From contig CAJXLT010000018.1 of the NCBI GenBank assembly GCA_913056365.1, positions 1 through 52,502 of the forward strand: DNA of 52,502 bases, written 5' to 3'. This DNA is from an uncultured Paenibacillaceae bacterium (GTDB lineage: Bacteria; Bacillota; Bacilli; Paenibacillales; K13). The translations under genes were made by a program, and so were the position numbers. Below are positions 1 through 52,502 of the stretch, one piece after another. Positions within the stretch are counted from its first letter, which is position 1; each line of letters begins with the position of its first letter. The notes beneath the pieces were generated by a model, which made no database searches, was not told the origin of the DNA, and saw only the letters and a program-made list of their open reading frames with translations.

Positions 1-240
1 CTACCCCACAAAGTGATGAAGCGCAGGAAGCGGATTCAAGTACTTTGCGGGGGCCCCGAGAACATCGGGTGTAAAAACCACACGGCTGTCATACCTTTCG
101 TTTCGCATCTAGTTTTGAGGGTGCTGTGGGTTATCGGTTGGCGCCGGTTTCCAATACACAATATCCTTCACACCATACGGGCAAGTCCTGTATGTCATAC
201 CTAATGCTTACGAAGCGGATTTGCTTCGCAAAGCGTTTAA
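1..240 (+). other. rRNA operon spacer upstream of 5S rRNA
   Basis: No convincing protein gene is seen here. The stretch around 108-125, reading TCGCATCTAGTTTTGAGGGT, is of a kind common in spacers of Bacillales rRNA operons, and 5S rRNA follows directly. I do not see the conserved 3' end of 23S rRNA, so the window probably begins inside the 23S-5S spacer. This is inferred from position. Confidence 0.5.
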
Positions 241-358
241 GTCTGGTGGCGATGGCGGAGGGGACCCACGCGTTCCCATCTCGAACACGACCGTTAAGCC
301 CTCCAGCGCCGATGGTACTTGGACCGAAGGGTCCTGGGAGAGTAGGACGTTGCCAGGC
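241..358 (+). rRNA. rrf: 5S ribosomal RNA
   Basis: The structural RNA of the large ribosomal subunit. The segment contains the conserved CGTTCCCATCTCGAACACG block and the GCGCCGATGGTA and GAGAGTAGGACG blocks typical of Gram-positive 5S rRNA. The ends pair as expected: GTCTGGTGG at the 5' end with TGCCAGGC at the 3' end, giving about 118 nt, close to the usual 116-120. The exact termini may be off by a base or two. An intrinsic terminator follows at 370-410, so this is the last gene of the rRNA operon. In B. subtilis an rRNA operon also lies just upstream of csfB. Confidence 0.95.
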
Positions 359-369
359 AAACTGTAAGA

Positions 370-410
370 AGCGCGATTGTTTCTCTTCGGAGAAGGAGTC
401 GCGTTTTTTT
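370..410 (+). terminator. rRNA operon terminator
   Basis: A hairpin with outer stem CGCGA (372-376)/TCGCG (399-403) and inner stem TTCTC (381-385)/GAGAA (390-394) around a TTCG tetraloop is followed by a run of seven or more T. It sits just after the 5S gene. Confidence 0.85.
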
Positions 411-437
411 GTATTGTTCGGATGCTGTGCGAAAAAG

Positions 438-700
438 ATGCAATTCTGCAGGAATGTATTGTGAAATAGGAGCGAACTGAGGAAATGCCGTCGATTGCGC
501 AGGCTTTTGTGTGGCAACTAGTCAATATGGGCGGGTATACGGAATAAAAGATGTAGATTCGCAGGAATTTTTAACATTTTCCACGATTGAGAGCCTAAAG
601 CCTGCACATTCGCAGGAATTTCGCCACGCCGCATATAGAACTGCAATTTCGCAGGAATTTCGCCAAGCCACACGGGGAACTGCCCATTCGCACGGAATAG
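438..700. repeat. Short degenerate direct repeats after the rRNA operon
   Basis: The motif TTCGCAGGAATTT recurs at 558, 609 and 648, with degenerate copies at about 438 (TTCTGCAGGAAT) and 687 (TTCGCACGGAAT). Two copies extend to TTCGCAGGAATTTCGCCA. Spacings between copies are 51, 39 and 39 bases. No credible gene lies in 411-746 on either strand. The function is unknown; it resembles degraded intergenic repeat units. Confidence 0.7.
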
Positions 701-746
701 GACCAATCCCCGAGAGTTGATGATACTTACGTGAGTGAACCGCTAA

Positions 747-1268
747 TTATGCCCGATAATAAGAAATTGCGTCTGATTGCAGCTTAACGGAGACACTACT
801 ATCGCTGCTCTTGACTCGGAAGAGCAGGGGGACGATCGAGGGAAGTTGAATCATCAGCCAGACACCTACGACCGCAGCTACAGCATTAAGGGGCAGCCAG
901 ATTGCGATACTTCCTACAAGGAATAACCCAGCTAAGGACGCATGCCATTCGATGCTTCGATAATTAGTAAGCAGCACTGGTTGCTGAGGAACAAGCCCTG
1001 AGAAGGGAAGGCGAATGGAGAATGTCCATCGCTTGGCCAGTCCGGGATAGTTCCAACGAAGCGCTGTCCACTTGAATAGGAGCTGTAGGATACACACCAG
1101 TGCCAAGACGATTAGGCACATAACCATTGATTCTCGGCTTAACAGGAACATCAGACATCCCGTAAGCAATAGTATATAGAGAGCTCGCATCCAAGGTGTG
1201 ATTCGAACTTTACGTAGCAAGGTATATTGATAAATGCTGGATTGCTCCATTGATCGGTTGTTAGTCAC
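747..1268 (-). CDS. Predicted integral membrane protein of unknown function
   Basis: I do not recognise the family. The start is taken as the GTG at 1268 because GGAGAG lies nine bases upstream; a longer reading to 1334 and a shorter one from the ATG at 1250 are possible. The 173-residue product has a charged N-terminus (about 1-28) and then roughly four hydrophobic segments, near 29-44, 48-66, 110-130 and 132-150, ending in a Ser-rich tail. It lies on the opposite strand between the rRNA operon and csfB, with no close partner. That it is a real gene rests on its length, hydrophobicity pattern and ribosome binding site. Confidence 0.6.
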   Translation of the reverse strand: MTNNRSMEQSSIYQYTLLRKVRITPWMRALYILLLTGCLMFLLSRESMVMCLIVLALVCILQLLFKWTALRWNYPGLAKRWTFSIRLPFSGLVPQQPVLLTNYRSIEWHASLAGLFLVGSIAIWLPLNAVAAVVGVWLMIQLPSIVPLLFRVKSSDSSVSVKLQSDAISYYRA

Positions 1269-1455
1269 TTTGTTAATCTCTCCATGTTGTAGCAGTTTCA
1301 AGTTCAACGTTGTTGAACAATTTGCAGCATTCATTACTATACTTACAGAAGGGCTTTAGCATTTTCAAGTAAAGTCCATGTACATGCGCTGACGGCTCTA
1401 ATCCGTTATCTACTTCTCCTAACTCGCATTATAGTTGTATCTTAAGAGAAGGTGT

Positions 1456-1486
1456 AGTTTAAGAGGTGTAGATTTGAGACATACTA
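1456..1486 (+). promoter_or_regulatory. Candidate SigF/SigG promoter of csfB
   Basis: A perfect SigG-type -10 CATACTA lies at 1480-1486, 17 bases after AGTTTAA (1456-1462, a weak match to TGMATAA). It is 31 bases upstream of the csfB start. csfB is forespore-expressed in B. subtilis, which fits. The assignment is by motif only. Confidence 0.5.
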
Positions 1487-1516
1487 GGACTAAAAAGCAA
1501 TAAGGTGGTATGGTAG

Positions 1517-1702
1517 ATGGAAAGCGAACAGCAAGCCCTTTGTATGATATGTAAGGATGTAAAAGAAGACGGTATTCATATTTGCACTAGTTTTCTATGC
1601 ACCGATTGCGAAAGTGAGCTCGTCCAAACCGATGTGCTCGATGATAAATATGCCTTTTTCATCAGTCAAATGCGCCAAATTATGTTGAAGAAAAATGCCT
1701 AA
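1517..1702 (+). CDS. csfB: Anti-sigma factor Gin (CsfB)
   Basis: Gin is the forespore inhibitor of SigG (and of SigE) that delays late forespore transcription. The 61-residue product has the expected small zinc-binding layout: CMIC at residues 9-12, a Cys at 23 and CTDC at 28-31, followed by a short helical tail. AAGGTGG precedes the ATG at a normal distance. Position supports the call: in B. subtilis csfB also lies between an rRNA operon and yaaO/tmk. A CATACTA-type promoter precedes it and a terminator follows. The identity rests on the cysteine pattern plus synteny. Confidence 0.85.
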   Translation: MESEQQALCMICKDVKEDGIHICTSFLCTDCESELVQTDVLDDKYAFFISQMRQIMLKKNA

Positions 1703-1725
1703 TCCTTGCTTCAATATAAGTTTAG

Positions 1726-1758
1726 CCTTCCCTAGAATGGGAAGGTTGTTTGCTTTTT
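1726..1758 (+). terminator. Terminator after csfB
   Basis: CCTTCCC (1726-1732) pairs with GGGAAGG (1739-1745), followed by a T-rich tail. Confidence 0.8.
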
Positions 1759-1845
1759 GATATAGTATAAGTATCATAGCTGTCTAAGTGGAGTTTCGTC
1801 AACACGTATATATGCACGATCATGAAGGAAGGGGCTTGGAATACA

Positions 1846-3366
1846 ATGGATCAGCAACGCGCCCCCATCTACGAGAAATTACAGGAATATATGAGGATAA
1901 GTCCTACCAGCTTTCACATTCCAGGGCACAAACGAAGATCATACTTGGCTAATAGAATGGGATTGCTAAAAGAGTGGTTTCTAAGTGATGTTACGGAAAT
2001 TACAGGAATGGATGATCTCCATGCGCCAGAAGCTATCATACGAGAGGCAGAGGATTTGGCAGCGACTTGCTTCGGGGCGGATCAGACGTTTCTGCTAGTA
2101 GGGGGAAGCACTTCAGGGAATTTAGCGTTGCTGTTGTCTATATGCCACCCAGGGGACATCGTGTTAGTAGATCGACATGCACACAAGTCTGTCCTGCACG
2201 GATTAATGCTAGCCAGAGCGCAGGCCGTGTTCCTATCTGTGGAATTAAATGAAAGAAGCGGTGTTCCAGTGGGAATAAGCTCCGACACGGTAGCAGCAGC
2301 GATTAAGCGCTATCCGGATGCGAGAGCCGTTATGCTTACTTGTCCGAACTACTACGGATGGGGACCTAATATTGAGGAGATTGTCTCGCAATTGGACGGC
2401 AGTTCCATTCCTTTGATTATAGATGAAGCGCATGGGGTGCACTACGGGTTTCATGAGGATCTCCCACAGTCAGCGCTTCAGCGAGGGGCGGACGCGGTGG
2501 TGCAATCCGCTCATAAGATGGGTGGCGGGTTGACCATGGGTGCATTCCTTCACTTGCGTGGCGATCGAATTGATCCTTATAAGGTTCGTCAAGCACTAGC
2601 GATGGTTCAATCGTCCAGTCCGTCCTACCCAATCCTTGCCTCACTGGATGTGTTTCGCAGCACTTGGGCTACGGATGGAGCAAGGCTGATTCAACAAGGG
2701 TTAGATGTCGTGCGGGCATTTCGCGAATATATGCAAGACTTGCCGAGATTTATAGTGGCAGACACGTATGCGAATAATCAGTTGCAAGCAGAGCACGAAC
2801 ATAGACACAGGGTTGATCCGTTTAAGGTATACATGTATGATCGCACAGAAGAACTGGACGGTTATGCGCTACAGCAACAATTGGAACAACGGCAATGTAT
2901 GATTGAGATGGCTGATCCACGCGGTGTTCTATTGGTCTTCACCTATGCGTCAACGATGGAGGATGCCCGACAATTGTATGCAGCTTGCGAGGAAATCGCC
3001 AAGGAAACCGTTCGTACAACAGACGATAAAGCAAATACAACGGAAGCGAATCCTGAGAGAAGTATTCAATCCCATGACAAGCCGACTACAATAGAAGATG
3101 AAACACGTGTAAGCGAACCATTGGATCTGGCAAACTGGCACGACATACAGCCTACAGAAGCCATTCGTCTGGAGCAGGCAATGGGAAGGAAGCTAGCCGA
3201 AACCATTATTCCTTATCCGCCAGGAGTTCCATTAATCTGGAAGGGTGAACTGCTGACAGAACAGTGCTGGATGCAGCTCTTGCAACTGCGTAATGCTGGG
3301 GCGCGATTTCAGGGAACCGAGGATGTTAGACTCACGACAGTACGAGTGATCATAGATGGGAATTAG
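1846..3366 (+). CDS. yaaO: Orn/Lys/Arg decarboxylase family PLP enzyme (YaaO-like)
   Basis: A fold-type I pyridoxal-phosphate enzyme of the ornithine/lysine/arginine decarboxylase family, expected to decarboxylate a basic amino acid to a polyamine; the substrate cannot be read from sequence. I start at the ATG at 1846 because AAGGAAGGGG sits just upstream; an in-frame ATG at 1822 has no such site. In the 506-residue product SFHIPGHKR lies near 22-30, the phosphate-binding GGSTSGN near 86-92, the cofactor Asp in IIDEAHG near 191-197, and the Schiff-base Lys in SAHKMGGG near 221-228. A polar linker (about 385-430) leads to the small C-terminal domain with YPPGVPL. The order csfB-yaaO-tmk matches B. 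subtilis. Confidence 0.92.
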   Translation: MDQQRAPIYEKLQEYMRISPTSFHIPGHKRRSYLANRMGLLKEWFLSDVTEITGMDDLHAPEAIIREAEDLAATCFGADQTFLLVGGSTSGNLALLLSICHPGDIVLVDRHAHKSVLHGLMLARAQAVFLSVELNERSGVPVGISSDTVAAAIKRYPDARAVMLTCPNYYGWGPNIEEIVSQLDGSSIPLIIDEAHGVHYGFHEDLPQSALQRGADAVVQSAHKMGGGLTMGAFLHLRGDRIDPYKVRQALAMVQSSSPSYPILASLDVFRSTWATDGARLIQQGLDVVRAFREYMQDLPRFIVADTYANNQLQAEHEHRHRVDPFKVYMYDRTEELDGYALQQQLEQRQCMIEMADPRGVLLVFTYASTMEDARQLYAACEEIAKETVRTTDDKANTTEANPERSIQSHDKPTTIEDETRVSEPLDLANWHDIQPTEAIRLEQAMGRKLAETIIPYPPGVPLIWKGELLTEQCWMQLLQLRNAGARFQGTEDVRLTTVRVIIDGN

Positions 3367-3386
3367 GAGAAATGGAGCGTAGATAG

Positions 3387-4010
3387 ATGAACAACCAAGG
3401 GTTTATTACATTTGAAGGTGGAGAAGGATCGGGCAAGACAACGTTAATTCAGGCAATTGCCTGTCATTACGAGCAGCAGGGACGACAAGTGGTGGCTACA
3501 AGAGAACCAGGCGGCATCGATATTGCCGAGCAAATCCGCGAAATTATATTGAATCGATCGAATACGGCAATGGACGGAAGAACAGAAGCGCTACTATATG
3601 CTGCAGCAAGGCGTCAGCATTGGATAGAGCGAATTAAGCCTGCATTGATTCGTGGAGAGCTGGTGCTCTGTGATCGTTTTATCGACAGCTCATTGGCTTA
3701 TCAGGGGTACGCTCGTGGATTGGGTGTAGATGAAGTATATAACATCAATCAGTTTGCTACTGAAGGTGTGCTGCCTTCCTTGACGATATGGCTAGACTTG
3801 GATCCGGAGATAGGACTTGCTCGCATTGCGGACAATCAGCAACGTGAAGTGAATCGTCTCGACTTGGAAAACCTGGAGTTTCATCAACGAATTCGGCAAG
3901 GCTACCAGCTTCTGGCGGAGCGCTATCCGGATCGGATATATCGTATACATGCAGATCAGCCAGTAGAGCAGCTTATACAGATTGCTATTGCTCGAATCGA
4001 TCAAAAGTGA
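3387..4010 (+). CDS. tmk: Thymidylate kinase
   Basis: Phosphorylates dTMP to dTDP with ATP, an essential cytosolic step of dTTP synthesis. The 207-residue product has the P-loop GGEGSGKTT at 11-19, the substrate-binding TREPGG at 38-43 and the DRF motif with DSSLAYQG at 96-107. Length is normal for the family. It starts 20 bases after yaaO with GGAG upstream, so the two are probably co-transcribed. About 150 bases separate it from darA. Confidence 0.97.
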
Positions 4011-4083
4011 GATGCATTCCCTAGCTCGTCATAAAGCACCTATCATCTTTGTCTGACATATTGTATAATAAGTGATACAGTAA

Positions 4084-4488
<405 letters not shown>

Positions 4489-4537
4489 TGAGTGAAGTAA
4501 GAGTGGCGCAGGTTATTGGAGCAAGGAGTAGATAGCG

Positions 4538-4984
4538 GTGAAGATCAACCCCGGTTTGCGATCGACGCTGAATGAGCTGAAGCGTACGGAGCAGGCATCG
4601 TCACAGACGAGCAGTACGAGAGGCTTCTCGGATATGATGCAGCAGCAACAGGAACGGTCTACGCAGGAGCAGCTGAAGCGCAGAATCGAGGAAATTCGTC
4701 AACAGGGTGAACGGTTGGCGAAGACGATGACGGTTCGGGAACTGCGGGCTTATAAGATGATGATTCGCGCATTTCTAGAGGAAACCGCCCGCCGCGGTGT
4801 CCATCTGAAGGAGACACGCGGATGGGACAGGCGCGGTCGCGGTAAGCGATATCGTATCTTAGAGGATATCGATCAGCACTTGCTGGCAATGGCCGACGAT
4901 ATGCTGGAGCGAGAAGAAGGCCAAGTTGACCTGCTGCGGCGAGTTGGCGAAATTCAAGGTTTGTTGATCAATGTGTTCTTCTAA
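4538..4984 (+). CDS. yaaR: YaaR family protein (DUF327)
   Basis: A conserved Firmicutes protein of unknown function. The GTG at 4538 has AAGGAG upstream. The 148-residue product is highly charged and predicted mostly helical, with a Gln/Arg-rich region (about 30-65) likely to form coiled coil and a basic patch near 90-108. It has no signal peptide or membrane segment. The call relies on the helical, charged layout plus strict synteny between darA and holB. It starts 49 bases after darA and ends 23 bases before holB, so it is probably in the same operon. Confidence 0.88.
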   Translation: MKINPGLRSTLNELKRTEQASSQTSSTRGFSDMMQQQQERSTQEQLKRRIEEIRQQGERLAKTMTVRELRAYKMMIRAFLEETARRGVHLKETRGWDRRGRGKRYRILEDIDQHLLAMADDMLEREEGQVDLLRRVGEIQGLLINVFF

Positions 4985-5007
4985 GCAATAGAACGGAGTC
5001 GGATTTA

Positions 5008-5991
5008 ATGGCTTTTCAACATGTACATGGGCAACAGCAAGCCAAACAAATGCTGCTCACGGCCTTGAATCGGAATACGTTGTCACATGCTTATCTGTTC
5101 GCGGGACCGCGCGGGACTGGTAAGAAAGCGTTGGCAGCGGCTCTGGCTCAGGCCGTGATGTGCGTAGCCCGGCTGGAGGATGGCGATGCTTGCGGACAAT
5201 GTGTGGAGTGTCGCAAGGTCGAGCATCACAATCATCCGAATGTGATGTGGATGGAGCCGGATGGAAGTTCGATTAAGATTGCACAAATCCGTCAGCTGCA
5301 ACAGGATCTGGCATATCGCGCTTCACAAGGGCAACGCAAAGTATATATCATTGGACAAGCTGAGCGAATGACAGCCGAGGCTGCGAACAGCCTGCTCAAA
5401 TTTCTAGAGGAGCCGTTCTCGCCGACATTAGCTATCCTGCTGACGGATCAAGTGCAAGCTTTGCTGCCTACCATCCAGTCACGTGTCCAACTTGTCCCTT
5501 GCGTCCCGTTAGCGAAGGATGTGATGCTGGATGCGCTGTTAGCAGATGGGACAGACCCGTTGCTGTGCCGCGCAGCCGTACAAGTAACAGCGGGATTAGA
5601 CGCGGCGAGAGAGCTTATCCAATTAAATGCGTTTGCAGAGATTAGAAACCTAGTGATACAATTAGGACAGGAGTGTCTGACACACTGGGCATCTGCTCAG
5701 CTTACGATTCATCAGAAGCTCCTGAAGCCGCCAGTTTCGGAACAGTTAGATTTATTTTTAGACTTACTCACCTTATGGTTTAAGGATATGATTCAAGTAC
5801 AGCTTGGCCGCAAAGAACAAGCGGTGTTCTCAGATCAGGAGGCATGGCTGGCTAAGCAGGCAATCTTGCGCGGACCTGATCAGTGGGTGGCATGTATGGA
5901 AGCCGCGATCGGTGCGAAGAAGCGGATTCGTGCTAATGTGAATCCAGCCTTGGCGTTGGAACAGATGGCAGTTCGCGTTCAGGGGGGGTAG
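5008..5991 (+). CDS. holB: DNA polymerase III subunit delta'
   Basis: A clamp-loader subunit that acts with HolA and DnaX to load the beta clamp. The 327-residue product has an AAA+ fold: a degenerate P-loop GPRGTGKK at 33-40, the zinc-binding cysteines at 52, 62, 65 and 68, and SLLKFLEEP in the SRC/sensor region near 128-136. The C-terminal collar domain runs from about 210. The stop at 5991 is one base from the ricT start, so translation is probably coupled. Confidence 0.96.
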   Translation: MAFQHVHGQQQAKQMLLTALNRNTLSHAYLFAGPRGTGKKALAAALAQAVMCVARLEDGDACGQCVECRKVEHHNHPNVMWMEPDGSSIKIAQIRQLQQDLAYRASQGQRKVYIIGQAERMTAEAANSLLKFLEEPFSPTLAILLTDQVQALLPTIQSRVQLVPCVPLAKDVMLDALLADGTDPLLCRAAVQVTAGLDAARELIQLNAFAEIRNLVIQLGQECLTHWASAQLTIHQKLLKPPVSEQLDLFLDLLTLWFKDMIQVQLGRKEQAVFSDQEAWLAKQAILRGPDQWVACMEAAIGAKKRIRANVNPALALEQMAVRVQGG

Positions 5992-5992
5992 T

Positions 5993-6796
5993 ATGTATTC
6001 AGTAGTAGGCGTACGATTTAAGAAGGCTGGTAAAATTTATTATTTCGATCCGATCGAATTGCCGATAGAGCAGGAGCATCATGTAATTGTAGAGACAGCA
6101 CGAGGAATTGAGTACGGTCGCGTAGTGATCGGGAAGAAGCAGGTCGATGACTCCGATGTTGTGCTACCGCTGAAGAAGGTTATACGCATTGCGAATCATA
6201 AGGACGCTGACGTGGTGGAGCAGAACAAGAAAGCCGCGAGCGATGCTTTCCACATTTGTCTAGATAAGATTAAGCAGCATAAGCTTGAGATGAAGCTAGT
6301 CGATGTAGAGTATACGTTCGATCGCAATAAAGTGATCTTTTACTTCACGGCAGATGGCCGCGTTGATTTCCGAGAGCTAGTTAAGGACTTAGCCAGTGTG
6401 TTCCGAACCCGTATAGAGCTGCGGCAAATCGGGGTGCGGGATGAGGCGAAGATGCTAGGTGGAATCGGACCTTGCGGTAGAACATTGTGTTGTTCCACTT
6501 GGCTCGGCGATTTCGAGCCGGTGTCCATTAAGATGGCGAAGGATCAGAACTTGTCATTGAATCCGACCAAGATTTCTGGCCTGTGCGGCAGGTTGATGTG
6601 TTGTTTGAAGTATGAGCATGATAACTACGAAAGCGCTAAGGAAGAGTGGCCGGAAGTGGGCAGCACGGTAATGACGACAGACGGAGAAGGCCGGGTGACT
6701 GCATTAATTGTGGAAGATCGGCTCGTACAGGTCAAAGTCAAGGATATCGGCAAGTCGAAGCGATATTCGCTTGATGATGTAGCATTACAATTGTAA
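5993..6796 (+). CDS. ricT: RicT (YaaT), PSP1-domain regulatory iron-sulfur protein
   Basis: Part of the RicA-RicF-RicT (Y-complex), which in B. subtilis carries [4Fe-4S] clusters, promotes RNase Y processing and stimulates entry into sporulation, competence and biofilm formation. The 267-residue product is a PSP1-domain protein with the conserved cysteines in CGRTLCC (161-167) and CGRLMCC (198-204), likely cluster ligands. It directly follows holB and precedes yabA, as in B. subtilis. Confidence 0.95.
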   Translation: MYSVVGVRFKKAGKIYYFDPIELPIEQEHHVIVETARGIEYGRVVIGKKQVDDSDVVLPLKKVIRIANHKDADVVEQNKKAASDAFHICLDKIKQHKLEMKLVDVEYTFDRNKVIFYFTADGRVDFRELVKDLASVFRTRIELRQIGVRDEAKMLGGIGPCGRTLCCSTWLGDFEPVSIKMAKDQNLSLNPTKISGLCGRLMCCLKYEHDNYESAKEEWPEVGSTVMTTDGEGRVTALIVEDRLVQVKVKDIGKSKRYSLDDVALQL

Positions 6797-6839
6797 GCAA
6801 TGCAATCTATGAATAGCCGCTATTGCTTGGGGTGAAAGC

Positions 6840-7205
6840 GTGGAGAGAAACGAAGAACTGTACAGACAAGTACATGAATTAGAAGATCGAATGAAAGAAG
6901 CACTCGGTGAAATTGGTCAGGTTAAGAAAAATGTCATTCTGCTCTTGGAAGAGAACAAGCGACTTGCGATAGAGAACCAGCAGCTTCGCAAGTTATTGAA
7001 GCAGGATGCGCACCAGACTGAGAAGGCAGGAGAAGCCGAACCTCTGAAGGGAGAGGAAGCGCAATCAACGCTCCCGACTTCAGGAGAAGGCTATGACAAT
7101 CTGGCAAGGCTGTACCATGAAGGCTTCCACATATGCAATGTGTATTATGGACATTTGCGGACAGAGGGCGATTGCTTGTTCTGTTTGTCATTTCTGAATA
7201 AATAA
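6840..7205 (+). CDS. yabA: Replication initiation control protein YabA
   Basis: YabA binds DnaA and DnaN and restrains re-initiation at oriC. The 121-residue product begins at a GTG preceded by GGGGTGAAAG. It has an N-terminal leucine-zipper coiled coil (about 1-58), a charged linker, and a C-terminal zinc site with His97, Cys99, Cys112 and Cys115. The layout and length match the family. A hairpin follows at once, before yabB. Confidence 0.95.
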
Positions 7206-7212
7206 GGTGAGG

Positions 7213-7250
7213 AGCCGCAGGAGATTCATTCCTGCGGCTTTCGGATTTTC
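7213..7250 (+). terminator. Terminator-like hairpin between yabA and yabB
   Basis: AGCCGCAGGA (7213-7222) pairs perfectly with TCCTGCGGCT (7230-7239), followed by an imperfect T-rich tail. It starts 8 bases after yabA and may be a partial terminator, since yabB starts only 24 bases later. Confidence 0.65.
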
Positions 7251-7273
7251 CGAAGGAGGATATAGTCATTATC

Positions 7274-8050
7274 GTGATGGATGAACAATCGCCATTGCGC
7301 ATGGGGGAAAGGCTCGACGACTTGCTTACCCACCACTTGCGCATTATTCAAAGCAGAGATGTATTCAGCTTCTCTATGGATGCGGTCTTGCTCGCACGGT
7401 TCTGCAAGGTGCCGATGAAGGGACGTATACTCGATCTATGTTCGGGTAACGGAGTCATTCCTTTATTGCTCTCTACACGTACGCAAGCGCATATTACTGG
7501 TGTAGAGCTTCAGCATAAATTGTGGGACATGGCGCACAGAAGTGTGGCGTGGAATGGACTGCAGGAGCAGATTGCAATGATTTGTGCGGATGTGCGGGAC
7601 TATTATAAGACAACAGGCTATGGCACATTCGACCTAGTGACGATGAACCCGCCTTATATGCCGCCAATTACAGGAGAGTCAAATGAGAATCCATACGTTG
7701 CTGCAGCACGCCACGAGCTGAACGGCGGCCTGCATGAGTTGGTAGCTGCTTGTGCGCGTCATCTGAAGTCCGGAGGCAAGGCTAGCATCGTGCACAGACC
7801 AGGGCGGCTGGCCGACCTGATGGAAGCGATGCGCGAAGTACGCCTGGAGCCTAAGCGTATTCGGTTCATACACCCGCGGTTAGGGGAGGAAGCGAACATG
7901 GTGTTGATCGAAGCGATTCGGGATGGGAAGCCGGATATCCGCTTACTCCCACCAGTGATCGTATATGGCGAGGACGGGCAGTATACGAAGGAGCTGTGGG
8001 ATATATATTATAGTGAGCAATCGTCATTGACAGGAGGGGACAAGGTATGA
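7274..8050 (+). CDS. yabB: tRNA1(Val) A37 N6-methyltransferase family protein (YabB/TrmN6)
   Basis: A class I SAM-dependent methyltransferase of the YabB/TrmN6 group, which methylates the N6 of adenine 37 in tRNA1(Val) in E. coli. The 258-residue product has the SAM motif DLCSGNG near 54-60 and the adenine-methylase motif NPPY at 125-128. The first codon may be GTG 7274 or ATG 7277; AAGGAGG is about 14 bases upstream of either. The stop overlaps the rsmI start by four bases (ATGA), so the two are translationally coupled. The yazA gene found here in B. subtilis is absent. Confidence 0.9.
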   Translation: MMDEQSPLRMGERLDDLLTHHLRIIQSRDVFSFSMDAVLLARFCKVPMKGRILDLCSGNGVIPLLLSTRTQAHITGVELQHKLWDMAHRSVAWNGLQEQIAMICADVRDYYKTTGYGTFDLVTMNPPYMPPITGESNENPYVAAARHELNGGLHELVAACARHLKSGGKASIVHRPGRLADLMEAMREVRLEPKRIRFIHPRLGEEANMVLIEAIRDGKPDIRLLPPVIVYGEDGQYTKELWDIYYSEQSSLTGGDKV

Positions 8051-8937
8051 TGGACATCCAGAAGAGCTTTGATCCATCTCGTCAAGAAGGCGCCTTATAT
8101 ATAGTTGCCACACCGATTGGTAACCTTGAGGATATGACATATCGGGCGGTACGGATGCTGAAGGAAGCCGATTGGATCGCGGCTGAGGATACGAGGCAGT
8201 CCCGCAAGCTGCTGACTCACTTCGAAATTGAAGGCAGGCTTGTCAGCTATCATGAGCATAACCGGGAAGCGAGCGGCAAGGAGCTGGTCCGGCGCATGTC
8301 TGCTGGGGAGATCGTAGCATTGGTGAGCGATGCCGGGCTGCCGGCGATTTCTGATCCGGGGTATGACTTAGTGCAGAGAGCCTTGGATCAGAATATTAAA
8401 GTCATTCCAGTGCCGGGAGCGAATGCAGCCTTGACCGCCTTGGTGGCGTCTGGATTGCCGACGGGGGAATTCAGCTTCTTCGGATTCTTCCCGCGGGAGA
8501 AGAAACAGGCAGACCAATTGCTGCAACGCACACTGAAGTATTCAGGAACCGCGATCTTCTATGAATCGCCGTACCGGGTGAAGCAGATGCTTGCTCGTAT
8601 TCATCAGCGGTGGGGGAATCGTCAGGCGGTGCTTGCTAGAGAATTAACGAAGAAGTTCGAAGAATTCGCCAGAGGATCGTTAGAGGAGTTGCTTGCATGG
8701 GTAGTGGAACAATCGCCGCAGGGCGAATATTGTGTGTTAGTGGAAGGTTGGAAGGAAGGAGAGGATGTGTCAGCACTTGAATCGGAAGCTGCTTGGAGAT
8801 CTTGGACAGTAGCTGAGCATGTAGCTCGTTATGAGGAGCAAGGCTTGTCCCGCAAGGACGCGATGAAGAAGACCGCAGGGGAGCGGGGTGTGAGCAAGAG
8901 GGATATTTATCGGGAACTGCTGGATGATCAGACATAG
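8047..8937 (+). CDS. rsmI: 16S rRNA (cytidine-1402-2'-O)-methyltransferase RsmI
   Basis: Methylates the 2'-O of C1402 of 16S rRNA in the ribosomal P site, using SAM. The 296-residue product starts LYIVATPIGNLEDMT and carries EDTRQSRKLL, VSDAGLPAISDPG and PVPGANAALTALVASG, the tetrapyrrole-methylase-like SAM motifs of the family. Length is normal. It is coupled to yabB by ATGA overlap and ends in a converging arrangement with abrB. Confidence 0.96.
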   Translation: MMDIQKSFDPSRQEGALYIVATPIGNLEDMTYRAVRMLKEADWIAAEDTRQSRKLLTHFEIEGRLVSYHEHNREASGKELVRRMSAGEIVALVSDAGLPAISDPGYDLVQRALDQNIKVIPVPGANAALTALVASGLPTGEFSFFGFFPREKKQADQLLQRTLKYSGTAIFYESPYRVKQMLARIHQRWGNRQAVLARELTKKFEEFARGSLEELLAWVVEQSPQGEYCVLVEGWKEGEDVSALESEAAWRSWTVAEHVARYEEQGLSRKDAMKKTAGERGVSKRDIYRELLDDQT

Positions 8938-8973
8938 CGCATAGGTCATTGAAGATGCATGGGCCTAATAGAA

Positions 8974-9018
8974 CAAAAAAAAGCCCCCGTTCAACGCCAA
9001 ATTACGCAGATCGGGGAT
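8974..9018 (-). terminator. Terminator of abrB
   Basis: Read on the minus strand, CCCCG (9016-9012) pairs with CGGGGG (8989-8984) and is followed by GC and a run of about nine T. The A-run on the plus strand makes it mainly a terminator for abrB. Confidence 0.65.
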
Positions 9019-9078
9019 GATAAGGAGATATGAAAAGGTTAGAATTAACAATAGTCGTAATGTTATTATATACTATAA

Positions 9079-9345
9079 TTACTCGTTTGTCATGGAATTA
9101 TATAAATCTATTAATTCTTTAACAACATCCTTGCTGATCATCTTGCCTTTGAAGTAAATCAATTCTTCAGCGTTACCGGAGAAGATACAAGCAGGCTCGT
9201 ACTTCTTCAGGATAATGCGCTCGCCGTCTACATAAATCTCCAGAGCGTCCTTCTCCCCAATACCTAGTGTGCGGCGAAGTTCAATCGGAATAACGACACG
9301 GCCTAGCTCGTCTACTTTTCTTACAATACCAGTTGATTTTAACAT
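9079..9345 (-). CDS. abrB: Transition-state regulator AbrB
   Basis: A DNA-binding repressor of post-exponential genes during growth; in B. subtilis it represses spoVG, spo0H and many others and is itself shut off by Spo0A~P. The 88-residue product has the SpoVT/AbrB swapped-hairpin domain at about 1-52, including STGIVRKVDELGRVVIPIEL, and a C-terminal dimerisation segment. It is slightly shorter than the 94-96 of B. subtilis. It is on the minus strand, convergent with rsmI. Its promoter and a Spo0A-type box lie at 9389-9439. Confidence 0.95.
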   Translation of the reverse strand: MLKSTGIVRKVDELGRVVIPIELRRTLGIGEKDALEIYVDGERIILKKYEPACIFSGNAEELIYFKGKMISKDVVKELIDLYNSMTNE

Positions 9346-9388
9346 CGTTTGCAGACTCCTTTCTATTCATAAGATTTCATCGTCAGGA

Positions 9389-9395
9389 TTCGACA
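9389..9395 (-). promoter_or_regulatory. Spo0A box in the abrB promoter region
   Basis: TGTCGAA on the minus strand, a perfect match to the 0A box, begins 15 bases downstream of the abrB -10. This is about where Spo0A~P binds to block abrB in B. subtilis. Confidence 0.7.
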
Positions 9396-9410
9396 TCTGA
9401 ATTTAAGAAC

Positions 9411-9439
9411 ATCATACCAACGATTCCCAAAACAGTAAA
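9411..9439 (-). promoter_or_regulatory. SigA promoter of abrB
   Basis: On the minus strand, TTTACT (9439-9434), a 17-base spacer and TATGAT (9416-9411). The abrB start codon is about 65 bases downstream. Confidence 0.7.
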
Positions 9440-9578
9440 ACTAAATTGACGCGCGCAAATTTTTATATTTTCTTAAGAATACATAAAAATTTCACGCAAT
9501 CCGAAGGAAATGTGAGACTAAATACGGATATACAGCAGGTAATTTGATGCAGGAAATGTCAAAAATAAACCCACATAA

Positions 9579-9585
9579 TTCGACA
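9579..9585 (-). promoter_or_regulatory. Spo0A-type box upstream of the HD-domain gene
   Basis: TTCGACA on the plus strand is TGTCGAA on the minus strand, a perfect 0A-box heptamer. A one-mismatch copy, AGTCGAA, lies at 9591-9597. Confidence 0.5.
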
Positions 9586-9611
9586 AACCCAGTCGAAACG
9601 ATCACAAAGAA

Positions 9612-9618
9612 TGTCGAA
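9612..9618 (+). promoter_or_regulatory. Spo0A-type box upstream of the HD-domain gene
   Basis: A perfect TGTCGAA lies 22 bases upstream of the start codon. A further perfect copy at 9642-9648 overlaps the start codon itself. Confidence 0.5.
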
Positions 9619-9640
9619 TTAGAAAGAGGAGGCTATAGCT

Positions 9641-10882
9641 ATGTCGAATCCGATGATGGAAGAGAAGGTGTTTAAGGATCCCGTACATAAGTATATTTAT
9701 GTACAAGATCGCGTAATCTGGGATCTCATCAATACGAAAGAATTTCAACGCTTGCGCCGCATCCGTCAGCTTGGGACATCCTTCTATACGTTTCATGGGG
9801 CGGAGCACAGCCGGTTCTCTCATTCGCTAGGCGTGTACGAAACGACACGGAAAATTATTTCGCAGTTTGAACGAAGGCATGATTCAGACTGGCCTGTAGA
9901 TCAGAGGCTTATTTGCTTGTGCGCGGCGCTGCTGCACGATGTTGGTCATGGCCCATTCTCGCATTCCATTGAGCCTGTGTTCGATGTCAATCATGAGGAT
10001 TGGACGTGCCGCATTATTATGGGAGATACAGAGATCAATCGGGTGCTCAGACAAGTATCTGATTCATTCCCTGAACAAGTGGCGGCTATTATTGAGAAGC
10101 GGTACCAGCCGGAAATTGCGGTAAGCTTGATCTCGAGTCAAATGGATGCAGATCGAATGGATTACTTGCTTCGCGATGCGTATTTTACAGGTGTTCATTA
10201 CGGCACGTTCGATCTGGAACGAATTCTGCGCGTCATGCGCCCATATCAGAATAAGATCATCATTAAGGAGAGCGGCATGCATGCCGTCGAAGATTACTTA
10301 ATGGCTCGCTACCAGATGTATTGGCAAGTTTACTTCCATCCGGTGACGCGCAGCTCAGAGATTATTCTGCGCAAGATATTCCGTCGAGCCAAGCAACTCC
10401 ATCAATCGGGTTATACGTTCGGATTTATGCTCCCGTCCCTGCAGCAGTTACTGGGCCAATCGCTTACGATTGAAGATTACCTGGAGCTTGATGAATCGTT
10501 GATTCAGCTTGCTTTCAAGCAGTGGATGAAGGAGGATGACCCGATATTGCGTGATCTGTGTATGCGATTTCTACATCGGCGCCTGTTTAAGTACAAGATA
10601 CTGGAACAGATTGATCAAGCTGAAATAGAGGAAGTGGAGCAGAATCTGCGCGACAGCGGACTTGATCCAGATTATTACATGGAGATCGACTTTCCAGCGG
10701 ACTTGCCTTATGATGTGTATCGGCCTGGACAGATCGGTGACAAGCCGCCTATCCTGATCTTGAATGAACGAGGACAGCTGATTGAGATATCGCGCAAATC
10801 AGACATTATACGTTCTATTAGCGGTGTACAGTTGGGTACCCATCATTTGTATTATCCTGAAGAATTTCTATATAATCAATAA
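9641..10882 (+). CDS. HD-domain phosphohydrolase, dGTPase-like (YwfO type)
   Basis: A metal-dependent HD-superfamily phosphohydrolase similar in layout to B. subtilis YwfO and to SAMHD1-like dNTP hydrolases; the substrate is not shown by sequence. In the 413-residue product the metal-binding His lies in SRFSHSLG (about 58-64), the HD pair in LLHDVGHGPFSH (98-109), and a further Asp in SQMDADRMDYLLRDA (about 166-180). A ribosome binding site, GAGGAGG, precedes the ATG. In B. subtilis metS sits here between abrB and tatD, so this gene occupies a different context. Two 0A-type boxes upstream and one at the start codon suggest a possible Spo0A link. Confidence 0.88.
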   Translation: MSNPMMEEKVFKDPVHKYIYVQDRVIWDLINTKEFQRLRRIRQLGTSFYTFHGAEHSRFSHSLGVYETTRKIISQFERRHDSDWPVDQRLICLCAALLHDVGHGPFSHSIEPVFDVNHEDWTCRIIMGDTEINRVLRQVSDSFPEQVAAIIEKRYQPEIAVSLISSQMDADRMDYLLRDAYFTGVHYGTFDLERILRVMRPYQNKIIIKESGMHAVEDYLMARYQMYWQVYFHPVTRSSEIILRKIFRRAKQLHQSGYTFGFMLPSLQQLLGQSLTIEDYLELDESLIQLAFKQWMKEDDPILRDLCMRFLHRRLFKYKILEQIDQAEIEEVEQNLRDSGLDPDYYMEIDFPADLPYDVYRPGQIGDKPPILILNERGQLIEISRKSDIIRSISGVQLGTHHLYYPEEFLYNQ

Positions 10883-10918
10883 TAAGAACAAATCTATGAA
10901 AACAGGAGTTTTGGTACT

Positions 10919-11710
10919 ATGTTATTTGATACGCATGCTCACCTGGATTCACCCAAATTCAATGACGATCGAGAAGCGATGATTGAACGTGCTCGTGAGA
11001 ATGGTGTACATTACATCGTCAACGTAGGATTCAACCGAGAGACGATTCCTACTACTATAGCGCTTGCGGAGCAATATGAATGGATATATGCCGCAGTGGG
11101 GTGGCATCCGCAGGACGCTATCACGATGCAAGAAGGGGACTTAGCCTGGATCGAGTCGTTGACTTCACATCCTAAGGTTGTAGCAATTGGCGAAATTGGC
11201 CTGGACTACTATTGGGATACTTCCCCTAAGGACGTGCAGCAGCACGTATTCCGCGAACAGATTCGCTTAGCGCGCAGGCTGAAGTTGCCGATCATTATTC
11301 ACAACCGGGAAGCGCATCAAGATGTGGTTACGATATTGCAGGAGGAGAAGGCTGCTGAGGTTGGCGGCATTATGCATTGTTATTCTGGAAGCTGGGAAAC
11401 GGCGAAGCAATGTCTTGATATGAACTTTCATATTTCATTCGGCGGACCCGTTACTTTCAAGAATGCCAAGCAGCCGAAGGAAGTGCTTGCTCAAGTGCCG
11501 CTTGATCGCTTATTAATTGAGACCGATTGCCCGTATTTGACCCCTCATCCGTACCGTGGCAAGCGCAATGAAACGGCATATGTACGTTACGTAGCGGAAG
11601 CAGCAGCAGAGATCAAAGGGCTATCCGTAGAGGAATTAGCGTCTATAACCGCACAGAATGCGTCGAAATTGTTTTCCATTCCTTTACAAGATGGAGCAAA
11701 AGGGAGATAA
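10919..11710 (+). CDS. tatD: TatD family metal-dependent DNase
   Basis: A TIM-barrel metal-dependent hydrolase (YabD in B. subtilis) with DNase activity in studied homologues. The 263-residue product has the metal-binding DTHAHLD at 4-10, GEIGLDYYWD near 92-101, HNREAHQD near 130-137, HCYSG near 155-159 and the final TDCPYLTPHP near 203-212. ACAGGAG precedes the ATG. It is 36 bases after the HD gene and is followed by a strong terminator. Confidence 0.95.
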   Translation: MLFDTHAHLDSPKFNDDREAMIERARENGVHYIVNVGFNRETIPTTIALAEQYEWIYAAVGWHPQDAITMQEGDLAWIESLTSHPKVVAIGEIGLDYYWDTSPKDVQQHVFREQIRLARRLKLPIIIHNREAHQDVVTILQEEKAAEVGGIMHCYSGSWETAKQCLDMNFHISFGGPVTFKNAKQPKEVLAQVPLDRLLIETDCPYLTPHPYRGKRNETAYVRYVAEAAAEIKGLSVEELASITAQNASKLFSIPLQDGAKGR

Positions 11711-11749
11711 ACGCCGCTAAGGGACGAGAAATAGAAGCCAGTGGACAAG

Positions 11750-11797
11750 ACCGATGAATGAACGCTAATGTAAGCGTTTTTCATCGGTTATTTTTCG
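11750..11797 (+). terminator. Terminator after tatD
   Basis: CCGATGA (11751-11757) pairs with TCATCGG (11781-11787), with an inner stem AACGCT/AGCGTT, followed by a T-run. Confidence 0.85.
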
Positions 11798-11808
11798 TTT
11801 GCATGTTC

Positions 11809-11837
11809 TTTACATCCGTTTTCAATGCGCGTAAACT
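11809..11837 (+). promoter_or_regulatory. Candidate SigA promoter for the yabE leader
   Basis: TTTACA (11809-11814), 17 bases, TAAACT (11832-11837). Transcription would start near 11844, some 400 bases before yabE. Confidence 0.45.
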
Positions 11838-11843
11838 CACTCG

Positions 11844-12021
11844 TAGAACAAAAACAACGCCAATTTCCAGAAAACGCTAAGTTTTGCTTTGCGAGACAAG
11901 GGGAGCGAGGAAGTATGCGAACCGGTTTAGCGTTTTAGAGAGAGCAACCATTTTATCACGGATTTTTTTCTTAAGATGGGAAAAAGCCGCGGCAGGGGCT
12001 TCCTCTTCTCCGGCTTTTTTT
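11844..12021 (+). ncRNA. Candidate structured leader or small RNA upstream of yabE
   Basis: Between a candidate promoter (11809-11837) and a terminator-like hairpin (11981-12021) lies about 178 nt with a clear stem, AACGCTAA (11873-11880)/TTAGCGTT (11927-11934), enclosing a G-rich 46-nt segment. The protein gene starts only at 12245, so this is a terminated leader or a separate small RNA. I could not match it to a known riboswitch: the conserved core of the c-di-AMP (ydaO) class, which often precedes cell-wall genes, is not visible. Confidence 0.4.
11981..12021 (+). terminator. Terminator hairpin inside the yabE leader
   Basis: AAAAAGCCG (11981-11989) pairs with CGGCTTTTT (12011-12019), in a T-run of seven. 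The A-run on the 5' side means it could also work on the other strand. Confidence 0.65.
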
Positions 12022-12078
12022 GTAGTGTAGAGAATGTTAATTCTGTGCTCTCAACACCACGAAGGGAACAAGAAAGCA

Positions 12079-12101
12079 ACAGTGAAGCTTTGCTTCGCTG
12101 T
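12079..12101 (+). other. Hairpin without T-run upstream of yabE
   Basis: ACAGTGAAGC pairs with GCTTCGCTGT around a TTT loop, 10 bp with one G-T pair. It has no T-run and lies about 140 bases before yabE. The role is unknown. Confidence 0.45.
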
Positions 12102-12244
12102 AGTGGGTTATAACGGCTTATCCTCCCGCATACAGTGTGGGGAGGAGGTGAACGAGCTGGGAAATTGGCCATTCACAGGTCATGGAAGCTTGTGCAACGC
12201 AATATCGCACAGAGCGACAGGACCATGAAGGGGGACCGATTCAC

Positions 12245-13387
12245 ATGGGGGCAAAGCAACTTAAGAACCAAGACATGCGGCCATCCGGCATGTCAACTGC
12301 ACTGAGCTGGATCCAAACAAATACACAAATGGTAGCCGGCTTGGGCAGCGGACTCTTGGCTTTATTCATTATCATAGCGATACTGGTAGGGCAAGGGCTG
12401 CAGGACAAACAGGTGACACTGGTCATCGATGGTACGCAACAGCAAGTGGACACACGGCAAGAAACAGTCTTGTCCTTGCTAGAAGAACAGGGAGTCGATT
12501 GGGGTGCTGATGATTGGTTGTCTTCCTCATTAGACGAGAGCATTAGTGACGGAGATATCATTGAGATCAAGCATGCAGCGGAAGTTGTACTCACGATGGA
12601 CGGCGAGACAAGCAGTCGCGTGACTACAGCGAATACAATAGCAGAAGCCCTACAGGATTGGCGCATTACGCTAGGAGAGGAAGATCGGGTAGAGCCCTCC
12701 CTTCGTCAATCAATCGAAGCGGGTATGGAACTGTCCGTTGTACGCGTGCAGACCGTGCTCGAAGAAGTAGAGGAAGCCGTTCCTTATGAAATTGAGACTG
12801 AAGAGGATAACAATTTGCTGAAGGGGAAGGAACGTGTCGTACAAGCTGGTCAGGACGGACTTGTAGTGAAGCAGATCAAGCAAGTTTGGGAAGACGGGTT
12901 GCTCGTATCCTCTGAGGTTGTCGGAGAGACAGTCAAGCAAGAGCCTGTAGATGAAATCGTGGCGTTAGGCACACGCAATCCGGTCATGATCTTGTCTGCT
13001 TCTTCTCCGAATGTGCAGACTGTAACGAAGGATGGCGTTACCTTCGGCGTCAAGAAAGTATTGGAGAACGTAACCTTGACCGCCTATGACGCAGGAGTTG
13101 CATCTACGGGTAAGGATGAGGATCACCCGTATTATGGCATCACTTATACAGGAACGACTGTAAGTGAAGGCCGCACGGCAGCAGTTGACCCAGATGTGAT
13201 CCCGCTCGGCTGGTGGTTTTACGTTGAAGGAATAGGATTTCGGAAAGCAGAAGATATCGGAAGCGCGATACAAGGCAAGAAGGTCGATATCTATATGGAG
13301 AGTGAGGATGAGGCCAATATATTCGGTCGCCAAAAAGGCTACACCGTGTATATAGTTGGACCTAATCCGCCTGATTTGGCAAAGTGA
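12245..13387 (+). CDS. yabE: YabE-like cell wall protein with G5 and 3D domains
   Basis: A cell-surface protein likely to remodel peptidoglycan, of the RpfB/Sps-like group. The start is the ATG at 12245, with AAGGGGGA nine bases upstream. The 380-residue product has a membrane anchor at about 29-50, two ubiquitin-like DUF348 repeats (about 56-110 and 114-165), a G5 domain (about 166-240) and a C-terminal 3D domain (about 275-378) with the characteristic Asp residues in TAYDAG, VDPDVIPLG and KVDIYM. The 3D domain is related to MltA-type lytic transglycosylases. It is shorter than B. subtilis YabE (437 residues). A long leader and a terminator precede it. Confidence 0.92.
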   Translation: MGAKQLKNQDMRPSGMSTALSWIQTNTQMVAGLGSGLLALFIIIAILVGQGLQDKQVTLVIDGTQQQVDTRQETVLSLLEEQGVDWGADDWLSSSLDESISDGDIIEIKHAAEVVLTMDGETSSRVTTANTIAEALQDWRITLGEEDRVEPSLRQSIEAGMELSVVRVQTVLEEVEEAVPYEIETEEDNNLLKGKERVVQAGQDGLVVKQIKQVWEDGLLVSSEVVGETVKQEPVDEIVALGTRNPVMILSASSPNVQTVTKDGVTFGVKKVLENVTLTAYDAGVASTGKDEDHPYYGITYTGTTVSEGRTAAVDPDVIPLGWWFYVEGIGFRKAEDIGSAIQGKKVDIYMESEDEANIFGRQKGYTVYIVGPNPPDLAK

Positions 13388-13436
13388 TACTAGATACCAA
13401 TGCTCGATGAAATCAGGTCAAACGTGATACAATACG

Positions 13437-13468
13437 AAGAAGAGGTGGACAGCCTCTTCTTTTTTTGC
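13437..13468 (+). terminator. Terminator after yabE
   Basis: AAGAAGAGG (13437-13445) pairs with CCTCTTCTT (13453-13461), then a T-run. Confidence 0.88.
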
Positions 13469-13525
13469 TGTATAGAAGTCGATAGGATGAGATGGACTCT
13501 TGGCAGTTATCGGAGGAACGAATGA

Positions 13526-14098
13526 ATGATTAGAGAAGTTATTGTCGTTGAAGGCAAGGATGATACAACAGCTATTCATCGCGCGGTGCAGGCGGAGACG
13601 ATTGAAACAGGGGGCTCCGCTATATCCCGTGATGTCATAGAACGCATTCGGCTGGCGCAAGCGAGGCGGGGCGTTATTATCTTCACTGATCCGGATTTTG
13701 CCGGGGAGCGTATTCGCAAGATGATTAGCCAGAAGGTACCGGGCTGCAAGCATGCGTTCATTGATGTTGCTGCAGCGACATACAAGGATGATATTGGCGT
13801 AGAGAATGCTTCAGACGAAGACATTCGCCATGCGCTACAGCAAGTATGGACAGAATCTCCGCCAGACAAGGGAGAGATCGAGTGGGACGACCTGCTTGCT
13901 GCCGGCTTGATCGTACATCCGCAAGCAGCCACGCGCCGGCGCTTGCTGGGCAAGGAGCTGCGTATTGGCTATTGCAATGGCAAGCAGTTGTTCAAGCGCT
14001 GCAATATGTTCGCCATAAGCAAGGATGAATTTCAGAAGGCACTGGTCGCGATGGAGCAAGCATTCGCAAGCGGACAGGCAGTGGAGGAGGATCAGTAA
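13526..14098 (+). CDS. rnmV: Ribonuclease M5
   Basis: Matures the 3' and 5' ends of 5S rRNA, acting with ribosomal protein L18. The 190-residue product is a Toprim protein: VIVVEGKDD at the N-terminus holds the catalytic Glu, and FTDPDFAGERIR near 52-63 holds the DxD metal ligands. CGGAGG lies upstream of the ATG. It ends five bases before rsmA, as in other Bacillales. Confidence 0.96.
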   Translation: MIREVIVVEGKDDTTAIHRAVQAETIETGGSAISRDVIERIRLAQARRGVIIFTDPDFAGERIRKMISQKVPGCKHAFIDVAAATYKDDIGVENASDEDIRHALQQVWTESPPDKGEIEWDDLLAAGLIVHPQAATRRRLLGKELRIGYCNGKQLFKRCNMFAISKDEFQKALVAMEQAFASGQAVEEDQ

Positions 14099-14103
14099 TC
14101 GTC

Positions 14104-14982
14104 ATGACAGACAAGATCGCAGTGCCGAGCCGTACGAGAGAAGTGTTAGCGAAGCATGGCATATCAGCCAAGAAGAGTCTGGGTCAGAACTTCCTGACGG
14201 ACGGCAATATTCTTCGCCGTATTGTAGAGGCGGCACACCTTAACAAGCAGAAGGGCGTGCTAGAAATCGGGCCGGGAATCGGAGCGTTGACCCAATACTT
14301 AGCAGACGAAGCAGGGCGAGTGGTCGCATTGGAGATTGATCAGCGCCTGCTGCCGGTATTAGAAGAGACGGTTGGCCAGCAGGAACATGTCGAAGTGGTG
14401 CATGGCGATGTGTTGAAGGTGGACTTGCATACGCTGTTCGCCGAAGCATTCAGCTCCGTATCTAGTGTCAGTGTCGTAGCCAATCTCCCTTACTATATCA
14501 CTACCCCGATCGTAATGAAGCTGCTGGAGGAGGAGCTTCCTCTTGAGCATATTGTCATCATGATCCAACGGGAAGTGGCGGAGCGGATGACCGCAAGTCC
14601 AGGAGGCAAGGAGTACGGCAGTCTCAGCATAGCGGTACAGTACTACTGCGAGGCAGAGTTGGTTACAGTAGTGCCGCGTACGGTGTTCGTGCCGCAGCCG
14701 AACATCGATTCAGCAGTCATACGCTTGACGCGCCGCACTGTGCCGCCTGTCGATGTGGCTGATTCACAGCAGTTCTTCGCCACTGTGCGAGCGGCATTTA
14801 CACAAAGGCGCAAGACGATCTACAATAATCTGCGTTCAGCCTTTCCGAAGGAAGCGGGAGCGCATGACATGAAGGAAGTGCTGCTTGCGTCTGGCATTGA
14901 GCCGTCCCGCAGAGCAGAGACACTGAGTATGGAGGAGTTCGCACGCTTGAGTGATCGGCTAGGCAGATTGAAGGCAGAGTAG
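14104..14982 (+). CDS. rsmA: 16S rRNA adenine(1518/1519)-N6 dimethyltransferase
   Basis: KsgA/RsmA dimethylates A1518 and A1519 near the 3' end of 16S rRNA during small-subunit assembly. The 292-residue product has KKSLGQNFLTD near 21-31, the SAM motif LEIGPGIGALT near 53-63 and the adenine-methylase motif NLPYYITTP near 129-137. Length is normal. It is coupled to rnmV and is the last core gene before an accessory insertion. Confidence 0.97.
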   Translation: MTDKIAVPSRTREVLAKHGISAKKSLGQNFLTDGNILRRIVEAAHLNKQKGVLEIGPGIGALTQYLADEAGRVVALEIDQRLLPVLEETVGQQEHVEVVHGDVLKVDLHTLFAEAFSSVSSVSVVANLPYYITTPIVMKLLEEELPLEHIVIMIQREVAERMTASPGGKEYGSLSIAVQYYCEAELVTVVPRTVFVPQPNIDSAVIRLTRRTVPPVDVADSQQFFATVRAAFTQRRKTIYNNLRSAFPKEAGAHDMKEVLLASGIEPSRRAETLSMEEFARLSDRLGRLKAE

Positions 14983-15038
14983 CTAAGTGAGGCTTCTCTC
15001 CACTGCAACAATGTGAGGTCTGGGAAGGAGGGCACATG

Positions 15039-16001
15039 ATGCACACAATAGATGAGGAACTGAAGATAGCGGAGGAAATGCGTTCGGAATTATCAGGCTA
15101 CTGCTACCGAATGACAGGCTCATTCGCCGAGGCGGAGGATGCTGTACAGGATACGTTGCTTCGCATTTGGCAGAGCCAGGGCAAGCTTCGCAATCAAGCT
15201 GCTCTGCGCACTTGGATTTACCGAATTGCAACGAATGTATGCTTGGACAAGCTGAGGAATGCGAAGCGCAGGGCACTGCCTATAGATGTGTCCGATCCAG
15301 CCAATTTCGTTACGGAACCTCAGGAGACGGTTGCACATCCTGCATGGATATGGCCGTATCCTGATCTCTCTCATGACCCTGCAGAGCAGGCGATCAGCAG
15401 GGACACCATTCGACTGTCCTTCATTGCCTTATTACAGACATTACCGCCCAAGCAGCGTGCTGTGTTGATCCTGAACGATGTGTTCCGCTGGCCAGCGAAG
15501 CAAACAGCAGAGACGATGGACATGACTGTTACAGCGGTGAACAGCGCTCTGCAACGAGCACGAGCAACGTTGAAGCAAGCACGCCTACAGTCTGAGACAC
15601 TGCGCAATACGGATGATAAGACGGACGAACGGTTGCTTGCAACTTATGTTGAAGCCTTCGAACAGTACGATGTCGACAAGCTGTTGTCATTATTCCAGGA
15701 AGGTGCAAGCTTATCGATGCCGCCTTATGTGATGTGGGTGAGTGGAACAACCGACATACTCTCATTCTACGAAGCGACGCGCAGCCATTGCGAAGGCTCT
15801 CGCCTGCTGCCTGTACGCGCCAACGGCAACTGCCCGGCATTCGCACATTATATGCCCACCGAACGGGAGGGGATGTGGGTTGCATGGGGCGTGCACGTCC
15901 TTGAAATCAAGGAAGGTCAGATCATACATATCCATCATTTTATTGATTCGGATTTATTTGCACAATTCGGCATGCCAGAAACTTTGGACAACGACCGATG
16001 A
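15039..16001 (+). CDS. ECF sigma factor with C-terminal SnoaL/NTF2-like domain
   Basis: An extracytoplasmic-function sigma factor fused to a SnoaL-like fold, the layout of the TIGR02960/ECF56-like group, where the extension replaces or adds to an anti-sigma factor. I prefer the ATG at 15039 over 15036 for spacing to AAGGAGGG. In the 320 residues, region 2 with YRMTGSFAEAEDAVQDTLLRIW lies near 25-46, the linker contains the family-typical WIWPYPD, region 4 with LPPKQRAVLILNDVFRW lies near 139-155, and the SnoaL-like domain runs from about 195 to 310. No anti-sigma gene is adjacent; a VOC protein and a hydrolase follow. It sits between rsmA and yabG, where B. subtilis has no such gene. Confidence 0.88.
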   Translation: MHTIDEELKIAEEMRSELSGYCYRMTGSFAEAEDAVQDTLLRIWQSQGKLRNQAALRTWIYRIATNVCLDKLRNAKRRALPIDVSDPANFVTEPQETVAHPAWIWPYPDLSHDPAEQAISRDTIRLSFIALLQTLPPKQRAVLILNDVFRWPAKQTAETMDMTVTAVNSALQRARATLKQARLQSETLRNTDDKTDERLLATYVEAFEQYDVDKLLSLFQEGASLSMPPYVMWVSGTTDILSFYEATRSHCEGSRLLPVRANGNCPAFAHYMPTEREGMWVAWGVHVLEIKEGQIIHIHHFIDSDLFAQFGMPETLDNDR

Positions 16002-16063
16002 TTTATGTGCTATTCATTCGTCTATAAGTTTGATAGAAAAATTGGATGAATGGAGGAAGTGCG

Positions 16064-16432
16064 ATGAAGCCACGATTATTTATTTGGGTAGAGATTCCCG
16101 TAACCGATATGGAGCGGGCCAAAGCATTCTATGCGCAAATTCTGGAGTTGGAACTGCAAGTGATGAACATGGGGGATGAGCAATGTGCCATATTCCCAGT
16201 TAAGGAGGAACATAACGGCGGAATGCTGATCAAAGGTCCTCGTCATACACCGACTCCTGATGGCGTTACAGTTTATCTGGATGGAAGTCCGGATTTGGCT
16301 GATATTTTATCGCGTGTCCCCGAAGTGGGGGGCAAAGTGATCATGCAGAAAACGTATTTGGGTGACCATGCAGGATATGTCGGGATGTTCTTGGATAGCG
16401 AAGGCAATCGCATTGGCCTTCAGCATATGTAG
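16064..16432 (+). CDS. VOC family (glyoxalase/bleomycin-resistance fold) protein
   Basis: A small vicinal-oxygen-chelate protein; the substrate is unknown. The ATG at 16064 follows GGAGGAAG. The 122-residue product begins with FIWVEIPVTDMERAKAFYAQIL, the first beta-alpha unit of the fold, and ends with GYVGMFLDSEGNRIGLQ, the usual last strands with the metal-ligand Glu/Gln region. It lies 62 bases after the ECF sigma gene and just before the hydrolase, suggesting one transcription unit. Confidence 0.85.
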   Translation: MKPRLFIWVEIPVTDMERAKAFYAQILELELQVMNMGDEQCAIFPVKEEHNGGMLIKGPRHTPTPDGVTVYLDGSPDLADILSRVPEVGGKVIMQKTYLGDHAGYVGMFLDSEGNRIGLQHM

Positions 16433-16438
16433 GTTGGT

Positions 16439-17230
16439 ATGAGTATGCATACAACGCAATCAAAGGACGGCACAAAATTGGCGTATGATGTTTATGGCAG
16501 TGGTCCCCCGCTTCTCTACATAACAGGAGCGACATGCCATCGCACATTCAAGCCGGTTATACATGATGCCAAAGTATTCGCCACTGCCTTCACAGTTTAC
16601 AGTTATGACCGACGTGGTCGCGGAGACAGTGGAAATAGTCTCCCGTACTCGATAGATCGAGAGATTGAGGATGTCGAGGCCATGATCGAGGCAGCTGGTG
16701 GAACTGTCTATGTGTATGGTCACTCTTCAGGGGCCGTGCTTGCGCTTGAAGCGGCATTGCGGCTGAGCAGCAATGTGTCGAAGATCGTACTGTATGATGC
16801 GCCATACGTGTCCAATGCACAAGACAAAGTCGAGTACGAGCGATTAAGCCATTCGGTACACAAGTTGTTAGATGCCGGCAATAACGGAGACGCCATGCTT
16901 TTATTTTTGAAGGGGATTGGGATGCCGAGACTTTTTGTAAGGTTATTACCGCTATTCCCTGGTTGGAGAAAAATAAAGGCACTTGCTCCAACTTTGGCAT
17001 ATGATATTGCGCTTACGAAGGATTTGCCTCCAGTTGAACGAGCTTCCCAACTATCTGTTCCGACGTTCATAGTCGTAGGCGAGAAGAGTCCCGCTGCGAT
17101 ACACGATGTCAGCCGCCAACTTGCGGGGGCCATTCCCCATGCTGAGCGCATGCAGCTTGCAGGACAAAATCATATGGTTTCTCCGAAGAAGATGCTGCCG
17201 TTGCTATTAGATTTTTTTGAACTCAACTAA
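16439..17230 (+). CDS. Alpha/beta hydrolase
   Basis: An alpha/beta-fold hydrolase of unknown substrate. In the 263-residue product the oxyanion region is GSGPPLLYITG near 21-31, the nucleophile elbow GHSSG near 94-98 (Ser96), and the catalytic His is probably in GQNHMVSP near the C-terminus. The start could be 16439 or 16445; the upstream AGGTTGG is weak. It begins six bases after the VOC gene, so the two are co-transcribed. Confidence 0.88.
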   Translation: MSMHTTQSKDGTKLAYDVYGSGPPLLYITGATCHRTFKPVIHDAKVFATAFTVYSYDRRGRGDSGNSLPYSIDREIEDVEAMIEAAGGTVYVYGHSSGAVLALEAALRLSSNVSKIVLYDAPYVSNAQDKVEYERLSHSVHKLLDAGNNGDAMLLFLKGIGMPRLFVRLLPLFPGWRKIKALAPTLAYDIALTKDLPPVERASQLSVPTFIVVGEKSPAAIHDVSRQLAGAIPHAERMQLAGQNHMVSPKKMLPLLLDFFELN

Positions 17231-17261
17231 TGGATCACTAACGCGATGTTTGATTTCCATA

Positions 17262-17290
17262 CACCAAATGCCCAGTCCCGCCATAGGATA
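17262..17290 (+). promoter_or_regulatory. Candidate SigK promoter of yabG
   Basis: CACC (17262-17265), 16 bases, CATAGGATA (17282-17290), a full match to the mACm-N16-CATAnnnTA consensus. yabG is SigK-dependent in B. subtilis. Confidence 0.65.
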
Positions 17291-17310
17291 AATTCTGTGG
17301 AGGGGATGTT

Positions 17311-18177
17311 ATGTGGAAGCAGGGAACATTCGTAACGCGTAAGTCATACGGAAGTGACATGATATTCCGGATCGAATCGATAGAGCAAAATATGGCAATT
17401 CTTAGAGGCGTTGATTATCGGCTCATGGCTGATGCACCCTTGGATGATTTAGTGAAGGTGCAGGAGCCTCAGCATTCCGATAAGCTGGAAGTGCCCGATA
17501 TGCAAAAGCGAGAATGCCAGAGAATCATTGATGACACGAAACGGCGTTATATGCCTTTTTTTCGATCAGCGGGAGAGTCTGAGGACAAGGAATCGTTCTC
17601 TTATTTCGAAGTGCCGGGCAAAGTACTGCATTTGGACGGCGATCCCGCATATTTGCGCAAAAGCATGGAATTATACAAGCAATATCAAGTACCGGCGGAA
17701 GGTCATCATGTACAGGAATCGTCCATGGCTGATTTGCTGTATCGGCTGCTTCCTGAGTTGCGGCCGGATATTGTGGTGATCACAGGTCATGATGGGATTT
17801 ATAAGGACAGCAGGGGCGATCATCTATACCATCTGTCCAGCTATAAGAATTCCCATCATTTCGTACGGGCGATTCGAGCATGCCGAGAGTATGAGCGCAA
17901 TCGCGATGTGCTGACGATCGTTGCAGGTGCATGTCAATCGCACTTTGAAGCGTTGCTTAAGGCAGGGGCGAACTTCGCCAGTTCTCCTGCACGTATACTC
18001 ATTCATGCATTGGACCCCGTACAGGTAGCGGCGAGAATCTCCTATACGTCGATGAAAGAAACGATTACGATGATGGACGTCTATGACAAAACCGTGAGCG
18101 GAGTTAAGGGAATCGGAGGGATTGAGTCGAAAGGCAGCTACCGTGTAGGCATTCCTAATTTCAAACTTATGTATTAA
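17311..18177 (+). CDS. yabG: Sporulation-specific protease YabG
   Basis: A cysteine protease of the mother cell that processes spore coat proteins and prepares them for Tgl crosslinking. The 288-residue product has the conserved VVITGHDG near 155-162 (His160) and VAGACQSHFEALLKAGA near 204-220 (Cys208), candidates for the catalytic His and Cys by family conservation. GGAGGGG precedes the ATG. A SigK-type promoter lies directly upstream and veg follows, as in B. subtilis. Confidence 0.95.
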   Translation: MWKQGTFVTRKSYGSDMIFRIESIEQNMAILRGVDYRLMADAPLDDLVKVQEPQHSDKLEVPDMQKRECQRIIDDTKRRYMPFFRSAGESEDKESFSYFEVPGKVLHLDGDPAYLRKSMELYKQYQVPAEGHHVQESSMADLLYRLLPELRPDIVVITGHDGIYKDSRGDHLYHLSSYKNSHHFVRAIRACREYERNRDVLTIVAGACQSHFEALLKAGANFASSPARILIHALDPVQVAARISYTSMKETITMMDVYDKTVSGVKGIGGIESKGSYRVGIPNFKLMY

Positions 18178-18204
18178 AAAAATGAAGAATCCTCACGAAT
18201 ACCG

Positions 18205-18234
18205 TTGACAATCCTTTGGATCGGTTGATATAAT
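18205..18234 (+). promoter_or_regulatory. Consensus SigA promoter P1 of veg
   Basis: TTGACA (18205-18210), 18 bases, TATAAT (18229-18234): both hexamers are perfect. Confidence 0.85.
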
Positions 18235-18245
18235 ATAGAGCTTGT

Positions 18246-18275
18246 TTGACAAATCACCACCTCTTAGTGTATAAT
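18246..18275 (+). promoter_or_regulatory. Consensus SigA promoter P2 of veg
   Basis: TTGACA (18246-18251), 18 bases, TATAAT (18270-18275), again perfect, 41 bases downstream of P1. The veg promoter is one of the strongest SigA promoters in B. subtilis. Confidence 0.88.
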
Positions 18276-18302
18276 CATCTAGGAAAGAGGTGGTACTTGA
18301 CA

Positions 18303-18578
18303 ATGGCCAACAATTCGTTATTGGAGATCAAACGAAGCCTCGAACCCCACGTCGGGGCAAAAGTATTGCTTCGGGCAAACGGCGGTCGCCGTAAGACCAT
18401 TGAACGGACCGGCGTTTTAGAAGAAACCTATCCCTCCGTATTTATCGTCAAGCTGGATCAGGAACAACACGCGTTCAAGCGAGTTTCTTACAGCTATGCG
18501 GATATATTAACGGAATCCGTTGAAGTGACGGTTTGCAATGACGAAGGACAAGTTCGAATCGAGTACTTGCAGCAATAG
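18303..18578 (+). CDS. veg: Veg protein
   Basis: A small cytosolic protein linked in B. subtilis to biofilm formation and spore outgrowth. The start is the ATG at 18303 with GAGGTGG upstream; a longer reading would begin inside the promoter. The 91-residue product has the typical [30 protein letters not shown] opening split across residues 5-34 and an SH3-like beta pattern with [10 protein letters not shown] near 59-68. Two consensus promoters precede it and a terminator follows. Confidence 0.95.
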
Positions 18579-18590
18579 CATCACACAGCA

Positions 18591-18620
18591 AACAGTCCCA
18601 GTGCAGGGGCTGTTTTTTTT
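18591..18620 (+). terminator. Terminator after veg
   Basis: AACAGTCCC (18591-18599) pairs with GGGGCTGTT (18606-18614), followed by a T-run. Confidence 0.88.
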
Positions 18621-18668
18621 ATGGATTGCCAGCATGGCTGGCTGCTAAGTTTAGGCACAGGTTCGATA

Positions 18669-18699
18669 CGCATACTTGTCAGCATGGAGCCGTATACTA
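18669..18699 (+). promoter_or_regulatory. Candidate SigG promoter of sspF
   Basis: CGCATAC (18669-18675), 17 bases, TATACTA (18693-18699; consensus CATACTA). sspF is forespore-expressed, which fits. The -35 is imperfect. Confidence 0.5.
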
Positions 18700-18745
18700 T
18701 ACACGATTAGCAGCATGAACTAACTCGCAAGGGGGCCTGTGTGAG

Positions 18746-18916
18746 ATGGCACGCAGAAGAAGCGTCATGAGCGAATCCTTGAAGTACGAATTAGCCAGAG
18801 ACCTCGGCTTCTATGAGAAAGTACAGCGGGAAGGCTGGGGCGGCATCACGACGAAGGATGCAGGGAATATGGTGAAGCGCGCCATTCAGATGGCTGAGAA
18901 CAACATGAAACGCTAA
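18746..18916 (+). CDS. sspF: Small acid-soluble spore protein SspF type
   Basis: A small DNA-binding spore protein of the alpha/beta-type SASP relatives, made in the forespore. The 56-residue product runs from ATG 18746 (AAGGGGG upstream) to TAA 18914-18916. It carries [19 protein letters not shown] and the typical [20 protein letters not shown] block, whose central GGITTKDAG is diagnostic of the family. It is slightly shorter than the 61 residues in B. subtilis. Synteny veg-sspF-ispE is conserved. Confidence 0.94.
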
Positions 18917-18939
18917 GCGGAATAGCAAGTATTGATCCC

Positions 18940-18972
18940 AAGCGGCTCGATCTAATCGAGCCGCTTTTGTTT
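18940..18972 (+). terminator. Terminator after sspF
   Basis: AAGCGGCTCGA (18940-18950) pairs perfectly with TCGAGCCGCTT (18956-18966), then a T-rich tail. Confidence 0.9.
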
Positions 18973-19055
18973 CTTAGCAATTTACCATCGCTTTTGTTAT
19001 AGTAAATAGAGTTACATGATGGAACGGGTATAAGGGAAAGGTGTGGAGTGGGAGC

Positions 19056-19910
19056 ATGAAAGTGTTTGAAAAAGCGCCAGCCAAGATCAATGTATCCCTA
19101 GATGTATTACATAAGCGAGAAGACGGCTTTCATGAGGTCGAAATGGTGATGGCGATGGTCGACTTGGCAGACCGATTGGAAATGGAAGAGCTGCCGCGCG
19201 ATACGATTATGATTTCCAGTCAGGCAGGGTATATCCCACTAGATGAGAAGAATTTGGCGTTTAAGGCTGCCAAGCTGCTCAAGGAACGCTGCGGTGTGAA
19301 GCAAGGTGTATATATACATCTGGATAAGCATATTCCCGTTGCCGCTGGATTGGCAGGAGGCAGCAGTGACGCGGCTGCCGCGCTGCGGGGGTTGAATCGC
19401 TTGTGGAAGCTGGACCTCCCCTTGTCTGAGCTGCAGGAGCTGGGTGCTGAGCTTGGCTCCGATGTTCCCTATTGCATTGCCGGGGGTACTGTCTTGGCTA
19501 CAGGTCGAGGAGAGAGGCTGAGGGCATTGCCGCCGATGCCTTCATGCTGGGTCGTCATAGCCAAGCCGCCAATCAACGTATCAACGGCAGATGTATACGG
19601 CAGGCTGAAGGCAGATCAGATCTGCGATCACCCGCCAACGAAGCAGATGATAGACGGCTTGGTTCATAAGGACTGGGAAGTAATATGCCGCTCGCTAGGC
19701 AATGTGTTGGAGGAAGTCACATTCGGCTTGCATCCGGAGGTACGTCGAATTAAGGAAACGATGCTGCGGTTAGGGGCTGATGGTGCGCTAATGTCCGGCA
19801 GCGGACCGACGGTATTCGCATTGGCTGCTAAGTCATCGCGAGCGCGTAGAATCTATAACGGGCTGAAGGGATTCTGCAAGGAAGTATATGTGGTAAGAAT
19901 CCTAACATAG
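19056..19910 (+). CDS. ispE: 4-diphosphocytidyl-2-C-methyl-D-erythritol kinase
   Basis: Phosphorylates CDP-methylerythritol in the MEP pathway to isopentenyl diphosphate. The start is the ATG at 19056, preceded by GGAGTGGGAG. The 284-residue GHMP kinase has [20 protein letters not shown] near 8-27, the ATP-binding [17 protein letters not shown] near 94-110 and the C-terminal [11 protein letters not shown] near 247-257. All three are the standard family motifs. Confidence 0.97.
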
Positions 19911-19992
19911 AGGGAATCGAATTGCTTGCTTAAAACCGTACAAAAATGGTATATTGGCTATAATTATTCGGATTTAGGGGGTTGAGAAGCGG

Positions 19993-20832
19993 ATGAAGAA
20001 AGTAAAACGCAGCGCAAGATTGGTTGAAATGACGCAATATTTGTTGCAGCGCCCCCATGTTCTTATACCGTTAACCACATTTGCTGAACGATACAACTCT
20101 GCCAAATCTTCAATCAGCGAGGATTTGACCATCATCAAGGAAGTGTTCAACGATGAGGGCTTGGGTGAGTTGCAAACGTTGGCAGGCGCCGCAGGGGGTG
20201 TGAAATATATCCCGAAATCGCCCAAGTCGGCTTCACTGGCATTGATGGGCGGTATCTGCGCCGAGCTACAAGAGCCGGAACGAATATTGCCAGGCGGATA
20301 TTTGTACATGTCAGACCTGCTTGGTCAACCAAGCATTGTCGATGAGATTGGCAAAATGTTCGCAAGCGCATTCTCCGGTATAGAACTGGATTGCGTCATG
20401 ACCGTCGAGACGAAGGGAATTCCAATCGCGTATGCTACCGCTGGATACTTGAATTTGCCTGTCGTGATCGTTCGTCGGGATAACAAGGTTACCGAGGGAT
20501 CAGCGGTCAGCATTAACTACGTATCCGGATCGACGAAGCGCATTCAGACCATGTCACTTGCCAGACGCGCGCTGAAGGAAGAATCGAATGTCCTCATTAT
20601 TGACGACTTCATGAAGGCAGGAGGAACGATTGCTGGCATGGTTGACCTGCTGCGAGAGTTCAAGGCTACCGTGAAGGGTGTCGGCGTATTCGTAGAGTCG
20701 GATGAAGATGTAACCGATCATCTAGTAGAGGAGTACATTTCACTAGCTGTATTGACTGGCGTGGATACACGTAACCGGCATATTATCGTGAAGCCGGGAA
20801 ACTATTTCGAAGGAGTGGAACTGAATTCATGA
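19993..20832 (+). CDS. purR: Pur operon repressor PurR
   Basis: A repressor of purine synthesis genes whose DNA binding is controlled by PRPP (and by (p)ppGpp in B. subtilis). The 279-residue product has an N-terminal winged helix (about 1-72) and a phosphoribosyltransferase-like domain with the PRPP loop [13 protein letters not shown] near 199-211. AGGGGG precedes the ATG. It overlaps ridA by four bases (ATGA), as in related genomes, so the two are coupled. Confidence 0.96.
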
Positions 20833-21221
20833 GCATGAAACCAATTCACAGTGAGCAAGCCCCTGCCGCTATCGGCCCGTATTCACAAGCCATAGCAGTG
20901 GGAGAGCTTGTATTTACTTCCGGACAGATCCCGATTGATCCCGCCACAGGAGAGGTGGTCGAAGGCGGTGTAGTCGAGCAGACACATCAGGTGTTCCGCA
21001 ACTTGCAGGCTGTACTAGCTGCGGCGGAGTGTAGTTTAGGCGAAGTGATCAAAGCAACTGTATTCATTAAGAATATGGACCAGTTCGCTGAGATTAACCG
21101 TGTCTATGCTTCATACTTTGGCGAGCACAAGCCGGCAAGATCGACCGTCGAAGTAGCGCGATTACCGAAAGACGTGCTTGTCGAAATTGAATTAATAGCC
21201 AAGAAACTTGTCGAAAATTGA
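20829..21221 (+). CDS. ridA: RidA family enamine/imine deaminase (YabJ)
   Basis: Hydrolyses reactive enamine/imine intermediates released by PLP enzymes; in B. subtilis YabJ also affects purine regulation. The 130-residue product has the typical [12 protein letters not shown] near 10-21, [14 protein letters not shown] near 29-42, and the C-terminal [19 protein letters not shown] with the catalytic Arg. It is translationally coupled to purR. Two TGTCGAA heptamers (21179-21185 and 21209-21215) lie in its last codons, upstream of spoVG. Confidence 0.95.
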
Positions 21222-21269
21222 GGAATAACTATCAACATTAAAAAAAGTCAAAAAATTTATGAAAAAAAA

Positions 21270-21296
21270 GAAGGATTGAACCCTAATTTGTGGAAT
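21270..21296 (+). promoter_or_regulatory. SigH promoter of spoVG
   Basis: GAAGGATTG (21270-21278), 11 bases, GTGGAAT (21290-21296), matching RNAGGAWWW-N11/12-RNNGAAT except for the last base. The upstream A-rich tract resembles the AT-box where AbrB binds in B. subtilis. Confidence 0.75.
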
Positions 21297-21336
21297 TATA
21301 CAGCAAGCTTTTGAATCGAAAAGGTGGTGACATAAA

Positions 21337-21624
21337 GTGCAAATTACCGATGTAAGACTCCGCCGCGTGAATTCGGACGGAAGGATGAAAGCTATTGCTT
21401 CCATTACGATCGACAATGAATTTGTCGTTCACGACATCCGCGTCATTGATGGCAACAATGGCATGTTCGTAGCTATGCCAAGCAAGAGAACGCCGGACGG
21501 TGAATTCCGTGACATCGCGCATCCGATTTCTTCCGCGACACGTGAGAAAATTCAAAGTGCTGTATTGCAGGAGTATGAGAACGCGGCTTCGGAAGAAACC
21601 GAAGTCATTGAAGCAGGAGCGTAG
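21337..21624 (+). CDS. spoVG: SpoVG, septation regulator and RNA-binding protein
   Basis: A small RNA/DNA-binding protein that influences asymmetric septation and many post-exponential genes. The GTG start has AAGGTGG upstream. The 95-residue product begins [20 protein letters not shown], with [21 protein letters not shown] near 29-49 and the C-terminal helix following [10 protein letters not shown]. Length matches the family. A SigH-type promoter and an A-rich tract precede it; a terminator follows. Confidence 0.97.
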
Positions 21625-21650
21625 TCCATTTATTTCATTACGTATTGATC

Positions 21651-21687
21651 GGGTTGTCAGCCTTCGGCATGCAACCCCATTTTTTTT
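21651..21687 (+). terminator. Terminator after spoVG
   Basis: GGGTTG pairs with CAACCC around an inner GCC-TTCG-GGC hairpin, followed by a run of eight T at 21680-21687. Confidence 0.85.
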
Positions 21688-21808
21688 GCCCATTTACCAG
21701 TCACGCATAGTGGGGAGTGTGCTAGGAGAACCCGTATGGAGGTTCTCTTTTCTTTTGCCTGAAAGTAAGCTATATTCATAACAGACAATGACTATAGGAG
21801 GATGCAGA

Positions 21809-23206
21809 ATGAACGTGTATGGTCTCGTTCTGGCTGCAGGCCAGGGCAAGCGAATGAAGTCGAAGCTCTACAAGGTGTTGCATCCGGTATGCGGGATTCC
21901 GATGGTTGGACATGTGATCCATGTATTGGAATCGGTGCAGACGGTTCAAAATATCGTAATCGTCGGACATGGGGCGGAAGCAGTTCAGGCTAACTTAGGT
22001 GATCGCGCTGCCTACGCGTTGCAAGCAGAACAGCTAGGTACAGGTCACGCTGTACAGCAGGCAGCGCCGCTTCTTGCAGACAAGGATGGGATCACCATCG
22101 TCATCTGCGGGGACACACCGCTCATTACGAAGTCATCGCTCGATCAGATGATTGCTTGCCATCGGGAACGCGGGGCGTCTGCCACCATTCTAAGTGCTGA
22201 GCTGTCTGATCCAACCGGATACGGTCGAGTCATCCGAGGTGAGGACGCATCCGTGCGGCGTATTGTGGAGCACAAGGACTGCACAGCTGACGAAGCTGCG
22301 GTGTGTGAGATCAATACAGGCACTTACTGCTTTGACAACCGCAAGCTGTTCGAGATGCTGCCGAAGCTGACGAACGAGAACGCACAGGGTGAATATTACT
22401 TGACTGATGTCATCGGACTGCTGCAGGAGGAAGGTGAGAAGGTAGAAGCTTATTGTCTGCCGGACGCTGCAGAAGCGACAGGCGTCAATGACCGTGTAGC
22501 CTTGGCTGAGGTGGAACGAGTGATGCGCCAGCGGATCGTAGAGCGTCATATGCGCAATGGTGTGACGGTAATTGATCCTGCGCATACCTATATTGGACCG
22601 TATGTGGAGATTGGAGCGGACACCATTCTGCATCCGGGCGTGCACATTACCGGTCATACGGTGATTGGCGAAGATTGCGAGATCGGTCCGAATTGTCAGA
22701 TAGAGCAATGCCGGATTGCGGCAAGCGTGCACATCACACAATCTGTGCTAACCCAAGCGGAAGTCGAAGCAGAGGCCACTGTCGGTCCGTTCGCTTATCT
22801 AAGACCTGGCGCCCAGATCGGTCCGAAGGTGAAGATCGGGGATTTCGTCGAGGTGAAGAATGCACGTATTGGCGCAGGCAGCAAGGTGTCGCACTTGAGC
22901 TATGTGGGGGATGCGGATATCGGTCAGGATGTGAATATAGGCTGTGGTGCGATTACGGTCAATTACGACGGCATCGCTAAGCATCGTACCGTGATTGATG
23001 ACGGTGCGTTCGTCGGCAGCAATGTGAACCTGATCGCCCCTGTGCACGTAGGCAAGGGCGCTTATGTCGTTGCAGGCTCGACGATTACGCAGGATGTAGA
23101 AGCAGAAGACTTGGCCATCGCCCGTGAGCGCCAGACGAATAAGCCAGGCTATGCGGCTAAGCTCAAATCGCGTATACAATCTCGTAATCAATCTCAGAAC
23201 AAATAG
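21809..23206 (+). CDS. glmU: Bifunctional GlcN-1-P acetyltransferase / GlcNAc-1-P uridyltransferase
   Basis: Makes UDP-GlcNAc for peptidoglycan and wall polymers in two steps. The start is the ATG at 21809, with AGGAGG upstream. In 465 residues, the N-terminal uridyltransferase domain has [18 protein letters not shown] near 6-23 and QLGTGHAV near 76-83; the C-terminal left-handed beta-helix (about 250-445) shows repeated hexapeptides and the acetyltransferase residues around [11 protein letters not shown] near 380-390. It lies 14 bases before prs. Confidence 0.97.
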
Positions 23207-23220
23207 GAGGAACCTGCTCA

Positions 23221-24171
23221 ATGTCTTATTCCGATCCCAAGCTGAAGCTCTTAACCTGCAATGCGAACCCGAAGCTAGCAGAAGAGATCGCAGTAGCAAT
23301 AGGGGTACCCTTAGGGGAATCGAAGGTAATGCGCTTCAGCGATGGGGAAATTCATATGCAGCTGGACGAAAGCGTACGAGGAGCCAGTGTATTCGTTATT
23401 CAATCAACGAGTTACCCAGTCAACGAGAATTTGATGGAGCTGCTCATTATGGTGGATGCCCTGAAGCGGGCGTCTGCCAAGACAATTAATGTGGTGATTC
23501 CTTACTATGGCTATGCGAGACAAGATCGTAAAGCCCGTTCGCGTGATCCCATTACGGCCAAGCTAGTAGCGAATCTCATTGAGACGGCGGGTGCGCATCG
23601 GGTCATTACGCTGGACTTGCATGCGACACAAATTCAAGGCTTCTTCGATATTCCGGTAGATCAGTTGCTAGGTGTTCCGATTCTCGGCCAATATTTCAAG
23701 GAGAAGCAGCTGAACGATGTCGTCGTCGTATCGCCGGATCACGGCGGTGTGGTTCGTGCCCGTAAGCTTGCTGATTTCTTGGCGACACCGCTCGCTATCA
23801 TCGACAAGCGCAGGCCTGAACCGAATGTAAGCGAAGTAATGAATATTATCGGAGATATTGAGGGCAAGACCGCGATTATTATAGATGATATTATTGACAC
23901 GGCAGGTACGATCACGCTGGCTGCACACGCTATGATGAAGGAAGGTGTGAAGGAAGTATATGCTTGCTGCACACATCCTGTCTTATCAGGTCCTGCCATG
24001 CAGCGAATTGACGATTCCCCGATCAAGGAGGTCGTTGTTACGGATACAATACCGCTGCATCAGGAGAACGTATCCGCCAAGATTAAGACACTGTCTGTAG
24101 CACCATTAATTGGGGAAGCGATCGTGCGCATCTACGAAGAGCTGTCTATTAGCAAGCTGTTTGAAACTTGA
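23221..24171 (+). CDS. prs: Ribose-phosphate pyrophosphokinase
   Basis: Makes PRPP from ribose 5-phosphate and ATP for purine, pyrimidine, His, Trp and NAD synthesis. The 316-residue product has the [16 protein letters not shown] region, the flexible [13 protein letters not shown] loop near 99-111 and the PRPP-binding [13 protein letters not shown] near 218-230. AGGAGG precedes the ATG. The glmU-prs pairing is conserved, linking wall and nucleotide precursor supply. Confidence 0.98.
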
Positions 24172-24236
24172 TTATGTTTGAAAACCTTCAGATAAGGTTA
24201 CAGTAATAGAAACAACCATCTGGAGGGTGAGATCGA

Positions 24237-24875
24237 ATGAGTGCTATCAAAGTGGACGAACGTGCAGTGACGACGAAATCCGGATTAAAGCAAATGCGGC
24301 GGGAAGGTGTCATTCCAGGCGTTGTCTATGGGAGTGATAGAGCGTCTGAGTCGATCGCTGTCAATGCTAAGGAGTTGATGCAGCTGCTCCGCGGTGGAAG
24401 CAGCGGTGTAGTGAACATGGAGTTGCAAGGTGAACAAGCGAAGCCGGTCATGATCACGGAAATTCAGCGAGATCCTCTGAACGGGCATATTCTACATGTT
24501 GATCTTAGGCAAGTGAATATGGAAGAGTCCGTACGTACTCAGGTGACGATTCAATATATAGGCACACCAGTCGGCGTTAAGGAAGGCGGGTTTCAGCAAA
24601 TTCAAGCACATGAGGTAGAGATCGCCTGTAAGCCGAAGAATATCCCGGAAGCGATTGAAGTAGACGTCAGCCGATTGACAATCGGTGAATCGATTACGGT
24701 GGAGGAAATTTCACCGCCGCCGGGTGTAGAGATATTGGCTGAGCCGCACGATGTACTCGTAACCGTTGTGGAACAGCAGAAGGTGGAAGAGGCGCCGGCA
24801 GACGAAGCGAGTGCGGAAGCGGAAGCCGCTGATGGCGCAACGGAAGACAATGACGAACAGAATGACAACGCCTAG
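24237..24875 (+). CDS. rplY: 50S ribosomal protein L25 / general stress protein Ctc
   Basis: Binds 5S rRNA in the large subunit; in B. subtilis Ctc is stress-induced. The 212-residue product has an N-terminal L25 domain (about 1-92) with RREGVIPGVVYG near 20-31 and a C-terminal TL5-type beta domain (about 93-182), ending in an acidic tail rich in Glu, Asp and Ala. CTGGAGGGTGAG precedes the ATG. It is followed by a terminator shared with a convergent small gene. Confidence 0.95.
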   Translation: MSAIKVDERAVTTKSGLKQMRREGVIPGVVYGSDRASESIAVNAKELMQLLRGGSSGVVNMELQGEQAKPVMITEIQRDPLNGHILHVDLRQVNMEESVRTQVTIQYIGTPVGVKEGGFQQIQAHEVEIACKPKNIPEAIEVDVSRLTIGESITVEEISPPPGVEILAEPHDVLVTVVEQQKVEEAPADEASAEAEAADGATEDNDEQNDNA

Positions 24876-24940
24876 CAGGACGATGGCAGCTCTGGGATTC
24901 GTTCATAGGGATAGATTGATGTAGAGAAGAATAGCACAAC

Positions 24941-24976
24941 AAGGCGGAATCGAACTACTACGATTCCGCCTTTTCC
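24941..24976 (+). terminator. Bidirectional terminator after rplY
   Basis: AAGGCGGAATCG (24941-24952) pairs perfectly with CGATTCCGCCTT (24961-24972) with T-rich flanks on both strands. It serves rplY and probably the convergent small gene at 25056. Confidence 0.85.
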
Positions 24977-25055
24977 TACGCAGGTAAGCAGCTTATGAGA
25001 AGGTTCTGTCCATTCAGGGGACTTTGCTTTCACCGTAATGCGCAAGGTATAATTG

Positions 25056-25256
25056 TTAATACCCGGGTCGCGAAATAAAGGTAAAGTGCTCCCGCATGTA
25101 TATCATACGGTGAATACGGACGAACTTTTCTGAAAATTCATCAATGAAGCCGATATCCTGATGTGTGTCTTGCCAATAAACCTGAATGGGTACAGAATGA
25201 TCAATGTGATCGCGGAAATGGTGGTCCTTAGTCAAAGTTTCGCCATTGTGATACAT
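25056..25256 (-). CDS. Small hypothetical protein, 66 residues
   Basis: I do not recognise the family. On the minus strand, GTGAGG is placed correctly before the ATG at 25256. The product is soluble and rich in His, Asp and aromatic residues, with no cysteine, signal peptide or membrane segment; EKFVRIHRMIYMREHFTFISRPGY at the end, split around residue 50, reads like a beta-hairpin of a small Sm-like or SH3-like fold, but this is a guess. It is divergent from pth and convergent with rplY. Confidence 0.6.
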   Translation of the reverse strand: MYHNGETLTKDHHFRDHIDHSVPIQVYWQDTHQDIGFIDEFSEKFVRIHRMIYMREHFTFISRPGY

Positions 25257-25375
25257 ACGTTATCCTCACCCTCATTCATTAAGGTTTTCACTCTATAGGA
25301 CAACTGTGGCTAGAAATTTCGTTGCATCTATTTGACAAAATCAACCGCACATTTTGAAGGGAGCGTGCGTAAAAT

Positions 25376-25942
25376 ATGAAATGGTTTGTCGGCTTAGGCA
25401 ATCCCGGCGCTAAATATGCCAATACGCGTCATAATGTCGGGTTCATGGCATTAGACCGATTCGCCCAAGAACAGGGGATATCCATCACGAAAAGTCAAGG
25501 AAGGGCAGAAATCGGAGAAGGCGTCATACGTGGGCACAAAGTTGTGCTGATCAAGCCGATGACTTACATGAACTTGTCCGGAGAGGCCGTACGCGCCTAC
25601 ATGCAATTTTATAAAGTTGATCTTGCCGATATGGTCGTCCTCTATGATGATCTCGATACCGAAATAGGCAAGATCCGGTTGCGTTATCAAGGAAGTGCAG
25701 GCGGTCACAATGGGATCAAATCGATTATTCAGCATGTAGGAACGCAGACCTTCGATCGCATTCGTATCGGGATCTCCCGTCCTCCGGCTGGCTATGATAT
25801 TGCGGACTATGTCCTATCCCCTTATCCGAAATCACAGACCGAATTGCTTGATCAGTCGCTGGAACGCAGCTGTGAGGCGATGCTGCATGCGCTTGAGCAT
25901 CCGTTCGACCGTACGATGGCGCAATTCAACGGGGTTAAGTAG
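25376..25942 (+). CDS. pth: Peptidyl-tRNA hydrolase
   Basis: Releases peptides from drop-off peptidyl-tRNA so the tRNA can be reused; essential (SpoVC in B. subtilis). The 188-residue product has GLGNPGAKYANTRHNVGF near 6-23 with the catalytic His20, KPMTYMNLSG near 62-71 and DDLDTEIGKIRLRYQGSAGGHNGIKS near 91-117 (long motif with the conserved Asp93 and His region). GAAGGGAG lies upstream. Confidence 0.97.
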   Translation: MKWFVGLGNPGAKYANTRHNVGFMALDRFAQEQGISITKSQGRAEIGEGVIRGHKVVLIKPMTYMNLSGEAVRAYMQFYKVDLADMVVLYDDLDTEIGKIRLRYQGSAGGHNGIKSIIQHVGTQTFDRIRIGISRPPAGYDIADYVLSPYPKSQTELLDQSLERSCEAMLHALEHPFDRTMAQFNGVK

Positions 25943-26092
25943 CAGTATGATTGAACACGTCTATCGCGCTTGAACCATATCTGGTGACGGAATCTGAACA
26001 ATTGTCATAATGAAATTGATTCAACCCCCGGCTAATCTCTCTCTCTGCTGGTTACACTAGAGGTATCGAATCAGACAGGGAGGCATACACAT

Positions 26093-26323
26093 ATGGCAGT
26101 TACTTATCTGTGCCGGCACTGCGGCTCGAAGCTGGGGGAGATCAATCAAGCTGATATTCAGGAAGCTCGGCTCGGCTTTCATTTCTTGACCCCCGATGAG
26201 CGCAGAGATATAATAGCGTATAATCCGAACGGCGACGTAACGGTGAAAGTGACGTGTGATTATTGCAGTCAAGCGCTGGAGGCCAATCCAGAGCTGGCTT
26301 TGATTCATAATCCGCTGCAGTAG
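26093..26323 (+). CDS. fin: Anti-sigma-F factor Fin
   Basis: Fin (YabK) inhibits SigF in the forespore and helps the switch to SigG. The 76-residue product has two CxxC pairs, CRHC at 7-10 and CDYC near 55-58, with the typical central LGFHFLTPDERRDII, as in Fin proteins. CAGGGAGG precedes the ATG. It lies between pth and mfd, as in B. subtilis. Together with Gin at 1517 the window holds both anti-sigma switches of the forespore. Confidence 0.93.
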   Translation: MAVTYLCRHCGSKLGEINQADIQEARLGFHFLTPDERRDIIAYNPNGDVTVKVTCDYCSQALEANPELALIHNPLQ

Positions 26324-26431
26324 CTGATAAGCATGCTGTGCAAGCCTGGGCAATACGAGCCGAGGCTTTTTAGAATGGTTGAGCTGCTGGAGCCCGCGAA
26401 TAGGGATAATGAGTAGAGGAGGATACGCGGT

Positions 26432-29400
26432 TTGCAACTGGATTCTATTATTCAATATGTGCAAAGCGATACCGATGTGCAGTCGATCATAGCCGGAATA
26501 TCATCCGGTATGAAAGAGCAGTTGGCTGCGGGCTTGGCTGGATCGGCCAGACAGGTGTTCTTGGCCGCGTTGTACCAACAGACAGGCCGCCCCCAACTGG
26601 TGGTTGCCCATAATATGTTCGCTGCGCAGAAGATCGCAGAAGATTTGCAGGAATGTCTGCCCAAGGATGAGGTATTGCTGTATCCTGCTAATGAAATTAC
26701 GATTGCAGAAGCAGCTGTTTCCAGTCCGGAGATTCAAGCGCGTCGCATAGAAGTGTTAAGCAAGCTTGCCGAAGGATTCCGCGGCATCGTAGTAACGCCA
26801 TTCACAGGAGTGCGCAAGCTGATTCCGAATGCAGATGTGTATGCTTCCGCACAGCTGCACTTCCGCGTAGCAGAAGAGCTGCCACTGAAAGAAGCGATCG
26901 AGCGGCTCATCGAGCTTGGCTATGAACGGGTGGAGCGCGTGGATGGCAAAGGACAGGTCAGTGTTCGAGGTGGAATCGTAGATATACAGCCGCTGCATGT
27001 CGATCACGGCTACCGTATCGAATGGTTCGATGATGAGATTGACTCCATTCGCATCTTTGATGTAGCAGATCAGCGGTCTACCGAGAAGCTGGATGTATTG
27101 ACGATCCCGCCCAGCAGAGAAATATTAGCGGATGAGCGAAGATTTCACAATGCCGCTGATCATGCGCATGATTTGCTGGAAGCTCAGCTAGCCAAGGTGA
27201 CAGACCGCAGTTTGAAAGACAAGCTCGCTGCTGCCATTGGGCATGACATCGAGCGATTGCGCGAACGTCAATATTTCCCTGAAATCTATAAGTATATTTC
27301 TCTCTTGTATCCGGAGAGACAGACGTTGCTAGATTATGTGCAGCCGGATACGATGATGATTCTGGATGAGACGATTCGCCTGATGGAGACATCCAAGCAA
27401 CTGGAGCGCGACGAGTCCGAATTTATGACAAGCCTGTTGCAGGAAGGCAAGTACCTGCCTTCTTTCGTGCTGGGCAAAAATTATGAAAGCTTGTTCGGCG
27501 CAAGCCGCTTCCCGCACTTGTACTTGTCCTTGTTCCTCCGTCAAATTCCGCATACACAACCGCAGAACATTGTGAATTTCGTCTGCCGTTCTATGCAGAA
27601 TTTCCACGGGCAAATGCACGTCTTGAAGGCGGAGATGGAACGCTGGAAGAAGAGCGGAACGAAGGTCGTGCTGCTGGCAGGAGGCAAGGAGCGGGCAGAG
27701 CGGATGAAGCGGGTGATGGACGATTATCAGATTCCGCAGCCGGATATTGTCACCGGCAACTTGCAATCCGGCTTCGAATTTCCTCCGGCTAATCTCGCTG
27801 TCATTACCGAGGGCGAGATGTTCTCGCAGAAGCAGCGCAAGGTGCGCAAGCCGGATCGGAAGATCGAGAACGCCGAGCGAATCAAGAGCTACCTAGACTT
27901 GAAGGTAGGCGATTATGTCGTTCATATTAATCACGGTATAGGGAAGTTTGTAGGTATTGGTACGCTGGAAATTAACGGTCTGCACAAAGACTATATTCAT
28001 ATTGTGTATTCAGGCGGCGACAAGCTGTCTGTGCCCATTGATCAGATCGAGCTGATTCAGAAATATGTCGGTGCTGAAGAGAAGGAACCGAAGCTGTACA
28101 AACTTGGCGGTACCGAATGGACCCGTGTCAAGAACAAAGCGCGCGCATCCGTACAGGATATCGCTGACGACCTGATTAAGCTGTATGCGGAGCGCCAGTC
28201 TATTCAGGGACACGCATTCACCAAGGACACCCCTTACCAGCAAGACTTCGAGGAGATGTTCCCTTACGACGAGACACCCGACCAAGTGCGAACGATACAG
28301 GAAATCAAGGTTGACATGGAGAAGCCGTATCCGATGGACCGTCTGTTGTGCGGTGATGTCGGTTATGGGAAGACAGAGGTAGCCATTCGCGCCGCCTTCA
28401 AGGCAGCGATTGACGGGAAGCAGGTAGCGGTGTTGGTGCCGACGACGATCTTGGCGCAGCAGCATTACGAGACGTTCCGCGAACGCTTCAACGGCTATCC
28501 GTTCCGCATCGAAGTGCTCAGCCGCTTCCGCTCGCGTAAGGAACAGAATGACACGATCAGAGGAATCAAGGAAGGAACCGTGGATATTGTGATCGGCACG
28601 CACAGATTGCTGTCTTCAGACTTGAAGTTCAAGCAGCTTGGCCTGCTGATTGTGGATGAGGAGCAGCGCTTCGGTGTGACGCACAAGGAGAAGCTGAAGC
28701 GACTCAAGACCAATGTCGATGTTCTGACCTTGACAGCAACCCCGATACCGCGCACCTTGCATATGTCCATGCTCGGCGTCCGTGACTTGTCTGTCATCGA
28801 GACACCGCCAGAGAATCGATTCCCTGTGCAAACTTACGTGGTCGAACACAGTCAAGCATTGGTTCGTGAAGCGATCGAACGGGAATTGGCCCGCAATGGC
28901 CAAGTGTACTATCTGTTCAACCGTGTGCAAGGCATCTACCAGATGTCTGAGCAGATCGCGGCATTAGTTCCGGATGCGCGCGTGGCAGTCAGCCATGGTC
29001 AGATGTCCGAGCAGGAGCTGGAGAAGACGATTCTTGATTTTCTAGACGGGGAATATGACGTACTGGTGAGCACTAGCATTATTGAGACAGGTGTCGATAT
29101 TCCGAATGTCAACACGCTAATCGTGCACGACGCTGACAAGATGGGACTTTCTCAGTTGTATCAGCTGCGGGGCAGAGTAGGCCGATCGAATCGGATTGCG
29201 TATGCGTATTTCACCTATCAGCGTGACAAGGTGCTGAACGAAGTGGCGGAGAAGCGTCTGCAGGCGATCAAGGAGTTTACCGAGCTTGGTTCTGGCTTTA
29301 AGATTGCGATGCGCGACTTGTCCATACGCGGCGCAGGCAATTTGCTCGGTGCCGAACAGCACGGCTTCATTGCCTCGGTCGGATTCGACATGTACAGTCA

Positions 29401-29959
29401 GATGCTCGCGGAGGAAGTGGCCAAGGGCAAGGCTGCGCTGGAAGGCAAGCCGATCGAACAGAAGGAGGAGTTCGTGCCGCTTATCGATCTGAACGCAGAT
29501 GCTTATTTGCCGCCGGAGTACATTTATGACGACATGCAGAAGATAGAAGTGTATAAGAAAGTATCCGGCATTCGCACCTTAGAGGAGGCATCTGATCTCA
29601 TCGATGAATTGATCGATCGGTTCGGCGAACCGCCGCAGGCTGTGCAGAACTTGATCCAGGTTGCGCGGCTTAAGGTGTATGGTATAATGTATGCCATTGA
29701 ATCCTTTGTCTACAAAGGACGAGATGTAACCATTACGGTCCACCCTTCACAGAATGAACGCATAGACGGGCAGAAGCTGTTCGCGATCGGCTCCAAGTTT
29801 GACGGCCGTATTCAGTTGAAAGCAGGCTCTGCTATTCAAATTGTCGTGAAGTGTCACGAATTGTCTCCCGAAGAGAGCTTGAAGCTTTTGGAACAATTTA
29901 TGGAGGCTTATCAGGAAGTTGTGAAATCGAAGGGAGAATTGCATAATGTGGCAAATTAA
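26432..29959 (+). CDS. mfd: Transcription-repair coupling factor Mfd
   Basis: A DNA translocase that removes stalled RNA polymerase at lesions and recruits UvrA. The TTG start at 26432 has GAGGAGG upstream. In 1175 residues: UvrB-like N-terminal domains (about 1-350), RNA-polymerase interaction domain with VGDYVVHINHGIGKFVGI near 490-508, helicase motif I GDVGYGKTEVA near 640-650, DEEQRFG near 739-745, RecG-like QLRGRVGRS near 910-918, and the C-terminal D7 domain. Length is normal. It overlaps the next gene by 14 bases. Confidence 0.98.
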   Translation: MQLDSIIQYVQSDTDVQSIIAGISSGMKEQLAAGLAGSARQVFLAALYQQTGRPQLVVAHNMFAAQKIAEDLQECLPKDEVLLYPANEITIAEAAVSSPEIQARRIEVLSKLAEGFRGIVVTPFTGVRKLIPNADVYASAQLHFRVAEELPLKEAIERLIELGYERVERVDGKGQVSVRGGIVDIQPLHVDHGYRIEWFDDEIDSIRIFDVADQRSTEKLDVLTIPPSREILADERRFHNAADHAHDLLEAQLAKVTDRSLKDKLAAAIGHDIERLRERQYFPEIYKYISLLYPERQTLLDYVQPDTMMILDETIRLMETSKQLERDESEFMTSLLQEGKYLPSFVLGKNYESLFGASRFPHLYLSLFLRQIPHTQPQNIVNFVCRSMQNFHGQMHVLKAEMERWKKSGTKVVLLAGGKERAERMKRVMDDYQIPQPDIVTGNLQSGFEFPPANLAVITEGEMFSQKQRKVRKPDRKIENAERIKSYLDLKVGDYVVHINHGIGKFVGIGTLEINGLHKDYIHIVYSGGDKLSVPIDQIELIQKYVGAEEKEPKLYKLGGTEWTRVKNKARASVQDIADDLIKLYAERQSIQGHAFTKDTPYQQDFEEMFPYDETPDQVRTIQEIKVDMEKPYPMDRLLCGDVGYGKTEVAIRAAFKAAIDGKQVAVLVPTTILAQQHYETFRERFNGYPFRIEVLSRFRSRKEQNDTIRGIKEGTVDIVIGTHRLLSSDLKFKQLGLLIVDEEQRFGVTHKEKLKRLKTNVDVLTLTATPIPRTLHMSMLGVRDLSVIETPPENRFPVQTYVVEHSQALVREAIERELARNGQVYYLFNRVQGIYQMSEQIAALVPDARVAVSHGQMSEQELEKTILDFLDGEYDVLVSTSIIETGVDIPNVNTLIVHDADKMGLSQLYQLRGRVGRSNRIAYAYFTYQRDKVLNEVAEKRLQAIKEFTELGSGFKIAMRDLSIRGAGNLLGAEQHGFIASVGFDMYSQMLAEEVAKGKAALEGKPIEQKEEFVPLIDLNADAYLPPEYIYDDMQKIEVYKKVSGIRTLEEASDLIDELIDRFGEPPQAVQNLIQVARLKVYGIMYAIESFVYKGRDVTITVHPSQNERIDGQKLFAIGSKFDGRIQLKAGSAIQIVVKCHELSPEESLKLLEQFMEAYQEVVKSKGELHNVAN

Positions 29960-30983
29960 AAAAACCTGCGCAGTGCTGGCTATCTCTGCAGTAACTGTAC
30001 TAAGCGCAGCTTGTGGAAGTGCAGACGGCGGTGAGCCTGTTGCTGTATATCAAGGCGGTGAGGTTACCAATCATGAATTTGAGCAGTTTAAGAGTGTGAC
30101 CAAACTGTTGAATCCGTATTATGACCAGTTGGTTTCCATGATGCCGGACTTCGAGCATCGTCTGCTTGATCAATATGTGGCAGTGGAATTGCTGTCTTCT
30201 AAAGCATCTGATGAGACGAAGGAAGAACAGACCGCGCTTGCTGAGCAAGACTATGAAGCCTTGAAACAACAATTCACCGCGCAAATGGGCGAGGATGCAT
30301 GGAAGGATGAAATGGACAAGCTGGAGCTGGATGAAGAGGCGATCACGAATTATTTCGTGCTGTCCAATTCTGCACTTGCTTGGATTCGTACGGAATTGAA
30401 GGATGAGGATGTACAAGCGAAGTATGAAGAGCAAGCAGCAGCCGGTGATTACACCACTGCGACAGTCAGTCACATTCTGATCGGGACGAACGATCCGAAT
30501 ACGGATGAGGAAATCCGCACGATGGAGGAAGCGCTGGAACGGGCGAAGGAAGTGAAGGCGAAGCTGGATGCAGGCGAGGATTTCGCAACGCTTGCGGCTG
30601 AATATTCCGATGATCCTGGATCGAAGGATAATGGAGGCACGTACGAGAATGCCCCTGTGAACAATTGGACAGAAGGCTTCCGTGAAGCTACCATTGAATT
30701 GCCGATTAACGAGATCAGCGAACCGGTAGAAACCCAGTTCGGCTATCATATCATCAAGGTACTGGAGCGAACCGAGCAATCCTTCGAAGAAGTGGAGGAT
30801 CAAGTCGCCTCTGCAGCAGCGAATGAGTATTTCAGCAATTTCATGCAGAACGAACTGCAGAATATTGTTGAAGAGGTGAATTTGCCAGAACCTGAAGAAC
30901 CGGCAGCACCGGAGAATACGCAATCCCCAGAACAACCTGGTAATGCGGACACGCCAGCTGAAGAGACGGAAGGCGAAGAATAG
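29946..30983 (+). CDS. Parvulin-type peptidyl-prolyl isomerase lipoprotein (PrsA/SurA-like)
   Basis: A membrane-anchored foldase expected to assist folding of exported proteins outside the membrane. The 345-residue product has a lipoprotein signal with lipobox SAAC (Cys near 23), a SurA-N-like helical region (about 35-165), and one parvulin domain with SHILIG near 176-181, FATLAAEYSDDPGSKDNGG near 218-236 and FGYHIIKV near 269-276. A Pro/Glu-rich acidic tail ends it. The ATG overlaps the end of mfd by 14 bases, with AAGGGAG upstream. B. subtilis has no gene here between mfd and spoVT. Confidence 0.92.
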   Translation: MWQIKKTCAVLAISAVTVLSAACGSADGGEPVAVYQGGEVTNHEFEQFKSVTKLLNPYYDQLVSMMPDFEHRLLDQYVAVELLSSKASDETKEEQTALAEQDYEALKQQFTAQMGEDAWKDEMDKLELDEEAITNYFVLSNSALAWIRTELKDEDVQAKYEEQAAAGDYTTATVSHILIGTNDPNTDEEIRTMEEALERAKEVKAKLDAGEDFATLAAEYSDDPGSKDNGGTYENAPVNNWTEGFREATIELPINEISEPVETQFGYHIIKVLERTEQSFEEVEDQVASAAANEYFSNFMQNELQNIVEEVNLPEPEEPAAPENTQSPEQPGNADTPAEETEGEE

Positions 30984-30995
30984 ACTGAATAAGGG

Positions 30996-31032
30996 ACAAC
31001 CTCTCGGGTTACAGCTCGAGAGGTTGTTTCAT
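30996..31032 (+). terminator. Terminator after the parvulin lipoprotein gene
   Basis: ACAACCTCTCG (30996-31006) pairs perfectly with CGAGAGGTTGT (31017-31027), then a short T-rich tail. Confidence 0.8.
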
Positions 31033-31083
31033 TATGATTCGTTAATTTGCAGCTGTCACCGTTATTTCATGGACCACTGCTCG

Positions 31084-31114
31084 TGCATAAGCGATTGGGA
31101 AAGGAAGAATACTA
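31084..31114 (+). promoter_or_regulatory. Candidate SigG promoter of spoVT
   Basis: TGCATAA (31084-31090, perfect), 17 bases, AATACTA (31108-31114, one mismatch to CATACTA). spoVT is a SigG gene in B. subtilis. It lies 84 bases before the start codon. Confidence 0.65.
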
Positions 31115-31197
31115 AGGGCAGAACAACCCTTCATCACCATAATTGTACGACCGATCCAGTGGTCTAAATCACAGCTGAAAGTGAGGCATCAAGAATA

Positions 31198-31740
31198 ATG
31201 AAAGCAACTGGAATAGTTCGAAGAATTGACGACTTGGGGAGAGTAGTGATTCCAAAAGAAATTCGCAGAACGCTGCGTATTCGTGAAGGCGATCCTTTGG
31301 AAATATTCGTAGACCGAGACGGTGAAGTTATCCTGAAGAAATACTCGCCAATTGGCGAGCTTGGTGATTTTGCCAAAGAGTACGCGGAGTCATTATTCGA
31401 AAGCACAGGGCATGTCACTATGATTTCTGATCGTGACACGATGATTGCTGTAGCTGGAGCTTCCAAGAAGGAGTATCTGGAGAAGCAAGTCGGCACAATT
31501 GTAGAAACCTGCATGGATAATCGCAAAACAATGCTTGAGACCAGCACGGGTGACTATGAATTATGCAAAGATGTGACGGAGACCATATCTTCCTTCGTCG
31601 TGGCGCCTATTATTTCCGGCGGCGATCCAATCGGTTCGGTTATTATGTTGAACAAAGAGGAAAGCGCCAAGATGAGTCAGATGGAAATCAAGATGTCCGA
31701 AACGGCTGCAGGCTTCCTTGGCAAGCAGATGGAGCAGTAA
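31198..31740 (+). CDS. spoVT: Stage V sporulation protein T
   Basis: A forespore transcription regulator of the SigG regulon. The 180-residue product has an N-terminal AbrB-like swapped-hairpin domain (about 1-50) with TGIVRRIDDLGRVVIPKEIR, and a C-terminal GAF-like domain (about 58-180) as expected for SpoVT. Length matches the family. A SigG-type promoter lies upstream. It is paralogous in its first 50 residues to AbrB at 9079. Confidence 0.97.
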   Translation: MKATGIVRRIDDLGRVVIPKEIRRTLRIREGDPLEIFVDRDGEVILKKYSPIGELGDFAKEYAESLFESTGHVTMISDRDTMIAVAGASKKEYLEKQVGTIVETCMDNRKTMLETSTGDYELCKDVTETISSFVVAPIISGGDPIGSVIMLNKEESAKMSQMEIKMSETAAGFLGKQMEQ

Positions 31741-31766
31741 GCTTCTCCATAAGTATGAAGTTCACC

Positions 31767-31836
31767 AAAAAAGCTCCCCCTCCCTTGAAAGCGGACTGAT
31801 TATCGGTCTTATCCTGGGCAGGCGGCAGCTTTTTTT
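31767..31836 (+). terminator. Terminator-like structure after spoVT, containing a repeat copy
   Basis: AAAAAAGCT near 31767-31775 can pair with AGCTTTTTT near 31827-31835. The long interior contains AGCGGACTGATTATCGGTCT from 31790, a copy of an interspersed repeat seen elsewhere in the window. Confidence 0.5.
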
Positions 31837-31887
31837 CGTCATCTGCATGCGTTATAATGGTCACGAAGTTGAAGGGAGCAACGGGTC

Positions 31888-33546
31888 ATGATCGAACGCG
31901 AGGAACGAACCGGTCTGACAGCCGGCGACAAGCTGGTGAAGGGAGCCGCGATATTAGGCTTGGCCGCTGTTCTTTCCAAGCTGATCGGGACTGTGCAGAA
32001 GATCCCGCTGCAGAACGTGGCCGGTGATGAAACATTCGGCATCTACAGCACAGTGTATCCGTTCTATATCTTTGTCTTATTTCTAGCTACAGCTGGCTTT
32101 CCAATCGCTGTATCCAAGTTCATCTCCGAGCAGGCTGCACAAGGAGATACGCGCGGCATGCGTGATGTGCTGCTTGTGTCGCTTGTACTGATGAGTGTAA
32201 CGGGTCTTGGCGGTTTTGCCTTGCTCTATTGGGGAGCGGATCAGCTTGCACACTGGATCGGCAATGAGCTTACCGCTGCTTCGATCCGAAGTGTCTCGTT
32301 CGCTATGCTGTTCATTCCGGCGATGGCCGTATTGCGCGGATTCTTCCAGGGGCAACAGAACATGGTGCCGACGGCAGTATCTCAGGTAAGCGAGCAGACG
32401 GTTCGAGTAGTCGTTATGCTAGTGCTGCTAGTTGTTCTTACTTCGCGCGGCGCGGAGCCGGGCATCGTTGCCGCAGGCGCTACCTTCGGCTCAGCGGCAG
32501 GTGCTGTAGCTGGACTCATCACGATGGCGGTGTACTGGAGGAGGTCGGCTAACTGGCAGCTGGTCAGATTGGAGCAGGACAAGACGCGACACGAGCAGCG
32601 AAGGGAAGCATGGCGTCGCTACGCCGGCTGGACGAGGAAGCTATCCGCTTACGCTCTCCCCGTATGTCTCGGGGCTATCGTCGTACCGATGCTCGGCATC
32701 GTCGACACATTCACCGTTCCGCGGCTGCTGGAGGCGTATGGGTGGGATGAGCGAACAGCAATGGAGCGCTTCGGTGTCTACAACCGTGGACAGACGTTGG
32801 CCCAGCTAGTAGGCATGTTGTTCTCCTCTGTAGCCGTAGCTATCGTACCGGCTATTGCTGAGGCCAAGTCGCACGGTCGGTTAGATTGGATTCAGCAGCA
32901 GACAGATCGCATATTGCGGGCGAGCTGGCTGGTAGGTTGGGCTGCTGCAATCGGCATAGCCGTATGTGCGCAGCCGATCAATGTGCTGTTATATACGAAC
33001 ACGGACGGGACCGTAGTGATGGCGGTCATTGGCGCTAGCGTTATCTTCAGTGTGATGAACATAGTAAGTGCGAGCTTGCTGCAAGGAATGGGCGCTCCTC
33101 TGTGGCCTGCCTTGCATCTACTTGCTGCGGTGCTAGTCAAAGTCGGGCTGAATCTATGGTGGGTGCCCCACTATGGCATACTAGGTTCTGCTGCTGCGGC
33201 AGTGGTCGCCTTCGCTCTGGCGATGGTGCTCAATCAGTGGACGGTTCGCCGCTTGATGCATGCGCGGATGTACGTGGATCGTTATTGGCTGAGACCGTTG
33301 CTAGCCTGGTTAGGTATGGGAGCCAGTCTCTGGCTGTTGCAGGAAGGCATGTCTTGGCTGACAGGAAGCATGGCGATGCCGAATCGGCTCGAAGCGGGAC
33401 TGCACACATTGATTCTCGTGCCGGCTGGAATGACTGTGTTCATCATTCTTGCCTTGCGTACAGGAGCGATCGAGTGGAGTGAACTGGAGCAAGTACCGAA
33501 GCTACGGAAGGGTGTTGTCTGGGCAAGACGTTGGCTGCGTATGTAG
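31888..33546 (+). CDS. yabM: Oligosaccharide flippase family protein (YabM/SpoVB-like)
   Basis: A MOP-superfamily polytopic membrane protein, probably a lipid-linked oligosaccharide or peptidoglycan-precursor translocase; the substrate is not known. The 552-residue product has about 14 hydrophobic segments and begins with the family-typical GAAILGLAAVLSKLIGTVQKIPLQ near 19-42 (split here by charged Lys) and the GIYSTVYPFYIFVLFLATAGFP segment. GAAGGGAG is upstream of the ATG. Synteny spoVT-yabM-yabN is as in B. subtilis. SpoVB is a paralogue elsewhere, so the symbol is by position. Confidence 0.9.
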   Translation: MIEREERTGLTAGDKLVKGAAILGLAAVLSKLIGTVQKIPLQNVAGDETFGIYSTVYPFYIFVLFLATAGFPIAVSKFISEQAAQGDTRGMRDVLLVSLVLMSVTGLGGFALLYWGADQLAHWIGNELTAASIRSVSFAMLFIPAMAVLRGFFQGQQNMVPTAVSQVSEQTVRVVVMLVLLVVLTSRGAEPGIVAAGATFGSAAGAVAGLITMAVYWRRSANWQLVRLEQDKTRHEQRREAWRRYAGWTRKLSAYALPVCLGAIVVPMLGIVDTFTVPRLLEAYGWDERTAMERFGVYNRGQTLAQLVGMLFSSVAVAIVPAIAEAKSHGRLDWIQQQTDRILRASWLVGWAAAIGIAVCAQPINVLLYTNTDGTVVMAVIGASVIFSVMNIVSASLLQGMGAPLWPALHLLAAVLVKVGLNLWWVPHYGILGSAAAAVVAFALAMVLNQWTVRRLMHARMYVDRYWLRPLLAWLGMGASLWLLQEGMSWLTGSMAMPNRLEAGLHTLILVPAGMTVFIILALRTGAIEWSELEQVPKLRKGVVWARRWLRM

Positions 33547-33668
33547 CACGTGTGCCCCGCGAATCGAGATGGAGCGGCATCAAGAGGATGGCCATGAATG
33601 AAGCTTAGAAGATACTTTAGATGCATTTTATACAGGTAGTTTGGCGGCGATACCGCGTATTTCCCTTC

Positions 33669-33805
33669 CTACCTGCAAAAGATACATTTAGATTTACCAT
33701 TTTCGTTGCAATAGACATGAATGATCCAAACTACATGCAGGTTTTACAGTTACAATGGATAAATCGTTCCTATGACATCAGATTAGATGCAGGAAATGCA
33801 GGTAG
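33669..33805. repeat. Degenerate TGCAGG repeats between yabM and mazG
   Basis: The 423-base gap 33547-33969 has no convincing gene. It carries CTACCTGCA at 33669-33677 and its inverse TGCAGGTAG at 33797-33805, with further ATGCAGG copies at 33735 and 33787, 52 bases apart. These look like degraded repeat units. Confidence 0.6.
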
Positions 33806-33969
33806 AATCAAGTTCACCATGCGCTAAAAAGCAGATTTCAACACCTATAGAACAATACGAATGGACTTGATTCATAGCTAGTAACGGCATTCACAGAAGT
33901 TATCACTATGTAATGGACCCGGTGACGTTATCTTATAGCGTACAAGTGTGGTGATGGAGGAGGGGCAGT

Positions 33970-35496
33970 ATGGAAAATCAGGACAGACATCCGCAAATTA
34001 CAATAGTTGGCTTAGGCTCTGGGGATGAGCAACAGCTTACCTTAGGCGTATTGCGCAGACTAGAGGCGGGACACAATGTGTATGTGCGTACAGCGCATCA
34101 CCCCGTCGTCGAGTGGCTGCGGCAGCAAGGCATCCGCTTTCGAACATTCGATGATGTGTATGCCGAGCATGACCAGTTCCCTGCTGTCTATGCTGCGATC
34201 GTCGAGCAGCTGCTTCAGGCGGCACAAGATGCGAACGCTGAAGTTGTCTATGCCGTACCTGGTCACCCGATGGTCGCTGAAGCTACCGTGAGCAGCCTGC
34301 TGCAACAAGGACCCGCACAGAACGTTCAAATTGAAGTAGTCGGAGGCGAAAGCTTCCTGGACACGGTGTTTACACGGTTAGGCATTGATCCAGTGAATGG
34401 GTTTCAGCTGCTGGATGCCGCGAATCTTGATCCGACACAGGTACATCCCAGCTTGCATACGATCATTACACAGGTCTATGATACGTACACAGCTTCAGAT
34501 GTCAAGCTAGCCTTGATGGAGTTATATCCGGATGAGCATCCAGTGTATGCAGCCCATGCGCTTGGTGTAGCTGGACAGGAGCGGGTTGAACAGGTTGAGC
34601 TATATGAGCTCGATCGACTGGGCAGCTTCGGCAACCAATCGCTTGTGTGGATTCCGCCAACGGATAGCGAGCAGGTAACGAATCGGCGGTTTGACCGGCT
34701 ACGCGAAATTGTACGGATTCTGAGAAGTCCCGGCGGCTGTCCGTGGGATCAGGAGCAGACCCATACGTCGATACGCAAGAACTTGATCGAGGAGACGTAT
34801 GAAGTATTGGAGACGATTGACGACGACGATCCGCATGCGATGTGTGAGGAGCTCGGAGACTTGCTGCTGCAGATCATGCTGCATGCTCAGATGGAAGAAG
34901 AGGCCGGTATGTTCGATGTGCTCGACATTATAGAGGAGCTGAACGAGAAGCTCATACGCCGCCATCCCCACGTATTCGGCGAACGGCAAGCAGGGGACGC
35001 TGAGGAAGCGCTCGCCAACTGGCAGGACATCAAAGCAGAAGAGAAGCGGAGCAAGGGCGTTGATGTGGAGGCGATGTCTGCACTCGACGGCATACCGCGA
35101 GGACTCCCGGCATTCATGAAGGCGCTCGAACTGCAGAAGCGCGCGGCCAAGACAGGCTTCGATTGGGAAGCGCTGGAGGACGTGTTGGACAAAGTGAGCG
35201 AGGAGCTGGACGAATTCCGCGAGGCGGCATTGGCAGCCAATGCAGACGATACATCAGAGAAGCGGGAGCACGCGATAGAGGAGTTAGGTGACTTGTTATT
35301 CGCCGCAGTCAATGCAGCGAGATTTCTGAAAGCTGATCCGGAGGCAGCGCTGGCATACGCCAATCGCAAATTTACAGACCGATTCAGGTACATAGAGAAG
35401 CGATTACAGGACAATAACAAGCGATTTTCCGACACGAATTTACACGAAATGGAAAAATATTGGCAAGAAGCAAAGAAATTTCAGCAAAAACGCTAA
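33970..35496 (+). CDS. mazG: YabN: tetrapyrrole methylase-like and MazG nucleotide pyrophosphohydrolase fusion
   Basis: A two-domain protein. The N-terminal half (about 1-225) resembles SAM-dependent tetrapyrrole methylases (ITIVGLGSGDEQQLT, YAVPGHPMVAEATV); its activity in this fusion is not established. The C-terminal half (about 240-500) has tandem MazG domains with CPWDQEQTHTSIRKNLIEETYEV near 257-279 and EELGDLLLQI near 297-306, the metal-binding EExxE-type motifs that hydrolyse NTPs. The 508 residues fit YabN (489 in B. subtilis). GGAGGAGGGG precedes the ATG. Confidence 0.95.
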   Translation: MENQDRHPQITIVGLGSGDEQQLTLGVLRRLEAGHNVYVRTAHHPVVEWLRQQGIRFRTFDDVYAEHDQFPAVYAAIVEQLLQAAQDANAEVVYAVPGHPMVAEATVSSLLQQGPAQNVQIEVVGGESFLDTVFTRLGIDPVNGFQLLDAANLDPTQVHPSLHTIITQVYDTYTASDVKLALMELYPDEHPVYAAHALGVAGQERVEQVELYELDRLGSFGNQSLVWIPPTDSEQVTNRRFDRLREIVRILRSPGGCPWDQEQTHTSIRKNLIEETYEVLETIDDDDPHAMCEELGDLLLQIMLHAQMEEEAGMFDVLDIIEELNEKLIRRHPHVFGERQAGDAEEALANWQDIKAEEKRSKGVDVEAMSALDGIPRGLPAFMKALELQKRAAKTGFDWEALEDVLDKVSEELDEFREAALAANADDTSEKREHAIEELGDLLFAAVNAARFLKADPEAALAYANRKFTDRFRYIEKRLQDNNKRFSDTNLHEMEKYWQEAKKFQQKR

Positions 35497-35621
35497 AAAA
35501 CAACGTTTTTTTGTTGAAACAAGAAGGATTTTCCTCATTGCAGGAAGAATACTATTGGCGAACGAAATTAATTGTCGGGAGAGCTGTCCCGATCAGAACC
35601 GATGTAGGAGGAAGAATACTC

Positions 35622-35894
35622 ATGAACAAAACAGACTTGATCAACAACATTTCCACCAAAAGCGGACTTTCCAAAAAAGATGTTGAAGCAGTCCTGAACG
35701 GATTTCTTGGCGAAGTTACAGATGCGCTCAAGGGTGGAGACAAAGTACAGCTGATTGGCTTCGGCACTTTCGAAACTCGTCAACGTTCCGAGCGTGAAGC
35801 ACGCAACCCGCAAACTGGCGCAACGATCAAGATTCCTGCTTCCACTGTTCCGGCTTTCAAAGCTGGCAACAAGCTTAAAGAAGCTGTGAAGTAA
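35622..35894 (+). CDS. hup: HU family DNA-binding protein
   Basis: A histone-like nucleoid protein. The start is the ATG at 35622, with AGGAGG ten bases upstream. The 90-residue product begins MNKTDLINNISTKSGLSKKD and has the GFGTFETRQRSEREARNPQTG DNA-binding arm near 46-66, then TVPAFKAGNKLK, all standard for HU. Its stop overlaps the next start by one base (TAATG). B. subtilis has its HU gene elsewhere, so this location differs. Confidence 0.97.
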   Translation: MNKTDLINNISTKSGLSKKDVEAVLNGFLGEVTDALKGGDKVQLIGFGTFETRQRSEREARNPQTGATIKIPASTVPAFKAGNKLKEAVK

Positions 35895-36172
35895 TGCGTC
35901 TTGATAAATACCTGAAGGTATCAAGAATTATTAAGCGCCGCACGGTTGCGAAGGACGTTTCGGAGAATGGCCGTGTATGGATCAACGGCCGCGAAGCGAA
36001 GCCGAGCAGTTCGATTGCGGTAGGCGACGAGCTGAAGATTCAGTTCGGCCAGAAGACACTGACTGTGCGGGTGGATGCTGTCAAGGACAATCCGCGCAAG
36101 GAAGAAGCCGCACAGCTCTACACCGTGTTGAAGGAAGAATTCAATAAGTCAGAAGGCGGCTTGTTCGATTAG
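35894..36172 (+). CDS. rqcP: RqcP, S4-domain ribosome quality control factor
   Basis: RqcP (YabO, Hsp15-like) binds stalled 50S subunits with RqcH and helps add C-terminal alanine tails. The 92-residue product is a small S4 domain: MRLDKYLKVSRIIKRRTVAKD with the RNA-binding helices, then GRVWINGREAKPSSSIAVGD. It is coupled to the HU gene by a one-base overlap. A terminator follows. Confidence 0.95.
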   Translation: MRLDKYLKVSRIIKRRTVAKDVSENGRVWINGREAKPSSSIAVGDELKIQFGQKTLTVRVDAVKDNPRKEEAAQLYTVLKEEFNKSEGGLFD

Positions 36173-36191
36173 CATTCCGTCTTCGTTACAG

Positions 36192-36226
36192 AACCGGCAC
36201 ACTCGCCATGAGTGCGCCGGTTTTGT
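36192..36226 (+). terminator. Terminator after rqcP
   Basis: AACCGGC (36192-36198) and CACTC pair with GAGTG and GCCGGTT (36215-36221), followed by a T-rich tail. Confidence 0.8.
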
Positions 36227-36265
36227 TGTAGTTGGACAAGGATACGGCAGGTTGGACGAATCGTG

Positions 36266-36294
36266 TTCTAATCCGAGACAGCCCCTCATACACT
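36266..36294 (+). promoter_or_regulatory. Candidate SigE promoter of yabP
   Basis: A perfect SigE -10, CATACACT (36287-36294), lies 14 bases after TTCTAAT (36266-36272, a weak -35). yabP and yabQ are mother-cell genes in B. subtilis. Confidence 0.55.
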
Positions 36295-36320
36295 GGTGAT
36301 ATGAAGGAGGGGTACATGCC

Positions 36321-36602
36321 ATGATGGAACAAGGGAAGACCAAGCGGCAAGAGGTCAAGATGCTCAATCGCAAGCTTCTTGAAATATCCGGTGTTGTAAA
36401 CTTAGAGAGCTTCGATAGTGAAGAGTTTCTGCTAGAGACAGAATGCGGCTATCTGACGATTACAGGACAGAACCTTCACATTAAGAATTTAATCTTAGAG
36501 CAGGGGCTGGTTGCTATTGAAGGCATGGTGCATTCACTTTCTTATTTGGACGGGCACACGCAGGACAAAACCAAGGGATTGCTAGGTAAACTGTTCAAGT
36601 GA
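36321..36602 (+). CDS. yabP: Spore protein YabP
   Basis: A small mother-cell protein needed for spore cortex formation in B. subtilis, where yabP and yabQ form one SigE operon. The 93-residue product (ATG 36321 or 36324, AAGGAGGGG upstream) has the YabP-family pattern LEISGVVNLESFDSEEFLLET and GYLTITGQNLHIKNLILEQGLVAIEG (split near residue 58), a beta-rich fold also seen in YqfC. It overlaps yabQ by four bases (GTGA). Confidence 0.92.
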   Translation: MMEQGKTKRQEVKMLNRKLLEISGVVNLESFDSEEFLLETECGYLTITGQNLHIKNLILEQGLVAIEGMVHSLSYLDGHTQDKTKGLLGKLFK

Positions 36603-37189
36603 GTCTCGAAACACAAGTGATGACTATGCTCATGATGTTCGTCTGCGGCAGTGCGCTTGGCATCGTCATGGATGTGTACCGGATCACCGCCCGTGAGCTT
36701 CGTTTGTCTCGTATGCTGACGCCATTGCTCGATGCCGCTTTCTGGATTGCTGCTACCTGGGCTGTGTTTCGCATGCTTATAGGGAGTAATGAGGGAGAGC
36801 TGCGCTTCTATGTGTTCCTCGCCTTACTTATAGGGCTATGGTTTTATTACAAGACTGCGAGCACATGGGTGCAATCACTCGTGGTTAAGATTATGGATGC
36901 AGGCAAATGGTTGGTGAATAGGCTCATACGGGTATTTCACTTGCTTGTTATCCGCCCTATTATCGGCTTGTACCGCTTGTTGGTTATTTTTTTAGGATTT
37001 CTTGCAGCCCTCTCTATTTTCTTTTACAAGATTGTGATACAATGTTTACGTCTGGTTGGCAAATTGTTGCTCTGGCTGCTGAAGCCGTTCGCAGCACCGG
37101 TTGTGAGACGCATCCGCAAGCTATTGCAAGAGCAACGCTTCTGGAGCGCGTGGATCACATGGATTCGACAGCGCATCCGCAGGAAGTAG
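36599..37189 (+). CDS. yabQ: Spore cortex biosynthesis membrane protein YabQ
   Basis: A polytopic membrane protein of the outer forespore membrane needed for cortex formation. The GTG at 36599 overlaps the yabP stop. The 196-residue product has hydrophobic segments near 5-22, 40-60, 68-86 and 122-143, and a basic C-terminal tail. The DVYRITARELRL segment after the first membrane span is typical. Translation is coupled to yabP. Confidence 0.9.
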   Translation: MSLETQVMTMLMMFVCGSALGIVMDVYRITARELRLSRMLTPLLDAAFWIAATWAVFRMLIGSNEGELRFYVFLALLIGLWFYYKTASTWVQSLVVKIMDAGKWLVNRLIRVFHLLVIRPIIGLYRLLVIFLGFLAALSIFFYKIVIQCLRLVGKLLLWLLKPFAAPVVRRIRKLLQEQRFWSAWITWIRQRIRRK

Positions 37190-37204
37190 GGAGGATCGAG
37201 ACGT

Positions 37205-37525
37205 ATGACAGGCACTCATTCTTCCGCAGGCCGCAGCAGCGTTACGGTCCGCGGGACACGCAGAAGATTACGAATCTGGATGTTGTTCCTGCTCAGCTTT
37301 ACTGTGTGGGCCGGATTCACCTTTTATGACCAGATGAATAAACTAGATAGTAAGCTTGCGCAGATGGAGCAGCTTGAGCTGAAGCTGGCCGATACCCGTG
37401 CAACTAATGAAGCGTATAAGCAGGAGATCGTGCGATTGAACGATCCTGAATATATCGAACAAATTCTCCGGAAGGATCATTTGATGACCAAAGAAGGAGA
37501 AGTGCTCTATATTGAAACCAAATAA
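37205..37525 (+). CDS. divIC: Septum formation initiator DivIC
   Basis: A bitopic cell-division protein that acts with FtsL and DivIB at the septum. The 106-residue product has a basic cytoplasmic N-terminus, one membrane span near 20-40, an extracellular coiled coil (about 42-75) and the conserved LNDPEYIEQILRKDHLMTKEGE near 79-100. GGGAGG is upstream. It starts 15 bases after yabQ. Confidence 0.95.
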   Translation: MTGTHSSAGRSSVTVRGTRRRLRIWMLFLLSFTVWAGFTFYDQMNKLDSKLAQMEQLELKLADTRATNEAYKQEIVRLNDPEYIEQILRKDHLMTKEGEVLYIETK

Positions 37526-37548
37526 GCATCAAACACAGAACCCCTATA

Positions 37549-37578
37549 TTGACCGAGCTTGATAGTATCGGTTATAAT
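37549..37578 (+). promoter_or_regulatory. SigA promoter of yabR
   Basis: TTGACC (37549-37554), 18 bases, TATAAT (37573-37578). It lies 90 bases before the yabR start. Confidence 0.7.
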
Positions 37579-37667
37579 TTGAATGAGTCGGTCTTATCAT
37601 CAGAAGACCTATGTTGTTGAACGGCTTCGAGGAAGCTGATCATGTTAAGGAGGCACTATCGAACTTT

Positions 37668-38129
37668 ATGGCAATAGAAGTGGGCACCAAAGTTGAGGGA
37701 AAGGTGACGGGGATTACGAATTTCGGAGCTTTTGTCGAGCTTCCCGGCGGAGTCACCGGCCTAGTTCACATTTCGGAAATCGCGGACAACTACGTCAAGG
37801 ATGTCAAGGATCACCTGAAGCTGGAGGATAAGGTAACAGTTAAGGTGATTAATGTGGATAAGGATGGGAAGATTGGTTTGTCTATCCGCAAGGCAGTAGA
37901 TCGTCCGGCAGAGCAGCAAGAACGGCCTAGTAGACCGCCCCGTGATTCGAGACCGCCTTTTAGACGAGACGGTGATGGGGATCGAGGACGTGGAGGGTTT
38001 CGCGGACCTAACAAGAATACATTCGAAGACAAGGTGTCTAAGTTTCTGAAGGACAGTGAGGAACGCATGTCTTCACTGAAGAAGAATACAGAGTCCAAGC
38101 GCGGCGGACGTGGTGCCAAGCGCTTCTAG
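37668..38129 (+). CDS. yabR: S1-domain RNA-binding protein YabR
   Basis: A general stress protein 13-like RNA-binding protein. I choose the ATG at 37668, which gives MAIEVGTKVEGKVTG, the usual start; AAGGAGG is 14 bases upstream, rather far. In 153 residues the S1 domain covers about 1-72 (FGAFVELPGGVTGLVHISEIA) and the rest is an Arg/Gly/Pro-rich basic tail (PRDSRPPFRRDGDGDRGRGG) with a positively charged end. A SigA promoter precedes it and a terminator follows. Confidence 0.93.
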   Translation: MAIEVGTKVEGKVTGITNFGAFVELPGGVTGLVHISEIADNYVKDVKDHLKLEDKVTVKVINVDKDGKIGLSIRKAVDRPAEQQERPSRPPRDSRPPFRRDGDGDRGRGGFRGPNKNTFEDKVSKFLKDSEERMSSLKKNTESKRGGRGAKRF

Positions 38130-38145
38130 TCGATATAGACGAGCG

Positions 38146-38176
38146 AGGTTCTTCCCAGCAGGGAGGGGCCTTTTTT
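38146..38176 (+). terminator. Terminator after yabR
   Basis: AGGTTCTTCCC (38146-38156) pairs along 11 positions, including G-T pairs, with GGGAGGGGCCT (38161-38171), then a T-run. Confidence 0.85.
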
Positions 38177-38375
38177 GTGTTTGAAGCATGATTCGGACAC
38201 ATCCGATGCGTACGAACCCGGCATATGTTCGGGCGCCGTTCGATCTTTGAATGGATACCGATTGACTCCCGACTGAACACGACCGACTTAACATCGATTG
38301 CCCTCCGACAGTACATCATCATGGGGAAGTAGCATCGTTCGATATGAAATGCTCAAAGCTGAGGAAGCTGAGGAG

Positions 38376-38450
38376 ATAGCGGGAAATGAAGGTCTTATCT
38401 GGCTGCGAATGGTCTGATATACAAAATTAGCGGGAATAACTGGTCGTATT
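38376..38450. repeat. Two copies of an interspersed repeat between yabR and spoIIE
   Basis: ATAGCGGGAAATGAAGGTCT (from 38376) and ATTAGCGGGAATAACTGGTC (from 38426) are 50 bases apart and resemble the copies at 52200, 52251 and 31790. The 872-base gap 38130-39001 has no credible gene; besides these repeats it holds a possible structured RNA (38579-38700) and the spoIIE promoter. Confidence 0.6.
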
Positions 38451-38578
38451 CTCATCAATGACTTTGTGTGAGCAGTCCTTTCACTGAAATACAACCGATT
38501 ATTTCCGCTATTGATCCAAATGATCGGCCAGCATTGAAGTAAGACCAATATTTACTCTTAGTTGACGGTGAAGGTGAG

Positions 38579-38700
38579 AGGTTTGGTTATGGCAGAGAGA
38601 CTCGCGAGCTAGAAGCTAGCTCCCAGTTCCATGGTGCTAAGATCGTCATGAGTGGTACTGACGGTAAGCGGAAATTGTCTCGGAACAGGATGACAAACCT
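38579..38700 (+). ncRNA. Candidate structured RNA element of unknown class
   Basis: A closing stem AGGTTTG (38579-38585)/CAAACCT (38694-38700) encloses a perfect hairpin GAGCTAG-AAG-CTAGCTC (38606-38622) and a second, CGTCA (38644-38648)/TGACG (38659-38663). A T-run follows at about 38714. I could not match it to a T-box, tRNA or known riboswitch. The strand is assumed from the T-run. Confidence 0.35.
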
Positions 38701-38926
38701 TGCAGTGCTCGGCTTTTTTTGTCGCATCGTTCGGCGATCCAAGGGGAATCGACACAGTCCTCGGCAATTCCTATAGAAGCCGCCGTAGTCGGATAGAGGC
38801 AGCGGTACGAACAGTCATTCGTTCCCGAAGCTGAAAGTCACGCGACTCAACCATTCGACGAAAACTAGGGGGAACGGGGAGATCGTACCTTTTTGTCGGA
38901 AATTTCTTTCTCTCAACTACCGCATT

Positions 38927-38960
38927 GTGACAAACTTTCTACTAGACTTGCTTCTATAAT
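38927..38960 (+). promoter_or_regulatory. Candidate Spo0A-activated promoter of spoIIE
   Basis: GTGACA (38927-38932) and TATAAT (38955-38960) are 22 bases apart, the over-long spacing known for Spo0A-activated spoIIE and spoIIG promoters. TGACAAA (38928-38934) overlaps the -35 and TGTCGGA (38894-38900) and CGACGAA (38856-38862) lie upstream; each is one mismatch from TGNCGAA. Confidence 0.6.
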
Positions 38961-39001
38961 AAAACCACCAAAAAAAAGCTGTAAGGTGGTGTCAGGCAAC
39001 G

Positions 39002-41497
39002 ATGTTGAAAGGAAAGCTGGTTGGAGGATGGAAGCCGGAAGTGCGTGACAATACGGCACAAGCAGTTCGTTCGCTTCGGAAGGCGCTGCTGCATAACCGG
39101 ATTGTGCGTATGATTGCTGCGCGCAAGTGGACATTATTGTTGGCGGGAATGGGACTGCTGCTGGGCAGGGCGATGATTCTAGAGCAGTTGTCGCCGTTTG
39201 CGATCGCTTACTTTGCCGTTATTGCTTTCGTGAAGAGAGATGCATTGCAGGCAGTGGGCGTTACCTTGTTGGCGGGCAGCTTGTTAAGCGCACATGGTCA
39301 AACGGCGTCCATTGCGGTAGGGATGCTGATTTTTTGGTTGATTCATCAAGCGATGGAGAAGACGAATAAGAGTGGGGATATGTCCTATGTACCGCTGGCC
39401 GTGCTTCTCTCCTCACTGCTAGCCAGTGTGCTGATGCTTGTCATGACGAACAGCCTAAGCTGGTTTGCACTAATGATGGGTGCAGTAGAAGGCTCGCTAT
39501 CCTTTATCTTGACCATGATATTTTTGCAGGCGGTTCCGGTATTCCTCATGAGCCGTAAGCCTACGCAATTGCGTCATGAAGAGATCATATGTCTTATGAT
39601 TATGCTCGCTTCGATGATGACAGGTACAGTCGGATGGGTGCTGCAGGGCATATCGATTGAGCATGTGATGAGCCGTTATTTAATCTTAGTGTTCGCGCTG
39701 GTCGGCGGTGCACCGCTTGGTGCTTCAGTCGGAGTCATCACCGGGTTAATTCTGAGCCTCGCTAGCATGAGCGCGATCTACCAGATGAGCCTATTAGCGT
39801 TCTCTGGTCTTCTGGCCGGGCTGCTGCGGGACGGGAAGAAGCCGGCAGTGGCGATCGGTATGCTTATTGGCTCCGGTATCTTATCGATGTATATAGGAGA
39901 CCAGCCAGCGATCCTTGCCTCCATCGGGGAATCTGTGGCGGCGGTCATTCTGTTCCTGCTCACACCACGCAGTTTATTGAGGATGGTGGCTTGCTACGTA
40001 CCCGGAACAGCAGAACATGCCAAGACACAGCATGACTATGCCAAGCGTGTACGGGAAGTGACGGCGAATCGGGTAGCCCAGTTCTCGGAAGTGTTCCGGC
40101 AGCTGTCGAGCAGCTTCGCCGCTATGCCGGGCAGCTCAGAGGAGCAGCGCAAGGAAGAGGAGATCGGGCACTTTATGAACGCAGTGGCGGACAAGAGCTG
40201 CGCTACTTGCTGGAAGCGGACACAGTGCTGGGATCAGAAGTTTTATCAGACCTATAAGTACATGACAGATATGATGACAGAGATAGAAGAGAACCCGCGC
40301 ATGAGCAAGAAGGACATTCGTAGTGAATGGGAGCAGGCATGTTCGAAGACCGAGCAGGTGATGGCAACGATGAAGCAGCAATATGACTTGTACAAGCATG
40401 ATCAGCATTGGAAGAAGCAAATTCAAGAGAGCCGTAAGCTTGTTGCCGATCAGCTGCATGGTGTATCTCGTGTCATGGAAGATCTAGCGAACGAGATTAA
40501 GCGAGAAGGTCAGGAGCTACTGCTGCAGGAGGAACAGATTCATCAGGCGCTGGAGGAGCTCGGCCTGTCCATTATTCATATCGACGTCATCTGTCTGGAT
40601 GAAGGCAATGTGGAGATTGAGATGGTTCATCGCTACAACAAAGGGTTCGATGAATGCCGTAAGATCATTGCACCGCTGCTCTCGGATATTCTGAGTGAGA
40701 ATATTGCGGTGAAGCAAGAGACCTTGAATCGGCAAGGAGACGGCACGAGCTTAGTCACCTTCGGCTCGGCGAAGGAATATGAGATCGAGACCGGTGTGGC
40801 CGGTGCAGCCAAGGGTGGTGATCTGCTATCCGGTGACAGCTTCACCACAGTCGAGCTTGGCAATGGCAAATTCGCAGTAGCGATCAGCGACGGTATGGGC
40901 AATGGCGAACGGGCGAGCGCGGAAAGTCGTACGGCACTCACCATTTTGCAGCAGCTGCTGCAATCGGGCATGGATGAGAAGCTGGCCGTGAAGTCCGTCA
41001 ATTCGGTGCTTCATCTGCGTTCTTCCGATGAAATCTTCGCGACGATCGACGTGGCGCTGATCGATCAATATTCAGCGCGCACGACCTTCCTGAAGATTGG
41101 CTCCACGCCAAGCTTCATTAAGCGGGGACAGGAGGTCATCGTCATCTCGGCTAACAACTTGCCGGCTGGCATCCTGCAAGAGATCGACTTCGATCTAGTC
41201 AGTGTGCAGCTGCAGCCGGGCGATACGCTGATCATGATGACCGACGGCATCTATGATGCGCCGGGTCCGGCCGCGAACAAGGAGCTGTGGCTCCGTCGAA
41301 TCATTCAGGAGATCGAAGCCGATGATCCGCAGGAAGTTGCCGACTGCCTACTCGAAACCGTCGTGCGCTACCACGAAGGCGACATCTACGATGACATGAC
41401 CGTGGTTGTCGCTCGTATCGGCAAGTATCAGCCGGAATGGGCAGCCTTCCCTTGGCCGGGTCTCAACCAGTTCGAGCGTCCGAAGACGGTGAGTTGA
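39002..41497 (+). CDS. spoIIE: Stage II sporulation protein E, PP2C phosphatase
   Basis: Dephosphorylates SpoIIAA at the polar septum, releasing SigF in the forespore, and takes part in asymmetric division. The 831-residue product has about 10 membrane spans (about 40-330), a central regulatory region (about 340-590) and a C-terminal PP2C domain (about 600-815) with AISDGMGNGERASAES near 622-637 and TDGIYDAPG near 746-754, which carry metal-binding Asp residues. Length is normal. AAGGTGG precedes the ATG. A likely Spo0A-controlled promoter is upstream and a terminator follows. Confidence 0.97.
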   Translation: MLKGKLVGGWKPEVRDNTAQAVRSLRKALLHNRIVRMIAARKWTLLLAGMGLLLGRAMILEQLSPFAIAYFAVIAFVKRDALQAVGVTLLAGSLLSAHGQTASIAVGMLIFWLIHQAMEKTNKSGDMSYVPLAVLLSSLLASVLMLVMTNSLSWFALMMGAVEGSLSFILTMIFLQAVPVFLMSRKPTQLRHEEIICLMIMLASMMTGTVGWVLQGISIEHVMSRYLILVFALVGGAPLGASVGVITGLILSLASMSAIYQMSLLAFSGLLAGLLRDGKKPAVAIGMLIGSGILSMYIGDQPAILASIGESVAAVILFLLTPRSLLRMVACYVPGTAEHAKTQHDYAKRVREVTANRVAQFSEVFRQLSSSFAAMPGSSEEQRKEEEIGHFMNAVADKSCATCWKRTQCWDQKFYQTYKYMTDMMTEIEENPRMSKKDIRSEWEQACSKTEQVMATMKQQYDLYKHDQHWKKQIQESRKLVADQLHGVSRVMEDLANEIKREGQELLLQEEQIHQALEELGLSIIHIDVICLDEGNVEIEMVHRYNKGFDECRKIIAPLLSDILSENIAVKQETLNRQGDGTSLVTFGSAKEYEIETGVAGAAKGGDLLSGDSFTTVELGNGKFAVAISDGMGNGERASAESRTALTILQQLLQSGMDEKLAVKSVNSVLHLRSSDEIFATIDVALIDQYSARTTFLKIGSTPSFIKRGQEVIVISANNLPAGILQEIDFDLVSVQLQPGDTLIMMTDGIYDAPGPAANKELWLRRIIQEIEADDPQEVADCLLETVVRYHEGDIYDDMTVVVARIGKYQPEWAAFPWPGLNQFERPKTVS

Positions 41498-41532
41498 CCG
41501 TGTTGTAGCTGTAAGAGCAGTATACGATAGGC

Positions 41533-41582
41533 AAGCGTCACTTCTCCCAAGTTTGTAGGGGATGAAGTGGCGCTTGTTTTGT
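41533..41582 (+). terminator. Terminator after spoIIE
   Basis: AAGCGTCACTTC (41533-41544) pairs along 12 positions with GAAGTGGCGCTT (41564-41575), followed by a T-rich tail. It marks the edge of the core region. Confidence 0.85.
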
Positions 41583-41658
41583 GATGTGGAATTTTTCGAG
41601 AAATGAATATAATCCCAAATTTTCAACCTGATATTGGAGTTGAGTATCCAAAATAATA

Positions 41659-41680
41659 CTGTTACAGTATGTAACAAGGG
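41659..41680. promoter_or_regulatory. Dyad upstream of the LuxR-type gene
   Basis: GTTACA (41661-41666) and TGTAAC (41670-41675) form a perfect dyad with a 3-base centre, inside CTGTTACA...CAAGGGA. A shortened version, CTGTTACA-CTA-CAAGGGA, recurs at 42045-42062 before the MauE-like gene. It is a candidate operator of the island, possibly for its own LuxR-type protein. Confidence 0.4.
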
Positions 41681-41773
41681 AAGAATCTATGTTCATTAGT
41701 CATTGCAGAACTACAATCATGAGAAGAGGTGATAAAGGCGTACTTCATAAAAAAGACGGAAAGGAGGTTGATG

Positions 41774-42010
41774 ATGTTTGAGTTCGAACGGAAATTAGAA
41801 GATGCAATATTAAGTAAGCTTTCAAACTATGGTCTTACTTATAGAGAAAAGTCAGTTGCTATATTGTGGATTCAGGACTGTGATTACAGAACAATATCCA
41901 AGAAATTATATATCAGTGAACATACCACAAGAACTATTATAAAAAATATATATAGAAAACTTGAAGTGAATTCTAAAGTGTTACTAGTTATGAAGATTTT
42001 TGTTCAATAA
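41774..42010 (+). CDS. Stand-alone LuxR-type (GerE) helix-turn-helix protein
   Basis: A 78-residue DNA-binding protein made of little more than a LuxR C-terminal domain; there is no receiver or autoinducer domain. The start is the ATG at 41774, six bases after AAGGAGG; an ATG at 41771 is also possible. LTYREKSVAILWIQDCDYRTISKKL (split near residue 35) and ISEHTTRTIIKNIYRKLEV form the four-helix HTH. It is the first gene of the A+T-rich island and its likely local regulator. Base composition and codon use (many AAA, ATA, TTA) differ from spoIIE, suggesting acquisition. Confidence 0.85.
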   Translation: MFEFERKLEDAILSKLSNYGLTYREKSVAILWIQDCDYRTISKKLYISEHTTRTIIKNIYRKLEVNSKVLLVMKIFVQ

Positions 42011-42076
42011 CCCCTTCGTAAACTTAAAGCTCCAAATATTGGGTCTGTTACACTACAAGGGACGGTGAGTATTTGA

Positions 42077-42910
42077 ATGATTTATGTTTCTTTCGTCATT
42101 CACCTGATCATGATTGCCATTTTCTCGTTGTCGTTTTTCACGAAACTATCTGCTTTCGATGATTTCAAGCTCCATATCCACTCCTATAAGTTTGTACCCC
42201 AAAGCTTTGTCACATTCACTGCTTCAATGGTGCTTATAATCGAGATATTACTTGTAATAGGGTTTGCTATAGGTGAAGTTTTGTTAACGAATACAGTAAC
42301 AATAGTACTATTGGCGGCATTTTCCGTCATTCTGAAATGGAAGCAAGAAAACGCGGAATGTAATTGTTTTGGTAATGTTTCATGGTTGAACAGACTGCCA
42401 CTCATGAGGAATGCAATCCTACTACTCTTGGTTATAACTGATATGTTCATTCACTCTCGCGAATTTAAGTTTATTCAGTTAGCAATGGCTATGTGTATTT
42501 TTGTAACTGTAGGCTTGTATGCATATACAAAGAGATACTTGGATACGAAACGCATGGAAAGACTGGTTTCGGAAATTAGAAGTCAAACGAAAGTCAATGA
42601 AGACCGAATGATTATTTTGTTGAGCCACAACCAGTCTAACTTGAAGGAAATCGAAAAATTCATAGTAATCTTACCAAATCAAGTAATTATAATCCTCAGT
42701 GGGCCAGATTGGTTTGTCAAAATAAAATCAGCCGCATGGAAACAACATATTGTATTACATGCAAGTGGGTTGAACAGTCTGAATAAGGTTGGCAACGAAG
42801 AATCAAAAATATTGTTGTATCAGAGAAGAAGAAGTAGAACCATTACGGAAGTGACTGAATTCCTGAAAAGTAAAATACAAAAGGAATCTGAACCAATATA
42901 CCCCATATGA
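42077..42910 (+). CDS. MauE-like (DoxX-related) redox membrane protein with long C-terminal tail
   Basis: A MauE-type membrane protein; in methylamine dehydrogenase systems MauE, with MauD, is needed to form the disulfides of the small subunit. The 277-residue product has five hydrophobic segments near 3-24, 43-66, 70-87, 108-125 and 131-150, and the family-typical CNCFG at 95-99. The tail (about 155-277) is soluble and has no cysteine; MIILLSHNQSNLKEIEKFI resembles the strand-loop-helix of a thioredoxin fold without its CxxC, a tentative reading. GGGACGGTGAG lies upstream. It precedes the peptide gene and two CxxC proteins, so a redox role on the peptide is the natural guess. Confidence 0.78.
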   Translation: MIYVSFVIHLIMIAIFSLSFFTKLSAFDDFKLHIHSYKFVPQSFVTFTASMVLIIEILLVIGFAIGEVLLTNTVTIVLLAAFSVILKWKQENAECNCFGNVSWLNRLPLMRNAILLLLVITDMFIHSREFKFIQLAMAMCIFVTVGLYAYTKRYLDTKRMERLVSEIRSQTKVNEDRMIILLSHNQSNLKEIEKFIVILPNQVIIILSGPDWFVKIKSAAWKQHIVLHASGLNSLNKVGNEESKILLYQRRRSRTITEVTEFLKSKIQKESEPIYPI

Positions 42911-42974
42911 GGTATGTAATATATTCATAAAATATCATATATTTAGCTTATCCAGGGAAGTAGTTGAAGAGAAG

Positions 42975-43016
42975 ATGAATATAGTTGCTGACTTTATAAA
43001 ACTACTCCAAGGGTAA
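42975..43016 (+). CDS. Possible 13-codon micro-ORF before the peptide gene
   Basis: ATG at 42975 with GAAGAG close upstream reads MNIVADFIKLLQG and stops at 43016, 24 bases before the six-cysteine peptide gene. The sequence could form a short amphipathic helix. Such a short ORF may be chance; there is no independent support. Confidence 0.2.
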   Translation: MNIVADFIKLLQG

Positions 43017-43039
43017 TATGAGGAGAAGGGGGTGAGCAT

Positions 43040-43231
43040 ATGGGATGTCCTTCAGGATGGTCACAATACGGCTCTTCTAGTGGAAGTTATTGTGGAACCA
43101 GTTCTTGCAGTTCAATCGAGCCGATTTATCGGCTTGTAGAGTGGACCACATACAAATGCATTTATCCTAAAACAGGAGAAAGAAGTGAAACAACAGATCG
43201 TACAACCACAAGCATCTGTTGTGTACATTAG
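43040..43231 (+). CDS. Small six-cysteine Ser/Thr-rich peptide, candidate secreted or matured product
   Basis: I do not recognise the family. A strong ribosome binding site, AAGGGGGTGAG, precedes the ATG. The 63 residues begin MGCPSGWSQYGSSSGSYCG and end TSICCVH. Cysteines are at 3, 18, 23, 40, 60 and 61, tryptophans at 7 and 35; the middle IEPIYRLVEWTTYKCIYPKTG (about 26-46, broken here as IEPIYRLVEW and TTYKCIYPKTG) is the only partly hydrophobic part. There is no Sec signal peptide, no clear double-glycine leader and no membrane segment. It is flanked by redox genes and an ABC exporter, as expected for a disulfide-containing exported peptide. An 11-bp hairpin starts five bases after the stop, a common arrangement for precursor genes made in excess. 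Confidence 0.7.
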   Translation: MGCPSGWSQYGSSSGSYCGTSSCSSIEPIYRLVEWTTYKCIYPKTGERSETTDRTTTSICCVH

Positions 43232-43236
43232 TCGAA

Positions 43237-43264
43237 GGTGGGGATGGCTTAGGTCATCCCTGCC
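43237..43264 (+). other. Intercistronic hairpin after the peptide gene
   Basis: GGTGGGGATGG (43237-43247) pairs along 11 positions, with G-T pairs, with TCATCCCTGCC (43254-43264) around a CTTAGG loop. No T-run follows. It may stabilise the peptide message or reduce read-through to the downstream genes. Confidence 0.65.
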
Positions 43265-43303
43265 CTATATATGAGACGAATAGAAAGAGTGAAGGATATT
43301 ATG

Positions 43304-43723
43304 ATGAAAAATATACTGGATACATACAAGCATTATGAACAGGGGGATATCATACAGGACTTCCTCATTGATGAATCCACCCATTTCTATCATATAGTAG
43401 GCGAGGGCATCGTAGTTTTAACCATAAGCACGAAATGCAAAGTATGTTTTGAAACTTTGAATGATCTCCAGGACATTGATGTTAAAAAAGAAGAGATCAT
43501 CATTTTTATTGAATGTGACGATGAGGAATATGCAACGATCAAATCCGTGTTTGCTGAGAAGTATAATATGATCCAAATTAACCACGCGTTCCTGAAAAAA
43601 AATCTGAAAACACACGGGGTACCTTGGGTATATCTCATTGACAATCATTTTAAAATTATGATGAATAGGAACTATCAGTCTAAAAGTGATTTGGATTTAA
43701 GAAGTCAAGGTAGATCCTTATGA
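43304..43723 (+). CDS. Thioredoxin-fold protein with CKVC motif
   Basis: A TlpA/thioredoxin-like protein. I start at the ATG at 43304, seven bases after GAAGGA; 43301 is possible. The 139-residue product has the strand IVVLTIS before the active site CKVC at 45-48 and the cis-Pro region HGVPWVYLID near 106-115. It has no signal peptide or membrane segment, so it appears cytosolic unless recruited by the MauE-like protein. Its stop overlaps the ABC transporter start by four bases (ATGA). It may be the redox partner of the MauE-like protein. Confidence 0.78.
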   Translation: MKNILDTYKHYEQGDIIQDFLIDESTHFYHIVGEGIVVLTISTKCKVCFETLNDLQDIDVKKEEIIIFIECDDEEYATIKSVFAEKYNMIQINHAFLKKNLKTHGVPWVYLIDNHFKIMMNRNYQSKSDLDLRSQGRSL

Positions 43724-45489
43724 ACATGATGCACTGGACGAGATTCTTGTTAAAGGATAACTTACTCATCACTCTGGGTTTGATAAGTCTTATTGCATGC
43801 TTTCCCGTCTTGGAGTGGATCAGATTTTCGCAGACACAGCTTTTCTTCAATTCCATTACAGATGCAATAAACACACTTGTGTGGATCGCCCTGATCCTAG
43901 GCTTCGTGCACATTATTGATTTGATGTTACAGCGGATACAAGGAGTATTACATGAACGGTTCTCGTTGAAAATCGGACAAATGTTACAAGAATACGTTCT
44001 TTCGTTAGTTGAAAAAACAAATTCCATCACGACCTTGGAATCTCCGAAGTACAGAGAAGATCTAAATATTCTTAATAACAATATTTCGAAAACATCTGAA
44101 TTTCTTATTACCTCACTCACTATCCTGCATCAAATTGTAGTGGCCAGCATTTATGTGTATTTGATACAGCAGTTTTCATGGCTGACTATTGTAATCGTTT
44201 TTACTTTCGCACTTCCAAGTGTAATTTATGCACTAACTGTTGCCAATCGAACCGATAAGCATTTCCAAGAGAATTCGCAACTTCAACTAGAAGGGGATAA
44301 CATTTATGGATTACTGACACATCCATATGTCCAGAAAGAATTGATTGTTTTCTCTGCAAGGAAATTTCTGATGAATAAGTGGCGAGGAGCCGCGCAACAT
44401 TTAATCAAGAATAACAGTAAATTACTGATAAAGAATGCGAATGTAGGTTTCATTGTGGATATCTTTAGCCCCATCGGATTTGTGCTGGCACAAGTTATAC
44501 TCATACAAAAATTAATTAGTAATACCATTACCCTTGGCGATTACGTAGCGGTGACAACTTCAATCGCTATGTTGGAAGGCTCATTAAAAACCATCATGTT
44601 GAGTACAACGGTTTTCAAAAACTATAACCTGTTAGTAAAACGAATAAAGCATTTCAATATCGTATATGTCGATAACAACAAACGAACGAATACGCTCTTG
44701 CCATGTCCAGAAATAAAACGAGTGGAAGTTAGAAGCCTTTCTTTTACCTACCCGCTTCAATCTAACGCAGTGCTACGAAATGTCAATCTGAATATGAATA
44801 AAGGAGATGTCGTAGCGATTGTTGGTGACAATGGTTCTGGCAAATCAACCTTGGCGAAGATTATGGCAGGATTGCACGCAATTCCAGACGGGCATCTTTT
44901 TATTAATGGTATAGATCTTAACGATATGGAACGTCAAGAATATTACAAGCAAGTTGCTGTAGTTAACCAAGATTTTATCAAATACCCGCTAACTATCTAT
45001 GAGAATATTTCCATGAAAGAAGTTGATGAGAATGACAGATCAACGCTTGATTTATTTGTGAATCAATATCCCATGCTAGTTCCAGATCAGCTAAGAGCTA
45101 ACTTAGATGTGTATATTGGTGCAGAATATCTTCATTCAAACCAATTGTCTGGTGGACAATGGCAAAGGATTGCAATTGCCCGAGCATTGTATAAAGACAG
45201 CTCTTTACTATTGTTAGATGAAGCAACTTCGGAAGTGGACCCACAGACTGAGGCAGATATCGTGAATCACTTGTTGCATGATCGTGTAGGAAAGACAACG
45301 ATTATTGTAACGCACAACCTGTACTTGACCAGGCAAGCCAATCAAATTGTCGTCATGGACAAGGGGGAGATTGTGGAAAAAGGATCGTTTACGGAACTGG
45401 TAAGCAAAGGTGGGAAATTCTACAGGATGTGGGCATCTCAGAATGAAGCTAATAAGTTAACTGCAGCAGGAATGGAGGCTGAAGGATGA
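43720..45489 (+). CDS. ABC exporter (fused membrane and ATPase domains)
   Basis: A type IV (exporter-type) half-transporter, probably a homodimer that exports the neighbouring peptide. The 589-residue product has about five or six membrane spans (about 15-310) and a C-terminal nucleotide-binding domain with Walker A GDNGSGKST near 368-376, the signature LSGGQWQR near 475-482, Walker B LLLLDEAT near 493-500 and the switch His in VTHN near 528-531. No C39 peptidase domain is present at the N-terminus, consistent with the lack of a double-glycine leader in the peptide. It overlaps its neighbours by ATGA at both ends. Confidence 0.92.
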   Translation: MNMMHWTRFLLKDNLLITLGLISLIACFPVLEWIRFSQTQLFFNSITDAINTLVWIALILGFVHIIDLMLQRIQGVLHERFSLKIGQMLQEYVLSLVEKTNSITTLESPKYREDLNILNNNISKTSEFLITSLTILHQIVVASIYVYLIQQFSWLTIVIVFTFALPSVIYALTVANRTDKHFQENSQLQLEGDNIYGLLTHPYVQKELIVFSARKFLMNKWRGAAQHLIKNNSKLLIKNANVGFIVDIFSPIGFVLAQVILIQKLISNTITLGDYVAVTTSIAMLEGSLKTIMLSTTVFKNYNLLVKRIKHFNIVYVDNNKRTNTLLPCPEIKRVEVRSLSFTYPLQSNAVLRNVNLNMNKGDVVAIVGDNGSGKSTLAKIMAGLHAIPDGHLFINGIDLNDMERQEYYKQVAVVNQDFIKYPLTIYENISMKEVDENDRSTLDLFVNQYPMLVPDQLRANLDVYIGAEYLHSNQLSGGQWQRIAIARALYKDSSLLLLDEATSEVDPQTEADIVNHLLHDRVGKTTIIVTHNLYLTRQANQIVVMDKGEIVEKGSFTELVSKGGKFYRMWASQNEANKLTAAGMEAEG

Positions 45490-46775
45490 AGTATCTTAAT
45501 GTAAGTTTATTCTTAGTCATAAGTATATTATTGATTACAGGATGTCAACGCGAGGAAACTCATGAACCCGTTACACTTAAAGTTGCAGGTGTAGATAGGG
45601 ATACGTTCATGGAACTGTACGGGAACGCCTTCTTGTTGGAGAACCAAGACACAACATTGGAGGTCATTCCCAATGAGTTCATCTCCGACGGTGAGAGTAT
45701 GGAAGAAGACATTGCGAGCTATATTACTGAGCATCAGCCAGATGTCTTCATACTTGGAACCTATAATTTTCGGCCTGCAGTAGAAACGGGGCTTCTTCTT
45801 CCGCTGGATACATTCATGGATACGAGTGAATACGAATGGAGTCAATATCCAGATTCTCTTCTGCAAAGATTGCGAAATGACTCGGGACAGGATCAATTGT
45901 ATGGATTGTCCCCATTCTATACTAGCTCAGCTCTGTTCTACAATAAGCGATTATTCGATACCTATGACGTAGATTACCCGAGAGATCATATGTCTTGGGA
46001 GGATGTGTTTGCATTAGCGAGGAAATTCCCAACTCAGACTGAAAATGGGGAGCGCATGTACGGATTTTATCACCCAGACAACATGTCAATTGAGGAAAAA
46101 CTGTTTCGAATGATTTATAATGCAGGATTGGGTGAGAATCTATCGTTCATCGATCCGTTGAACGGAGAGGTGACCTTGAACACATCGAGCTGGAATCAAC
46201 TATGGCACACTTTCATCCAAGCTTATCAAGATGGGATCATCCTTGATCAACCGTTAAATGATTTAAGTGATTTTTCTGGGACTACTCCACAAGAACGCGT
46301 CAAGGGATTTATAGAAGGTCATGCTGCTATGGTAGTCGCAGAAACCACTGTATTCGAACTGGCGAATGAATTGGAGAAGCTTGACGTTCAAGTGGTACAG
46401 GTTCCGGGTACATATCAAGCTCAGATGCAAGCAGGACATACATTTGCCATTACTAGTTACTCCGAACATCCTGATAGAGCATGGGAAATCATTGAATTCG
46501 TTCATAGTGAAAAAGCAGGGTTATACCATATGGTGTGGGGAAGTCTCCCGATATACTCCTCACAACTAGAGCAACAATGGGGACTTGATTTATCCGCATT
46601 CTATAACAAGGATGCAGCTTTATATGGGATATATTCTAACAAAGGATTACCAGAAGGGTTCTTGCAACGATATTTTGAAGCGGGAGCAGCTGAGATGAAA
46701 TTAATAATGGATGAAGGGAAAACGATTGAAATGGCGTTGGATGACCTTCAAGAGGTTATGAGTGCAGCGTATTAA
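45486..46775 (+). CDS. Extracellular solute-binding lipoprotein 1
   Basis: A family 1-type solute-binding protein anchored by a lipid. The 429-residue product has a lipoprotein signal with lipobox LITGC (Cys20), then a two-lobed binding fold with DVFILGTYN near 88-96, YGLSPFYTSSALFYNKRLFD near 138-157 and the C-terminal hinge AWEIIEFVHSEKAG. It overlaps the ABC gene by four bases. It is clearly paralogous to the lipoprotein at 47251. No binding-protein-dependent import permease lies in the window, so the ligand and partner are unknown; it may bind the exported peptide or a sugar. Confidence 0.85.
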   Translation: MKYLNVSLFLVISILLITGCQREETHEPVTLKVAGVDRDTFMELYGNAFLLENQDTTLEVIPNEFISDGESMEEDIASYITEHQPDVFILGTYNFRPAVETGLLLPLDTFMDTSEYEWSQYPDSLLQRLRNDSGQDQLYGLSPFYTSSALFYNKRLFDTYDVDYPRDHMSWEDVFALARKFPTQTENGERMYGFYHPDNMSIEEKLFRMIYNAGLGENLSFIDPLNGEVTLNTSSWNQLWHTFIQAYQDGIILDQPLNDLSDFSGTTPQERVKGFIEGHAAMVVAETTVFELANELEKLDVQVVQVPGTYQAQMQAGHTFAITSYSEHPDRAWEIIEFVHSEKAGLYHMVWGSLPIYSSQLEQQWGLDLSAFYNKDAALYGIYSNKGLPEGFLQRYFEAGAAEMKLIMDEGKTIEMALDDLQEVMSAAY

Positions 46776-46797
46776 AATGAAAGAGGGGTGCCGAAAT

Positions 46798-47250
46798 ATG
46801 GGGAAGGTTGATTTCACCAAACTATTTGAGGGAAAGCAGAGAGAAGTAGAAGAAGTCAGGGCATTCGAATCGAATGAAGTGTTTCCCTTGCCGGAATGGG
46901 TCTCTATAGAAGCTGATAGTCGAATAATTGTGAACTGCTTCCTATCACTAAGCTGTCCTGTATGTATTGAACTGCTGCCCGAGCTGCCTGAATTGTTTGC
47001 ATCTTATGATATGCAATTTGTATTGTTCATATATGGGATGGAAGAGGAAATTGCAGGCTTGAAGGAGCATTTCCAATTTCAATTCCCTGTAGTTCGTGTT
47101 GCTGACGATGAACTGAATGAGAAATATAAAGTTCCAGTAACACCGTATGTTTATATTTTATCGACTGATAGAAAGGTAATCAGTAGAGCTGGAATTGACA
47201 CCAGACATGAATTGGAGAGTTTGTGCACTAACTATGTAGGGAGAACATAA
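46798..47250 (+). CDS. Second thioredoxin-fold protein with CPVC motif
   Basis: The start is the ATG at 46798, nine bases after GAGGGG. The 150-residue product has the strand IIVNCFLS before the active site CPVC at 53-56, an extra Cys at 47, helices ELLPELPELFASY, and the cis-Pro strand VPVTPYVYIL near 123-132. It has no signal peptide. It lies between the two lipoprotein genes; its TAA is immediately followed by the next ATG. With the CKVC protein it gives two thioredoxin-like genes in one operon. Confidence 0.82.
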   Translation: MGKVDFTKLFEGKQREVEEVRAFESNEVFPLPEWVSIEADSRIIVNCFLSLSCPVCIELLPELPELFASYDMQFVLFIYGMEEEIAGLKEHFQFQFPVVRVADDELNEKYKVPVTPYVYILSTDRKVISRAGIDTRHELESLCTNYVGRT

Positions 47251-48522
47251 ATGAGAAGATTTTTATGTATGCTAATTCTATTATTGAGTACACTATCTGT
47301 TGGATGTTCTACTAATGGTGTAGATAAAACTGATGCAACGATAAGAATACTAGTGGAAGATGTATCGCAAACTGACACTCAAGCTTATAGAGCGTTGAGG
47401 GAAGAGTACCCTAACGTTAGCATTGAATGGATTAATGGCAGAGAACAGGTGGAGCAGCCTTTACAGTTGTATGAGAATTTCGAAGAGCTGTATGTGGAAT
47501 TGAATCCGGATGTTGTGATAACTAACCAAACGACCTTTCCAATCTTATCTTCCCAGGGATACTTGCTAAATTTGGAGTCGCGTATGAGTCAAGACGGGAT
47601 ACTATTAGAACAAATACACGCACCAGTTATGGAATCGATCCAAGATAGTGGAAACGGACAAGTGAATGGGTTGTCCCCGTATTTTGACACAGAGGTTCTA
47701 ATGTATAACACAAACTTGTTTGATGAATTCGGCATCTCATATCCAGACGATCAGATGACGTGGGAGGAAATTCTTGATTTAATTATGAGATTTCCAGCTT
47801 CTAATCAGCAAGGGGATGCGATATTTGGGTTATACGACGGTTACGAAGGGAGTGCAGCTTCATTATTAGACCGCATAAGCCGGACGGAAGGACTGTCCTA
47901 TCTGGATTGGGACAACAAGCAGGTCACCTACCAAGATTCAAGGTGGATAGAGATGTATACGCTAGTTTCACGTGTTGTTCAATCTGATGTACTACTGAAT
48001 CGTTCAACTGTTCAGGAAGAGGGACAACAGCCTGTAGACTTATTTAAGCAGAATAAGCTTGCTGTAATGCTAGGAGATTACGAAACCTTCGTTACCCTTA
48101 GTTATGATAATGACTTGGAGTTCGGAGTAGTGACCCAACCCGTTGCAGAAGGAGATCGTTCCGCAGGTCATTTATATGTGAACAATATTTATTCCGTTAA
48201 TGCGAATAGCCCCAATATTGAAATCGCATGGAAATTTATACAGGCAGCCATGGGACAAAACGAACCAGATAAACTTCCAGTGACCCTAAGTTCTCTAGTG
48301 CAAAAAGATGAAAGAGCAGATGTCTTCTATAAGCTTGATTATAAACGTGAAGATTCGATTAACTTCTGGGAGGTGCCTATTGAATTCTCTACAGAAATGA
48401 ATCGGTTAAGACATGAAGCCTTAACGAAAATTGTTTCAGGAGAAGGATCGTCTGTTCAGGAGGTTCTGAAGCAATTGGAGACAGATGGTCAGAACATGCT
48501 GGAATCTCATATATCGAAGTAA
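47251..48522 (+). CDS. Extracellular solute-binding lipoprotein 2
   Basis: The 423-residue product has a lipoprotein signal with lipobox LSVGC (Cys19) and the same two-lobed fold as the protein at 45486. Aligned blocks show paralogy: GLSPYFDTEVLMYNTNLFDEF with PDDQMTWEEILDLIMRFP here, and GLSPFYTSSALFYNKRLF with PRDHMSWEDVFALARKFP there. It starts directly after the TAA of the CPVC gene and ends the operon, followed by a terminator. The ligand is unknown; no importer subunits are nearby. Confidence 0.85.
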   Translation: MRRFLCMLILLLSTLSVGCSTNGVDKTDATIRILVEDVSQTDTQAYRALREEYPNVSIEWINGREQVEQPLQLYENFEELYVELNPDVVITNQTTFPILSSQGYLLNLESRMSQDGILLEQIHAPVMESIQDSGNGQVNGLSPYFDTEVLMYNTNLFDEFGISYPDDQMTWEEILDLIMRFPASNQQGDAIFGLYDGYEGSAASLLDRISRTEGLSYLDWDNKQVTYQDSRWIEMYTLVSRVVQSDVLLNRSTVQEEGQQPVDLFKQNKLAVMLGDYETFVTLSYDNDLEFGVVTQPVAEGDRSAGHLYVNNIYSVNANSPNIEIAWKFIQAAMGQNEPDKLPVTLSSLVQKDERADVFYKLDYKREDSINFWEVPIEFSTEMNRLRHEALTKIVSGEGSSVQEVLKQLETDGQNMLESHISK

Positions 48523-48543
48523 CATTATCTTATAAGCTAACTA

Positions 48544-48586
48544 AGCCCTCGGCACTTCTTCATGGGAAGAGCGAGGGCTGTTTACT
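48544..48586 (+). terminator. Terminator at the end of the island operon
   Basis: AGCCCTCG (48544-48551) pairs with CGAGGGCT (48572-48579), with an inner CTTC/GAAG stem, then a T-rich tail. Confidence 0.8.
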
Positions 48587-48617
48587 TGAATTGAGGTCAG
48601 TAAGAATGCGTTATCCA

Positions 48618-48839
48618 TTAAGATCCCTTCTTAACTTCCTGAACTTTCGTATCGACGTACCATTCCCTTCCCACGTCCTCACCTTGCTTGCTCTTTAACT
48701 CTAGGTAGATTGCATTTCCATTTGCACGTTGCCAGAACAGTATGGCTTGCTGCTGGTTTGGACTGAGTAGAATCGCTTTCGCTGTATCCCCTTCCTTCAG
48801 GTTTGTCCTGCGTTCTTCATAGGTAATACCATACGCCAT
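48618..48839 (-). CDS. Small hypothetical protein, 73 residues
   Basis: I do not recognise the family. The product is soluble, charged and without cysteine, and reads like a small beta-rich domain (ILLSPNQQQAILFWQRANG near 23-41). On the minus strand AGAGGGAG lies very close to the ATG at 48839, a short spacing. A TATAAT is placed about 30 bases upstream of the start, and the operator at 48902-48915 lies just beyond it, so the gene may be controlled by the divergent LacI-family regulator. Confidence 0.6.
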   Translation of the reverse strand: MAYGITYEERRTNLKEGDTAKAILLSPNQQQAILFWQRANGNAIYLELKSKQGEDVGREWYVDTKVQEVKKGS

Positions 48840-48862
48840 CTCCCTCTTCGTATATTATCCAA

Positions 48863-48892
48863 ATTATAGCATGTAAAACCAAACTTTTTCCA
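48863..48892 (-). promoter_or_regulatory. Candidate SigA promoter of the 73-residue protein gene
   Basis: On the minus strand, TGGAAA (48892-48887), 18 bases, TATAAT (48868-48863). Confidence 0.5.
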
Positions 48893-48901
48893 CACAAACA
48901 T

Positions 48902-48915
48902 TGAACACGTGTTCA
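48902..48915. promoter_or_regulatory. Palindromic operator O1
   Basis: TGAACACGTGTTCA is a perfect 14-bp palindrome with the ACACGTGT core shared with O2. It lies between two divergent genes, close behind the candidate promoter at 48863-48892. Confidence 0.7.
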
Positions 48916-48994
48916 CTGAATGATCCTGTAAAGGTTGCATGAACAAACAGTGGAAAACTTTATACTTCTCACACATATCCATAATTTTGTCGCA

Positions 48995-49022
48995 TTGCTT
49001 CAATAGTCTGATGTGATACAAT
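48995..49022 (+). promoter_or_regulatory. Candidate promoter of the LacI-family gene
   Basis: TTGCTT (48995-49000), 16 bases, TACAAT (49017-49022). Operator O2 begins 14 bases after the -10, at about +8. Confidence 0.55.
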
Positions 49023-49035
49023 GACCGCAATAATA

Positions 49036-49051
49036 GTAAACACGTGTTTAC
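49036..49051. promoter_or_regulatory. Palindromic operator O2
   Basis: GTAAACACGTGTTTAC is a perfect 16-bp palindrome just downstream of a likely promoter and upstream of the TTG start of the LacI-family gene. It fits autorepression. Confidence 0.75.
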
Positions 49052-49104
49052 CTATTTCCGTTATAGTTGTGACCCTACGCAGATCAGTAAGGAGTGCCCG
49101 TTCG

Positions 49105-50151
49105 TTGAAGAACAAAGAAGTGAACAGCCACCAAATTGCCCGCTTGGCCGGGGTATCGCGCAGTACGGTTAGCCGAGTCATTAACAATTACAGCAATGTG
49201 CCGGCCGAGACGCGTGAGAAGGTTATGAAGGTGATTAAGCAGTATAATTACTTTCCGAATCTGTCAGGGCAAGTGCTGGCTGGTAAGAGCACGAGAACAG
49301 TCGGTTTGTTCATGATTGAATCCGGTCCTGTATCGGGTGATATGATTGCCAACTTCCTGTTAGCCAATGTGGTCGAAACGGCATCGAGTCAAGGGTATTA
49401 TGTACTCACCCAAATTATTCGCGACAGCCGCGATCCAGCAGCTGTGCGCAGTGTGAAGGAGAGCTTTTATCAGCGGCGCATTGACGGCGGTATCTTTATC
49501 GGAGCGGCGAATCATGAACCATTGATAGAGGAATTGATCGCAGAAGGTTTCGCTATCGGGCTCGTGGATCATGAATTACCTGGCAGACAGGAGCCGAATC
49601 GGATTGTCTATAACTTTGACAACGCAGGCGGCATCGAGCAGGCGATCGACTATGTTGTTAGTCTAAATCATCGTCATATCGGCGTGATTACAGGGGATAT
49701 GAAGCGTCATTCAGGAACGGAGAAGTTCCGGGGCTTCATGCAGGCGATGGACAAGCGGGGTCTGACGGTACGGCCTGAATGGATCTTGGACGGTGACTTT
49801 GATCAGCAATCGGGGTTTACGGCGATGGAGCAGTTGTTAGAAGGGGGAGGGGAGCTGCCGACAGCGATCTTCGCGGCGAACGACAGTGTAGCATTCGGGG
49901 TCATGGATGCGCTTTATAAGCGCGGTCTGCGTGTGCCGGATGATATATCTGTCATCGGGTTCGATGACCATTCGCTGAGCGCACGCTTTCAGCCACCATT
50001 GACGACGGTTCGTGTTGATTTCGCAGCAGTAATGGGTGGCTTGACGAAAGCGCTAATCGGTTGTATTGAGCATGGCGGCGATACGTTCAACAAAGTAACA
50101 GTCTCCACCAACTTGGTCATTCGCGAATCGTGCAAGCGTATTCCTACCTAA
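49105..50151 (+). CDS. LacI-family transcriptional regulator
   Basis: A sugar-responsive repressor type. I choose the TTG at 49105: AAGGAG lies ten bases upstream, the protein then begins just before the helix-turn-helix, and the operator O2 falls outside the gene. A longer reading from 49021 would run through the operator. In 348 residues, NSHQIARLAGVSRSTVSRVINNYS near 7-30 is the HTH and VLAGKSTRTVGLFM near 52-65 the hinge and first strand of the periplasmic-binding-like domain, with IGFDDHSLSARFQPPLTTV near 296-314. Genes for VOC, SDR and ThuA proteins follow on the same strand. Confidence 0.92.
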   Translation: MKNKEVNSHQIARLAGVSRSTVSRVINNYSNVPAETREKVMKVIKQYNYFPNLSGQVLAGKSTRTVGLFMIESGPVSGDMIANFLLANVVETASSQGYYVLTQIIRDSRDPAAVRSVKESFYQRRIDGGIFIGAANHEPLIEELIAEGFAIGLVDHELPGRQEPNRIVYNFDNAGGIEQAIDYVVSLNHRHIGVITGDMKRHSGTEKFRGFMQAMDKRGLTVRPEWILDGDFDQQSGFTAMEQLLEGGGELPTAIFAANDSVAFGVMDALYKRGLRVPDDISVIGFDDHSLSARFQPPLTTVRVDFAAVMGGLTKALIGCIEHGGDTFNKVTVSTNLVIRESCKRIPT

Positions 50152-50233
50152 GTGTGTTCATCTTCAGAACCTTATGAGGTTTAGAAGTTCGAATAAATGA
50201 AATCCTAATGTTTACAAAGGAGCGATACGAATC

Positions 50234-50689
50234 ATGAGTCAAGGTGTACTTGGTACGAACGTCATTACGCAAATCGGTATTCTCGTTAACGACATTGAGA
50301 AGACCTCCAAAGCCTATGCGGATTTCTTCGGTGTAGAGAAGCCGAAGTGGTTCTGGACAGACACAGTGGATGTGGCGCAGACCGAATATATGGGCGAGTC
50401 TTCTGAAGCACGTTCTAAGCTGGCATTTTTCGATATGGGTTCGCTGCAGCTGGAGCTGATTGAGCCAGATCAGCATCCGAGTACATGGCGTGACCATCTG
50501 AATGCGCACGGGGAAGGCCCGCATCATATCGCATTTGTCATTGAAGGCATGAAGGAGAAGATAGCGGTCATGGAAGCGAAGGGCATGAAGCTGGTCCAAA
50601 AAGGGGAGTACACTGGTGGGCGCTATGCTTATCTAGATACGTTCCCGCAATTAAAGGTAATGCTCGAGCTGTTGGAGAACGATAAGTAA
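50234..50689 (+). CDS. VOC family protein, methylmalonyl-CoA epimerase-like
   Basis: A vicinal-oxygen-chelate protein. The 151-residue product begins with ITQIGILVNDIEKTSKAYADFFG near 11-33, contains LQLELIEP near 72-79, and GPHHIAFVIEGM near 96-107 with the metal-ligand His region, ending VMLELLE. The layout is that of epimerase/glyoxalase-like VOC proteins; the substrate is unknown. AAAGGAG is upstream. It is 82 bases after the LacI-family gene, with an SDR and a ThuA-like gene after it, so a role in sugar or secondary metabolism is possible. Confidence 0.85.
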   Translation: MSQGVLGTNVITQIGILVNDIEKTSKAYADFFGVEKPKWFWTDTVDVAQTEYMGESSEARSKLAFFDMGSLQLELIEPDQHPSTWRDHLNAHGEGPHHIAFVIEGMKEKIAVMEAKGMKLVQKGEYTGGRYAYLDTFPQLKVMLELLENDK

Positions 50690-50733
50690 GTGAAGCTATA
50701 CTTCGAACGAGACAACCAAGGAGGAATGCAACA

Positions 50734-51435
50734 ATGAACATATTCATCACGGGAGCCAATCGAGGTCTTGGCTTTCATCTGGCAGAGCTGTCTCTGGCAC
50801 AAGGACACCGCGTAGCAGCAGGGGTACGCAATCCGGAGCAGCCGGGAGAAGGTCTTCAGAAGCTGACACAGCAATACCCCGATCAATTAGTGATTACTGA
50901 ATTGGATGTGAAGAATGAAGCGACAGTGGAGCAGGCAGCCGCCGCTGTTCGAGAAGCTTTCGGTCATATAGATGCCGTCGTCAACAATGCGGGGATTTTG
51001 CTCGCTCGTGAACAGAAGCTAGAGGAGCTGTCTCTCGCTGCCACTGAAGAGACATTCCAAGTGAACCTGTATGGCCCAATTCGGGTTGTGAAGCATATGC
51101 TGCCGTTGATGACGGGTGATGGTGAGATGGCGATCATCAATATTAGCTCAGAGGCAGGCAGCTTCAAGAATGCTTATGGCGGTGATTACCCTTATGCCGT
51201 GTCGAAAGGTGCATTGAATTTGTTCTCGGAGCACGTTCGCCGTTATGTGAAGGATCGCGGTATTCGTGCATATGCTGTGCATCCGGGCTGGATTCGGACC
51301 GATATGGGCGGCGAGAAGGCGCCGGGTGATCCGATAGAAACTGCACAAGGATTGTTGGCATTGATCGACGGCACGAACAAGGCGGAAGGTGCAGGGATAT
51401 TTATTGACCATCGCGGCGAGGCTATGCCGGGGTAA
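50734..51435 (+). CDS. Short-chain dehydrogenase/reductase
   Basis: An NAD(P)-dependent oxidoreductase. The 233-residue product has the cofactor motif TGANRGLG near 6-13, NNAG near 84-87, the Ser in INISSEAGS near 132-140 and the catalytic YAVSK near 152-156. CAAGGAGG precedes the ATG. Substrate unknown. It is 44 bases after the VOC gene. Confidence 0.93.
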   Translation: MNIFITGANRGLGFHLAELSLAQGHRVAAGVRNPEQPGEGLQKLTQQYPDQLVITELDVKNEATVEQAAAAVREAFGHIDAVVNNAGILLAREQKLEELSLAATEETFQVNLYGPIRVVKHMLPLMTGDGEMAIINISSEAGSFKNAYGGDYPYAVSKGALNLFSEHVRRYVKDRGIRAYAVHPGWIRTDMGGEKAPGDPIETAQGLLALIDGTNKAEGAGIFIDHRGEAMPG

Positions 51436-51485
51436 TGCCCTAGTAGCATCAAGGATAAGTAAGCATACGTAGGAGGCAATGACCG

Positions 51486-52136
51486 ATGAAAACAGTTGTA
51501 GCGGTAACCGGAGATTTTTATCATGAGAAAGCATGGGCGGACGAGTCCTTGCAGCGAGCAGCCCAACCCCTGATTGATGCTGGCGAGATTAGCCTGACTT
51601 CGATAGATGCAGAACAGCTAATCGAGACCTTGCAGCAGAAGCCTGATGTGGTCATTCTGTTCAAGGAGAATCGGCTTAATCCGCAAGACGAGCATGTTCG
51701 CATCTGGATGGATGCAGAGGCAGAGGAACAGATTGCAAAGTACGTGCGCGAAGGCGGTACGTGGCTTGGATGGCACGCGGGCCTGGCTTCTTATCCAGAG
51801 GATGGCGCGTATGTGGACATGCTGCGCGGACACTTCCTGTCTCATCCGGTCGAGCATCAGGTTGTCCGATATGAAGCGGTCGACGGGACGGGTATCGGCG
51901 ATCCGTTGCAACCGTTCTCGTTCCTGGATGAGCATTATTTCGTCACGGTTCGGGAAGCGGAGACGGAAGTGTTCTTACGCTCCTCATCTGTGGATGGGGA
52001 GTCGATCGGCGGCTGGCGTCATACATGCGGCGAAGGCAAGGTGCTCTGCTTGACCCCGGCGCATCTGCAGGAAGGCTTGAACGATCCAGCCTTCACAGAG
52101 GTGCTTAGACAGAGCTTAGTTTGGTGCACGAAGTAA
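51486..52136 (+). CDS. ThuA-like protein
   Basis: A ThuA-domain protein, a class I glutamine-amidotransferase-like fold found in trehalose and other sugar utilisation operons; the exact reaction is not established. The 216-residue product shows VVAVTGDFYHE near 4-14, GGTWLGWHAGLASYP near 89-103 at the nucleophile-elbow position, LRGHFLSHPVEHQV near 110-123 and the C-terminal RHTCGEGKVLCLTPAHLQEGL near 178-198 (His-rich core). TAGGAGG precedes the ATG. It ends the LacI-VOC-SDR-ThuA set and is followed by a terminator. Confidence 0.85.
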   Translation: MKTVVAVTGDFYHEKAWADESLQRAAQPLIDAGEISLTSIDAEQLIETLQQKPDVVILFKENRLNPQDEHVRIWMDAEAEEQIAKYVREGGTWLGWHAGLASYPEDGAYVDMLRGHFLSHPVEHQVVRYEAVDGTGIGDPLQPFSFLDEHYFVTVREAETEVFLRSSSVDGESIGGWRHTCGEGKVLCLTPAHLQEGLNDPAFTEVLRQSLVWCTK

Positions 52137-52141
52137 CAGTC

Positions 52142-52177
52142 TCCTGTCCGTGTTTTTTTGCGGGCAGGATTTTTTTA
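52142..52177 (+). terminator. Terminator after the ThuA-like gene
   Basis: TCCTGTCCG (52142-52150) pairs with CGGGCAGGA (52161-52169), followed by a run of seven T. Confidence 0.9.
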
Positions 52178-52199
52178 TGTCCACTCATCTCCTTGCGGA

Positions 52200-52276
52200 A
52201 TTAGCGGGAACTATCGGTCTTATTATAAGTAATAAGGACCTCCAATCGATATTAGCGGACTTTAGTGGACTTATGG
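52200..52276. repeat. Two copies of the interspersed repeat at the window end
   Basis: ATTAGCGGGAACTATCGGTC (from 52200) followed by TTATT, and a degenerate copy ATTAGCGGACTTTAGTGGAC (from 52251) followed by TTATG, lie 51 bases apart. Related copies are at 31790, 38376 and 38426. The rest of 52178-52502 is A+T-rich and shows no gene. Confidence 0.65.
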
Positions 52277-52502
52277 CGGTTTCTAGTCAAATGTTCATCA
52301 TGTTTAAAAGGTTATAAGTCCGCTTTTTTCCTCTAATTAACATTGAACAGACGTAAATAGTGCTATAAGACCAGAAAAGTCCTTTATAAATAGCTAGTAT
52401 TTAATCCAATCGGAATCCATAAGAGGATGACGTAAAATAGTTTGTGTAATTCGGTAAAAAGTGTATTCACAAATAGAAGAAGGTAGGGTACTCTCGGAAT
52501 TG

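Follow-up and report, generated by a model that had tools for sequence, protein, structure and literature searches.

The window analysed here, a 52,502-nucleotide stretch of DNA from an uncultured Paenibacillaceae bacterium, carries eight co-directional genes on the forward strand (41774–48522; all coordinates below refer to the + strand) between terminator-like hairpins. All ORFs named in a first-pass annotation, made from the letters alone, are present where it had placed them. A stand-alone LuxR-type HTH protein of 78 residues, the likely regulator (41774–42010; PF00196, GerE, 2.1e-10), could start at GTG 41729 besides ATG 41774. It is followed by a MauE-like membrane protein with a CNCFG motif and a C-terminal MauC domain (42077–42910; PF07291, 9e-16), the gene of a 63-residue six-Cys peptide (43040–43231; Shine–Dalgarno (SD) sequence at 43026–43034), the thioredoxin-fold protein TRX1 with a CKVC motif (43304–43723, in an ORF opening at 43271; weak Thioredoxin_2 match below cut-off) and an ABC exporter of the permease-ATPase type (43720–45489; PF00005, ABC_tran, 2.7e-30) that, as had been noticed, lacks a peptidase C39 match. 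The remaining genes encode a lipoprotein solute-binding protein, SBP1 (45486–46775; PF01547, SBP_bac_1, 8.9e-21; lipobox in the translation), the MauD-like thioredoxin-fold protein TRX2 with a CPVC motif (46798–47250, in an ORF opening at GTG 46762; TIGR02661, 5.2e-7, below cut-off) and a second lipoprotein, SBP2 (47251–48522; PF01547, SBP_bac_1, 2.5e-14).

The block is A+T-richer than its surroundings, as the first reading had it, with a GC content of 0.389 versus 0.495 for the remainder of the window. Its proposed bounding by terminators also held: a strong hairpin followed by a U-run lies 3' of spoIIE (41529–41579; −30.4 kcal/mol, z −5.3), and a weaker one follows the last gene (48544–48579; z −2.1, with 7 of 200 shuffles folding as well). 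Neither is listed by a consensus terminator scan, whose limit their loops exceed. The later genes abut or overlap by a few nucleotides (at 43720, 45486, 46762 or 46798, and 47251), but 129 nt separate the MauE gene from the peptide gene, so that the tight packing described earlier is not true of all genes. A further hairpin without a T-run, with a possible role in curbing read-through or in transcript stability, lies directly 3' of the peptide gene (43237–43264; −21.3 kcal/mol, z −3.2). The operon is present at the equal position in both genomes of the genus examined and is therefore not a chance assembly; identities between the window and the second genome (G001) are 78% for the HTH protein, 55% for MauE, 75% for the peptide, in which all six Cys are kept, 61% for TRX1, 79% for the exporter, 67% for SBP1, 71% for TRX2 and 66% for SBP2.

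The survey of related genomes searched MauE first and was blind to the peptides. MauE matches occurred in 33 of 392 genomes of the order (E 1e-8) and in 43 of 398 of the class (E 1e-6), and one genome beyond the window's own matched in a phylum-wide sample of 398 (E 1e-12). Scans of genome contigs with MauE and with laterosporulin returned no matches, and neither a laterosporulin nor one cluster MauE had a match among plasmids. MauE or MauC, a TRX protein and an exporter occur together in 43 of the 55 scanned loci around MauE matches (two, L099 and L100, have MauC only); eight of the 43 come from one genus (g21) and are therefore not independent. A same-strand, strict SD-led Cys-rich ORF was found in 37 of the 43 loci (47 ORFs, some nearly identical), against one such ORF in the antisense control and three in the 536 kb of flanking DNA; of the four control ORFs, three resemble true peptides. 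Several clusters hold tandem, partly diverged peptide copies, and across loci the redox genes persist beside strongly varying peptides. The link between peptide and redox genes is general among these clusters. The view of the locus as a redox and export operon around the peptide is thus borne out by the co-occurrence search that had been suggested for it: Cys-rich peptide genes accompany MauE, CxxC proteins and exporter in many genomes, and the contrary outcome, peptide homologues that never adjoin redox genes, is refuted.

The window peptide begins with MGC (Met, a small residue and Cys), has a Cys spacing of 14-4-16-19-0 with a C-terminal CC, and carries a net charge of 0. Its calculated average mass without Met is 6793.4 Da with three disulfides and 6799.4 Da in reduced form. 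No leader, of the GG type or other, was found in its 63-residue ORF, no C39 match in the operon, and no Pfam family for the peptide. For alignment, 22 peptides were hand-chosen from the scan of the loci for Cys-rich ORFs; near-copies (the second peptides of L067 and L087, and L078, L079 and L092), the ten-Cys peptides of L068, L072 and L091, the short or differently spaced ones of L083, L089, L095 and L098, and that of L081, found later, were excluded. All 22 keep six Cys. By eye, the second and sixth Cys of an eight-Cys pattern appear and vanish together across the family. None of the 22 matched NCBIfam, and Pfam gave few, weak matches to unrelated or eukaryotic families; Defensin_beta matched one peptide at E 0.029. 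A single-sequence model of the peptide showed strands only, and its quality (pLDDT 55) did not suffice for a fold search. The window peptide alone had no match in the PDB, and profile matches there were treated as chance, the best rows being formylglycine-generating enzymes and laterosporulin3 coming only after seven rows of other proteins (E 2.6). Single-peptide searches of plasmids gave nothing usable or noise. A peptide-pair search matched 40 of the 392 order genomes at E 0.05, largely noise; besides the two orthologues, only one genome (G311, E 0.007) was tied to a cluster (L073).

MauC is encoded by its own gene in 32 of 35 loci of the order, the other three having long MauE ORFs. Among 22 chosen MauE rows, C95, C97, G99, P108, R111 and N112 are invariant, and K/R are frequent on either side of the CxC loop, which by the positive-inside rule would place this loop at the cytosolic face. 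No N-terminal hydrophobic stretch was found in TRX1 or TRX2 by hydropathy, the sole measure of their location. From the missing stretch and the K/R-rich loop flanks we infer that oxidation, whose site the first reading had not specified, would take place on the cytosolic side, before export. One TRX class carries the motif CxHC, a DsbA/PDI-like form, in 21 of its 45 rows and the other in 0 of 29, the split between the classes being approximate (best profile or short motif). The exporters of the clusters and of the window form one family. A defence role of the ABC protein was rejected, PADLOC matches (mad3 and others) being generic ATPase matches.

The closest characterised product is laterosporulin, a purified class IId defensin-like bacteriocin (PMC3293901, PMC6510442). 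Three genomes (G494, G460 and G524) hold laterosporulin homologues at a distance of about 3 kb from a MauE match, and in loci L133 and L134 the order is HTH, peptide, TRX1, ABC, TRX2, MauE, MauC, DUF6941. Without Met, the L134 peptide has a mass of 5619.3 Da, identical to the theoretical laterosporulin mass, and its locus spans 3951 bp from regulator to TRX2 at a GC content of 0.367, the published region being given as 4 kb with 36.6% (PMC3293901, PMC6510442). That region thus very probably ends at TRX2 and is without MauE; the available part of PMC3293901 names a hypothetical protein, an ABC transporter and a dehydrogenase in it, and the main text of PMC6510442 contains neither 'MauE' nor 'thioredoxin'. 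The window operon can therefore not be called undescribed in the full sense, since laterosporulin is surrounded by an equal gene set, of which the available parts of both reports show a portion (PMC3293901, PMC6510442). This set is found in the window on one strand, with MauE and MauC fused and the order changed. A DUF6941-like gene accompanies 31 of 40 loci of laterosporulin type, including laterosporulin's own, and is absent from the window and from locus L006 at E 0.01.

Comparison of the peptides themselves gave a graded picture. The window group matched the laterosporulins with a probability of 4–9% (3 of 200 Cys-preserving shuffles as good) and the second-cluster peptides of the laterosporulin-carrying genus with 96–97% (0 of 200); for those second-cluster peptides against laterosporulin, 2 of 200 shuffles were as good. 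With the 22-peptide profile, the L134 laterosporulin reached 14.0 bits (E 0.02), above the best of about 6,400 chance ORFs (11.3), but the L133 laterosporulin only 7.4 bits. The window peptide scored 11.0 bits (E 0.17) with a profile built from the remaining 20 family peptides, below one chance ORF (12.5), and 13.5 bits (E 0.042) with a Brevibacillus-type peptide profile, above every chance ORF (12.9); in these plain profile tests several top decoys are unlisted true peptides. At sequence level, direct homology of the window peptide to laterosporulin is only suggested. The operon most likely belongs to a broad, poorly described cluster family that includes laterosporulin's.

The two SBPs are paralogous, as claimed, albeit distant (about 26% identity), and the operon holds no permease genes for them. 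Both genomes of the genus carry the pair. It had been described as not fitting a known bacteriocin operon, and in-cluster SBPs are indeed confined, among the cluster loci read, to the window, its G001 orthologue, L068, L070 and L096; however, the pair looks recruited, because an orphan pair elsewhere in the same genome mirrors it. SBP2 forms its own lineage in the tree together with the second member of locus L154, and SBP pairs also occur outside such clusters. From locus comparison and SBP tree, the idea that SBPs are a constant component of the system was rejected.

We consider it probable that the operon is a laterosporulin-type bacteriocin cluster whose leaderless peptide is oxidised by its own thiol proteins and exported, with the lipoprotein SBPs recruited. 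In the mechanism that we propose, (i) expression would be under the control of the HTH protein, with the dose of peptide perhaps set by the hairpin that follows its gene; (ii) the peptide would be translated without a leader, probably losing only Met; (iii) TRX1 and TRX2 would form its three disulfides on the cytosolic side; (iv) electrons would pass from TRX1/TRX2 to MauE and from its CxC loop to the membrane quinone pool; (v) the folded peptide would be exported by the C39-less ABC protein; and (vi) the SBP pair would most likely protect the producer or retain exported peptide at the surface. The direction could be the opposite, with TRX proteins that reduce rather than oxidise. More tentatively, a generalisation may be drawn in which leaderless, disulfide-rich peptides of Bacilli form a large and hypervariable class whose members receive their disulfides in the cytosol from a dedicated TRX1-TRX2-MauE-quinone relay and leave the cell folded through a C39-less ABC protein; laterosporulin would be its first known product, the window a variant with immunity by the SBP pair, and the co-varying second and sixth Cys would mark one disulfide.

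The same type of cluster could also export its peptide reduced, to fold outside, with TRX1 and TRX2 as cytosolic thiol keepers and MauE oxidising at the outer face. The TRX proteins look cytosolic, a reducing ambient, and those of related Bacilli clusters bear an N-terminal hydrophobic helix; the likely cytosolic face of the MauE loop argues against it, as does the motif CxHC, which is frequent in one TRX class and looks oxidising, and we regard reduced export as rather unlikely. Still less probably, the peptide would serve not as a bacteriocin but as a signal or surface factor that is secreted and that the two SBPs sense or bind. Lipoprotein SBPs that lack permease genes and persist in both genomes would suit such a role, as would a net charge of 0, but the charge of the two laterosporulins examined is also close to zero (−1 and −2), the gene set matches that around a purified bacteriocin, and tandem diverged copies in several clusters look like weapon diversification. 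Resemblance to MauE and MauD could point to maturation of methylamine dehydrogenase or another enzyme, with the small ORF as its Cys-rich subunit; given that no dehydrogenase structural genes are among the eight, that the peptides vary strongly beside persisting redox genes and that a one-family exporter accompanies these so regularly, we hold this to be very improbable.

Laterosporulin has so far been a near-orphan defensin-like bacteriocin, and its heterologous expression from 4-kb and longer fragments was reported as unsuccessful (PMC6510442). The 4-kb fragment, as matched here, stops short of MauE, MauC and DUF6941, a possible reason for its failure; this idea does not account for the failure of the roughly 6.7-kb EcoRI fragments, which may have held all three. 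Production and export of leaderless bacteriocins were described as poorly understood in a 2024 review (PMC7616364). The family now supplies 47 strict peptide ORFs, spread over 37 loci, and its redox module could be transferred to laboratory strains. If true, the cytosolic relay would amount to an intracellular route of disulfide formation in bacteria, and laterosporulin would be the first of its products to be known.

Among other known systems, the sublancin operon of Bacillus subtilis combines dedicated thiol oxidoreductases with an ABC exporter, the leader being cut by a C39 exporter and the peptide glycosylated; in contrast, no C39-cleaved leader or glycosylation was seen for the window operon. 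Bactofencin A likewise has a leader peptide. A thioredoxin-domain protein is hypothesised to help form its disulfide; as reviewed, that system has one TRX protein, and MauE is not named (PMC7616364). The actifensins, small six-Cys defensin-like bacteriocins with a LuxR gene in their cluster, differ from the window by a 32-residue leader, a subtilisin-like protease and another Cys spacing, and 'thioredoxin' is absent from the main text of that paper (PMC6989792). MauE beside Cys-rich precursors has already been noted in Streptomyces, where decRiPPter families place mauE, once with mauD, next to precursors with at least eight Cys and a role in precursor modification was proposed; these families are predictions only, made in Streptomyces, and are not linked to laterosporulin in the available part of that report (PMC7794033). 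The window shares with the laterosporulin cluster a leaderless Cys-rich peptide, LuxR-HTH regulator, TRX1, C39-less ABC protein, MauD-like TRX2, MauE, MauC and low GC, and differs from it by the fused MauE-MauC ahead of the peptide, the SBP pair, the lack of DUF6941 and the Cys spacing, which in the L134 laterosporulin is 1-13-14-7-7 without a C-terminal CC. The best reading of the window operon is a variant laterosporulin-type cluster in which MauE is fused and a pair of SBPs has been recruited.

The operon is real and conserved. Its eight genes (41774-48522) have the positions and belong to the families described in the first-pass annotation, all on the plus strand; the A+T-richness noted there was borne out (GC 0.389 in the operon vs 0.495 for the remaining window sequence), and the bounding terminators correspond to terminator-like hairpins at both ends, of which the downstream one is weak. 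A third hairpin lies directly behind the gene for the six-Cys peptide. In the other genome of the genus, G001, the same genes occur in the same order, likewise flanked by spoIIE and a LacI-type gene (two of the two genus genomes examined match). The window and G001 peptides share 75% identity with all six cysteines kept, which points to a real gene under selection. The LacI-type regulator lies 3' of the operon in both genomes (window 49021-50151), and the ORFs after it have, by eye, a glyoxalase-type and a short-chain dehydrogenase-type look.

Peptide-based searches had no success beyond the genus, presumably because such peptides vary fast. Searches with MauE matched 33 of 392 genomes of the order at E 1e-8 and 43 of 398 of the class at E 1e-6. 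All 33 order genomes were sampled, giving the window, its orthologous locus in G001 and 35 further loci; from the class set 20 loci were taken and the remaining rows left out. Of the 35 order loci, 32 have a stand-alone gene (MauC) with a match to the C-terminal half of the window MauE, and the other three (L071, L081, L082) have a long, window-like MauE ORF, so that the fusion is the rarer form and not a unique one. An ABC exporter of one family and CxxC proteins accompany MauE or MauC in 43 of 55 loci, the other 12 being incomplete and excluded from the counts; these 43 are partly non-independent, eight coming from the single genus g21, and include two with MauC only (L099, L100). Loci L135 and L137-L149, from other Bacilli, are a sister type with a different layout, in which MauE mostly occurs with an ABC exporter and with thioredoxin-fold (TRX) proteins bearing an N-terminal hydrophobic helix; some Cys-rich peptides there have an N terminus that resembles a leader (L138, L139, L141 and L143). 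Of 40 window-type loci, 31 encode a conserved DUF6941-like protein of ~132 aa, laterosporulin clusters included (e.g. L134:10584-10982); the window's cluster lacks it. The match to DUF6941 (PF22091) is clear in L134 and below cut-off or absent in four others tested; immunity or scaffold are possible roles.

Short ORFs in the clusters encode 6-10 Cys, with a strong SD, a MAC- or MGC-like start and, in many cases, CC or GCC at the end. All 55 loci were scanned under a strict rule (an SD-led ATG, a length of 40-95 aa, six or more Cys, last Cys no more than 10 residues from the end). The co-occurrence of Cys-rich peptide genes with the redox genes envisaged in the first-pass annotation was found in 37 of the 43 loci that combine the exporter and a TRX protein with MauE or MauC, with 47 sense-strand ORFs in total. 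Controls gave one antisense match and, on the two strands of 536 kb of flanking sequence, three more; of these four, three resemble true peptides (L137 twice, L081). Among the six loci without a strict match, the peptide is masked by an overlong neighbouring ORF in L073, lies just beyond the interval in L081 and is on the opposite strand in L137; L140, L142 and L143 have no strict sense-strand ORF. A family peptide at L081:15447-15665, ~3 kb upstream of that locus's redox and ABC genes, was found by profile scan only. Several clusters carry two or three peptide genes, identical to diverged (L131:8243-9017, L132:8006-8785, L083:6438-7057, L091:12794-13291, L087, L067, L095, L076). Six cysteines are kept in all 22 peptides of a hand-chosen alignment excluding ten-Cys, short and near-duplicate peptides, and the window's six-Cys pattern occurs in 8 of 34 listed peptides. 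Eight-Cys members have two extra cysteines, the second and sixth, which by eye are both present or both absent and are read as a putative disulfide pair. None of the 22 peptides matched NCBIfam at E 1; seven Pfam families, unrelated or eukaryotic in nature, gave weak matches to one or two peptides each, among them Defensin_beta for one peptide (E 0.029).

The main interest lies in the breadth of this family and in a likely cytosolic redox relay. Hydropathy gave no N-terminal hydrophobic stretch in the window's TRX1 or TRX2 or in the TRX rows of window-type loci, except an overlong ORF call in L073. In the sister type, wherever a TRX row exists, such a stretch lies at or near the TRX start, shifted by an overlong ORF in L138, L139 and L149. 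In the MauE profile a CxC loop sits amid hydrophobic segments with K/R frequent on either side, so that by the positive-inside rule the loop and the C-terminal domain would face the cytosol. In MauC a single hydrophobic stretch at the N terminus accompanies a domain that lacks CxxC; the L072 row alone has a CxxC, inside the stretch. The motif CxHC, typical of oxidising DsbA and PDI, occurs in 21 of 45 rows of one TRX class vs none of 29 of the other. The main rival explanation is that the TRX proteins reduce rather than oxidise. With moderate confidence, we infer that the peptide would be oxidised on the cytosolic side and then exported already folded.

The window's genome holds a second cluster (L099:5914-9986; G000:C1) with an HTH gene, a six-Cys peptide, TRX1, ABC, TRX2 and MauC, and G001 has one too (L100:9877-14095), both without MauE. 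Since the own genome has one MauE core at the cut-offs of the profile searches, the window MauE may serve both clusters. SBPs within clusters are few (window, its G001 orthologue L006, L068, L070, L096). The own-genome nearest relatives of SBP1 and SBP2 adjoin each other elsewhere (L154; 39% and 36%), and the window pair mirrors this orphan pair member by member. Adjacent lipoprotein SBP pairs of the own genome lie at L154:9768-12421 and L155:9136-11747, with no permease genes seen beside them. In a tree, the L068 SBP and one L070 SBP branch with other lineages from the own genome; the L096 SBP and the second L070 SBP have no resolved position. These orphan pairs and groupings suggest that the window pair was probably recruited independently. 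As the operon has no other immunity candidate, producer protection is a first guess at the SBPs' role.

The closest known system is the laterosporulin cluster. With a published laterosporulin variant (PMC6510442) as query, homologues were found in 3 of 13 genomes searched, all of genus g96, taken for the laterosporulin-producing Brevibacillus. L133 and L134 were examined gene by gene, the third locus (G460) for peptide and MauE positions only. L133 and L134 both contain, in order, a LuxR-HTH regulator, the peptide, TRX1, ABC, TRX2, MauE, MauC and the DUF6941-like gene. Without Met, the 50-aa L134 peptide has a mass of 5619.3, identical to the theoretical value published for laterosporulin (PMC3293901). 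The span from regulator to TRX2 in L134 (3951 bp, GC 0.367) agrees with the published region (4 kb, 36.6% GC; PMC3293901), which therefore very probably ends at TRX2. The 'dehydrogenase' listed for that region would correspond to the MauD-like protein, the name deriving from methylamine dehydrogenase. Heterologous expression of the 4-kb region failed, as PMC6510442 relates citing that region's authors, and so did that of EcoRI fragments of ~6.7 kb (PMC6510442). The latter may include MauE, so that missing genes would not fully explain the failures.

Kinship of the window and laterosporulin clusters is well supported by their gene set, while that of the peptides is supported stepwise, through intermediates and not by direct comparison. 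Genus g96 has a further cluster (L131, L132) in which three peptides lie in tandem. In profile comparisons, the window's group A12 (nine hand-chosen peptides) matched these with a probability of 96-97%, and none of 200 column shuffles that preserved Cys did equally well; matches to laterosporulin were suggestive only, both for the tandem peptides (2 of 200 shuffles as good) and for A12 (3 of 200). Plain profile searches against ~6,400 ORFs were mixed: with a nine-peptide Brevibacillus-type profile the window peptide narrowly topped every chance ORF (13.5 vs 12.9 bits, E 0.042), and with one built from the remaining 20 family peptides a single chance ORF outscored it (12.5 vs 11.0 bits). With the 22-peptide profile, the L134 laterosporulin outscored every chance ORF (14.0 vs 11.3 bits) and that of L133 reached 7.4 bits only.

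For Streptomyces, decRiPPter had already listed three candidate families that include mauE, with mauD as well in one of them; every family has a precursor of at least eight Cys, for which modification was proposed (PMC7794033). Among the top-ranked results of searches in open-access literature, no paper was found that links MauE to laterosporulin or describes the Bacilli family. The operon had appeared undescribed; it shares its family with laterosporulin, the sole characterised product as far as seen in that literature, and stands as a new variant within it.
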